A stretch of 39,058 nucleotides of DNA from positions 1 to 39,058 of the forward strand of contig JAIFWP010000002.1 of NCBI GenBank assembly GCA_019661785.1, written 5' to 3'. Positions 1 through 39,058 of the stretch are shown piece after piece. Position 1 is the stretch's first letter. Every line of letters starts with the position of its first letter. The stretch is from Candidatus Parcubacteria bacterium. GTDB lineage: Bacteria; Patescibacteriota; Minisyncoccia; Phycocordibacterales; Zambryskibacteraceae. The position numbers and the translations under genes are program-made. The notes under the pieces were generated by a model. That model was given only the letters and a program-made list of their open reading frames with translations, was not told the DNA's origin and made no database searches.

Positions 1-1192
<1,192 letters not shown>

Positions 1193-1522
1193 AGGAAACT
1201 TATAAACCACATTGAGTTTTCTCTATGCACCGTCCAGATGCATAGAGACTGCTCTGTCCTGCTAAACGAAATCAATCATTTAGCATTTTCTTTTTGTCCT
1301 CAGAACCTACAATCAGTCCTGAGAACGCTTGCCCCACCTCCAGATGCGAAAAGACCCACTTAATGCGGTCTATCATCCGTGGTGGAATTGAATTGTTAAG
1401 GAACCCCTAGAATGCGAGACCCCCGCCTCTTTCGAAGCGGGGGTCGTAGACCCGGACGGCTCTACTGAGCCGTCTTTACCGCTTGAATTGGTTAGGTCGT
1501 ATAAACATATCTAGGTTTGCCT
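1193..1522 (-). promoter_or_regulatory. rRNA leader between the 23S promoter and the 23S 5' end
   Basis: This gene-free stretch is the expected 5' leader of the 23S transcript. It holds several hairpins: 1455-1474 (GACGGCTC/GAGCCGTC, loop TACT), 1418-1445 (GACCCCCGC/GCGGGGGTC), 1260-1285 (TGCTAAA/TTTAGCA) and 1221-1247 (CTCTATGCA/TGCATAGAG, 9 bp). On the minus strand, GGGTTCCTTAACAATT at 1391-1406 resembles the boxA antitermination sequence of rRNA leaders. No tRNA cloverleaf was found. The hairpins nearest the gene are probably RNase processing signals; that role is inferred. Confidence 0.6.
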
Positions 1523-1551
1523 ATTCTATAGGAACCGTTTTAGCCTGTCAA
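1523..1551 (-). promoter_or_regulatory. consensus promoter for the 23S rRNA gene
   Basis: On the minus strand, a perfect -35 TTGACA (1546-1551) is followed after 17 bp by TAGAAT (1523-1528), one mismatch from the -10 consensus. Transcription should start near 1516, about 320 nt before the 23S 5' end. Its position directly downstream of the purM-like gene's terminator shows that the 23S gene is transcribed on its own. Confidence 0.8.
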
Positions 1552-1587
1552 ATGGCTTAAACTAAGCCCTTCTGTGGGTATCCTGGG

Positions 1588-1619
1588 GACAAAAGAAGGC
1601 GCCCTTTTTAGGGGGCGCC
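1588..1619 (-). terminator. intrinsic terminator of the PurM-like gene
   Basis: GGCGCCC (1598-1604) pairs with GGGCGCC (1613-1619). On the minus strand the stem is followed by a T-rich tail, TTCTTTTG. It lies just past the PurM-like stop codon and upstream of the 23S promoter. Confidence 0.8.
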
Positions 1620-1636
1620 CTTAGCACTCGTCAGCT

Positions 1637-2749
1637 CTACCGGACCTGGAGCGATTCGGCTTCGAAGACGAGATTCTTCGGCCCGATGACGACTCGCTTT
1701 TGATCACTTACTTCGATGTGTCCGGCGTCGACTGCTTTGAAGGGGTGTCCCTTCTTTGCCAAGACTTCGGACACCTGCTCGACAGAGACGTCTGGCGATA
1801 CGAACAGAGCGAAACCTCCTCCCATGTTCAGATTACCGAACGCCTCTTCGTCGCTTACAGGACCGTGCTCCTGAATGAAATCGAAGATCAGCTGCTGCGA
1901 CGGCAGCCTTTCGATTACGTAGGTGAACGGCGTCTGGGCACGCATGAGCTTGCGCCAACCATGCCCGGTGATGTTCACCGCGTACTTGATTCGGAACTCA
2001 TCGAGACAATCCTCCACCGCCGCGGAGTAGATATGCGTCGGAGTGAGGAGAGCTTCGCCATACATGGTGCCGTCCGAGAGTTTCGTGAGATACCCTTCAG
2101 GCAGCTTCTCGGCGATCTGGCGCGCGAGCGTTAAGGCGTTGGCATGGATGCCCGAGCTCTCGAAGATGATAATGCGATCGCCTTCAGAGATGTCCAGTGC
2201 ATAGAGCGGATCCGTCGACATCGGCATCCCCACAGCAGAGCCCGAGATGAGAGACGCCTCGGGCATGATAATGCCCTTGAGAGTCGGTGTCTCGCCTGGC
2301 CCCCAGATGGCTCGAGCGATGTCGCACGCCCTGCCCCATCCTTCGATGAGATCGCGCACGCGCGGCTCATCTTTGAACCAATCCGAGCTTCCGACGGCGA
2401 GATGCATGGCAATGACGAGCGGCGCTATGCCGAGCGTCGCCATGTCGTTGACGATCATAGCCACAGAATCCTGGGCAATCTGGTCGTAGTAAGACTTGCC
2501 AGTGAGCTTGTACATCGCATCGGCGACGAGGCTCTTCGTGCCGAGACCTTCTTCAACCAACCCGTAGATTGGTCCATCCCGCCACCCGAAAAGGAAGGCG
2601 CTTTCTCCGCGGCTAGACTCGAACGAGGAAACATCGTATCGCCGCGCGTTGTCTGCCGTGAGCGCCGCGCGCTCTTGGCACATCCGCTTGAAGGGATCGA
2701 GCGCCTGATAGTCGACGCCTGTGCCCTTATACGTCATTCTTTCGGTCAT
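1637..2749 (-). CDS. PurM-like AIR synthase family protein
   Basis: The 370-residue protein has the layout of phosphoribosylformylglycinamidine cyclo-ligase, the ATP-dependent purine step that closes the imidazole ring to give AIR. Visible landmarks are YKGTGVDY at residues 7-14, the glycine-rich GLGTK at 68-72 (family DGVGTK), NDMATLGIAPL at 101-111 (family NDxxxxGAxPL), ITGHGW near 260-264 (family ITGGG) and a C-terminal NMGGGFALFV. Several signature positions differ: EEGLGTK instead of DGVGTK and GHG instead of GGG. It may therefore be a paralogue rather than a true PurM. The start is set by AGGAG six bases before ATG, one of the few clear Shine-Dalgarno sites in the window. No other purine-synthesis gene lies nearby. 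Confidence 0.8.
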   Translation of the reverse strand: MTERMTYKGTGVDYQALDPFKRMCQERAALTADNARRYDVSSFESSRGESAFLFGWRDGPIYGLVEEGLGTKSLVADAMYKLTGKSYYDQIAQDSVAMIVNDMATLGIAPLVIAMHLAVGSSDWFKDEPRVRDLIEGWGRACDIARAIWGPGETPTLKGIIMPEASLISGSAVGMPMSTDPLYALDISEGDRIIIFESSGIHANALTLARQIAEKLPEGYLTKLSDGTMYGEALLTPTHIYSAAVEDCLDEFRIKYAVNITGHGWRKLMRAQTPFTYVIERLPSQQLIFDFIQEHGPVSDEEAFGNLNMGGGFALFVSPDVSVEQVSEVLAKKGHPFKAVDAGHIEVSDQKRVVIGPKNLVFEAESLQVR

Positions 2750-2779
2750 GCGTTCTCCTGTTGAGGTTCAAATCTGACT

Positions 2780-3565
2780 CTACCCTACTCGACCGAAGGA
2801 AATTGTAAAGAGATATGCAAAGAAGTTTCTAACCTTATCCAATAAAGACACCTTCGTTGGTTCTGTAGGGAGCTCCGGCGTCGAAGTAGCAACCAGCTCA
2901 GCAGAGGTTGTCGTAGTGGCCACAGCTATCTCCTTCGCCTCGACTTTCTTAACCACTGAATTTTTTGCAGACTTAACTACAGATTTAACTGCCGCATTAG
3001 TTTTTGTTATAGGCATAGGAGCAGGAGATGGACTAGGAACTTGAGCGAGTCGGACTGGTGCTGGCGATAAGGTCGGTGCAGACTCCGGAGCAATAGCAGA
3101 TGCCTTAGGCACGCCGAATTCCTCAGCCACGAAGAGAGTGGACTTGCCTTGGTATATGCCGACGGCCATGCCTATGCCTGTCTCTGTATAGCGCGAGTCC
3201 ATGATGATGGCCTTGTGGGCAGGAGACTGCATCCAAGCCTCGATGATGGCGGTGTCGCTCTCAGTATTAGTATTCATTGCCAATATCTCCCCTGCCCAGC
3301 TCCAGTCGTAACCAACCTTGGCATACCAAGACCATGGGTCCTTGCCGTCAGGCCCAATATGCTCAAAGTAACCCTGGGATAGCATATCGTCCGCCTTCAT
3401 CTGCGCGGCCTGCGAGAGTTTAGTATTCATCGTCACAGCCGAGAGCCCTGCTTTAGCTCTCTCTATGTTTATAAGATTCAATATCGAAGATGAGCTCACG
3501 GCCGCATGAGCTGGCACTAGAGGGAGAAAGAGAAGAGCCATAGAAAGGTACTTAAATTTCTGCAT
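2780..3565 (-). CDS. secreted CAP-domain (SCP/PR1-like) protein
   Basis: A 261-residue exported protein. Residues 1-22 form a signal peptide ending in AHA. A CAP domain spans about 27-150, with GYFEHIGPDGKDPW, the AGEILAM strand and AWMQSPAHKAIIMDSRYTETGIG-type motifs (split here across the helix and strand that hold the family's conserved His and Glu). A Pro/Ala/Thr/Lys-rich linker follows, then a hydrophobic C-terminal segment (FFAYLFTISFG) that could anchor it. Bacterial CAP proteins are extracytoplasmic; their biochemical role is mostly unknown. A second CAP protein lies at 6681-7172. There is no convincing Shine-Dalgarno sequence. It is 30 bp upstream of the PurM-like gene. Confidence 0.88.
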   Translation of the reverse strand: MQKFKYLSMALLFLPLVPAHAAVSSSSILNLINIERAKAGLSAVTMNTKLSQAAQMKADDMLSQGYFEHIGPDGKDPWSWYAKVGYDWSWAGEILAMNTNTESDTAIIEAWMQSPAHKAIIMDSRYTETGIGMAVGIYQGKSTLFVAEEFGVPKASAIAPESAPTLSPAPVRLAQVPSPSPAPMPITKTNAAVKSVVKSAKNSVVKKVEAKEIAVATTTTSAELVATSTPELPTEPTKVSLLDKVRNFFAYLFTISFGRVG

Positions 3566-3610
3566 CCGAGTATTCTACCCGCCTCATTTATGCAAGCAAG
3601 CACAGCAATA

Positions 3611-3630
3611 AACCCGCCATGCGGCGGGTT
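3611..3630 (-). terminator. intrinsic terminator of the Ig/PG-binding protein gene
   Basis: AACCCGCC (3611-3618) pairs perfectly with GGCGGGTT (3623-3630) across an ATGC loop. On the minus strand it is followed by TTTATTG. It sits 27 bp past the stop codon of the gene at 3657-5189. Confidence 0.8.
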
Positions 3631-3656
3631 TATTTGTCCTCTACTAAGGTTGAATC

Positions 3657-5189
3657 TTAGCGTGAGGCGAGGATTGAGGCATTGAGAGCCGCTAGGGTCT
3701 TCACTCCGACATTACCTGTCTGAGTTATACCGTGTGCTCTCTGGTAAGCCATGACCGCTGCCCTAGTGAGAGGGCCGAACTGTCCTGTGATAGGACCGTT
3801 GTAGAAGCCGAGTTCCTTGAGAAGAGTCTGGAGCTCAGTCACTTCTATTCCTCGAAGGCCTTGCGACATGAGAGTCATGAAGGTGAAGGTGCCACCGGTG
3901 TTCGGTATACCTACTCGTAGTCGGAGCGGGCTGTCGTCGATGACGATGCCGGCGAGAACGTAGGCCACGGCCGAGTTAGGGTTAGCAACCTGTCCGGCAT
4001 TCACAAGACCAGTAGCCCCGCTGTTGCTACCCGATGAGCTGCCGCCGCCAGTGTTGCTTCCGCCCGTGCTGCCGCCCTGCGCTACCACCTCAACATTTCT
4101 AGTCGTCGAGGCAGTGTTGCCTGCACAGTCAGTGGCCGTGTAAGTAAGGGTGTAGGTACCCAGTGTCGATGTATCGACGTGACCAGTAGTAACTACCGTA
4201 GTCGAGGCGCCAAGGTTGTCTGTAGCACTAGCACCCGGGTCAACGAAGTTGGTGCTCTGGAAGGCCGAGGTGTAGTTAGGCTGGTTGACTGTGATGACCG
4301 GGGCCGTGTTGTCGAAGACAGCATTTACTGTCGTTGAAGCCACTACATTGCTGCTAGCATCGAGCATCTCGATGACGAGAGGGGTTGAAGCGTTGGCGTT
4401 CAAGCCGACTGTCGTTGTGAAGTGTCCTGCACCATTAGCAGTAGTCGTAGCTGTGCTCGTGCCGCCCAAGATGCGGATGTCTGCGTTAGCATCTGACGTA
4501 CCGCTAATGGTTACTGGCGAGACTGCAGTACAGAACTGGCCAAGGCTGACCGTCGGATTGGTAATGGTTACCGGTAGAGTAGTCGTAGCTGTCGTAGTGG
4601 TACCTGTAACTTGGCTTACGATAACGTCGAAGGTGGTCGAAGCTGAGTTACCCGACTCGTCGCTTGCCGTACAGTTCACTGTAGTCGTGCCGAGAGTGAA
4701 GAGGCTTCCAGAGACTGGAGCACAAGTCACTGTGACACTCGACGACATGTCGTCAGTCACTGCTGGATCGGCAAAGGATACATGCGTACCCGCGCTCGAC
4801 GTAGTCGTAGCAGTGATGTCAGTTGTCGTGCCGAAAACCGGAGTGGTGTTGTCGAAGGTGATGTCTACAGTAGCGGCTGCGCTCGTCGAGCCCATGCCAT
4901 CATCCGCCGTAATGCTCAAGTGGTTCACCGAGCTAGGCGTGAGACCGACCGTTGCGGTCCAGCTGCCCGAGCCATTTGTGCTGGCTGTCGAGGTCGACGC
5001 GCCGCCAACTATGGTGATAGTTGTGCTTGCATCAGCTGTACCAGACACTGTCACTGGGGTAGAGCTTGCGAATTGAGGATAGTTCGTCACTGTCGGCGTA
5101 GTCAGAGCCGCGAAGGCCGAACTGGTGAGGAAGAAGCTCCCGAGCAGAAGCGCAAGCCACTTCTGCCTCTTTAAGCTGTTAATTGTCAT
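3657..5189 (-). CDS. secreted Ig/HYR-domain protein with C-terminal peptidoglycan-binding domain
   Basis: A 510-residue exported protein. Residues 1-28 are a signal peptide (LALLLGSFFLTSSAFA). Several Ig-like beta-sandwich modules rich in Thr/Ser follow: a first module with VTVSGTADASTTITI, an HYR-like module with VTCAPVSGSLFTLGTTTV and CTASDESGNSAST, a second module with VTISGTSDANADI, and a DUF5011-like module with TYTLTYTATDCAGNTAST. A Gly/Ser linker leads to a PG_binding_1 domain at the C-terminus (ELQTLLKELGFYNGPITG, GPLTRAAVMAYQRAHGI). It probably sits in the cell envelope bound to the wall. AAGGA lies upstream of ATG. Confidence 0.87.
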   Translation of the reverse strand: MTINSLKRQKWLALLLGSFFLTSSAFAALTTPTVTNYPQFASSTPVTVSGTADASTTITIVGGASTSTASTNGSGSWTATVGLTPSSVNHLSITADDGMGSTSAAATVDITFDNTTPVFGTTTDITATTTSSAGTHVSFADPAVTDDMSSSVTVTCAPVSGSLFTLGTTTVNCTASDESGNSASTTFDVIVSQVTGTTTTATTTLPVTITNPTVSLGQFCTAVSPVTISGTSDANADIRILGGTSTATTTANGAGHFTTTVGLNANASTPLVIEMLDASSNVVASTTVNAVFDNTAPVITVNQPNYTSAFQSTNFVDPGASATDNLGASTTVVTTGHVDTSTLGTYTLTYTATDCAGNTASTTRNVEVVAQGGSTGGSNTGGGSSSGSNSGATGLVNAGQVANPNSAVAYVLAGIVIDDSPLRLRVGIPNTGGTFTFMTLMSQGLRGIEVTELQTLLKELGFYNGPITGQFGPLTRAAVMAYQRAHGITQTGNVGVKTLAALNASILASR

Positions 5190-5197
5190 TGTTTTTC

Positions 5198-5227
5198 CTT
5201 ATAAGCTGGTAAGTCTGCCCGAGTCAA
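5198..5227 (-). promoter_or_regulatory. candidate promoter of the Ig/PG-binding protein gene
   Basis: On the minus strand, TTGACT (5222-5227) is separated by 18 bp from TATAAG (5198-5203). Transcription would start near 5191, two bases before the ATG at 5189, so the mRNA would be essentially leaderless and the apparent AAGGA would not be transcribed. Confidence 0.5.
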
Positions 5228-5279
5228 ATAATCATGGGCATAATGCCAGAGACGGTATGGAACAGACCTCCTTAACGGC

Positions 5280-6650
5280 TCACCTTAAACCAAAGAAGTG
5301 CTTCATAGTAGAGAGCCACTCATGACTATTACTCGTCGGCAAAGACTCGCCTGCAGCAGCTGTTTGTAAACGATTATCAGTAGATGAACCAATCGATGCT
5401 ATAGAGGCCGAGCTAGGCCCGGAGAGCATGTCACTCAAGACCTTCTCCGCATGAGATAGTTGCATGGTGAGATCATCAATCTGTTTTTGTTTATCAGGAT
5501 TCATGCCTATGGCTGGTATTACTTGTGGCTCTCTAGCCGAGGCCAGGCTAGCGTTTATATTTAAGGATTCGTCCTTCTTCATAAGAGCGATGCTGTCTTG
5601 ATTTGCCGGATATAATTTTGTCACTCCTCCAGGAAACGTGACTGTCTCCCCAGGACCGATAATGGTATCCAGTGGAAATTCAAAATAGCCTTTGAGCGAG
5701 GCCAAATGCCAACCATATAAATTCACCTCGTATTTAGATTTATTGGTTATAGAAACATGGCTCGGCGTCACTTCAGTAATGAACACCTCCGGCTCCACCA
5801 CATTTACCGTTACCCTAGACACAGCAACACTGCCCATGAGTTCGGAATTTAGCACTACTATATACCGGCCGGGGAAACCATATATATGCTGAGGATCTCG
5901 CCCAGTAGCTGTACTGCCATCACCGAAATTCCAGAAATATGTGGAGTTGGGGTCATTGGTATTTGTAGTAGCCTTGAAGGCGAGCGGTAGCCCGACAAAT
6001 CCCAACCTATTACGCCCAGCGCTCACCTTGTAAGACGCCCCGGGTTCAAAGTTCGATATAGGCACAAAACTATAATGCGAGGAGACTATGGCTGGCGTTG
6101 CTTGTGTCGATGTATCAGCGCTCTCAGTGGTAGTAGCCGTAGTGGTCGAGGCGGTGCCAGAGCCAGCATCAATTGGCGGCGCAGGCGGGGCAGTGTTCAC
6201 TCCGCCAGGGGTAGGCAAGGCCGCAACCCAAGTGCCATCGACTTGCTTCTGTAGAGAATTGCCACTAGTGACCACCCCGTCAGAAAATGTCGTCGTATCT
6301 ATGACAGAAGTACCTTTCTTCAGCACAATAGTATCCCCAGTAGTCTTTATGCCAAGAGAGGCTTTATAAAGATATGTAGCAGACACTGCGGAGGTATTGC
6401 TCGAGATGACAAGGACTCCGTAGTCATGCGCGGGTATTAACCCGCCAGAGACGGCCGTAATGCCGTGACCATTTACTGAGGCGCCAGAATCCAGAATCTT
6501 GTACAAGGCCAAGTCGAGCACCGCATCAGTATTATTATAAATCTCCACCCACTGTTTGCTCGTAGGAGAGTAGGATATCTCGTTTATCACCTGCGCCTCA
6601 GCCCTAGATAAGGCAAGAAGGGTGAGGACGGCGAAAAAGATATATCGCAT
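5280..6650 (-). CDS. secreted lamin-tail/PKD domain protein
   Basis: A 456-residue exported protein with a signal peptide at residues 1-19 (ending AEA). A lamin-tail (LTD) domain follows at about 20-150 (INEISYSP, KQWVEIYNNTDAVLDLALY, LQKQVDGTW), then a Thr/Ala linker. A PKD domain at about 215-285 shows YFWNFGDGSTATGRDPQHIY and PGRYIVVLN. A second LTD-like fold follows (VFITEVTPSHVSITNKSKYEV, LYGWHLASLKGYFEFP), and a coiled-coil stretch (QKQIDDLTMQLSHAEKVL) precedes a low-complexity tail. LTD and PKD modules are common in extracellular proteins of this group; function is unknown. No Shine-Dalgarno is present, and TATAAT at 6657-6662 lies six bases before ATG. Confidence 0.87.
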   Translation of the reverse strand: MRYIFFAVLTLLALSRAEAQVINEISYSPTSKQWVEIYNNTDAVLDLALYKILDSGASVNGHGITAVSGGLIPAHDYGVLVISSNTSAVSATYLYKASLGIKTTGDTIVLKKGTSVIDTTTFSDGVVTSGNSLQKQVDGTWVAALPTPGGVNTAPPAPPIDAGSGTASTTTATTTESADTSTQATPAIVSSHYSFVPISNFEPGASYKVSAGRNRLGFVGLPLAFKATTNTNDPNSTYFWNFGDGSTATGRDPQHIYGFPGRYIVVLNSELMGSVAVSRVTVNVVEPEVFITEVTPSHVSITNKSKYEVNLYGWHLASLKGYFEFPLDTIIGPGETVTFPGGVTKLYPANQDSIALMKKDESLNINASLASAREPQVIPAIGMNPDKQKQIDDLTMQLSHAEKVLSDMLSGPSSASIASIGSSTDNRLQTAAAGESLPTSNSHEWLSTMKHFFGLR

Positions 6651-6656
6651 CGTCTA

Positions 6657-6662
6657 ATTATA
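6657..6662 (-). promoter_or_regulatory. -10 box abutting the LTD/PKD gene start
   Basis: A perfect TATAAT on the minus strand ends six bases before the ATG at 6650, so the predicted start of transcription falls on the start codon itself. No good -35 box is visible. Confidence 0.55.
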
Positions 6663-6680
6663 CCTATATAAAGCAGACCG

Positions 6681-7172
6681 CTATTTAGCCGGGTTGGCAA
6701 ACATCTGGACAACAAAAGTGGCTTGTCTGCCGTTGTAGATACCAGTAGCTGTCCCTATGCCGATCTCCGTGTATTGAGGGCGCAAGATATTGAACCTATG
6801 TGTCGGAGACGCAAGCCAGGCATTAACCACCCTGTCTGAGTCCTCGAAGTTCACGGCCAAGTTCTCCCCTGCATACTCATACCTGTACCCTGCTCTAGAG
6901 ATCCACTGCCATGGCAATGTGCCATCTGGACTCACATGGGAGAAGTAGCCCTTGGTTGCCATATCATTGGCCTTGGCCTGAGCAGCTTTGTCTAAGAGAG
7001 CATTACCTGTGAGACTCGCCTCATTGTTGACTCTACGCGCATCGTTAGTGAGCGCGGCTACGACTGCTGGGAGGACAGCTGCCAAGTCCATATCGAACTT
7101 CGATAAGACAACAACCTTGATCAGTCCTCCGGCCAAAACTATGAGGATTAACGCGAGACCCAGCTTCTTCAT
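6681..7172 (-). CDS. secreted CAP-domain protein (second copy)
   Basis: A 163-residue protein with an N-terminal hydrophobic signal or anchor segment (LGLALILIVLAGGLIKVVVL, residues 4-23) and one CAP domain filling the rest. Motifs are AQAKANDMATKGYFSHVSPD, YEYAGENLAVNF, AWLASPTHRFNIL and YTEIGIGTATG. It is a shorter paralogue of the protein at 2780-3565 and lacks its linker and C-terminal hydrophobic tail. On the minus strand TAATAT at 7179-7184 lies six bases before ATG, again a possible leaderless start. It has 34-nt and 30-nt gaps to its neighbours in the surface locus. Confidence 0.9.
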   Translation of the reverse strand: MKKLGLALILIVLAGGLIKVVVLSKFDMDLAAVLPAVVAALTNDARRVNNEASLTGNALLDKAAQAKANDMATKGYFSHVSPDGTLPWQWISRAGYRYEYAGENLAVNFEDSDRVVNAWLASPTHRFNILRPQYTEIGIGTATGIYNGRQATFVVQMFANPAK

Positions 7173-7206
7173 CTCTCTATATTACCCTGACTAACCTCAG
7201 TTTGTC

Positions 7207-9081
7207 TTAGTAGACGCCCGCAGCTATGACATTAGCAAGCTGTGCCTGGAGCATCGAGATGAGCTGCTTTATAAGCGAAGCTAGCTGGGTCTTCACAGCT
7301 ATAACCTGTGGCGAGTCTATGTTTGTACCCTCTGGACCAACGAATGCACCCAAGACTTGTCCGGGATTCACGCTAGCTGAGGCGCCACCTCCAATGCTTG
7401 CCAAGTTAGCCGCTCTTCGCGCTGGGCTAGATGATGGAGGCTGTGAACTGCCACCTGAGACGACTGGCGTAGGAGCTTGGGTGTAGGTTACGAATGTAGT
7501 GAAGTGCTTAGTCCAGACGACGAGGTCTGCGCCAACATCTGAGATTTTGCAGTCTTCTCCGGGATTAAGCTGCCCATCAACAGTTGTTTGGTCATCTGCA
7601 TTACACGATTCTACAATTGGAGAGAATCCCCCGCGTATCCAGCCCACCAATTTTCCAGCTTGACCTGGAAATACAAGTCGTGCCGCCTTATCGAGCGTGA
7701 GCGCGACATCGCCAGCTCCAACTTCGATTGCCATAGAGACTGAGGCCGTATTACCAGCGTCCGGAGTCACGGTTACAGTCGATATGCTTACAACTTGAGG
7801 AAGGTCCAGGACTCCATCCCAGTCTGATGGTCCTGACACTACGGTATTCTGAGGAATATCCACTTCGACAGTACCAGCATCAGTTGTAACCGTCTCCGAA
7901 ACCGGGGTGGACAAGGAGCTGGTGACTTCAGATCCAGTAGTGGATACAGAACAGTTGCTGCTAGTACACCATGGGCTGAAACTGACTAAGCCTGAGTGTG
8001 TAGCTGCTATGGAAGTGGAGTCTACCGTTCCCCAGTAATTATTCGCGGCATTAACATCCGATGTAGTAAAGTTGTTCAGATTTACCGCATTATCATTTAT
8101 GTTGTTGTGACTTACTACTACTCCGGTCGGGCCGCTAGTATTAGCTGCTTGTCCAAATCTGATAGCCGTCTGATTACCTGTGATAACATTGCCAGTAAGT
8201 GAAACTCCTGCAAGCGTTGCCGAGGAAGCAGCGTTCGCCTTCATGCTTATCCCTGCCCCGTTTGTAGAATTGTTAATCGTAGAATTCTCCAAAGCAATAG
8301 TCTGGTATGCTCCAAATCCAAGACTTGTGCCGAAACCATAATCACTGGCTCCTGTCCCGCTATGATCGACAGTAATCCCGCTAAAGATGGCGTGGTCGGC
8401 CTTCTCCAGATAAACACCTCTTGATGTGTTGTTGTTGAATGTCGTGCCTGTGACAGAGATATTAGTGAATCCAGTCTGGTTTGTTGTAATCGCTATATTA
8501 GCTGCGGTGTATAAGCCATAGGCATTATTATCGAATGAACCACCAGATATTGTAAGTCCATTTACCGATCCTGTGGTTGATACTCGAAACCCCACGCTGT
8601 TATTTGTCAGAGCAACATTTGTGAGCACGAGATCAGTCAGAACTGCACTGTTGTGAATTTCAATGCCATTTCCGGTGTTATTTGCCGAAACGACATTATC
8701 GAGCTTAAGGTAGGAAACCGGAGAATTGATATATACACCGTCCGTCGAATTCTGAACACGGAGATTTTTCACTACAACGCGATCAAGTGAACTAGAGCCG
8801 CTTGCATCAATCGTAATCCCCGTTCCGCTTCCACCTTGTATAATCGTGCTGGATAAAGGATCGCTGCCGTTACCTGCGCCTTGCAAAGTCAACTTTTTGT
8901 CGATAATAAGATTCTCTGTGTATGTACCCGCAGCAACGGTGATAGTGTCGCCTGGTGCTGATGCTGTAATGGCAGCCTGGATAGTCGACTGATCGGCCGG
9001 AACATTAATAATCGCCGCATTGGCAGTCAGAACGAAGCCGAACAGGCCGGCGACAGTTCCCACACTTAGTAATCTCTTCAT
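7207..9081 (-). CDS. secreted right-handed beta-helix repeat protein
   Basis: A 624-residue exported protein. The signal peptide is residues 1-22 (VAGLFGFVLTANA). Residues about 25-370 form a pectin-lyase-like parallel beta-helix: ADQSTIQAAITASAPGDTITVAAG is the usual opening, and many rungs rich in N, G, T and V follow (SVTGTTFNNNTSRGVYLE, ISGGSFDNNAYGLY), ending near NAANNYWGT. A middle beta region follows. The C-terminal part has a Pro/Ser linker, PGQVLGAF and an amphipathic helix (KTQLASLIKQLISMLQAQL) resembling the N-terminal helix of the neighbouring S-layer-like protein. Such helices often bind polysaccharide, but no catalytic residues could be assigned. Confidence 0.85.
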   Translation of the reverse strand: MKRLLSVGTVAGLFGFVLTANAAIINVPADQSTIQAAITASAPGDTITVAAGTYTENLIIDKKLTLQGAGNGSDPLSSTIIQGGSGTGITIDASGSSSLDRVVVKNLRVQNSTDGVYINSPVSYLKLDNVVSANNTGNGIEIHNSAVLTDLVLTNVALTNNSVGFRVSTTGSVNGLTISGGSFDNNAYGLYTAANIAITTNQTGFTNISVTGTTFNNNTSRGVYLEKADHAIFSGITVDHSGTGASDYGFGTSLGFGAYQTIALENSTINNSTNGAGISMKANAASSATLAGVSLTGNVITGNQTAIRFGQAANTSGPTGVVVSHNNINDNAVNLNNFTTSDVNAANNYWGTVDSTSIAATHSGLVSFSPWCTSSNCSVSTTGSEVTSSLSTPVSETVTTDAGTVEVDIPQNTVVSGPSDWDGVLDLPQVVSISTVTVTPDAGNTASVSMAIEVGAGDVALTLDKAARLVFPGQAGKLVGWIRGGFSPIVESCNADDQTTVDGQLNPGEDCKISDVGADLVVWTKHFTTFVTYTQAPTPVVSGGSSQPPSSSPARRAANLASIGGGASASVNPGQVLGAFVGPEGTNIDSPQVIAVKTQLASLIKQLISMLQAQLANVIAAGVY

Positions 9082-9215
9082 TATTTTATGGCTAATTTAT
9101 TGGTTAAAAGTTGACACAGCACACATAGCCCCTTGACCCTACGCTTGTGCCTAGTCCATGTCAACAATGCAATTGGGTAAAAGCTGTTCACATCCTGTGG
9201 ACAATGTGGACAAAC

Positions 9216-9242
9216 AAAAACCGCCTGTATGGGGCGGTTTTT
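9216..9242 (-). terminator. intrinsic terminator of the S-layer-like gene
   Basis: AAAAACCGCC (9216-9225) pairs with GGCGGTTTTT (9233-9242). On the minus strand the T-run continues as TTTTTGTTTG. It lies about 40 bp past the stop codon of the gene at 9281-11239 and separates it from the beta-helix gene. Confidence 0.85.
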
Positions 9243-9280
9243 GCATTCCTAGTTAAGCTAGGTCTTTAGTAATCCCTAGA

Positions 9281-11239
9281 TTACGGAAGGCTTACGCCGT
9301 TCGATCTCCAGAGAGTGTCAGTTGCCATGAAGGTAGATGCCTGGCGACCAGTGACGCTGGTGAGCCAGTTGATTCTTGCGACCTGGAACTGGTAGACACC
9401 TGAGGTTACGTCAGCACCAGCCGAAGTCTTGGTGTACATGACGTAGTCAACTGGTATGTCTATCGAGTTGCCCTTCGCGAGGATGTAGCTGTTCGAGCCA
9501 CCCGATGCCACCTTTGAGGTGTCGATCGTGAGAGCTGTCGAAGAGGATACAGCCGGAGTTGCAGCCGAGCCACCCAAGAGAGGGTTGATCGACTGACCAC
9601 CACCGATAGTGTTGTCACCATCGATGAAGGCGAAGGTTGTTGAGGACGTATCACCGAACTCAACTGCTGTACCAACGGCGGTCATGCGTACAACGAAGTG
9701 TACAGCGGCCGACGAAGTTGCACCTGAGAAGCCTGCTGGAGCGATCCTGGTAGCAACTGGGCTACCACCAACGAGTGCGAAGACCGGACCAACGCTTCTA
9801 ACAAGCTGGTTGTTACCAGTAGCCGAACCAGTAACTGTAGTGACAGTGTCACCAGCAGAGTTGGTAGCTACGATGTTCGTGCTGTTTCCAGTGACGGAAG
9901 CAGTGAAGGTATCCTGAGTAGTTCTAGCGCTTCGGATATCAGCTGCGATCGTAAAGGACCTTGTGGTGCCCTTAGGAATCGTGTAGCTCATATTGCTGAA
10001 GGTAGCTGTAGAACCAGAGAGGGAAGCCGATGCGAGAACCTGACCAGTAGTACCGGCACCTGCGATGAGGTAGGTGCTCGATGCTGTAGCGCCTGTCGAC
10101 GGAGCAGTGCCCGTGACGGAAGCTGTGAGGTCAGTAATAGTCACATCATCCTTGTCAGCTGCTATGTCGAAGGTCAAGAGCGCGAGTTTGTCGAGCTCAT
10201 TGTTCGAAGCACCGTTAGATGCAACAACTTCTGCACCACGAGGATTTGCTGAGTCAGCAGAAACCGTGAGCGAAGCGCTGTCTGTAAGGGAAGCCGAGAC
10301 CGTGAAGGTCTTGGTAACAGTCGAACCTGTTGAAGGTCCGTAGAGGTCTATACCTGCGCCGTCAACTGCGCGAACGCCGTTGTCAGCAAGAAGGATAGTA
10401 CCTGAGGTAACACCGTCAGCTACCGCGTTGTCGCGGACACCAACCTTGATAGTGTAAGTCCTCTGTGTACCCTTAGGAACAATCGAGCTAAAACCAGAAA
10501 GGGTTAGGTAGTAAGTAGTACCGTCCTTTATGACCGTAGTCGAGTTGGTGTCAGACTGAGCAAGGACGCGTCCCTGATCGTCAACGAGAGATACGCGCGA
10601 AAGTCCCTTGTTGTACAAGGTAGTAGCCGTACCGAGGTTAAGCTTGACGCGCTGGATAGCGAGGTCAGAGCCAGTAGCCTTCGCGTTGAAAGCGAGGACT
10701 GCATCGTTCTGATCGCCTTCGTAGACGGTCGAGTTCGAAACCGGAGCCGCGGTGATAGAGAGAGTACCCTCTGCACCTGGGGTAGTAATGCTTCCAGTTA
10801 CGCCACCGACGGTTGTGCCGCCAGTAGTTGTGCCACCGACGGTTGTGCCGCCAGTAACGCTACCGTTGAATCGAGCTCTCGAAAGAGGACCGAAAAAGCC
10901 GGTAGAAGGGAGACCTGCAGCAGACTGCCAAGCCATGACAGCAGCCTTTGTGAGGGAGCCGAAGTAGCCAGTAGCTGATACGTGTAGGTAACCCTGAGCA
11001 ATGAGTGCATTCTGAAGAGCAGTAACCTGTGCGCCAGACGAACCAACCGTGAGGTCAGAAGTGATAGCTGCACCGTTGCTGACAGAACCGCCCTGCAAGC
11101 TCTGAAGCTGTGCCATAAGCGCAGCGATCTGAGCCTGGAGGTCAGCGATGGTAACGGCACCTGCCTGTGAGGCAAAGCCGAGGGCCATAGCCGCACCAAT
11201 AGCGAGGCCAGAAGCGCGTGCGATTTTTGTTCTAATCAT
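9281..11239 (-). CDS. large S-layer-like surface protein with N-terminal peptidoglycan-binding domain
   Basis: A 652-residue exported protein. The signal peptide is residues 1-28 (GLAIGAAMALGFASQAGA). A short coiled coil follows (IADLQAQIAALMAQLQSL), then a PG_binding_1 domain at about 62-128 (SSGAQVTALQNALIAQGYLH, GYFGSLTKAAVMAWQSAAG) and a Gly-Thr-Val repeat linker. About 480 residues of Thr/Ser/Ala/Val-rich beta-sandwich modules complete it, low in Cys and Trp and with recurring segments such as TFDIAADKDDVTITD and TRSFTIAADIR. The size, composition, long leader and strong terminator suggest an abundant surface-layer component anchored to peptidoglycan; that role is inferred. Confidence 0.82.
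   Translation of the reverse strand: MIRTKIARASGLAIGAAMALGFASQAGAVTIADLQAQIAALMAQLQSLQGGSVSNGAAITSDLTVGSSGAQVTALQNALIAQGYLHVSATGYFGSLTKAAVMAWQSAAGLPSTGFFGPLSRARFNGSVTGGTTVGGTTTGGTTVGGVTGSITTPGAEGTLSITAAPVSNSTVYEGDQNDAVLAFNAKATGSDLAIQRVKLNLGTATTLYNKGLSRVSLVDDQGRVLAQSDTNSTTVIKDGTTYYLTLSGFSSIVPKGTQRTYTIKVGVRDNAVADGVTSGTILLADNGVRAVDGAGIDLYGPSTGSTVTKTFTVSASLTDSASLTVSADSANPRGAEVVASNGASNNELDKLALLTFDIAADKDDVTITDLTASVTGTAPSTGATASSTYLIAGAGTTGQVLASASLSGSTATFSNMSYTIPKGTTRSFTIAADIRSARTTQDTFTASVTGNSTNIVATNSAGDTVTTVTGSATGNNQLVRSVGPVFALVGGSPVATRIAPAGFSGATSSAAVHFVVRMTAVGTAVEFGDTSSTTFAFIDGDNTIGGGQSINPLLGGSAATPAVSSSTALTIDTSKVASGGSNSYILAKGNSIDIPVDYVMYTKTSAGADVTSGVYQFQVARINWLTSVTGRQASTFMATDTLWRSNGVSLP
10802..10856 (-). 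repeat. 25-bp direct repeat in the Gly-Thr linker
   Basis: The 25-bp sequence starting GCCACCGACGG and ending GCCGCCAGTA occurs perfectly at 10802-10826 and 10832-10856, a 30-bp period. It encodes the repeated GGTTVGG linker between the peptidoglycan-binding domain and the beta-rich part. Such in-frame repeats can change length by slippage. Confidence 0.9.
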
Positions 11240-11427
11240 TTTTAATTTATTTCTTTCTAATTGCGCCTGACTTGTCCGATTATTCTAATTGAGTTCAGAC
11301 AAGCGCGACGTTTACTAATTGCCGACAACGGATAAGCCTTTGCCGGCAAGCTTATAATTCCTACAAGAGTTAATTATATAGAGCTCTGCCTGAAGAACCT
11401 AACAGAACAGCTAATTTACTGTGGATA
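11240..11427 (-). promoter_or_regulatory. long 5' leader of the S-layer-like gene
   Basis: If transcription begins at the promoter at 11434-11461, this gene has a leader of about 188 nt. It contains an inverted repeat at 11332-11355 (ATAAGC/GCTTAT around TTGCCGGCAA) and a bulged stem at 11263-11306 (GCGC/GCGC and TTGTC/GACAA). A second TATAAT at 11373-11378 could give a shorter transcript. No Shine-Dalgarno is present; AATTAAAA precedes ATG. Structured leaders commonly stabilise surface-layer mRNAs. Confidence 0.5.
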
Positions 11428-11433
11428 ACTACC

Positions 11434-11461
11434 ATTATACTCGTTTTTTCCTATTCTGCAA
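11434..11461 (-). promoter_or_regulatory. candidate promoter of the S-layer-like gene
   Basis: On the minus strand TTGCAG (11456-11461) is followed after 16 bp by a perfect TATAAT (11434-11439). It overlaps the 3' end of the winged-helix gene. Confidence 0.5.
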
Positions 11462-12083
11462 GGGTGTAGCGGGACCACCTTTTCTCCCCTATTTTACGCA
11501 ATATTCCGGCCGCTACCATGGCCAAAAGCTCCCTTTGGATGGTCTTCTCACTTACCCCTGGTATGAGGGGGGTTACATCACCCACGATGATTTCGTTTTT
11601 CTTCTTTAAGAGGGTCAAAATAGTGGTTTGGCGAGAGTTCTTTTTCACGCTTACCACACCATCTTCTCTCGGCTTGTCCTTTACTACAATGGGCCTTTGG
11701 GGAGGGGTATGCGCTATAGATGAGCCTATATAATCTGGCTTAGGTTCGGCCTTTTCTAGTCTTTCCTCTACTTTATCGGGGGCTGATTTAGCCTCAGGCA
11801 ATGATGCCTCGGCACGATAGAACATCTCACCCAAAGTCTCGTTTGGGACTAGGTTGCCGAACTCTCGATGGATAATTTCAAAATTCGCATCCGATATTAG
11901 ACCAGCGTTCTTAGCCACAGTGAGGAGACTCATGGTCTCAAGGACAATATTTCTTGGCTCTTTTTGGGCCACAAGTTTGCCCCCAAGCTCCCTCAAACGC
12001 CATTTCATAGGCTCTTTTTCATCAAAAAAGCTCGTCAGGAGATATAGGGCGCTAACTAGTTTTTCTGTCCTTTTTGAATCCAT
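11451..12083 (-). CDS. winged-helix (DeoR-like) putative regulator
   Basis: A 210-residue soluble protein of unknown function. The N-terminal part is helical (KLVSALYLLTSFFDEKEPMKW, RNIVLETMSLLTVAKNAGL). A charged, proline-rich linker follows. The C-terminal 60 residues form a winged helix-turn-helix (RQTTILTLLKKKNEIIVGDV, VSEKTIQRELLAMVAAGILR, GEKRWSRYTL) of the DeoR type. The reading frame is open to a TTG at 12098, but the ATG at 12083 has AAAGGA six bases upstream and is the better start. The gene is transcribed divergently from ftsK. Repeats over its own promoter suggest autoregulation. Confidence 0.75.
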   Translation of the reverse strand: MDSKRTEKLVSALYLLTSFFDEKEPMKWRLRELGGKLVAQKEPRNIVLETMSLLTVAKNAGLISDANFEIIHREFGNLVPNETLGEMFYRAEASLPEAKSAPDKVEERLEKAEPKPDYIGSSIAHTPPQRPIVVKDKPREDGVVSVKKNSRQTTILTLLKKKNEIIVGDVTPLIPGVSEKTIQRELLAMVAAGILRKIGEKRWSRYTLAE

Positions 12084-12084
12084 G

Positions 12085-12152
12085 TGTCCTTTATGCAATG
12101 TCTGTTATATCACAGAATGTCCTTTATTGCAAGATGTCTCAGTATAGGACAT
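12085..12152 (-). promoter_or_regulatory. promoter and repeat operator of the winged-helix gene
   Basis: On the minus strand TTGCAA (12127-12132) is followed after 17 bp by TATAAC (12104-12109). Two imperfect direct repeats, TGTCCTTTATGCAATGTCT near 12086 and TGTCCTTTATTGCAAGATGTCT near 12118, overlap the Shine-Dalgarno and the -35 region. ATGTCCT (12117-12123) and AGGACAT (12146-12152) form an inverted pair around the -35 box. Confidence 0.6.
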
Positions 12153-12207
12153 CAGGGACAGTACTGCCAATAGACACCCGCTTAAAAATGATGCGAACTC
12201 TCCGTGA

Positions 12208-12213
12208 TATAAT
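12208..12213 (+). promoter_or_regulatory. -10 box upstream of ftsK
   Basis: A perfect TATAAT ends 17 bases before the ftsK ATG at 12231, flanked symmetrically by GTGA and TCAC. The predicted leader is about ten bases with no Shine-Dalgarno. No clear -35 box was found. Confidence 0.5.
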
Positions 12214-12230
12214 TCACCTACAAACCTAAA

Positions 12231-14348
12231 ATGGCGCGCAAAGAGAAGGAGAGAAAATCCAGAGATACCGAGAGGGAGAGCCGCATCGCTCCGGAGACTA
12301 GGCATGCCATCTTGGGTGTGGCCTCTCTAGTAGCTACGGTCCTCCTCGTTCTTGCTGCCTTTGGTATAGGAGGTCCAGTCGGCGGGCTCACCTTCAAGGG
12401 ACTCTCATACCTCTTCGGTATTGGATACTATCTAGTGCCGCTAGTCACTCTTATATTGGTCGTATCCTTCTTCCGCTCGCATGAGCAGAATGTGGCCCTG
12501 CCTCAGATACTTGGCGCAATACTCTTCTTCTTCTCGGCTCTAGGCGTCGTGGAGATCATCTTCGCCACTAGAGGCGGGGTCATCGGCGGCCTCATATCGA
12601 AGCCCCTTCTCTCGCTCTTTGACCTCTACCTCTCGCTCGTCATCCTCCTCGCTCTTATGGTCATTGCGCTCCTCATAGTCTTCGATACCACTATCAAGCT
12701 CGACTTCTTGCGTCTCATTGGTAAGCTCTTCAGGAGAGGCGGCGAAGAAGACGCAGAGATGCTCCCGGTAGAGAACGCTGCTGTGGCTGAAGCTGTAGAG
12801 AAGATGAGCCGAGCCGAGGCTGCTCCAGAACCCAAAGTGCGCAAAGTGGCTGAGGAGGAGTCTGAGGGCTTCGCCCCTATGAAGATGAAGCGGAGCGGCA
12901 AGGCATGGAACCCGCCTCCCCTCTCCTTGCTTGAGCGCGACCGTGGCAAGCCTGGCGTCGGCGACATCAAGGCCAATGCCAACCTCATCAAGCGCACACT
13001 GCAGAACTTCGGCATCGTCGTCGAGATGGACGAGATATCCATCGGTCCTTCCGTCACTCGTTATGCTCTTAAGCCTGCCGAGGGAGTGAAGCTCGCGAAG
13101 ATCGTCGGCCTCCAGCAGAACCTCGAGCTCGCCTTGGCTGCTCATCCTGTACGCATCGAAGCGCCTATACCAGGCAAGTCCTTGGTGGGTATCGAAGTGC
13201 CAAACAGCGCCAAGACTATCATCGGCCTCGGCTCGCTCCTGGCTAACAAGACATACGAAGAGAGCGACAAGCCCCTACTCGTGGCCTTGGGCCGAGACGT
13301 GTCCGGCGAGTCCCACTTCGCCAACTTGGCCAAGATGCCACATGCCCTTGTGGCCGGAGCTACCGGCTCGGGCAAGTCGGTCACTATCCACGCTATTGTT
13401 AACTCGCTCCTCTTTAGGAACCCGCCTGAGAATTTGAAGTTCATTATGATTGACCCTAAGCGTGTAGAGCTCACTGTATACAATAAAATCCCTCACCTCC
13501 TTACTCCCGTCATCACCGACGCCAAGAAGGCCATACTCGCTCTCAAGTGGGCCGCAAAGGAAATGGATAGGCGCTACGACGTGCTTGAGAAGGCCTCTGT
13601 GCGCGACATCGGCTCATACCACAGCAATGTTAAAGACGGCGAGCCTATGCCTTATATAGTCGTCATCATCGACGAGCTCGCCGACCTCATGCAGGTCTAT
13701 CCTAGAGAGCTTGAGGCTGCCATTGTCCGCCTGGCCCAGATGTCACGCGCCGTCGGCATCCACCTCCTTATCTCTACCCAGCGACCATCGGTAAACATCA
13801 TTACCGGCCTCATCAAGGCTAACGTCCCTACCCGAGTAGCTCTCCAGGTAGCCTCACAGATAGACTCACGTACCATCCTCGATGCCGCCGGAGCGGAGAA
13901 GCTCCTCGGCGCCGGAGACATGCTCTACCAGTCTGGAGAAATGTCGAAGCCTGTGCGTCTCCAATCCTCTTATATCTCAGAAGCTGAGGTCAAGAAGGTC
14001 GTCAAATACCTTATAGACAACTATGCTGATGAATTAAATGACGAGATAAGCCTCACAGGAGAGACTACATCGAATGCCATCTTCAGCGCGACACTCGATG
14101 ACGATGCAGCATCTGGAGACGATGACGAGCTCTACGAGGAGGCCCGCGAGATAGTCATGCAGGCAGGCAAGGCCTCAACCTCATACCTGCAGAGGAAGCT
14201 CCGCATAGGCTATGCTCGTGCTGCTCGCCTCATCGATATCTTAGAGGAGAAAGGGGTCATAGGTCCGGGCTCAGGAGCCAAGCCTCGAGAGGTCATGGAT
14301 GCGATGGGAGGCAATCCAACCGCTACCGATACCGATGAAGAGATATAG
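12231..14348 (+). CDS. ftsK: FtsK/SpoIIIE-type DNA translocase
   Basis: A 705-residue membrane-anchored ATPase that pumps chromosomal DNA through the division septum. Residues 25-170 hold about four transmembrane helices (LGVASLVATVLLVLAAFGIG, YLVPLVTLILVVSFF, ILGAILFFFSALGVVEIIF, LYLSLVILLALMVIALLIVF). A charged linker leads to the alpha/beta motor. Walker A is GATGSGKS near 374-381, and Walker B is VVIIDELADLM near 475-485. STQRPSVNIITGLIKANVPT is the usual FtsK motif. A C-terminal winged-helix gamma domain (EIVMQAGKASTSYLQRKLRI, ARLIDILEEKGVIG) reads polar DNA sequences. All key residues are intact. The next gene overlaps its last 14 bases. Confidence 0.97.
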   Translation: MARKEKERKSRDTERESRIAPETRHAILGVASLVATVLLVLAAFGIGGPVGGLTFKGLSYLFGIGYYLVPLVTLILVVSFFRSHEQNVALPQILGAILFFFSALGVVEIIFATRGGVIGGLISKPLLSLFDLYLSLVILLALMVIALLIVFDTTIKLDFLRLIGKLFRRGGEEDAEMLPVENAAVAEAVEKMSRAEAAPEPKVRKVAEEESEGFAPMKMKRSGKAWNPPPLSLLERDRGKPGVGDIKANANLIKRTLQNFGIVVEMDEISIGPSVTRYALKPAEGVKLAKIVGLQQNLELALAAHPVRIEAPIPGKSLVGIEVPNSAKTIIGLGSLLANKTYEESDKPLLVALGRDVSGESHFANLAKMPHALVAGATGSGKSVTIHAIVNSLLFRNPPENLKFIMIDPKRVELTVYNKIPHLLTPVITDAKKAILALKWAAKEMDRRYDVLEKASVRDIGSYHSNVKDGEPMPYIVVIIDELADLMQVYPRELEAAIVRLAQMSRAVGIHLLISTQRPSVNIITGLIKANVPTRVALQVASQIDSRTILDAAGAEKLLGAGDMLYQSGEMSKPVRLQSSYISEAEVKKVVKYLIDNYADELNDEISLTGETTSNAIFSATLDDDAASGDDDELYEEAREIVMQAGKASTSYLQRKLRIGYARAARLIDILEEKGVIGPGSGAKPREVMDAMGGNPTATDTDEEI

Positions 14349-14658
14349 CTACCTAGCCTTCGGCCTCCTTCTTGTAGCCTACATACTCTTCCAGGCGCGG
14401 TATCTCCTGCTTGGGCCGCGGATAAGCGTTGACACTCCAGAGGATAACTCGACCGCAGCCAATGCGACCCTTACTGTCTCGGGTACGGCCAGGAACACCT
14501 CCCTCCTCACCCTTGACGACAGGCCTATATATACGGACAAAGCGGGCCATTGGCAGGATAAATTGATACTCTCCCCCGGACTTAATATAATTAAGCTCGA
14601 CGCCAAAGACCGCTTCGGCCGGCAAACAGAGAAGCTCTTGCGGGTGGTGCTTAACTAA
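14335..14658 (+). CDS. small membrane-anchored Ig-like domain protein
   Basis: A 107-residue protein with one N-terminal transmembrane segment (YLAFGLLLVAYILFQARYLL) and an outer beta-rich domain (ISVDTPEDNSTAANATLTVS, GTARNTSLLTLDDRPIY, SPGLNIIKLDAKDRFGR) resembling bacterial Ig-like folds found next to glucodextranase or carbohydrate-binding modules. The ATG at 14335 overlaps the end of ftsK by 14 bases, implying coupling; an upstream ATG at 14299 would lie deep inside ftsK and is less likely. Function is unknown. An envelope role linked to division is suggested only by position. Confidence 0.75.
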   Translation: MKRYSYLAFGLLLVAYILFQARYLLLGPRISVDTPEDNSTAANATLTVSGTARNTSLLTLDDRPIYTDKAGHWQDKLILSPGLNIIKLDAKDRFGRQTEKLLRVVLN

Positions 14659-14677
14659 TAATTCGAGTTTGCGAGAA

Positions 14678-14683
14678 TAAAAT
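14678..14683 (+). promoter_or_regulatory. -10 box abutting recA
   Basis: TAAAAT lies five bases before the recA ATG at 14689, so transcription would begin at about the start codon. No -35 match at normal spacing and no Shine-Dalgarno is visible. Confidence 0.4.
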
Positions 14684-14688
14684 ACAGA

Positions 14689-15717
14689 ATGAAAAAAACA
14701 AAAATACCAAAGGCGCCAAAGGAGATAGGCGTACGCGACGAGTCTAAGAACATCGACTCTACGCTTGATGCCATCAAGATGAAGTTCGGCGAGGACTCCA
14801 TTATGATGCTCGGCGCGAAGCCGCGCGTCGGGGTAGACGCCATATCGACCGGCTCCATCGGTCTTGATGCCGCTCTCGGCGTGGGCGGACTTCCCCGCGG
14901 ACGCATCATAGAGATTTTCGGTCCAGAGTCCTCAGGCAAGACCACTCTCTCGCTCCACGTCATCGCTGAGGCTCAGAAACTCGGAGGCATATGCGCCTTC
15001 ATCGACGCAGAGCACGCCATGGACCCTGAGTATGCTGGCAGGCTTGGGGTGAAAATCAACGAACTCCTCATCTCTCAGCCAGACACAGGCGAGCAGGCTC
15101 TTGAGATAGTCGAGAGCCTAGTAAGAAGCGGTAAGATGGATGTCATCGTCATCGACTCCGTCGCCGCTCTCACACCTAAGGACGAGATAGAGGGTGATAT
15201 GGGAGCGCATCATGTCGGCAAGCAGGCTCGCCTCATGAGCCAGGCCCTTAGGAAGCTCACCGCCATCGTCGCCAAGTCTAAGACCATAGTCATCTTCATC
15301 AACCAGATACGCATGCAAATAGGCGTGATGTTCGGCAATCCTGAGACGACGCCAGGAGGCAAAGCTTTGAAGTTCTACACCTCAGTACGCATAGATATAC
15401 GCCGCATAGCCCAGATTAAGAAGGGCGAGGAGGTTATGGGCGGACGCATCAGAGTGAAAGTGGTGAAGAACAAGGTGGCTCCCCCATTCCGCCAGACAGA
15501 GTTCGACCTCATGTATAACGAAGGCATCAGTAGAGAGGGTGAGATGATAGCCCTAGGAGAGAAGATGGGCATCATCGGCAAATCAGGCAACTCATACAAG
15601 TACGGGGAGGAGACTCTCGGCCGCGGCTACGACGCTACGCGCCAATACCTAAGGGAGAACAAACCTATCTCTACTCAGATTTTGAAGGAGATTAGACAAA
15701 AGCTCAAAGAGGAGTAG
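14689..15717 (+). CDS. recA: recombinase RecA
   Basis: A 342-residue RecA, the ATP-dependent strand-exchange protein for recombinational repair. Walker A is GPESSGKTT at residues 78-86. [13 protein letters not shown] carries the catalytic Glu, and [20 protein letters not shown] is Walker B with the loop L1 neighbourhood. [20 protein letters not shown] is the loop L2 region with the Gln switch, and [16 protein letters not shown] follows. The C-terminal domain is present and the acidic tail is short (KLKEE). All catalytic residues are intact. It follows the ftsK pair by 30 bp. No LexA-like operator was recognised upstream. Confidence 0.98.
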
Positions 15718-15950
15718 AATCTCCCCCAGAGCATAGACGGTGAGGATTGTACCAGCGGAAGCATCTACTCGTTGCCCCAGAACACAAGGCCTGGTCATAC
15801 ACGACAGATGTTGGGTCGAGTTACGAATGCGGTTCGGATATTTCTAATGAGTGTTCGGTCCTGTACAACCGCTTCGCGCGGCGGCGATCACCACTCAAAG
15901 GAAGAACTTGTACTTCGTAGCAATCTAACCCCGAGTGCTCCCCGAGCACG
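15718..15950 (+). other. gene-poor interval after recA
   Basis: No recognisable gene lies here. A 57-codon frame opens with TTG at 15747 and ends near 15920; its product is Cys- and Arg-containing and matches nothing I know, and it has no Shine-Dalgarno. No tRNA, RNase P, tmRNA or SRP RNA signature was seen. A small hairpin GTGCTC/GAGCAC lies at 15935-15949, immediately before the strong terminator, so this could be a recA 3' UTR or an unrecognised small RNA. Confidence 0.4.
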
Positions 15951-15979
15951 AAAGCCATGGCCTCCGCCCATGGCTTTTT
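15951..15979 (+). terminator. intrinsic terminator upstream of efp
   Basis: AAAGCCATGG (15951-15960) pairs perfectly with CCATGGCTTT, followed by further T residues (15968-15979). The loop is CCTCCGC. It ends the recA-side transcript before the efp promoter. Confidence 0.85.
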
Positions 15980-15985
15980 CGTACC

Positions 15986-16013
15986 TGGACTTTCCTCAGT
16001 TTTCCGATAGAAT
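15986..16013 (+). promoter_or_regulatory. candidate promoter of efp
   Basis: TGGACT (15986-15991), a 16-bp spacer, then TAGAAT (16008-16013), which ends eight bases before the efp ATG. Transcription would start one or two bases before the start codon. Confidence 0.5.
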
Positions 16014-16021
16014 GACGCTCT

Positions 16022-16603
16022 ATGCTTGAGTACAGCGAGATAACAGAGCGCAAATATATAGTTTATGAAGACGAGCCGTGGGAGGTCATCGACTCGCACG
16101 TCTTTAGGAAGCAGCAAAGGAAGCCGGTCAATGCTACCAAGCTACGCAACCTCATCACAGGCAGGATTACCGAAGTCTCCTTCCATGTATCTGACAAGGT
16201 CGAGGAAGCAGATATCTCGAAGAAGGAAGTTAAGTATCTATATGTGAACAAGGGTGAGTTCTGGTTCTGTGATGTTAAGGACCCGTCCAAGCGCTTTGAA
16301 CTCCCAGAAGTGATGATTGGCGAGACCGCAGCCAAGTTCCTTAAACCTAATACCATAGTCGACGCTCTCATCTTCGACGACGGCAAGTCTGACGAGGGCA
16401 AGATCATCGGTCTTAAGCTCCCTATCAAGATGGATTTGAAGGTCGTGGAGGCTCACCCAGCTACCAAGGGTAATACCGCTCAAGGCGCATCGAAGGCCGT
16501 AGTCCTCGAGACCGGAGCCGAGATACAGGTGCCGATGTTTATCAAAGAGGGCGACACCGTGCGCATCAATACCGAGACAGGACAATACACTGACCGAGTA
16601 TAA
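16022..16603 (+). CDS. efp: elongation factor P
   Basis: A 193-residue EF-P of normal length, which binds between the P and E sites of ribosomes and relieves stalling at polyproline stretches. The three OB-like domains are recognisable: domain I with KLRNLITGRITEVSF, domain II with FWFCDVKDPSKRFELPE, and domain III with KAVVLETGAEIQVPMFIKEG and the usual DTVRINTETGQYTDRV ending. The tip loop, residues 28-36, reads FRKQQRKPV in place of the PGKGQ type seen in E. coli, so the modified lysine position is altered and K30, R33 and K34 are the nearby basic residues. There is no Shine-Dalgarno. The 3' end runs into structured element 1. Confidence 0.96.
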   Translation: MLEYSEITERKYIVYEDEPWEVIDSHVFRKQQRKPVNATKLRNLITGRITEVSFHVSDKVEEADISKKEVKYLYVNKGEFWFCDVKDPSKRFELPEVMIGETAAKFLKPNTIVDALIFDDGKSDEGKIIGLKLPIKMDLKVVEAHPATKGNTAQGASKAVVLETGAEIQVPMFIKEGDTVRINTETGQYTDRV

Positions 16604-16611
16604 ATAGTTTC

Positions 16612-16712
16612 GCAAATATAATACGAAAAACCACACAGTAATTCCCTGCTGGGAATTCTGCTCGAACTCGGCTCGGCAGCCTCCGTTAGGCTTTTTCTTC
16701 CATTATATTTGC
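16612..16712 (+). ncRNA. structured 3' RNA element, copy 1 (efp side)
   Basis: This is a 101-nt element closed by a perfect 11-bp inverted repeat, GCAAATATAAT (16612-16622) with ATTATATTTGC (16702-16712). An inner stem, GAAAAACC (16625-16632) with GG(C)TTTTTC (16689-16697), follows. Inside are hairpin A, AATTCCC-TGCT-GGGAATT (16640-16657), a 12-nt spacer ending ACTC, hairpin B, GGCT-CGGC-AGCC (16670-16681), then TCCGT. Copy 2 shows the same order with compensatory changes. The T-rich 3' arm and the alternative stem AGCCT/AGGCT before TTTTTC suggest that it also terminates efp transcription. Confidence 0.7.
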
Positions 16713-16719
16713 TGTACAA

Positions 16720-16818
16720 GCAAAAAAGCAGATTTCGAGCGTCACGGAGGCCGACGGGCCGAGTGGAGCGTGCGTTTCCAGCAGGAAACGATAGCGCGCT
16801 AAGAAATCTGCTTTTTGC
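16720..16818 (-). ncRNA. structured 3' RNA element, copy 2 (rpsR side)
   Basis: This is a 99-nt element read on the minus strand from rpsR. It is closed by GCAAAAAGCAGATTTC (16818-16803) pairing with GAAATCTGCTTTTTTGC (16736-16720), 16 bp with one extra T. Inside are hairpin A, CGTTTCC-TGCT-GGAAACG (16790-16773), a 12-nt spacer ending ACTC, hairpin B, GGCC-CGTC-GGCC (16760-16749), then TCCGT. Loop, spacer length and flanks match copy 1 while stem pairs differ in compensated ways. It begins five bases past the rpsR stop codon. Confidence 0.7.
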
Positions 16819-16822
16819 GTGA

Positions 16823-17014
16823 TTACCTAGAAACGTATGGGAGGAGTCCCATGAACCTTGCGCGCTTGATAGCAGTGGCCAAAGAGCGCTGGAAGTGCGA
16901 CGGCGCGCCCGAGCGCTTCCTCGACTGGATGCGAGCGTGCGGAGTGAGGAACTTCTTTAGAGTCTCTACATCCTTATAGTCTATGTGGTCTATGTTTACT
17001 TCTGGATTTTTCAT
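16823..17014 (-). CDS. rpsR: 30S ribosomal protein bS18
   Basis: A 63-residue bS18, shorter at the N-terminus than the usual 70-80 residues. The signature block is complete: YKDVETLKKFLTPHARIQSR, KRSGAPSHFQRSLATAIKRA and RFMGLLPYV. It binds the central domain of 16S rRNA as a pair with bS6. It is the last gene of the rpsF-ssb-rpsR set, 40 bp after ssb. There is no strong Shine-Dalgarno, only AAAAAGAA. The structured element copy 2 follows its stop codon directly. Confidence 0.96.
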   Translation of the reverse strand: MKNPEVNIDHIDYKDVETLKKFLTPHARIQSRKRSGAPSHFQRSLATAIKRARFMGLLPYVSR

Positions 17015-17054
17015 TTCTTTTTAATTATTCTCGTAAACTCGAAAATTTAGGTCT

Positions 17055-17510
17055 TTAAAACGGTATGTCGTCTAGGTTGATGCTCTCTTCAGGATAGTCG
17101 ATGGTCTCCATTGGAGGTACGGGCTGCTTATCTTGAGCCTGAGGAGCAGAAGCGGCTGGGGTGCCACCCTGAGCACTGCCTGTAGGGCGAGGACCGAACT
17201 GAACTCTGTCAGCGACAACCTCGGTACGGTAGTTCTTCTTTCCATCGGCGCCGTCCCATGAGCGGGTCTGCATTCTGCCTTCTACGAGGACAGACGAGCC
17301 CTTGCGCAAGTACTGCGCGACGGTCTCAGCCTGGCGTCCGAAGACGACAATGTTGTGGAAGTCGGTCGACTCCTGCTTAGCGCCGTTCTTGTCCTTGTAG
17401 GTGCGGTTCGTAGCTATGCCGAAGGATGTTACCTGTATGCCTGAGGGAAGCGACTTCATCTCTGGATCGCGGGTAAGGTTGCCTATGAGAAGGGCTTTGT
17501 TGAGATACAT
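17055..17510 (-). CDS. ssb: single-stranded DNA-binding protein
   Basis: A 151-residue SSB with an OB-fold at residues 1-105 (MYLNKALLIGNLTRDPEMK, TDFHNIVVFGRQAETVAQYL, GSSVLVEGRMQTRSW). A Gly/Ala/Pro/Gln-rich linker leads to the acidic tail ending DDIPF, which recruits repair and replication partners. It protects single-stranded DNA and works with RecA and RecO, both encoded in this window. It sits between the genes for bS6 and bS18, the classical arrangement, four bases after rpsF. No Shine-Dalgarno is visible, so translation may be coupled to rpsF. Confidence 0.97.
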   Translation of the reverse strand: MYLNKALLIGNLTRDPEMKSLPSGIQVTSFGIATNRTYKDKNGAKQESTDFHNIVVFGRQAETVAQYLRKGSSVLVEGRMQTRSWDGADGKKNYRTEVVADRVQFGPRPTGSAQGGTPAASAPQAQDKQPVPPMETIDYPEESINLDDIPF

Positions 17511-17514
17511 AAGG

Positions 17515-17961
17515 CTATTGTACTACAGGCTCAACCGGAGCCTCGGCAGGCTTATCCCCCTCCAATTTGGCCTCCTCGGCCTCTTCCTGCTTCTTCAAAG
17601 CCTCGGCGAAGGTGAAGTGCGTCTCCTTAGTAGTCTTAACCAAGAGATGGCGCAAGACCTCGTCGAGCTGCTTTACCGCAGTGTCTATCTCGTTTATGCA
17701 GCTTGGCTCGCACTCGAACTTAACCCAGCCGATGTAGGCGTCATCTACAACGTACTTCCTTGCGCCAGTCACTTTAGACATGGTGTAAGCCAGGTCTATC
17801 TTTATCGGCATCTCGGAGTCGAGTTCAGTGCCGCCTACTTTGCTTATAATTCCCTTTAATGCGTTGACCACGTCGGAGAGGCTGTCCTCGGCGATGCTTG
17901 GGAGTATGAGATACCCGAGCTCGTAGACTTGGCTTTCCTTGTGGTCTTCTGTAGTGGACAT
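17515..17961 (-). CDS. rpsF: 30S ribosomal protein bS6
   Basis: A 148-residue bS6. The ferredoxin-like core is recognisable (YELGYLILPSIAEDSLSDVV, DLAYTMSKVTGARKYV, AYIGWVKFECEPSCI, VLRHLLVKTTK), followed by an acidic, Ala/Glu/Pro-rich C-terminal extension (about residues 120-148) of the kind often found in this family. It is the first gene of the rpsF-ssb-rpsR operon. The start codon at 17961 lacks a Shine-Dalgarno; a hairpin resembling the S6:S18 autoregulatory site lies 22 bases upstream, and a longer RNA ending in a strong terminator lies before that. Confidence 0.94.
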   Translation of the reverse strand: MSTTEDHKESQVYELGYLILPSIAEDSLSDVVNALKGIISKVGGTELDSEMPIKIDLAYTMSKVTGARKYVVDDAYIGWVKFECEPSCINEIDTAVKQLDEVLRHLLVKTTKETHFTFAEALKKQEEAEEAKLEGDKPAEAPVEPVVQ

Positions 17962-17982
17962 CAGTTTATGATTATCTGGTAA

Positions 17983-18021
17983 ACCTCAGCCCCGAGCCGT
18001 GGCACGGGGTACAGAAGAGGT
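17983..18021 (-). promoter_or_regulatory. candidate bS6:bS18 autoregulatory hairpin
   Basis: On the minus strand, ACCTC...GAGGT encloses an asymmetric internal loop (TTCTGTA opposite CT) and an upper stem CCCCG/CGGGG capped by a small loop with CCACGG. Autoregulatory rpsF leaders that bind the bS6:bS18 complex are known in many bacteria and resemble 16S helix 22. The match here is by position and general shape only. Confidence 0.4.
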
Positions 18022-18044
18022 CTGGGTACATTACCATGTTTGTA

Positions 18045-18083
18045 TAAAAAAGAAAGGCCCCGGTGCGCAACGCGCGCACCGGG
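18045..18083 (-). terminator. strong terminator between the leader RNA and rpsF
   Basis: CCCGGTGCGC pairs with GCGCACCGGG (10 bp, 18059-18083, loop AACGC on the plus strand). On the minus strand it is followed by GGCCTTTCTTTTTTT. It stands between a consensus promoter and the rpsF coding region, so it either ends a separate ncRNA or acts as an attenuator. Confidence 0.9.
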
Positions 18084-18262
18084 AGCCAGGATTCGGGGCT
18101 TGGAACTATCACGGTTCCCCCGTAAAAACCGTTGGTGGTGAGCACGTGGACTCACATTCCCCCCTTGCCGGAGGCTGGCGTTTATCCCCAGGAAGGGCAA
18201 GCTCCCTGGATTTATCGCCTCTTAGCCACAGAGTGGGCCTTTATTCACCAAAACTACATCCT
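18084..18262 (-). ncRNA. unidentified structured RNA upstream of rpsF
   Basis: This RNA (about 180 nt, or 218 with the terminator) is predicted from a consensus promoter and a strong terminator. Visible stems on the minus strand are CCAGG/CCTGG in the 5' half, GTGAG/CTCAC around TCCACGTG, and ACGGTT/AACCGT around TTTACGGGGG. GGGAGC in the 5' half can also pair with GCTCCC beside the terminator stem, which could compete with it. No signature of tmRNA, RNase P RNA, SRP RNA or a known riboswitch was found. Size and isolation would fit a 6S-like RNA; a ribosomal-operon attenuator is the main alternative. Confidence 0.6.
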
Positions 18263-18268
18263 CCGTTA

Positions 18269-18296
18269 ATTATACACCCTGCAATTTATTTGTCAA
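18269..18296 (-). promoter_or_regulatory. consensus promoter of the rpsF leader RNA
   Basis: On the minus strand TTGACA (18291-18296) and TATAAT (18269-18274), both perfect, are 16 bp apart. The -35 box overlaps the TGA stop codon of tatD. Transcription should start near 18262. This is one of the strongest-looking promoters in the window. Confidence 0.8.
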
Positions 18297-19069
18297 GCAC
18301 TTAATTTAAACATCTTTTCTGCGTTCAAAAATAAGGCTTTTTGGATGGTTTCTAAGTCTTCTCCTCTTATTTCAGCAATTTTCTTCACCACTTCCTGCAC
18401 ATAGCTGGGTTCATTCCTCTTCCCTCTATACGGAGCTGGGGCGACGAAGGGAGCATCTGTCTCGGACATAAGCATTTCAAGCGGAGCATTCTTGATTACT
18501 TCATCATAATTTCTAGCAAACGTGATAACACCTGTGAAAGAGGTTGTGAACCCTACGTTCCAGAATCTTTTAGCCTCATCGAGACTGCCGGCAAAGAAGT
18601 GCACATCGCCACGGAGCTTGTCCCCGTGTTCTCTCTTCAATGGCTCTAAGATTTGTAAAAGTTCTAAGTACGCGTCTCGGGAGTGAATCATAATTGGCTT
18701 GTCATGCTCCAGGGCGAAGTCAATCTGCTCTAGAAATAGATTCTTCTGCCTTTCGAAGTCCTGTGCCTTGTCGACATGGAAGAAGTCCAATCCGCATTCG
18801 CCTACTGCCACGACCTTAGGATGTTTTACCAACTCCTCAAACTTATCTTTCTCAAATACTTTCGTCGGATCGTCCACCGGGTGCAAACCTATACAGGCCC
18901 AGACATTGTCGTTCTCATTAGCTAACTCTACCGCCTTAGCGCTCGACTCATAGTCAGTGCCCACAACGATAGTCCCGGTCTCAGTCTCCTTCATTCTCGC
19001 TAGCACGGCTTCTCTATCATCGTACAAATCGGCGAAGTTTAAGTGCGAGTGTATGTCTATGTACTTCAT
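18293..19069 (-). CDS. tatD: TatD family metal-dependent hydrolase (DNase)
   Basis: A 258-residue TIM-barrel hydrolase. Metal ligands are visible in DIHSHLNF (H7, H9), AVGECGLDFF (Glu), MIHSRDAYLELL (His) and the C-terminal SETDAPFVAP (Asp). Members are 3'-5' exonucleases or related phosphodiesterases. Length and motifs are normal. Its ATG overlaps the metG stop codon by one base (TAATG), implying translational coupling, and metG-tatD adjacency is a common bacterial arrangement. Confidence 0.94.
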   Translation of the reverse strand: MKYIDIHSHLNFADLYDDREAVLARMKETETGTIVVGTDYESSAKAVELANENDNVWACIGLHPVDDPTKVFEKDKFEELVKHPKVVAVGECGLDFFHVDKAQDFERQKNLFLEQIDFALEHDKPIMIHSRDAYLELLQILEPLKREHGDKLRGDVHFFAGSLDEAKRFWNVGFTTSFTGVITFARNYDEVIKNAPLEMLMSETDAPFVAPAPYRGKRNEPSYVQEVVKKIAEIRGEDLETIQKALFLNAEKMFKLSA

Positions 19070-20487
19070 TAGTCTTTGCGGAGAAAGAGAGGCGTACCTG
19101 GCTTCTTGTTTTCCTTAACTAGAGCCTTAATCTTGGCCGAAGTCTCCGGCATTATTGGGTTTAGCATTCTGCCGATGGTATAGAGCTTAACCGCAAGGCT
19201 TGCTATTAAGTCTTTATCTTTTGATTCCCACGGTTTCTTCTCTTGTATCTCTTTATCGAGCTCGGCGATTTTTCCCCAGACAATATTTGCGACCCTATTT
19301 ATCTCAAATTTTTCAATGGCATCTATGTAGTCCTGCGGGATTGATTTCTCTGGTAATTCCACAGGAGCAGAGAGGTTCGTCTCGGCTAAGGTCATTATGC
19401 GGGAAGTTAAGTTGCCTAAGCCATTGGCTAAATCACCGTTGTAAGCATCTTTGAAGGATTCTTTGGTCATGTCGCTGTCCTCGAATATAGATACCTTCCT
19501 CGCGAGGAAGTAGCGGAGGGCTTCGGCGCCATACTCATCGATAAGCTCCTTAGGATTTATGACATTGCCTATGGTCTTAGACATCTTCTGCCCGCCCAAG
19601 ATAATGAGTCCGTGGACTAGAACCTTCTTCGGTAGTGGCAAACCAGCGGCCAAGAGCATGCCAGGCCAAATAGCGGTGTGAAAGCGAAGTATGTCCTTGC
19701 CCACTACGTGATAGTCGGCTGGCCAGAACTTATTGAAATTGGCATCATCCTCGCGTCCGTAACCAAGAGCCGAGATGTAGCTCACTAAGGCATCGCACCA
19801 TACATAGATGACTTGTTCCTCGTCTCCGGGCACTGGTATGCCGTGAGGCACAGCGCTCTTCGGTCTTGAGAAGCTCACATCCTCGAGTCCTCGGCCAATG
19901 AAGGCGAGTATCTCGTTCTTCCTCGACTCGGGCAACACCTCCATCTCTCCCGACTCAATAGCTCGCTTTATCTCCGGAGCATACTTGGAGAGTCTGAAGA
20001 AGTAGTTGTTCTCCTTTATCCTCTCCGGCACCGTGCCGTGCACTGGACACTTGCCGTCGACAAGCTCCTTCTCGGTATAAAAAGTCTCGCACGAGACACA
20101 GTAGAGGCCTTCGTATGTGCCTTTGTATATTGCATCGGCCTTAACGAGCGACTCCCACATCTTGAGCGCGCCTGGCCAATGCACAGTCTTGTCTGAAGTC
20201 CTTATGAACTGGTCATGAGAAATCTCCAGCTCTTTGTACAAGGACTCGAAACCAGCACTGACCTTGTCGAGGAACTCCTCGACGCTCTGTCCATTTTCCT
20301 CGGCTACTTTGAGGACCTTGGCCGTGTTCTCGTCGCTACCAGCGAGGAAATACGTATCATCCCCTTTTAACCTGTGCCACCTAGCCATGATGTCGGCGAT
20401 TGTCATCACATAAGCGTGCCCCATGTGAAGGCTCGCATTAGGATAAAAGATGGGAGTAGTTAGATAGAAACTCTTTTTGTCGCTCAT
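19069..20487 (-). CDS. metG: methionyl-tRNA synthetase
   Basis: A 472-residue class I synthetase that charges tRNA-Met. The Rossmann core begins TTPIFYPNASL, the HIGH motif is HMGH at residues 21-24, and KMSKT is at 301-305. A zinc knuckle with CVSCETFYTEKEL and GKCPVHGTVPE is intact. It ends after the anticodon-binding helical domain (RMLNPIMPETSAKIKAL) and lacks the C-terminal tRNA-binding (EMAP-like) domain of longer MetRS. It lies in the M16-AI-2E-metG-tatD operon, 13 bases after the permease gene. Confidence 0.97.
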   Translation of the reverse strand: MSDKKSFYLTTPIFYPNASLHMGHAYVMTIADIMARWHRLKGDDTYFLAGSDENTAKVLKVAEENGQSVEEFLDKVSAGFESLYKELEISHDQFIRTSDKTVHWPGALKMWESLVKADAIYKGTYEGLYCVSCETFYTEKELVDGKCPVHGTVPERIKENNYFFRLSKYAPEIKRAIESGEMEVLPESRKNEILAFIGRGLEDVSFSRPKSAVPHGIPVPGDEEQVIYVWCDALVSYISALGYGREDDANFNKFWPADYHVVGKDILRFHTAIWPGMLLAAGLPLPKKVLVHGLIILGGQKMSKTIGNVINPKELIDEYGAEALRYFLARKVSIFEDSDMTKESFKDAYNGDLANGLGNLTSRIMTLAETNLSAPVELPEKSIPQDYIDAIEKFEINRVANIVWGKIAELDKEIQEKKPWESKDKDLIASLAVKLYTIGRMLNPIMPETSAKIKALVKENKKPGTPLFLRKD

Positions 20488-20500
20488 CCAGTTAGATTAT

Positions 20501-21562
20501 TTATGATGCGTCCTCAGTTACGGCGGCTATGCGCGCGCTTTTCTCCCTCTCGAGGTCAGAGAGGAACTCCATGAGTATTGCGGCCATTGGCACAGAGATG
20601 AGGATACCAAGGAAGCCAGCCAGCTTGCCTCCGATGAGGAGGGCGAGGATTGAAACCATGGGAGGTACGCCGATGACCTTCTTCACCACGAGTGGATATA
20701 TGAGCTGATTCTCAAATTGGTGGATGATGAGGTAGAGACCAGCGACTATGAGCGCCTGAGGCATGCCGCCGGCACCGAAGGCTACGAGGACAGCAGGGAT
20801 AGCGGCGATGATAGGTCCGAAGAGCGGCACTATCTCGAAGACTCCCGCAGCCACAGAGAGGAGAAGTGCGTGCGGCAAGCGAAGTAAGAGAAGCCCGAGA
20901 TATACGAGCACTGCGATGATAACCGCCAAGAGCAGCTGGCCCTGCATCCAAAGACCGATTTTCTTCTTAGACCTATCCCATAGGTCGATGATATAGCGCT
21001 CCTCCTTCCATGGAGTGATGACTTTGAGGAACTTGCCCACCCCGTCCTCTTGCACTGCTAGATAGAAGGATAGGATGACAATGAGGATAAAGCTGAAGAA
21101 TCCTCCGAAGACGAATGAGGCCGAAGTGAAGACTCCTTGAGAGAAGGAGAGCAGCAGGTCATTGACCCTGCCGGCTATGTCTCCAAGCGAGATGGCCGAG
21201 GAGCCGAAGAGCGTATCCTGGCTGAGAGAGCTCGCATAGTCTGGGAACTGAGCGATGAATCCGGTGAACTCACCCAAGAGCGGTATGAAGAGGAAGTAGA
21301 AGAGCCCAGCGAAGACGAGGGCCGCGGATATGTATATGCCGATAATGGACGGCAAGCGGGGTATCCCCTTCCTCTTGGCCCAGACGGCGGCCGGCTCGAT
21401 GGCGCTCGCGATGACGATAGAGGCTAGGAGCACGAGCAAGAGGTCCTTTATGAGGAAGAGAGCCAGCACGACGATTATGACGATAACCGCCCTCACCCAC
21501 GAGCCTGTGGTGATAATCATCTGGCGCTTATCTGGGGCTCTGCGGCGTTCTAGATCTGACAT
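20501..21562 (-). CDS. AI-2E family transporter-like membrane protein
   Basis: A 353-residue polytopic membrane protein of the AI-2E/PerM (UPF0118) family, with about eight hydrophobic helices (VRAVIVIIVVLALFLIKDLL, LLVLLASIVIASAIEPAAVW, FSFILIVILSFYLAV). The family signature ESFL-like loop appears as LPHALLLSVAAGVFEIVPLF, followed by GPIIAAIPAVLVAF, and the C-terminal region has GGKLAGFLGILISVPMAAI. Substrates of the family vary and are often unknown; AI-2 transport should not be assumed. It is seven bases downstream of the M16 peptidase gene in the same operon. Confidence 0.9.
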   Translation of the reverse strand: MSDLERRRAPDKRQMIITTGSWVRAVIVIIVVLALFLIKDLLLVLLASIVIASAIEPAAVWAKRKGIPRLPSIIGIYISAALVFAGLFYFLFIPLLGEFTGFIAQFPDYASSLSQDTLFGSSAISLGDIAGRVNDLLLSFSQGVFTSASFVFGGFFSFILIVILSFYLAVQEDGVGKFLKVITPWKEERYIIDLWDRSKKKIGLWMQGQLLLAVIIAVLVYLGLLLLRLPHALLLSVAAGVFEIVPLFGPIIAAIPAVLVAFGAGGMPQALIVAGLYLIIHQFENQLIYPLVVKKVIGVPPMVSILALLIGGKLAGFLGILISVPMAAILMEFLSDLEREKSARIAAVTEDAS

Positions 21563-21569
21563 ATGGCCA

Positions 21570-22838
21570 TCATATCACCAAGAGTTTACGCAGGCGAGCA
21601 GAGTTCTTGACGTTGCCCACCACAGCTAGATTCAAGTTCTTCCTCTGGAAAATCTCTCTCGCCACCTCCTGCACCTCCTCGGCAGTGACAGAGCGCACCT
21701 CTCGCTCCACCTTCTCGGGCGTCTTTATAGAATGCTTCACTGTCTCTTGTATTGAGTAGAACTCGGCCAGAGCATCTGAGGTCTCGAGACCAAGATACAT
21801 GCGTCCACAGAGGTATTCTTTAGCCTTCTCAAGCTCCCTCTCCGACACTGGCTCCTCCGTAAGCCTCTTGCACTCCTCAAGCAGCACTTTGACTATCTCC
21901 TCTATGCGCTTGCCATCGATACCGGTAGATATATGGAAGTTGCCATGGTCGCTATAGTCGTCGACATGGCTACTCACATAGTAGCAGGCGCCTAGCTCGT
22001 TACGGAGCTTCTGGTAGAGCCTCGACGAAGCTCCTCGGCCAAGCACGCCAGAGAGTACCGAAAGGGCGGGTATGCGCTTGTCCTTAGTGTCAAAGGCTCG
22101 GAAGCCCAAGATGACATGGGTCTGGTCGGTCTTCTTCCAATGCACGGAGAGTCCCGGAGACTTCTGCTTGTCTTTGACTGGGAGTTTGCCCACGGCCTTG
22201 CCCTTAGAGATATCTTTGAAAACTCTCGACACCTCCCTGCGAGCCTTCGCCTCATTTATACCGCCTGAGACAATGACGACAGTCTTCTTAGCCGTGTAGT
22301 GAGTGTCGCGATACTTATCGAAATCAGTTTTTTTGAACTTCTTTATATTAGAGACTGGACCAGCGATGGGACGGCCGGCCGGAGCGTTGCCGTACAAGAG
22401 TTTGGCGAACTCCTCAACAACTTTAGACTGAGGCTGGTCCTCGTACATAAGTATCTCTTGGATGATGACCCCTCTCTCCTTCTCCATCTCGGCTTCAGGA
22501 AGAGTCGGATTCAAGTACATGTCGGAGACGATATCTAGGAGCTTCTCGAAGTGGCGGAACTCGCCCTTGGCGTAGTACGCGGTGAACTCATTGCCAGTGA
22601 AGGCGTTGTGCTGGGCTCCAAGAGCATCGAACTCCCTAGCGATATTGATAGGATTTGGGCGCTTCTTGGTCCCCTTGAACATCATGTGCTCAAGGAAGTG
22701 AGAGAGCCCGTTTTGCTCCTTGGTCTCGTAGTTAGACCCTGCCTCAACCATAACCAAAACCGTCACGGCTGGGTTATCTTTAATAGGCACCGTTATTATG
22801 CGCAGGCCGTTCTTGAGGGTGGTCTTCTTATACTTCAT
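21570..22838 (-). CDS. M16 family zinc metallopeptidase
   Basis: A 422-residue processing-peptidase-like protein with the inverted zinc motif HFLEH (H47, E50, H51) and the distal ligand E128 in ERGVIIQEI, 77 residues later, as expected for active M16 enzymes. The second half holds the substrate-clamping domain (GVLGRGASSRLYQKLRNELG, YLCGRMYLGLETSDALAEFY). No signal peptide is visible, so it is probably cytoplasmic. It is the first gene of a four-gene operon with the permease, metG and tatD. There is no Shine-Dalgarno; TAGAGT lies about 14 bases before ATG. Confidence 0.94.
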   Translation of the reverse strand: MKYKKTTLKNGLRIITVPIKDNPAVTVLVMVEAGSNYETKEQNGLSHFLEHMMFKGTKKRPNPINIAREFDALGAQHNAFTGNEFTAYYAKGEFRHFEKLLDIVSDMYLNPTLPEAEMEKERGVIIQEILMYEDQPQSKVVEEFAKLLYGNAPAGRPIAGPVSNIKKFKKTDFDKYRDTHYTAKKTVVIVSGGINEAKARREVSRVFKDISKGKAVGKLPVKDKQKSPGLSVHWKKTDQTHVILGFRAFDTKDKRIPALSVLSGVLGRGASSRLYQKLRNELGACYYVSSHVDDYSDHGNFHISTGIDGKRIEEIVKVLLEECKRLTEEPVSERELEKAKEYLCGRMYLGLETSDALAEFYSIQETVKHSIKTPEKVEREVRSVTAEEVQEVAREIFQRKNLNLAVVGNVKNSARLRKLLVI

Positions 22839-22880
22839 AGAGGCTAAGACTACTCTACCCTACCGCTTCTTTCAATATAA

Positions 22881-22911
22881 AAGAAAGGGCGCGGTCTTTC
22901 GACTCGCGCCC
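22881..22911 (-). terminator. intrinsic terminator of the lipoprotein gene
   Basis: GGGCGCG (22887-22893) pairs with CGCGCCC (22905-22911). On the minus strand it is followed by TTTCTTTTATA, the same tail that follows the gmk terminator. Confidence 0.85.
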
Positions 22912-22929
22912 CTTACGTCCTGCTGCAGA

Positions 22930-23391
22930 TTAGTGCGGACAAATCACAATCATCCCGGCAGAGACATCCTCTCCTGCAACTGTTATGTTGCAAGAGGCAC
23001 GACTTGCGCCGCGATTGAAGTGGACGTACGCCCTAATGACATCGACGCTGCCTGGGTATGCCCACCCCTTCACCTGATGCCAAATGCCATCAAGTGTCTC
23101 CCGATCAGACCGGAAGTTCGTGATAACGAGGTCCGGAGCGATGATTGAAGTGCCCGGGAACTGCTGCTTTGCCCGAAACACGCTGTCTCCGAGGTACTCG
23201 ACCACGAAGAGCGCACCGCCAGCACGAATGGAGTACGTGTATGGCCGCGGCAGAGACGGGTTGCCCGTGCTGTCCGACGGATACACTGACTCGACAACAA
23301 CCGGCGGAGTGTCATCAGACGATGCGCTCGCACCGCTGCAGGCTGAGGCCAGTACGGCCGCCATGAGGATAACAACGAACTGTTTCAACAA
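22930..23391 (-). CDS. hypothetical lipoprotein
   Basis: A 153-residue protein with a type II signal peptide: a hydrophobic core (FVVILMAAVLASAC) and a lipobox LASAC with the lipidated Cys at residue 18. A Ser-rich linker and a small beta-rich domain follow (SIRAGGALFVVEYLGDSVFR, APDLVITNFRSD, DVIRAYVHFNRGASRASCNI, AGMIVICPH). I do not recognise the domain. The start is TTG, with AGGAG seven bases upstream. The gene stands alone, with its own promoter and terminator, between glyS and the M16 operon. Confidence 0.75.
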   Translation of the reverse strand: MLKQFVVILMAAVLASACSGASASSDDTPPVVVESVYPSDSTGNPSLPRPYTYSIRAGGALFVVEYLGDSVFRAKQQFPGTSIIAPDLVITNFRSDRETLDGIWHQVKGWAYPGSVDVIRAYVHFNRGASRASCNITVAGEDVSAGMIVICPH

Positions 23392-23419
23392 GGAGTAACT
23401 CCTGTGAGAGACTCTCTTT

Positions 23420-23449
23420 ATTATACTACTAGAAATAGTAGTATGTCAA
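23420..23449 (-). promoter_or_regulatory. promoter of the lipoprotein gene with internal palindrome
   Basis: On the minus strand TTGACA (23444-23449) and TATAAT (23420-23425), both perfect, are 18 bp apart. The spacer carries a perfect 9-bp inverted repeat, ATACTACTA/TAGTAGTAT (23423-23444, four-base centre), overlapping both hexamers: a likely repressor operator. A further stem at 23448-23465 (AAGCTCA/TGAGCTT) joins the glyS stop region. Confidence 0.8.
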
Positions 23450-23463
23450 GCTCAAGAATGAGC

Positions 23464-24777
23464 TTAGTTTAGGGCCTCTTTTAGCTCTGAGATTGCTACT
23501 CTCTTCTGCTCTCCTGTATCGCGGTCGCGGATAGTTACGGTATTTAATAGGTCAGGATTCTCGCCTAAAGTATCGAAATCGACGGTGATGCAGTATGGAG
23601 TGCCTATCTCGTCTTGCCTGCGGTATCTCTTGCCGATATTGCCATTGTCATCAAGGATGATATTGCTAAACTCCTTTTTAAGTTCAGCGTAAATCTCCCG
23701 CGCCTTAGCAATCAGCTCAGGCTTGTTTTTGAGAAGCGGAAAAATAGCAGCTCTCACAGGTGCGACATCAGGTTTGAAAGCTAAGTAAACTCGCTTCTCT
23801 CCATTCATCTCATCTTCTCTGTAAGCCGAGAGGAGAACGGCTAGCACTGTACGTCCATGTCCGAAGCTTGGCTCAATAACATGTGGCATAAATCTCTGAT
23901 TGCTCTCGTCATCAAAATAGCTAAGATCAACACCCGATGCCTCCGAATGCATGCGCAAATCATAATCTGTCCTATATGCGAGCCCGTACAGCTCCTTACG
24001 TCCAAAAGGATAATCAAACTCGAAGTCCACTGTGCGCTTGGAATAATGCGCGCGATCTTCATCTGACACTTCAAGCTCGTGAACGCTGTCTTTACTTATA
24101 CCGACTCTCTCAATCCATTTCCACATCTCTTCCTTCCACATCTCAAAATATTTCTCCCAATCAGACTCCTTGATGAAATACTCAAACTCCATTAAATCAA
24201 ACTCTCTTACTCTGAATAAGAAATCTCTTGGAGAAATCTCGTTCCTAAAGGCCTTCCCAATCTGAGCCAAACCGAAAGGCAATTTTGGCTGCATGGTATC
24301 AAGAACATTCTTGAAGTTTACAAACATGCCCTGAGCAAGTTCGCCTCGCAAATAAGCAACGCCCTGGCCAGGAGATGAACCCATCCCAATTGGGAACATT
24401 AGATTAAAGCTGGCTTGGCTTTTTAACTTTCCTCCACAATCTGGGCAAACTTCTTTATCCTCTAGATGGTCAGTACGAAATGTGTGCCCGCACTTTGTGC
24501 AGATAGAAACGGGATCGCTGAAATTTTCCAAGTGCCCACTTGCACGCCAGACTGCCTCTGGAACAACTAAGGATGTAGAGATGGGGAGAATGTCTTCTCT
24601 TTCCTTTACGAAATGCTTCCACCAGAGCTCTTTAATATTATGCGCTAAATCTGCTCCAAGAGGACCGAAATCCCAAGTACCGGCTAAACCACCATAGATA
24701 TCAGACCCAGGAAATACGAAACCCCGCCTCTTTGAGAGCGAGATGACCTTCTCCATCTTGTCGTTAACCTCTGCCAT
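23464..24777 (-). CDS. glyS: glycyl-tRNA synthetase (dimeric class II type)
   Basis: A 437-residue GlyRS of the alpha2 type, which charges tRNA-Gly. N-terminal SLSKRRGFVFPGSDIYGGLA and TWDFGPLGADLAHNIKELWW are typical, a zinc-ribbon pair is present (CTKCGHTF, CPDCGGKL), and the class II motifs appear as AQIGKAFRNEISPRDFLFRV (motif 2) and EPSFGHGRTVLAVLLSAYRE (motif 3). The C-terminal anticodon domain is intact (KPDVAPVRAAIFPLLKN, KRYRRQDEIGTPYCITVD). It follows the membrane-protein gene by five bases. Part of the gene (about 24100-24560) looks more AT-rich than its neighbours. Confidence 0.97.
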   Translation of the reverse strand: MAEVNDKMEKVISLSKRRGFVFPGSDIYGGLAGTWDFGPLGADLAHNIKELWWKHFVKEREDILPISTSLVVPEAVWRASGHLENFSDPVSICTKCGHTFRTDHLEDKEVCPDCGGKLKSQASFNLMFPIGMGSSPGQGVAYLRGELAQGMFVNFKNVLDTMQPKLPFGLAQIGKAFRNEISPRDFLFRVREFDLMEFEYFIKESDWEKYFEMWKEEMWKWIERVGISKDSVHELEVSDEDRAHYSKRTVDFEFDYPFGRKELYGLAYRTDYDLRMHSEASGVDLSYFDDESNQRFMPHVIEPSFGHGRTVLAVLLSAYREDEMNGEKRVYLAFKPDVAPVRAAIFPLLKNKPELIAKAREIYAELKKEFSNIILDDNGNIGKRYRRQDEIGTPYCITVDFDTLGENPDLLNTVTIRDRDTGEQKRVAISELKEALN

Positions 24778-24782
24778 TCACC

Positions 24783-26696
24783 CTACTTTACAACAGTTTC
24801 GTCTCCCTGGACATAGCGGGGGTCGGAGGAGATTCTGGTAGTAACAGCCGCGTTAGTGACCTTCACAGGTAGGTGGGTAAAGCCGTCCGTACCGCTGAAT
24901 ACGATATTAGAGAAGAGGACCGGCACTGCCCCTACCTGGCCCAAGGACGGCGTGAGCGATACGCGGAAGAAAGCCTGTCTGGCCGGAGAGGAAAAGCCCG
25001 CCCCCGAAGCCAAGGTACCCGCATCCCAAGTGACAGTCTTCGTAGTCGCGTCGTAGGTGATAGCGTCATCCTTAGGGCTTATCTCGCCAAGCCAAGTGAC
25101 ATTGGCGCCCAGGGTGCCTGTGACTCTCGAGCCGCCCACATCGTTCTGCGTGTTGCCAAGGTCTAGCTCGATAGTGTAGGTAGTGCCAGTCTCAGCCCTG
25201 GGCGGTATGGGTCCGATGTTAGTGAAGGGTCCTCGCGAGTACAAGGACTTGGACGAGAGAGATACCTCGGAGGCAATCTTCACTGTGCGGCTCTCGCTCA
25301 CACTCACCTGTGACTTGCCCTGCTCAAGGCCCGAGAGAGTAACTACGAGATCTATCTTCTGGTTATTCGAGCCCGCTGTTGGCGCGGAGATGGAAGCGAG
25401 GTTCAGTGAGACGCTCCCCTCCTTGCCTGGGGCGAGGTTACTAAGATCAGAGTCGTTCGACTGATTCCATACTACTCGGCTCTGGTTTGAGTCGTAGAAG
25501 CCGATGGAACCTGGGTCCACTTTGTTGCGGTCGAGGGATGCGCCGGAGAGCTTCACTTCTATTTGCGGAGAGATGAGGTTGGATGAAAGGTTGTTCTTGA
25601 AATCTATTACCATGTGTATCGGCTGTCCGGCTGGAGCAGAGTAGACGGCCGAAGAGTCGCCGTTCAGCTTCACACCCAAATCGAGCGAAGGCCTGTTGAT
25701 GGCGATAACAACCGAGTCAGATGAGAGCGATGTGTCGAAAGTGCTACCGCCCCCGCTTCCCGACCCTACAAAAAAGCGGAATGTCCGCTCTTCGTTGTCT
25801 TCGCCTATGAGAGTCCCGCTCAGACTTACCACCTTCTTGCCTCCCGGGGAGAGGTCGCCAAGGACCCAGACGTTCTTATCCGAGCCAGTCGGTGCTGGCG
25901 AGGAGCCGCTCTGAGTCCAGCCGTACGGATACTCTGCGCGCAAGATAATATTCTTCAGAGGCTCTTCGGAGTTGGCAACTACGCTTACCGTAGCAGTGAA
26001 GGGTTTACCCGATGTCACCGTATCAGGATGCGATACAGTGAGCGATACTGGGGCTGAGCCTATGGTGAGCTCAAAGAGCTTCTCCTTGGTGAAGGTGGCA
26101 TTTGAGCCTCCAACCTTGTAGTCGACAGTGATGCGCACCTCCTTCACATCGCCCTCGGCTCCTAGGAAGATAGCCCTTTCCGGTTTGACCATCTTCTCTC
26201 CGGAACCCAAGACATCTATAACCTCTTTAGTGTGCAAGAGCTCTTGGGTTGGGTTGTCTGCATTGCGAGTCCCGTTAGGGTAAGTGATGTTCAGATGAAC
26301 GTTTGAGAGAGTGCCGTTATTGCCATTCTTCACTGTGACATGGAGTTCGACAGGACTGCCAGCCGAGATAGAGACTGGTCCCTCGACAGAGATGTCTACG
26401 TTCTTGGTGGAGATGAAGTTATCACCCTTAATATATAGAAGTACCGCGGCTATGATAGCGCAGACGCAGAAGAGCGACGCCACAAGGAATATCTTCTTTA
26501 TAAGCGGATACGGTTCAGCCCTGCGCCTCTCGGAGAGGAGCATCTCGTCTATGGGAGTGGACTGCCACGCCTCAGGAGCAGTGTCCCCACTCTCAGACAC
26601 AGGCTCGCGGCTGTCTACGGGACTGTGGTAGCGGGTGCGCGAATTGAGCTTCTCATTGAGTCCCTCTATTCGACCCTTATCTTTTTCCGGCAACAT
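24783..26696 (-). CDS. membrane-anchored protein with Ig-like/CARDB-type repeats
   Basis: A 637-residue protein with a cytoplasmic N-terminus of about 85 residues, one transmembrane helix (KKIFLVASLFCVCAIIAAVL) and a large outer part of repeated beta-sandwich modules (VEGPVSISAGSPVELHVTVK, GNNGTLSNVHLNITYPNGT, SGKPFTATVSVVANSEEPLK, AGQPIHMVIDFKNNLSSNL). These resemble CARDB or DUF11 adhesion-like modules. The frame is open to a TTG at 26708, but that codon overlaps the -10 box, so the ATG at 26696 is chosen. Its place between recO and glyS says little about function. Confidence 0.8.
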   Translation of the reverse strand: MLPEKDKGRIEGLNEKLNSRTRYHSPVDSREPVSESGDTAPEAWQSTPIDEMLLSERRRAEPYPLIKKIFLVASLFCVCAIIAAVLLYIKGDNFISTKNVDISVEGPVSISAGSPVELHVTVKNGNNGTLSNVHLNITYPNGTRNADNPTQELLHTKEVIDVLGSGEKMVKPERAIFLGAEGDVKEVRITVDYKVGGSNATFTKEKLFELTIGSAPVSLTVSHPDTVTSGKPFTATVSVVANSEEPLKNIILRAEYPYGWTQSGSSPAPTGSDKNVWVLGDLSPGGKKVVSLSGTLIGEDNEERTFRFFVGSGSGGGSTFDTSLSSDSVVIAINRPSLDLGVKLNGDSSAVYSAPAGQPIHMVIDFKNNLSSNLISPQIEVKLSGASLDRNKVDPGSIGFYDSNQSRVVWNQSNDSDLSNLAPGKEGSVSLNLASISAPTAGSNNQKIDLVVTLSGLEQGKSQVSVSESRTVKIASEVSLSSKSLYSRGPFTNIGPIPPRAETGTTYTIELDLGNTQNDVGGSRVTGTLGANVTWLGEISPKDDAITYDATTKTVTWDAGTLASGAGFSSPARQAFFRVSLTPSLGQVGAVPVLFSNIVFSGTDGFTHLPVKVTNAAVTTRISSDPRYVQGDETVVK

Positions 26697-26707
26697 GTTT
26701 GTGATCA

Positions 26708-26713
26708 ATTATA
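26708..26713 (-). promoter_or_regulatory. -10 box at the recO/membrane-protein junction
   Basis: A perfect TATAAT on the minus strand ends eleven bases before the ATG at 26696 and overlaps the recO stop. The predicted leader is about four bases and has no Shine-Dalgarno. Confidence 0.5.
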
Positions 26714-27251
26714 CATTATTGAGCCCGCTTTCTTTGAGACCTTGATTTATAGCTTTGATGAGTTCTGCCCGAGGCAAGTCGAGGCTGTCTTTGTCGAGAT
26801 ATCCGAGCCGGAAGAGAATGCGTGAGACTGTACCAGTTTCCCAGTCAGAGACTTCCGTCTCTTTGTCGTCCAGGAGCTTCAAAGCAGATGCATTGAACTC
26901 GTGGAAGAGCTCAGGATGCTTCTCCTCACCTCTCACTAGGCGCATAAGAAGTGTGCCGACCGAGTAGAGGGACCTGAGAGCATCCTTCCGTCCTCTTAGC
27001 TCTGAGCCTGCATCTCTGACTAGGCCAGCCGTGGTTATGCGCCAGGTATTCTTTCCTCTTACTAGGGAGACCTTGACCAGGGCCATCTCAAGGAGGATAG
27101 AGGCAAGCTTGGAGTCCCTCTTCCTCAACCCTCTCGCTCCGGCATGTATAAGGCCGAGGTCGCGCGTGAGGACTACTACCAGTTTATCCGCCTCGCGCAT
27201 CGGACGGAGAGCAAGGACCACCCCTTCCGTAGTGTAGACGTGGTGCGCCAT
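26709..27251 (-). CDS. recO: DNA repair protein RecO, short form
   Basis: A 180-residue RecO. The N-terminal OB-fold is recognisable (YTTEGVVLALRPMREADKL, VVVLTRDLGLIHAGARGLRK), followed by the helical domain (LLMRLVRGEEKHPELFHEFN, SRILFRLGYLD). RecO loads RecA onto SSB-coated DNA, and both partners are encoded in this window. It is shorter than the usual 230-260 residues and lacks the Cys zinc cluster. It begins four bases after the ileS stop codon. Confidence 0.85.
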   Translation of the reverse strand: MAHHVYTTEGVVLALRPMREADKLVVVLTRDLGLIHAGARGLRKRDSKLASILLEMALVKVSLVRGKNTWRITTAGLVRDAGSELRGRKDALRSLYSVGTLLMRLVRGEEKHPELFHEFNASALKLLDDKETEVSDWETGTVSRILFRLGYLDKDSLDLPRAELIKAINQGLKESGLNNV

Positions 27252-27257
27252 GCCTTT

Positions 27258-30200
27258 TTACAGGACTGGGTCTATGTTCGTAGCGCGCTTCACCTCGTCT
27301 GCGTACTTTATGAAGAGCTCCTTATGCTCCTCTGGGACCTCGTACTGCATGACGTCTCCCGGCTTCAAATCCTTCTCCTTCCTCATCTCTTGGATGCTTC
27401 TTATAATATCTCTCACTCTTCCTTCTTCAATAAGTTCAGGATTGAGGTTCGTGTCGAGAGTGACTCCTTCAATATCCGAGTCCTTAACCTCCTTCACATT
27501 TACCTCGTCCCTTATAAGCTCGGCGTAAGCGCCGTCTAATTTAGCAACGAGTAAGGCGAGGGGCTGGCGTATCTTTATATTGGCCTTCGAACGGGCTTCT
27601 AGAGTCTGCGAGACAATGAGCCTGGTGCGCTCCATATTCTTTATTACCTTCTCATCAACTGCTTTGCCGCTTACCCAGTCACTGAGATGCACGCTTTCGA
27701 CGTCTTCGCTCACTCTCAACTTCTGGAATAGTTCATCGGCATAGAATGGGGCAAAGGGGGCTAGTAGCTTAGACACAGACTTGAGGACGTAGTAAAGAGT
27801 CTGCTTGGCTCCTGCATCTCCATCTTTCAGCCTATCGCGGGAGCGGCGCAAGTACCAAGTAGAAAGGTCATCGATGAAATCTCTTAGAGTTCGCACTGGC
27901 TCAAGGAGCTTGTAGCCGTCGAGCTTCTCAGTCATTGACCCTGCTGTCTCATTGAGACGCGCGAGTATCCACTTATCAAGGATGTGGCGCTCCGAGAGCC
28001 TCATATCCTCTGACTCCAAACTCTTGTCTCTATATAGCTCAAAAAATGCGTAAACATTGTCGAGCAGGTTGAAGACTCTCTTGTTGAGCTCATCGACGGT
28101 CTTTTCGTCGAAATTCTTTGGCTCGCCAGGCTGGTTTACCGAATACATCCAGAGACGCAGAGTGTCTACTCCGTACTTCTCTATCATTTGCCATGGGTCT
28201 ATGACGTTCCCTACGGACTTCGACATCTTTTTGCCCTCCTTATCCAATATGAGGCCGAGGCAGATGGCGTTCTTGAAGGCCCTCCCCTTCTCCATAAGCA
28301 CGCCTACGGCGTGTAATGTGTAGAACCAGCCTCGAGTCTGATCAATTCCCTCAGATATGAAGTCCGCCGGATAACCCGCTCCAGACGCTAGCGACATAGA
28401 GCCCGAGTCGAGCCAGACGTCCATGACTTCCTTCACTCTCCTGTACTCCTTTCCATCTTTCACAAGCACAACATCGTCGATATAAGGCTTGTGCAAGTCG
28501 AGCTCGAAATTATCATTGTGAGGGAGATGGTCTAGCTCAAGCGGGCGCACCTCAGCATTTTCTAGATATACATCCATCGCCTCGGACTCTTTGGCATTGA
28601 AACGTTTGCCCGCGACTATAAGAAGCCAAGCTGGTATCTTGTGCGTCACGATGAGTATCCTCTTGCCTTGGTGCTCCCTATCCAAGCTATCAAGCGCCTG
28701 ACCGAGACGGCGCTTAGTCTCATCGAAATTCTCTCCGCCTTCGCAGCGACCGCTCCACATGTCTCGAGAGTTCAGGAAGGTATGCATCTCATCCTCTGAC
28801 TTGCCCTCAAAGTCTCCGGCGTCGAACTCTCTCAAGCGCTCGTCAAAGATAATGGAGTCCTTGTCTACTCCCAACTTTTGAGCGGCTATCTCGGCTGTCT
28901 CCTTCGTGCGTGCGAAAGGAGAGGCTACTATGAGGTCTATCTTCTTCAGCTTGCCTGCAGTCTTGGCGGATTGCTCCTTGCCTAGGTCAGAGAGATGATG
29001 GCTGTTCTCAAGGCAAGTGCTTACAATCCTCCTAACATTGTTCTCAGCTTGGCCGTGCCGCATAACGAAGTAGGTATTGCCATTGGTCTTGGCGTATTTC
29101 TTGAGCGTGTCGATAGAGTCGACGACGATTCTATCCTTGCCATCTTCTGTCTGCCACACAGGTAGAGGGGTTCCCCAATAGCGCTCGCGGCTTATAGCCC
29201 AGTCCTTAACTTCTCTTAGCCACTCACCAAAACGTCCTTCCTTGATGTAGCTTGGCTCCCAGTTTATCTTCTCGTTCTCCTTAGTAAGCTTATCGCGCAG
29301 GTCGGACATGCGTATATACCAAGAGTCGCGAGCATAGTAGATAAGCGGTGTCTTGCAGCGCCAACAATGAGGATACGAATGCTTAACATTCTCCTGTTTG
29401 AAGAAAAGATTTCGCACTTTAAGATCGTCGATAATGTCTACGGCTAATGTTGGCTTACCGTTCTCGTCTGCCTCATGAACATACCTTCCAGATAAAAACT
29501 CCGTATTAGATTTTTGATCATTTTGAAGTTTTTGGAAGATTTTGTAGTGACCGTCATCAAGAACTAGGTGATATTTAGGAAGACCAATTTTAGTTCCTAA
29601 CTCAAAATCATCTTGTCCATACATTACTGCCGTGTGGACAATGCCTGTGCCGTCATCGGTGTTAACAAAATCTGCTGCATAAATCTTAAAAGCTTTATCT
29701 TTGCCAGGAATATTGAAGACCGAAATTGAATCAGCCAGATAGTCATATAGAGGCTCGTAAGCCAATCCTACTAGATTTGATCCTTTAATTTCCTCGACAA
29801 TCTCATACCCTGCATTTTCGAAAAAGGAGGTGTTATTTTTTTTATCTAGAAAAATCTTTTTAGAGAGAACATACGTTTCTCCATTTCCGGTAGGTGATGG
29901 GTATTCACCATACTTTCCTGGCCCATTCATTTGTCCAGCAGAATTCTGTCTTATTTTTACGTAATCCATGTTTGTGCCAACCGCCAAAGCCACATTTCCT
30001 GGTAGTGTCCAGGGAGTTGTTGTCCATGCGAGTAAATACGTGTTTTCCTCACCAACTAACTTAAACTTTGCGTACACGGAGAGGTCTTTGACGTCTTCAT
30101 AACCCTGAGCGAGCTCGTGTGAGGATAGAGCTGTCCCGCATCGCGGGCACCACGGCAGGACCTTGTAATCTTTATATAAGAGCTTCCTCTTCTCCACATG

Positions 30201-30686
30201 CGAGATGACGCCCCACACTGACTCTATATATGAGTTGTCGAAGGTGTAGTAAGCATCCTTCAGATTGACCCAGTAGCCAATACGATCAGTAAACCTCTCC
30301 CACTCGCTTATATACTCAAAGACGCTCTCGCGGCATTCTTTATTAAACTTCTCCACCCCATAAGCCTCAATATCCTTCTTCGACTTGAAGCCTAGCTTCT
30401 TCTCTATCTGGAGCTCCACTGGGAGGCCGTGCGTGTCCCATCCAGCTTTGCGAGGCACTCGGTAGCCGCGCATGGTCTTGTAGCGAGGCACGGCATCCTT
30501 GAAGGCCCTTGACTCAAGGTGATGTATGCCCGGCTTGCCATTGGCAGTTGGAGGACCTTCATAGAACACGAAGTCTCCCTTAGGGGATTTCTTATCGAGA
30601 GTCTTCTCGAAGATGTTATTTTCCTTCCAAAATTGTAGAACTTTCTCTTCTCTTTGAGATCTAGAAAGCCCTTTATCTTCAGGCAT
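27258..30686 (-). CDS. ileS: isoleucyl-tRNA synthetase with embedded histidine-phosphatase domain
   Basis: A 1,142-residue class I synthetase. The first signature appears as PPTANGKPGIHHLESRAFKD, a GIHH variant of HIGH. The CP1 editing domain lies about residues 200-430, KDWAISRERYWGTPLPVW follows, KKMSKSVGN is the KMSKS motif, and the anticodon-binding helices lie at the C-terminus. Between about residues 536 and 731 a complete branch-1 histidine phosphatase is inserted: MRHG (H544), ASPFART (R593), RLREFDAGDFEG (E620) and VTHK (H682). The synthetase then resumes at DLHKPYIDDVVLVKDG. The usual Cys pairs after this point are absent. It is the first gene of the ileS-recO-membrane protein-glyS run. 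Confidence 0.95.
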   Translation of the reverse strand: MPEDKGLSRSQREEKVLQFWKENNIFEKTLDKKSPKGDFVFYEGPPTANGKPGIHHLESRAFKDAVPRYKTMRGYRVPRKAGWDTHGLPVELQIEKKLGFKSKKDIEAYGVEKFNKECRESVFEYISEWERFTDRIGYWVNLKDAYYTFDNSYIESVWGVISHVEKRKLLYKDYKVLPWCPRCGTALSSHELAQGYEDVKDLSVYAKFKLVGEENTYLLAWTTTPWTLPGNVALAVGTNMDYVKIRQNSAGQMNGPGKYGEYPSPTGNGETYVLSKKIFLDKKNNTSFFENAGYEIVEEIKGSNLVGLAYEPLYDYLADSISVFNIPGKDKAFKIYAADFVNTDDGTGIVHTAVMYGQDDFELGTKIGLPKYHLVLDDGHYKIFQKLQNDQKSNTEFLSGRYVHEADENGKPTLAVDIIDDLKVRNLFFKQENVKHSYPHCWRCKTPLIYYARDSWYIRMSDLRDKLTKENEKINWEPSYIKEGRFGEWLREVKDWAISRERYWGTPLPVWQTEDGKDRIVVDSIDTLKKYAKTNGNTYFVMRHGQAENNVRRIVSTCLENSHHLSDLGKEQSAKTAGKLKKIDLIVASPFARTKETAEIAAQKLGVDKDSIIFDERLREFDAGDFEGKSEDEMHTFLNSRDMWSGRCEGGENFDETKRRLGQALDSLDREHQGKRILIVTHKIPAWLLIVAGKRFNAKESEAMDVYLENAEVRPLELDHLPHNDNFELDLHKPYIDDVVLVKDGKEYRRVKEVMDVWLDSGSMSLASGAGYPADFISEGIDQTRGWFYTLHAVGVLMEKGRAFKNAICLGLILDKEGKKMSKSVGNVIDPWQMIEKYGVDTLRLWMYSVNQPGEPKNFDEKTVDELNKRVFNLLDNVYAFFELYRDKSLESEDMRLSERHILDKWILARLNETAGSMTEKLDGYKLLEPVRTLRDFIDDLSTWYLRRSRDRLKDGDAGAKQTLYYVLKSVSKLLAPFAPFYADELFQKLRVSEDVESVHLSDWVSGKAVDEKVIKNMERTRLIVSQTLEARSKANIKIRQPLALLVAKLDGAYAELIRDEVNVKEVKDSDIEGVTLDTNLNPELIEEGRVRDIIRSIQEMRKEKDLKPGDVMQYEVPEEHKELFIKYADEVKRATNIDPVL

Positions 30687-30721
30687 TGTGGGGTTATCTT
30701 AGCATTTTTGCAGACTTTATA

Positions 30722-30757
30722 AAAGAAACGGCCGGCCTCGTAATGAGGTCGGCCGTT
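30722..30757 (-). terminator. intrinsic terminator of gmk
   Basis: AACGGCCG (30727-30734) and CCTC pair with GAGG and CGGCCGTT (30750-30757), with one mismatched base on each side and a GTAAT loop. The minus-strand tail is TTTCTTTTATA. Confidence 0.85.
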
Positions 30758-30762
30758 GTGGG

Positions 30763-31416
30763 TTAGACTGGCACAGTCTCCCATGTAGCGCTCACGCACT
30801 GGCGCACCAGGGTGGGGTTGTGGTATAGCATCATAGATACGGCGCGCCCCTCGGAAATATCTGCGATGAGATTGTTGAGGAAGGAGGCAGTCTGGTTAAG
30901 GTTCACATTCTTGATGACCCAGTCCGCTTCGCCTGCTTGATGGAGCTCCCCCACGGCCGCGTTCAGGCGAGTCTCGAGTTCTTCCGGCGACTCTCCGCTG
31001 TTCCGCTCCATGAGCCGCTTTCGCAACTCCTCGAGTGAAGGCGGCGCGATGAAGATCATCTGGAACTCAGGGAATCTTGCCTTGAGATGCTTCGCCCCCT
31101 GGACGTCGAGGTCGAAGATGACATCCTTGCCGCTTGAGATAAGCGACTCCAGGTTCGAAAGGAGCGTCCCGTAGAAGTTGCCATGGACTTGCGCCCATTC
31201 AGCGAAGAGACCCCTCTCCACCCAGTTCATGAACTCTGCGCGGATGATGAAGTGGTAATGCTTTCCATCGACTTCACCATCTCTCGGCTTGCGGGTCGTG
31301 CACGAGACAGTGACTCCGAAGTCCTTGAGCTCCCGCACCTTCTCGATCAGCGTGGTTTTGCCCACTGCAGACGGCCCAACTACCATGAAGACTTTGCCCT
31401 GCTTGTCTTGCAACAT
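30763..31416 (-). CDS. gmk: guanylate kinase
   Basis: A 217-residue P-loop kinase converting GMP to GDP. The P-loop is GPSAVGKT at residues 14-21. The GMP-binding block VSCTTRKPRDGEVDGKHYHF and the segment WAQVHGNFYGT are conserved, VIFDLDVQGAKHLKARFPE is the Walker B region, and the lid follows (RLMERNSGESPEELETRL). The gene is a single cistron between ileS and argS, with AGGAG eleven bases before ATG and its own terminator. A weak promoter may be present upstream (TAGACA, 17 bp, TAGAGT, about 31437-31465). Confidence 0.95.
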   Translation of the reverse strand: MLQDKQGKVFMVVGPSAVGKTTLIEKVRELKDFGVTVSCTTRKPRDGEVDGKHYHFIIRAEFMNWVERGLFAEWAQVHGNFYGTLLSNLESLISSGKDVIFDLDVQGAKHLKARFPEFQMIFIAPPSLEELRKRLMERNSGESPEELETRLNAAVGELHQAGEADWVIKNVNLNQTASFLNNLIADISEGRAVSMMLYHNPTLVRQCVSATWETVPV

Positions 31417-31473
31417 GTGTCATCTCTCCTGAAAGAAGTCTTCGACTACTCTACAATAATTTCCTACTTATGT

Positions 31474-33048
31474 CTACATTTTCTCTGGCGCTGGCATGCC
31501 GAGCACAGTCAGCCCGTTTTTCATCACTATTTTAAAAGCCTCTACTATGGCTAGTCGGTATGGCGACTCGGCATCGTCAGATATGACCTGCTCGTGCGCA
31601 TAGAAGTTATTGAAGCTCGAAGCAAGCTCAGTAAGATATGTGGTTATGAAATGCGGAGCATACTCCCTTTGTGAGCGTAGGACTATCTCGGGGAATCTGT
31701 ACAAGAGTCTCTCAACCATCCTCACCTCTCCCTGTAGGGCTCCCGCATCGCCCTTCTTGTCCGCCTTCTCAAGCACAGAGTTGGCTCGCGCGTGAGCATA
31801 CTGCAGATACACCCCCGAGTCCCCTTCTGTTGAAACCGACTTATCGACGTCAAAGATGATATCCCCGCCCACGTTCGAGCGCAGTATCATATATTTGATA
31901 GCTCCAACAGCTACAGCCTCATCATCCTTGGTCTTTCCCTTCACCTCGTTTATCAAACTCTCGGCAGATATGACCTCGCCTGTGCGCGAGCTCATCTTGC
32001 CGCTTGGCAAGCGCAGAACGCCGTGCGCGAGATGCATCATTTTATTGCGCCATCGGGGATTTATCTGATTCACTGCTTCTAAGACAACGCGGAAGTAGTC
32101 TGTCTGTTCATTAGCTGTGATGACTATTGATTGGTCCAAGTCCTCAGTCTCGAATTTCTGTTTTGTTAGTCCCAGTTCTTTAGCCTCATAAGTCGGTAGG
32201 CCTTGAGAGTTTATAAAAACGCGAGTATGCAGTTGCGGATTGAATTTCTCAGCGTGGAAGACCACTGCCCCCTCGGACTCATCGAATATCTTGCCCATAT
32301 TATCTTCTACAATCTGCTTGCCTATCGGTGCAGTCTCAGACTCGAAGAAGTAACGGTCGAACTTGGTCCCGAGCTTCTTGTATATCTGCTCAAATTTGTC
32401 CAGTGAGTCCTTCTTCCCCGACTCGTACAATGCATTTAACTCCAGGTCTTTGTGTTCGTAAATTTTCTTATTTAGGTCCTCAATCTCCTGCTTCGCCTGC
32501 TCATCCTCCGTATAAGCCTTAGCGCCAGCTGCGTATGGATTCTCTACTTGCTTCATCATGCCCCATATGGCCTTGGCTACGTGGAGTCCCACATCACCTT
32601 GGTAGTTAGCGCGCTTCACCTCTGCTCCGCTCCACTCAGTCACGCGAGCGACAGCCTCGCCGATAGCATTGCTCATAAGATGTCCTATGTGGAGTTCCTT
32701 AAAGGGGTTCGCGTCCGTGTACTCGACCATGACCTTCTCGCCCTTGAGGCTCTCGTTTCTGCCGAAGTCGCCACCCCTCTTTATTATTCCTTTTATATTC
32801 CCCGCAAAGAATTGGCTAGATAGGTAGAAGTTGATAAATCCAGCCCTCTGCTCGACTCGATCTACCTCCTCTGGCTTGTGGCTCTCTAACCACTCTGCAA
32901 GGTCTTGGGACTTTTTTGAAGTGATGCCCGCATTAGTCGAGTAGTCGCCGAACTCGACACGCGTCGGATGCTCCACGCTAAACTTCGTACCGCTTGCTCC
33001 AAGCTCATTCAGCGCTTTCTCGATTAATTTATATAGCTTCTCTTGCAT
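31474..33048 (-). CDS. argS: arginyl-tRNA synthetase
   Basis: A 524-residue class I synthetase. The N-terminal Add-1-type domain spans about residues 1-100. The HIGH motif is HIGH at residues 120-123 in NPFKELHIGHLMSNAIGEAV. GKMSSRTGEVISAESLI is the KMSK-like region typical of ArgRS, and the C-terminal DALR anticodon domain is present (LYRFPEIVLRSQREYAPHFI, ASSFNNFYAHEQV). The length is near normal. It is the last gene of the CYTH-dcd-thyA-glyA-HD-argS run, four bases after the HD gene. Confidence 0.97.
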   Translation of the reverse strand: MQEKLYKLIEKALNELGASGTKFSVEHPTRVEFGDYSTNAGITSKKSQDLAEWLESHKPEEVDRVEQRAGFINFYLSSQFFAGNIKGIIKRGGDFGRNESLKGEKVMVEYTDANPFKELHIGHLMSNAIGEAVARVTEWSGAEVKRANYQGDVGLHVAKAIWGMMKQVENPYAAGAKAYTEDEQAKQEIEDLNKKIYEHKDLELNALYESGKKDSLDKFEQIYKKLGTKFDRYFFESETAPIGKQIVEDNMGKIFDESEGAVVFHAEKFNPQLHTRVFINSQGLPTYEAKELGLTKQKFETEDLDQSIVITANEQTDYFRVVLEAVNQINPRWRNKMMHLAHGVLRLPSGKMSSRTGEVISAESLINEVKGKTKDDEAVAVGAIKYMILRSNVGGDIIFDVDKSVSTEGDSGVYLQYAHARANSVLEKADKKGDAGALQGEVRMVERLLYRFPEIVLRSQREYAPHFITTYLTELASSFNNFYAHEQVISDDAESPYRLAIVEAFKIVMKNGLTVLGMPAPEKM

Positions 33049-33052
33049 TAAG

Positions 33053-33658
33053 TTATTTGCCCGACTTCTTGTTCTTCACCCACTTGCCAGCTAGAGCCAT
33101 GTGCCAAGCGTTCGGGTCGGACTTCTTTATATCATCCCACATTTTCTTAGCAGTCTTAGTATAGAGCTTGGTAGACCTTACATGGGGCCGATGCTCCTTC
33201 ATCATCCTCTCGGCGGCAGTGTCGCCGATACGCACCATCTCCTTGAGCTCGAGATCAACATCCAGATTGTCGGCATCTTTGACTATCCTTGACTCCAAGG
33301 TCTTCCTCTCCTCGTATTCCTTGAGCAAGGCGGCTGTATCTTTGGCCATGATAGTATCCTCGAACATGTCCTTCTCTGCCTGGTCCTCGTGTCTCACCAC
33401 ATAGCCCCTATGGAGGAAGGCTATGTCCCCTGTCCTCGACTCGCCCATGTCGTGTACAAGCATCATCCTTATGACCTTTGAGACATCTGCTCCCTCAGCG
33501 ATGGCAAGCATCCAAGCTATCATGGTGGCCCTAAAGGTGTGCTCAACGATGTTCTGCACCCTGCCTGAGAGGACTTGCTGCCAGGCTCTGGGGACATTCC
33601 TGAGCGAACCGATCTCGAAAAGCAGGTCTATGTCCCTCTTTGGTTTGTTTGGGGCCAT
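33053..33658 (-). CDS. HD-domain hydrolase, probable nucleoside 5'-monophosphatase (YfbR-like)
   Basis: A 201-residue HD-superfamily phosphohydrolase. Metal ligands appear as VEHTFRATMIAWML (His), MMLVHDMGESRTGDIAF (the HD pair) and KDADNLDVDLELKEMV (distal Asp), with FLEIGSLRNVPR-like (here FEIGSLRNVPRAWQ) at the start. Its layout matches the YfbR/HDDC2 group, which removes phosphate from deoxynucleoside monophosphates. Its neighbours thyA, dcd and glyA make a role in dNMP balance plausible, but substrate is inferred. Its ATG follows the glyA stop codon without a gap. Confidence 0.85.
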   Translation of the reverse strand: MAPNKPKRDIDLLFEIGSLRNVPRAWQQVLSGRVQNIVEHTFRATMIAWMLAIAEGADVSKVIRMMLVHDMGESRTGDIAFLHRGYVVRHEDQAEKDMFEDTIMAKDTAALLKEYEERKTLESRIVKDADNLDVDLELKEMVRIGDTAAERMMKEHRPHVRSTKLYTKTAKKMWDDIKKSDPNAWHMALAGKWVKNKKSGK

Positions 33659-34903
33659 TTAATTGAAGGTTTTTGGTATTGGGAATCGCTTAGCCAGAGC
33701 CTTAATCTCTTTGTGGACTCTCTGCTTCAGCTTCTCATCATCTTTATTGCGAAGGACTTCCAAGATGAGCTCGGCCACCCTTTTGCACTCTTTTTCTTTA
33801 AATCCTCTCGTCGTTATCGCCGGAGTGCCAAACCTGATACCCGAAGGGTCCATGGGCTTCCTTGGGTCATCCGCAATCATGTTCATGTTGAGAGTAATGC
33901 CAACCTCATCGAGCACTGTCTGAGCCTCTTTACCGGAAACTCCAAGGGAACTATGTATATCGGCCAGAACGCAATGGTTATCCGTACCTCCGCCGATAAG
34001 CCTGACATTATTGTTCTTGAACACTTCCGCCATGGCCTTGGCATTCTTCACAATTTGAGTTGCATACTTTTTAAACCCAGGTCGGAGCGCTTCGTCGAAG
34101 CAAACTGCTTTAGCTGCAATGTTATGCATCAAGGGTCCGCCTTGTAGGCCTGGGAAGACGCTCTTGTCTATCTTTTTCGCAATCTCTTCGCTCTCTCTTA
34201 CGAGAATCATGCCTCCGCGAGGGCCGCGCAATGTCTTATGGGTAGTTGTAGTAATGATGTCAAAACCATAATCAAACGGGTTTTTGGCTGCCTTGCCGGC
34301 AATAAGCCCCGCAATGTGAGACATGTCAGCCATGGTCAGAGCGCCAACCTCCTTAGCAATATCAACAATCTTTTTATAATTGAGCTCGCGAGTGTAAGCG
34401 GAGAATCCTGCCAAGATTAACTTGGGCTTTTCCTTCTTGGCAACACGGAGCATCTCATCATAATCTATCTCGCCTGTTTCAATATTCTTCATCTTATAGC
34501 GAACGAAGCGGAAGATTTTGCTCACGTGAGTCACGGGATGTCCGTGAGTTAAGTGTCCGCCATGAGAGAGGTCCATGCCAAGCACGGTATCGCCAGGTTC
34601 GAGAAGAGCAAAGTAGGCTGCGATATTGGCTGGTGCACCGGCATGGGGTTGAACATTGGCATACTTACATCCAAATAATTTACAGGCACGTTCAATAGCC
34701 AATAGTTCAACTTGATCTGTATAATCCTGTCCACCATAGTAGCGCTTGCCTGGGTAGCCTTCGGAATATTTATTAGTAAAGACAGACCCGTTAGCGGTCA
34801 AAACATCTTGGGAGACGTAATTCTCGGATGGTATGAGCTCAAGGCCCTCGCGCTGCCTCTTCTCCTCTAGCTTTATTAATTTCTCAACCTTTTTGTCTTT
34901 CAT
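33659..34903 (-). CDS. glyA: serine hydroxymethyltransferase
   Basis: A 414-residue PLP enzyme interconverting serine and glycine while making 5,10-methylene-tetrahydrofolate. GLELIPSENYVSQDVL, KYSEGYPGKRYYGGQDY and NVQPHAGAPANIAAYFAL are typical, and the PLP lysine is K223 in TTTTHKTLRGPRGGMIL. VDNHC-like GGTDNHCVLADIHS and IRFGTPAITTRGF near the C-terminus are intact. It overlaps the end of thyA by four bases (ATGA), so methylene-folate supply and use are co-expressed. Confidence 0.98.
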   Translation of the reverse strand: MKDKKVEKLIKLEEKRQREGLELIPSENYVSQDVLTANGSVFTNKYSEGYPGKRYYGGQDYTDQVELLAIERACKLFGCKYANVQPHAGAPANIAAYFALLEPGDTVLGMDLSHGGHLTHGHPVTHVSKIFRFVRYKMKNIETGEIDYDEMLRVAKKEKPKLILAGFSAYTRELNYKKIVDIAKEVGALTMADMSHIAGLIAGKAAKNPFDYGFDIITTTTHKTLRGPRGGMILVRESEEIAKKIDKSVFPGLQGGPLMHNIAAKAVCFDEALRPGFKKYATQIVKNAKAMAEVFKNNNVRLIGGGTDNHCVLADIHSSLGVSGKEAQTVLDEVGITLNMNMIADDPRKPMDPSGIRFGTPAITTRGFKEKECKRVAELILEVLRNKDDEKLKQRVHKEIKALAKRFPIPKTFN

Positions 34904-35895
34904 TTCGCTTTCTTTTTATTTTGTAGCTTATCTTTCTTAAAAGTACCAAAACCGCCCGTTACAGATAACTCGGCCTTAATCGGCGGATGAGGATTATACC
35001 CTTCAAGTGTTACATGCTCAGGCCTAAAGTCATCGATACCCCTCACCTTCGAGTGAATCTTTACCCTTGGGAAGGGCTTCGGCTTGCGCTTGAGCTGCTC
35101 CCTTGCCTGGTCTAGATGCTTCTCGTACACATGCACATCGCCGAAGCTGTGTACGAACTCGCCAGGCTTGTAACCAAGTACTTTGGCGATAATCACCGTG
35201 AGCAGCGCATAGCTAGCGATATTGAACGGCACTCCGAGAAAGATATCTGCGCTTCTCTGGTACAGATGCAGCGAGAGCTTTTTATCGATAACATTTATCT
35301 GGAACATGTTATGGCAAATCGGGAAGTATGAGGTATCTTTCCTCTCGGCCATAGTGTAGAGATACTCGGGATTCCAGGAGTTCACAATGGCGTTGTGAGC
35401 ATTGGGGTCATCCTTCAACTCCTCTACGGCCCACTTCAGCTGATCTATGGTCTTGCCTGTGCGAGTCGGCCAATGGCGCCACAGCTCCCCATATATCTTC
35501 GGCAGCACTCCCCACTTCTTAGCAAAGGCCTTGTCGCTCGCAATCTTGCCAATGAACTCCTCTTTGGTCATCTTTTGCGCTTGCTTCGAGCCCTTGTTCT
35601 TTATCTTGTAGATACGATAGGGGTAGTCGTCCCAGATGTGCACGTTGTTGTCTACCAGATACTTAATGTTGTTCTGCCCGGACATGAACCAGTAAAGTTC
35701 CCGCAGAACTCCGTTCCAATAAACCTTCTTTGTAGTAAGGAGAGGCAATCCCTCGGAGAGGTCGAACCTCATTTGCCTGCCGAACAAGCTGTACGAGGCA
35801 TCGCCCGTCCCCCTGTCCACCTTGCGGTCGCCGTCCTTGAGGATTTCTTGGAGCAGATTGAGATACTGCTGTTCGGGGTGTCTATCTTTTGGCAT
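34900..35895 (-). CDS. thyA: thymidylate synthase
   Basis: A 331-residue ThyA making dTMP from dUMP and methylene-tetrahydrofolate. LPLLTTKKVYWNGVLRELYW is conserved, the catalytic Cys is C194 in FPICHNMFQ, LYQRSADIFLGVPFNIASYA carries the nucleotide-binding Arg and the dUMP-specific Asn, and HSFGDVHVYEKHLDQA is conserved. The normal Arg-Arg pair before the WNP motif is replaced by H167-N168, and an extra segment precedes the catalytic Cys. The C-terminus is Lys-rich rather than ending in the usual AV. The frame opens at 35928, but the ATG at 35895 overlaps dcd by only 14 bases and aligns better. Confidence 0.93.
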   Translation of the reverse strand: MPKDRHPEQQYLNLLQEILKDGDRKVDRGTGDASYSLFGRQMRFDLSEGLPLLTTKKVYWNGVLRELYWFMSGQNNIKYLVDNNVHIWDDYPYRIYKIKNKGSKQAQKMTKEEFIGKIASDKAFAKKWGVLPKIYGELWRHWPTRTGKTIDQLKWAVEELKDDPNAHNAIVNSWNPEYLYTMAERKDTSYFPICHNMFQINVIDKKLSLHLYQRSADIFLGVPFNIASYALLTVIIAKVLGYKPGEFVHSFGDVHVYEKHLDQAREQLKRKPKPFPRVKIHSKVRGIDDFRPEHVTLEGYNPHPPIKAELSVTGGFGTFKKDKLQNKKKAK

Positions 35896-36451
35896 TTCTT
35901 TTCTTCTTAGTTTTCTTGGGCGGGGCATCGGTCTTCCACTTCTCGTTCACATACTTGGTAGCCACTTTGTAGGTCGTGTCTGGATCAGAGGTCATCTGAG
36001 AGAAGGTCAGTTGCCCCACCGGCATGCCTGGAGTGAGCACTATAGGCACCTCATTAAGGTTGCAGAGCTCGAAGGTAATACGGAGAAAGTGGCCCGGGTT
36101 CACTAACCCTGCGGTGTTATGCACCATGAGTCCGATGCGCGCTAGGCTCGACTTGCCATGAAGCTGTATTAAATACTTGTTGGAGCCGAAGTAGTCCTCA
36201 GATATGCCGAGGATGCTGACTCCAGGATGGAGGATGAAGGTCTCTCCCTTTTTGAGCACTATCTCACGCATCTTGGCGTACTGCTTTTTGACCGGGTCTA
36301 TGGCGCCAATGCTCGACGACTCAGTGAGCATGAACCTGTTGCCTAAGAGGATGTCATAGCTTGCGGGCTGAAGCCTCTTCACATCGAAGTCAGAGAGTAC
36401 TATGTCGCCCGACTTAACCGCCTTCTTTATATATGTATCAGATAAGAACAT
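35882..36451 (-). CDS. dcd: dCTP deaminase / dUTPase family protein
   Basis: A 189-residue trimeric-dUTPase-fold enzyme that deaminates dCTP, possibly continuing to dUMP. LQPASYDILLGNRFML is the N-terminal signature. LHGKSSLARIGLMVHNTAGL holds the conserved Arg and the TAG loop, and ITFELCN holds the catalytic Glu. The usual Asp-Pro-Gly after the loop reads Asn-Pro-Gly (VNPG). The Lys-rich tail (TKKKRNAKR) is unusual. It lies 13 bases after the CYTH gene and overlaps thyA. Confidence 0.92.
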   Translation of the reverse strand: MFLSDTYIKKAVKSGDIVLSDFDVKRLQPASYDILLGNRFMLTESSSIGAIDPVKKQYAKMREIVLKKGETFILHPGVSILGISEDYFGSNKYLIQLHGKSSLARIGLMVHNTAGLVNPGHFLRITFELCNLNEVPIVLTPGMPVGQLTFSQMTSDPDTTYKVATKYVNEKWKTDAPPKKTKKKRNAKR

Positions 36452-36464
36452 GTTACTCGCGATT

Positions 36465-37133
36465 TTATTTTATAGTAAATACCTTTTCTGTCCCGTAATA
36501 ATCCCTCCAGTTCTGGTTGTAATGCTTGAACATCCTCTCGAGCCTGTCTTGAGGCAATTCAACAACTCCGAACTCGCCCATGAGAGCATGAATCTCCTTT
36601 TTGAGCGTGTCCGCCTGTGCGGCGTCCTTCCCCATCTTCTCAAACTCGGCAAGGTAGCCGTAGCCCGCATTCTTGTCGAGGCATACATGCGCATCACCAA
36701 GCTCATACTCCTCTCTCTCACGCGACCATTTAGCCTGGTACTCGAGCCCGGCCTGAAGAAGGAGCTGGTCTAGCTCGGCAAGACTCATGTCCATGGCCGA
36801 CTCGAACTCCATCCTCGAGACGCCGTTTGCGCTCGTGTCGTCGCCGACTGAAGCCTTCACCACTAGGAGTACCTTGCCATCCGCATTGCGAGTGCGGACG
36901 GATACGTCTTTGGGATTCTCTAGTATCTTATCGAATGACTCTCTCTTATCTACAGGAATATGCGGCGCCAGAGCCTGTTTGAATCTAGGCGCATCAGTGA
37001 GCACGAAGTAGTGGTTAAGCTGCTTATTCTCGCCTATGAGCTTGGCTCCCCTGGCTAGAACCGCGGTGCGCAGCTTATCTGCATTCTCTTTGCTCCCCAA
37101 TAAACTCTTAACTTCTATTTCATATTGGGACAT
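36465..37133 (-). CDS. CYTH-domain protein (triphosphate tunnel enzyme family)
   Basis: A 222-residue CYTH protein. The hallmark ExExK motif is EIEVK at residues 5-9. Basic and acidic tunnel strands follow: DVSVRTRNADGKVLLVVKAS, SRMEFESAMD, REREEYELGDAHVCLDKNAG and YGYLAEFEKMG. The family cleaves triphosphates (thiamine triphosphate, inorganic tripolyphosphate) or makes cAMP (class IV cyclases). The ligand set looks intact, but the substrate cannot be told. It is probably the first gene of the dcd-thyA-glyA operon, divergent from dfrA. TTGGGC, 17 bp, TATATA lies upstream. Confidence 0.88.
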   Translation of the reverse strand: MSQYEIEVKSLLGSKENADKLRTAVLARGAKLIGENKQLNHYFVLTDAPRFKQALAPHIPVDKRESFDKILENPKDVSVRTRNADGKVLLVVKASVGDDTSANGVSRMEFESAMDMSLAELDQLLLQAGLEYQAKWSREREEYELGDAHVCLDKNAGYGYLAEFEKMGKDAAQADTLKKEIHALMGEFGVVELPQDRLERMFKHYNQNWRDYYGTEKVFTIK

Positions 37134-37152
37134 TGCAAGAGAAATAATCGTA

Positions 37153-37186
37153 TATAATCAGTGCCTGTTAGTGGCCCAAGTATAAC
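37153..37186 (+). promoter_or_regulatory. candidate -10 boxes of dfrA in the divergent region
   Basis: TATAAT at 37153-37158 and TATAAC at 37181-37186 precede the dfrA ATG at 37197. Use of either gives a leader of about 32 or 4 bases. The same 63-bp gap must hold the CYTH-operon promoter on the other strand. Confidence 0.4.
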
Positions 37187-37196
37187 AACTACAGAG

Positions 37197-37706
37197 ATGC
37201 CCTCAAATCTTGCCAAACCCGTGAAAATCAGTCTAATTGCAGCTATTGGCCGTAACCGCGAGCTCGGGTCTAAGCAAGGACTCATTTGGCCCATACCTGA
37301 GGACTTGAAACGCTTCAAAGCCATCACCAATGGCCACCCCATAGTCATGGGGCTTAATACCTATCGCTCGATAGGTCGCTCACTACCAGGGCGTACCAAT
37401 GTGGTTTTGTCTAGAGGTGGAGAGAGCATCGAGGGGGCAGTCGTCGCAGGGAGCCTAGAGGAAGCTCTTAGCGTAGCGACCGCTTCTTCTGGCGGAGAAG
37501 AGATATTCATAATCGGCGGCGGTCAGGTCTTCGCCGAGGCAATGCCTAGAGCAGATAAACTCTACCTAACACTCATAGACGCTGAGGCTCCGGCTGATGT
37601 CTTCTTCCCCGAGTACTCAGACTTTACTAAAAAGATTTCTGAAGAGAGCGGCGACTACAATGGCCTCAAATACTCCTACCTTGTGCTAGAGAGGCCCACG
37701 GTGTAA
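37197..37706 (+). CDS. dfrA: dihydrofolate reductase
   Basis: A 169-residue DHFR that reduces dihydrofolate left by ThyA. ISLIAAIGRNRELGSKQGLI, WPIPEDLKRFKAITNGHPIV, MGLNTYRSIGRSLPGRTNVV and EIFIIGGGQVFAEAM are the classical folate- and NADPH-binding blocks; the acidic catalytic residue is E in IPEDLKRF. The frame is open from a GTG at 37161, but that codon lies within two bases of a -10 box, so the ATG at 37197 is preferred. It is divergent from the CYTH-dcd-thyA-glyA operon, next to its metabolic partners. Confidence 0.96.
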   Translation: MPSNLAKPVKISLIAAIGRNRELGSKQGLIWPIPEDLKRFKAITNGHPIVMGLNTYRSIGRSLPGRTNVVLSRGGESIEGAVVAGSLEEALSVATASSGGEEIFIIGGGQVFAEAMPRADKLYLTLIDAEAPADVFFPEYSDFTKKISEESGDYNGLKYSYLVLERPTV

Positions 37707-37751
37707 TATCGCCGCAGGCAATCCATCTTCCACTCTTGCAGGAGCGTACAA

Positions 37752-38162
37752 ATGGTCGAGCGCACGCTCGTCATCATAAAGCCCGACGCAGTAGCAATGG
37801 GTAACGAGAATAGAATCAAGTCTCGGTACCTCACGAAGGACTTCAACATCGTGAGAGAACGTCGCACCACTCTCACTGCAGAAGTCGCTATGGAGTTTTA
37901 CGAGGAACACGAAGGAAAGTTCTTCTTCATGGGAACCATCCTCGCCATGACAAGCGGTCCGTGCGTCATCCTTGTCCTCGAGGGTGAGAACGCCATTGAG
38001 ACTGTTCGTGCACTGAATGGCGCGACCGACCCGTTGAAAGCAGCCCTTGGCACAATCCGGTGCGACTTCCGGAGTGCGGGAGGTCCCTTCAACACGGTGC
38101 ATGCCTCTGACAGCGAGGAGTCGTTCGAGCGTGAGATGCAGCTCCTCTTCTCTGACGCGTAG
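37752..38162 (+). CDS. ndk: nucleoside diphosphate kinase
   Basis: A 136-residue NDK that transfers gamma-phosphate from NTPs to NDPs. RTLVIIKPDAVAMGNENRIK is conserved, the nucleotide-binding stretch continues as EFYEEHEGKFFFMGTILAMT, GPCVILVLEGENAIETVRAL follows, and the phosphorylated His is H117 in NTVHASDSEES. Length is normal. AGGAG lies eight bases before ATG. It is a single cistron 45 bases after dfrA and has its own strong terminator. Confidence 0.96.
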   Translation: MVERTLVIIKPDAVAMGNENRIKSRYLTKDFNIVRERRTTLTAEVAMEFYEEHEGKFFFMGTILAMTSGPCVILVLEGENAIETVRALNGATDPLKAALGTIRCDFRSAGGPFNTVHASDSEESFEREMQLLFSDA

Positions 38163-38177
38163 TGGTAACAAACAAAA

Positions 38178-38205
38178 GCGCCCCGACACTGTCGGGGCGC
38201 TTTCA
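38178..38205. terminator. bidirectional terminator between ndk and rplK
   Basis: A perfect 10-bp stem, GCGCCCCGAC/GTCGGGGCGC (38178-38200, loop ACT), is preceded by AAAA and followed by TTTCACTTTT. It serves ndk on the plus strand and rplK on the minus strand. Confidence 0.9.
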
Positions 38206-38223
38206 CTTTTATATGTAGTTAGA

Positions 38224-38646
38224 TTATCTCACGTCCACACCCATTGAGCGGGCTGAACCTTCAATGATTTTCATGGCTGCGTCGATGTCGTTCGCGTTCA
38301 AGTCGGCCATCTTCTTCTCGGCGATCTCCTTGACCTGCTTCTTTGTGATAGTGCCGATCTTAGCAGTATTCGGCTTGCCGCTGCCCTTCTCCTTGCCCAT
38401 GGCCTTTAAGATGAGGTTCGATGCGGGCTCCGTCTTGTATATGAGCTGATAAGTGCGGTCCTCGAAGACGTTCACGATGGTAGGGACCACGTCTCCTACT
38501 CGGTCCTTGGTCTCATCGTTAAAACGCTTGACGAATTCGCCGATGTTAATGCCAGCGCCTCCCAAGACTGGGCCGAGCTGCTGTCCAGGCACAGCCTTGC
38601 CGCCTGGTATTTGGAGCTTTAGTACTTTGGTGATTTTCTTAGCCAT
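38224..38646 (-). CDS. rplK: 50S ribosomal protein uL11
   Basis: A 140-residue uL11, the GTPase-centre protein that binds 23S rRNA. KVLKLQIPGGKAVPGQQLGP, GPVLGGAGINIGEFVKRFND and the C-terminal VKEIAEKKMADLNANDIDAA and RSMGVDV match the family over its full length. It follows nusG on the same strand, the conserved order nusG-rplK. Confidence 0.98.
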   Translation of the reverse strand: MAKKITKVLKLQIPGGKAVPGQQLGPVLGGAGINIGEFVKRFNDETKDRVGDVVPTIVNVFEDRTYQLIYKTEPASNLILKAMGKEKGSGKPNTAKIGTITKKQVKEIAEKKMADLNANDIDAAMKIIEGSARSMGVDVR

Positions 38647-38672
38647 GGTGGATACGAGACAGATAGATTACC

Positions 38673-39058
38673 TTACATCTTCTTGACCTGCAAGAAGTCG
38701 AGCTCGACTGGCGTCTCGCGGCCGAACATAGAGACCAAGACCTTGACCTTGCCTCTCTCCTGGTCAATCTCACTAACTTTACCCTCGAGGTCCTTGAAGG
38801 GACCATCGACTATGAGCACAGAGTCATCCTGAGAGAGGTTGATGGTATGCATGACCTTGTCGGCATTCATGCGAGAGAAGAGACTCTCCACCTCCTTCTG
38901 GTCTATAGGCACCGGATACACTCCCGAGCCGACGAAGCCGGTCACGCGAGGGGTGTTGCGTACTACGTACCACGAGTCATCGGTCACTATCATGTCTACG
39001 AGGATGTAGCCGGGGTATATCTTCTCCTCCTCCTCAACACGCTTGCCGCCCTTGATCT
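38673..39058 (-). CDS. nusG: transcription termination/antitermination factor NusG (partial)
   Basis: The frame is open to the right edge, so the N-terminal start lies outside the window; about 128 residues are visible. The NGN domain carries KIYPGYILVDM, WYVVRNTPRVTGFVG and PIDQKEVESLFSRM, and the KOW domain has VLIVDGPFKDLEGKVSEIDQ and ETPVELDFLQVKKM. NusG joins RNA polymerase to Rho or to ribosomal protein uS10. It is 26 bases upstream of rplK. Confidence 0.96.
   Translation of the reverse strand, partial: IKGGKRVEEEEKIYPGYILVDMIVTDDSWYVVRNTPRVTGFVGSGVYPVPIDQKEVESLFSRMNADKVMHTINLSQDDSVLIVDGPFKDLEGKVSEIDQERGKVKVLVSMFGRETPVELDFLQVKKM

Follow-up and report, generated by a model that had tools for sequence, protein, structure and literature searches.

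Two hairpin units between efp and rpsR

The window, a 39,058-nucleotide stretch of a Candidatus Parcubacteria genome (G000), contains the convergent genes efp and rpsR, and the gap between them holds two hairpin units, one per strand. Both are elements of type 1, in which a core sits at the tip of a long outer stem directly after a protein gene. The features are as follows.

16022..16603, + strand: efp, elongation factor P (Pfam Elong-fact-P_C, 2.9e-24)
16612..16712, + strand: unit A, complete type-1 element 3' of efp, outer arms plus core (sequence; fold z -5.0; matched by models R1 and R2)
16612..16622, + strand: unit A 5' outer arm, GCAAATATAAT, locus-specific (pairs perfectly over 11 bp with 16702-16712)
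16640..16657, + strand: unit A hairpin A with TGCT loop (stem covaries across 47 copies)
16665..16687, + strand: unit A hairpin B, AAC-TC-GGCT-CGGC-AGCC-TCC-GTT (closing and upper stems covary)
16702..16712, + strand: unit A 3' outer arm, ATTATATTTGC (perfect 11-bp pairing with 16612-16622)
16720..16818, - strand: unit B, complete type-1 element 3' of rpsR (sequence; fold z -5.6; matched by models R1 and R2)
16720..16736, - strand: unit B 3' outer arm, GAAATCTGCTTTTTTGC, T-rich and terminator-like (pairs with 16803-16818)
16743..16765, - strand: unit B hairpin B, CAC-TC-GGCC-CGTC-GGCC-TCC-GTG (covariation in 47 copies)
16773..16790, - strand: unit B hairpin A with TGCT loop (covariation in 47 copies)
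16803..16818, - strand: unit B 5' outer arm, GCAAAAAGCAGATTTC in minus-strand reading (14 bp perfect with 16720-16736, extended beyond one extra T)
16823..17014, - strand: rpsR, ribosomal protein S18, convergent to efp (Pfam Ribosomal_S18, 1.7e-19)

The first-pass annotation had described two units of about 100 nt, one per strand and each closed by an inverted repeat, with a TGCT hairpin A, 12 nt ending ACTC, a hairpin B and then TCCGT; all of this is borne out in both units. It had overlooked that hairpin B is closed by a covarying stem of 3 bp (AAC/GTT in unit A, CAC/GTG in unit B) and that the outer stem of unit A continues inward (GAAAAACC / GGCTTTTTC, interrupted by one bulge). The arms of unit B (GCAAAAAGCAGATTTC / GAAATCTGCTTTTTTGC) pair over 16 bp and include one extra T. 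Hairpin A reads AATTCCC-TGCT-GGGAATT in unit A versus CGTTTCC-TGCT-GGAAACG in unit B, and the upper stem of hairpin B reads GGCT/AGCC versus GGCC/GGCC. The two cores align without gaps over ~60 nt, with 38 of 61 columns identical, while the outer arms differ. Folding of each unit beats 200 of 200 dinucleotide shuffles (z of -5.0 for A and -5.6 for B). A model search of the window found these two copies only.

An undescribed family of dispersed hairpin elements

The first-pass annotation had proposed a covariance model of the two units and a search of relatives with it. Such a model, built from the cores of units A and B (R1), finds two further copies in this genome and copies in 15 of 40 relatives, with E-values, which are rough in home-made models, reaching 1e-20 in related genomes. 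A second model (R2), built from 47 copies, finds 10 copies in this genome and detects the family in 93 of 148 genomes sampled from the order, where per-genome counts are lower bounds (36 candidates scored per genome). Copy numbers reach 60 in G050, with 30 in G042 and 20 in G088. Beyond the order the family is sparse (28 of 287 genomes drawn across the phylum Patescibacteria), and within the genus it is patchy, with 10 copies in G000, 11 in G007, 2 in G006 and none in G003. Contigs matching a strict pattern for type 2, the form found at tRNA genes, come from Nomurabacteria, Kaiserbacteria, Taylorbacteria, Yonathbacteria, other Parcubacteria/Paceibacterota and MAGs titled only bacterium. A search of IMG/VR with one such pattern gave 0 matches, and no viral spread was detected.

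Units A and B are members of a dispersed, hitherto undescribed family of hairpin elements that lie at the ends of genes and tRNAs across Patescibacteria. Elements are ~95-110 nt long and without genes, with a conserved core of ~60 nt and locus-specific outer arms. Consistent with the earlier statement that no named family fits, Rfam 15 at gathering thresholds matched nothing but LSU rRNA in the window and, in eight related loci, tRNAs, the best sub-threshold hits being eukaryotic miRNA/lncRNA models (E about 0.5), and searches of the available literature found no description of the element. The LSU match is a 3'-truncated 23S rRNA (RF02541) at the window edge, 1-1153 (-). That the units are chance inverted repeats or ordinary terminators sharing no family has in its favor that ordinary terminators are common at such sites. 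Chance is nevertheless excluded because a shared-core model finds the element in many related genomes at such E-values; the copies in relatives and the covariation of 15 of 16 pairs already refute this explanation, to which we assign practically no weight.

Longer variants occur at L061:375, L070:1960, L080:1726, L053:1244 and L066:2020, where hairpin A has another loop and a TGCT hairpin or a different long hairpin lies inside hairpin B; the family is therefore wider than model R2. Tandem triplets in direct orientation occur within ~240-280 nt at L045:1493-1773 and at G050 279238-279476.

Core structure and covariation

In hairpin A, a bulge of T or TA separates the outer stem from an inner stem that carries the TGCT loop. 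Hairpin B is closed by a covarying NNC/GNN stem, contains an internal loop (TC/TCC) and usually has CGTC as its loop. In the 47-copy alignment, 96.5% of cells pair, versus 67% in shuffles. Two-sided change is seen in 15 of 16 core pairs, and sliding the pairing partner destroys the signal. A functional RNA family would account for this strong covariation and for the low folding energy of units A and B: the core would form the conserved tip of a specialized intrinsic terminator or of an element in the 3' UTR, maintained by selection and spread by recombination, with arms free to vary under pairing.

The near absence of G-U pairs speaks against that explanation. They make up 0.6-1.2% of paired cells (12 of 1200 pairs in two alignments), compared with 5.8% (30 of 516 pairs) in tRNA stems of the same loci, the reference being the acceptor and T stems of 44 tRNAs that fit a simple stem rule. 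This is the pattern expected if pairing is kept in DNA, and it is suggestive rather than proof. The first-pass annotation had taken the compensated stem bases as selection for RNA structure; the compensation stands, and the scarcity of G-U points instead to pairing at the DNA level.

Type 1: copies behind protein genes

Types were assigned by linker pattern or arm score, an imperfect division, and genes were called as longest open reading frames; on this basis, type-1 copies outside G050 comprise 31 sense, 9 antisense, 9 both and 15 neither (p = 0.0007), with the core 24-50 nt past the stop codon in most cases. With small genes and G088 included, orientation to genes is not random, and type-1 copies outside G050 have a genuine sense bias. 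The arms are A-rich on the 5' side and T-rich on the 3' side (0.44 T vs 0.26 A in 3' arms) and lie just past stop codons, fitting a terminator position in many copies. Nearly all copies in G088 sit in near-perfect 15-26 bp terminator-like stems. Given the sense bias, the post-stop spacing and the T-rich 3' arms, type 1 is, or sits inside, a terminator-like hairpin, and its copies probably also serve as, or sit in, putative terminators. Type 1 resembles intrinsic (bidirectional) terminators in arm composition and position but differs in that a conserved 60-nt two-hairpin domain replaces the loop, on stems of 15-27 bp.

The arms themselves are local. In G042 and G088, cores with an identity of 0.69-0.84 are enclosed by long, almost perfectly paired arms of unrelated sequence, the outer arms having an identity of 0.31-0.43. 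The two arms of one copy match each other much better than arms drawn from different copies (score of at least 10 in 66 of 121, versus 0.7% of cross-pairings). At L004 the 5' arm, AAGAGCGGAAAATAG, is coding sequence, comprising the final codons and the stop.

These type-1 features are what a terminator or 3' UTR RNA predicts, and the first-pass annotation, which had suggested terminators, 3' UTR elements or small RNAs, is upheld to the extent that type-1 copies are mostly sense, post-stop and in terminator-like stems. As the whole story it is not supported. Arm-enclosed copies in G050 mostly have no adjacent sense stop (14 neither, 4 antisense, 1 sense), and there arms are common within subfamilies and the gene-end rule fails. 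A simple terminator scan, itself uninformative, flagged no more than a weak alternative hairpin in unit A, made no call in unit B and did not pick up the unit stems. The reported location behind translation-factor or ribosomal genes is correct for efp and rpsR and does not extend to a rule, as copies follow many kinds of gene.

Type 2: copies at tRNA genes and rplK

Type 2 has the same core with a longer linker (GCGACCCC) and lies downstream of tRNA genes; 6 of the 10 copies in this genome are of this type. Where a tRNA lies within 130 nt on the core's 3' side, the core is antisense to it in 42 cases and sense in 1. The antisense placement rules out a purely sense-strand RNA as the sole explanation and weighs against an RNA family generally. 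On the tRNA strand, the order is tRNA, trailer/terminator, an inverted copy of tRNA positions 54-74, the core, and a direct copy of C56-C74. The inverted copy keeps its ends, and its middle is often shortened; copies that have lost the middle fold as two boxes flanking an unpaired spacer. In G050, an inverted T-arm copy (at least 8 nt) lies downstream of 22 of 40 tRNAs, against 3 upstream and 6 with mismatched partners, and a direct copy (at least 10 nt) lies downstream of 15 tRNAs versus upstream of 1.

Twelve tRNA genes, spanning eight specificities (Leu, Val, Ile, Ser, Glu, His, Gly, Thr), show a direct repeat of their 3' end that measures exactly 19 nt; a thirteenth has 18 nt. For 11 of these 12 genes the repeat begins at the called 3' terminus of the tRNA, and for 11 a gap of 2 nt separates the end of the repeat from the core; the tRNA gene beside it stays intact. 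This 19-nt copy looks like the trace of a DNA insertion. The repeat extends over the base that follows the discriminator (position 74), which is C in every case, and most tRNA genes with it are without a full encoded CCA (for example, G050 L102:907-977 and L107). Four genomes (L018, L042, L060, L077) show the same arrangement at rplK: the copies at its 3' end are antisense, and a repeat of ~15 nt duplicates the gene end, stop codon included.

The T-loop sublocation is a known site of tRNA integration. The exact C56-C74 repeats, with an intact tRNA, fit such integration and raise the possibility that the elements are what is left of integrative elements, or minimal versions of them, the core being a folded attachment site (attC-like or CTXphi-like) of a site-specific recombinase and the tRNA copies attL/attR scars with a 19-bp identity block. 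An inverted copy that keeps both ends around an unpaired spacer would also fit. Like tyrosine-integrase elements at tRNA 3' ends, type 2 shows a direct repeat of the tRNA 3' part, an intact tRNA and a fixed orientation; unlike them, the inserts are only ~75-175 bp, carry no integrase and add an inverted copy of the target. Type-1 copies have no direct repeat, and neither cargo, integrase nor any recurrent mobility gene was found near copies. Elements also resemble integron attC sites in being imperfect folded palindromes with variable stem tips in which pairing rather than sequence is kept; however, they follow other length rules, have no integron integrase, and the units read show no terminal RYYYAAC / GTTRRRY core boxes. 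We regard integrative remnants as improbable.

Possible signs of mobility

In G050, a type-2 unit splits other copies between hairpins A and B (369446, 377664) and within hairpin B (628113, 310885). The interrupting unit starts with TCAC and ends with the hairpin CTCAATTGC..GCAATTGAG, and both halves of the interrupted copies are recognizable. Nested copies count against an RNA family, though they could alternatively derive from recombination between homologous cores, and some in G050 are clearly chimeras (279419, 223775).

Presence is also variable at the efp-rpsR site. The pair of units is absent from the efp orthologues of all 8 congeners sampled, a further difficulty for an RNA family. In G006 and G008 efp and rpsR nearly abut (a gap of about 13 nt in G006), and in G003 the site is occupied by a plain bidirectional terminator. 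That relatives carry ordinary terminators of this kind here counts in favor of an RNA family. The ~220 nt in G000 represents a gain here or repeated loss elsewhere. Because copies also adjoin the recA-efp-rpsR-ssb cluster in G022 and G110, this site may have been hit repeatedly. No shared mobility neighbor emerged, as only recA-efp-ssb-rpsF, rplK-nusG and other housekeeping genes recur. Copies in G040 (L036, L037, L038, L039, L047, L049) abut GTCATTCC..GGAATCCAG palindromes resembling CGTC-1/dRS3 REPs, which suggests that these palindromes are insertion targets.

Comparison with repeat families and candidate enzymes

The nearest known kind is REP/REPIN. REP, REPIN and BIME sequences are GTAG- and CGTC-tagged palindromic repeats (PMC3733652, PMC3116915); the CGTC REPs form a class without a known transposase (PMC3733652, PMC3116915), and some REP families lodge inside target palindromes (PMC3733652). 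The hairpin elements are likewise short extragenic palindromes without genes that occur in tens of copies and often form pairs and clusters. They differ in being ~100 nt long with two unlike hairpins, in having locus-specific arms and 19-nt direct repeats at tRNAs, and in having neither the GTAG tag nor a RAYT link; failing on tag and RAYT, they are not members. A CGTC-tagged REP was also rejected, since such a repeat requires an unpaired CGTC at its terminus and, behind it, a stem of 8-9 bp, and here CGTC is the loop of hairpin B. Bacterial MITEs and IS200/IS605-derived palindromes are similarly non-autonomous, hairpin-bearing and patchy, with nested copies, whereas type 1 has no fixed terminal inverted repeats, no Y1 was detected in the host and no constant target was found.

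No mobilizing enzyme was found, and incomplete assemblies could hide the gene. Y1 genes occur in 24 of 41 genomes, and none was detected in G000, G042 or G088. A RAYT/Y1 link was rejected, as 0 of 15 loci carrying Y1 genes have an element copy above noise. Many relatives (L081-L095) carry several Y1 (RAYT-like) transposase genes of ~200-280 aa, unrelated to the hairpin element. For tyrosine recombinases (PF00589), one match was found in G000 and none in the copy-rich G042 and G088, which also weakens the case for integrative remnants. Neither Y1 nor Phage_integrase counts follow copy number, and a tyrosine recombinase link was likewise rejected.

A proposed mobile folded-DNA family at gene 3' ends

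We favor, with a probability of roughly 0.58, a mobile, REP/MITE-like folded-DNA family that decorates gene 3' ends, that is, short gene-less dispersed elements spread by insertion. Its observed basis comprises the family itself, its copy number and patchiness, nesting, inverted local arms, the 19-nt repeats and covariation with scarce G-U. The two-hairpin core would sit on top of an outer stem, and the arms of that stem may be taken from, or shaped by, local sequence at the neighboring gene's 3' end. Insertion would occur at palindromic or hairpin-forming 3' ends, namely protein-gene terminators for type 1 and the tRNA T-arm/acceptor end for type 2. Recognition would most likely act on a folded single strand, like REP/REPIN, IS200/IS605-type or attC-like DNA; we infer this recognition, the rule for insertion sites and the copying of the target into the arms. 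In the window, the gap between efp and rpsR would have received two copies, each forming the tip of a long hairpin; these two hairpins probably also stop transcription of both convergent genes.

An RNA/terminator family is the main rival, and on balance we consider it unlikely. By itself it does not account for the antisense placement at tRNAs, the occurrence of 19-nt repeats, the nesting of copies or the lack of G-U pairs. A purely mobile model explains less well the type-1 sense bias and tight post-stop spacing, and no movement was seen between close strains. Since each model leaves gaps, a mobile element whose type-1 copies are retained because they still terminate transcription would cover both sets of facts. 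More tentatively, and with doubt prevailing, the elements may represent a new folded-DNA mobile class that inserts at hairpin-forming 3' ends and copies the target end into its arms (C56-C74 at tRNAs) without a RAYT or tyrosine recombinase.

Patescibacteria genomes are tiny and thought to be repeat-poor. If the mobile reading is true, a repeat family at gene and tRNA ends would be an unrecognized force in their evolution, a probable breaker of assemblies and possibly a new insertion mechanism, which the fixed 19-nt tRNA repeat and locus-specific arms make directly testable. If the RNA reading is true instead, the elements would constitute a new class of decorated terminator.
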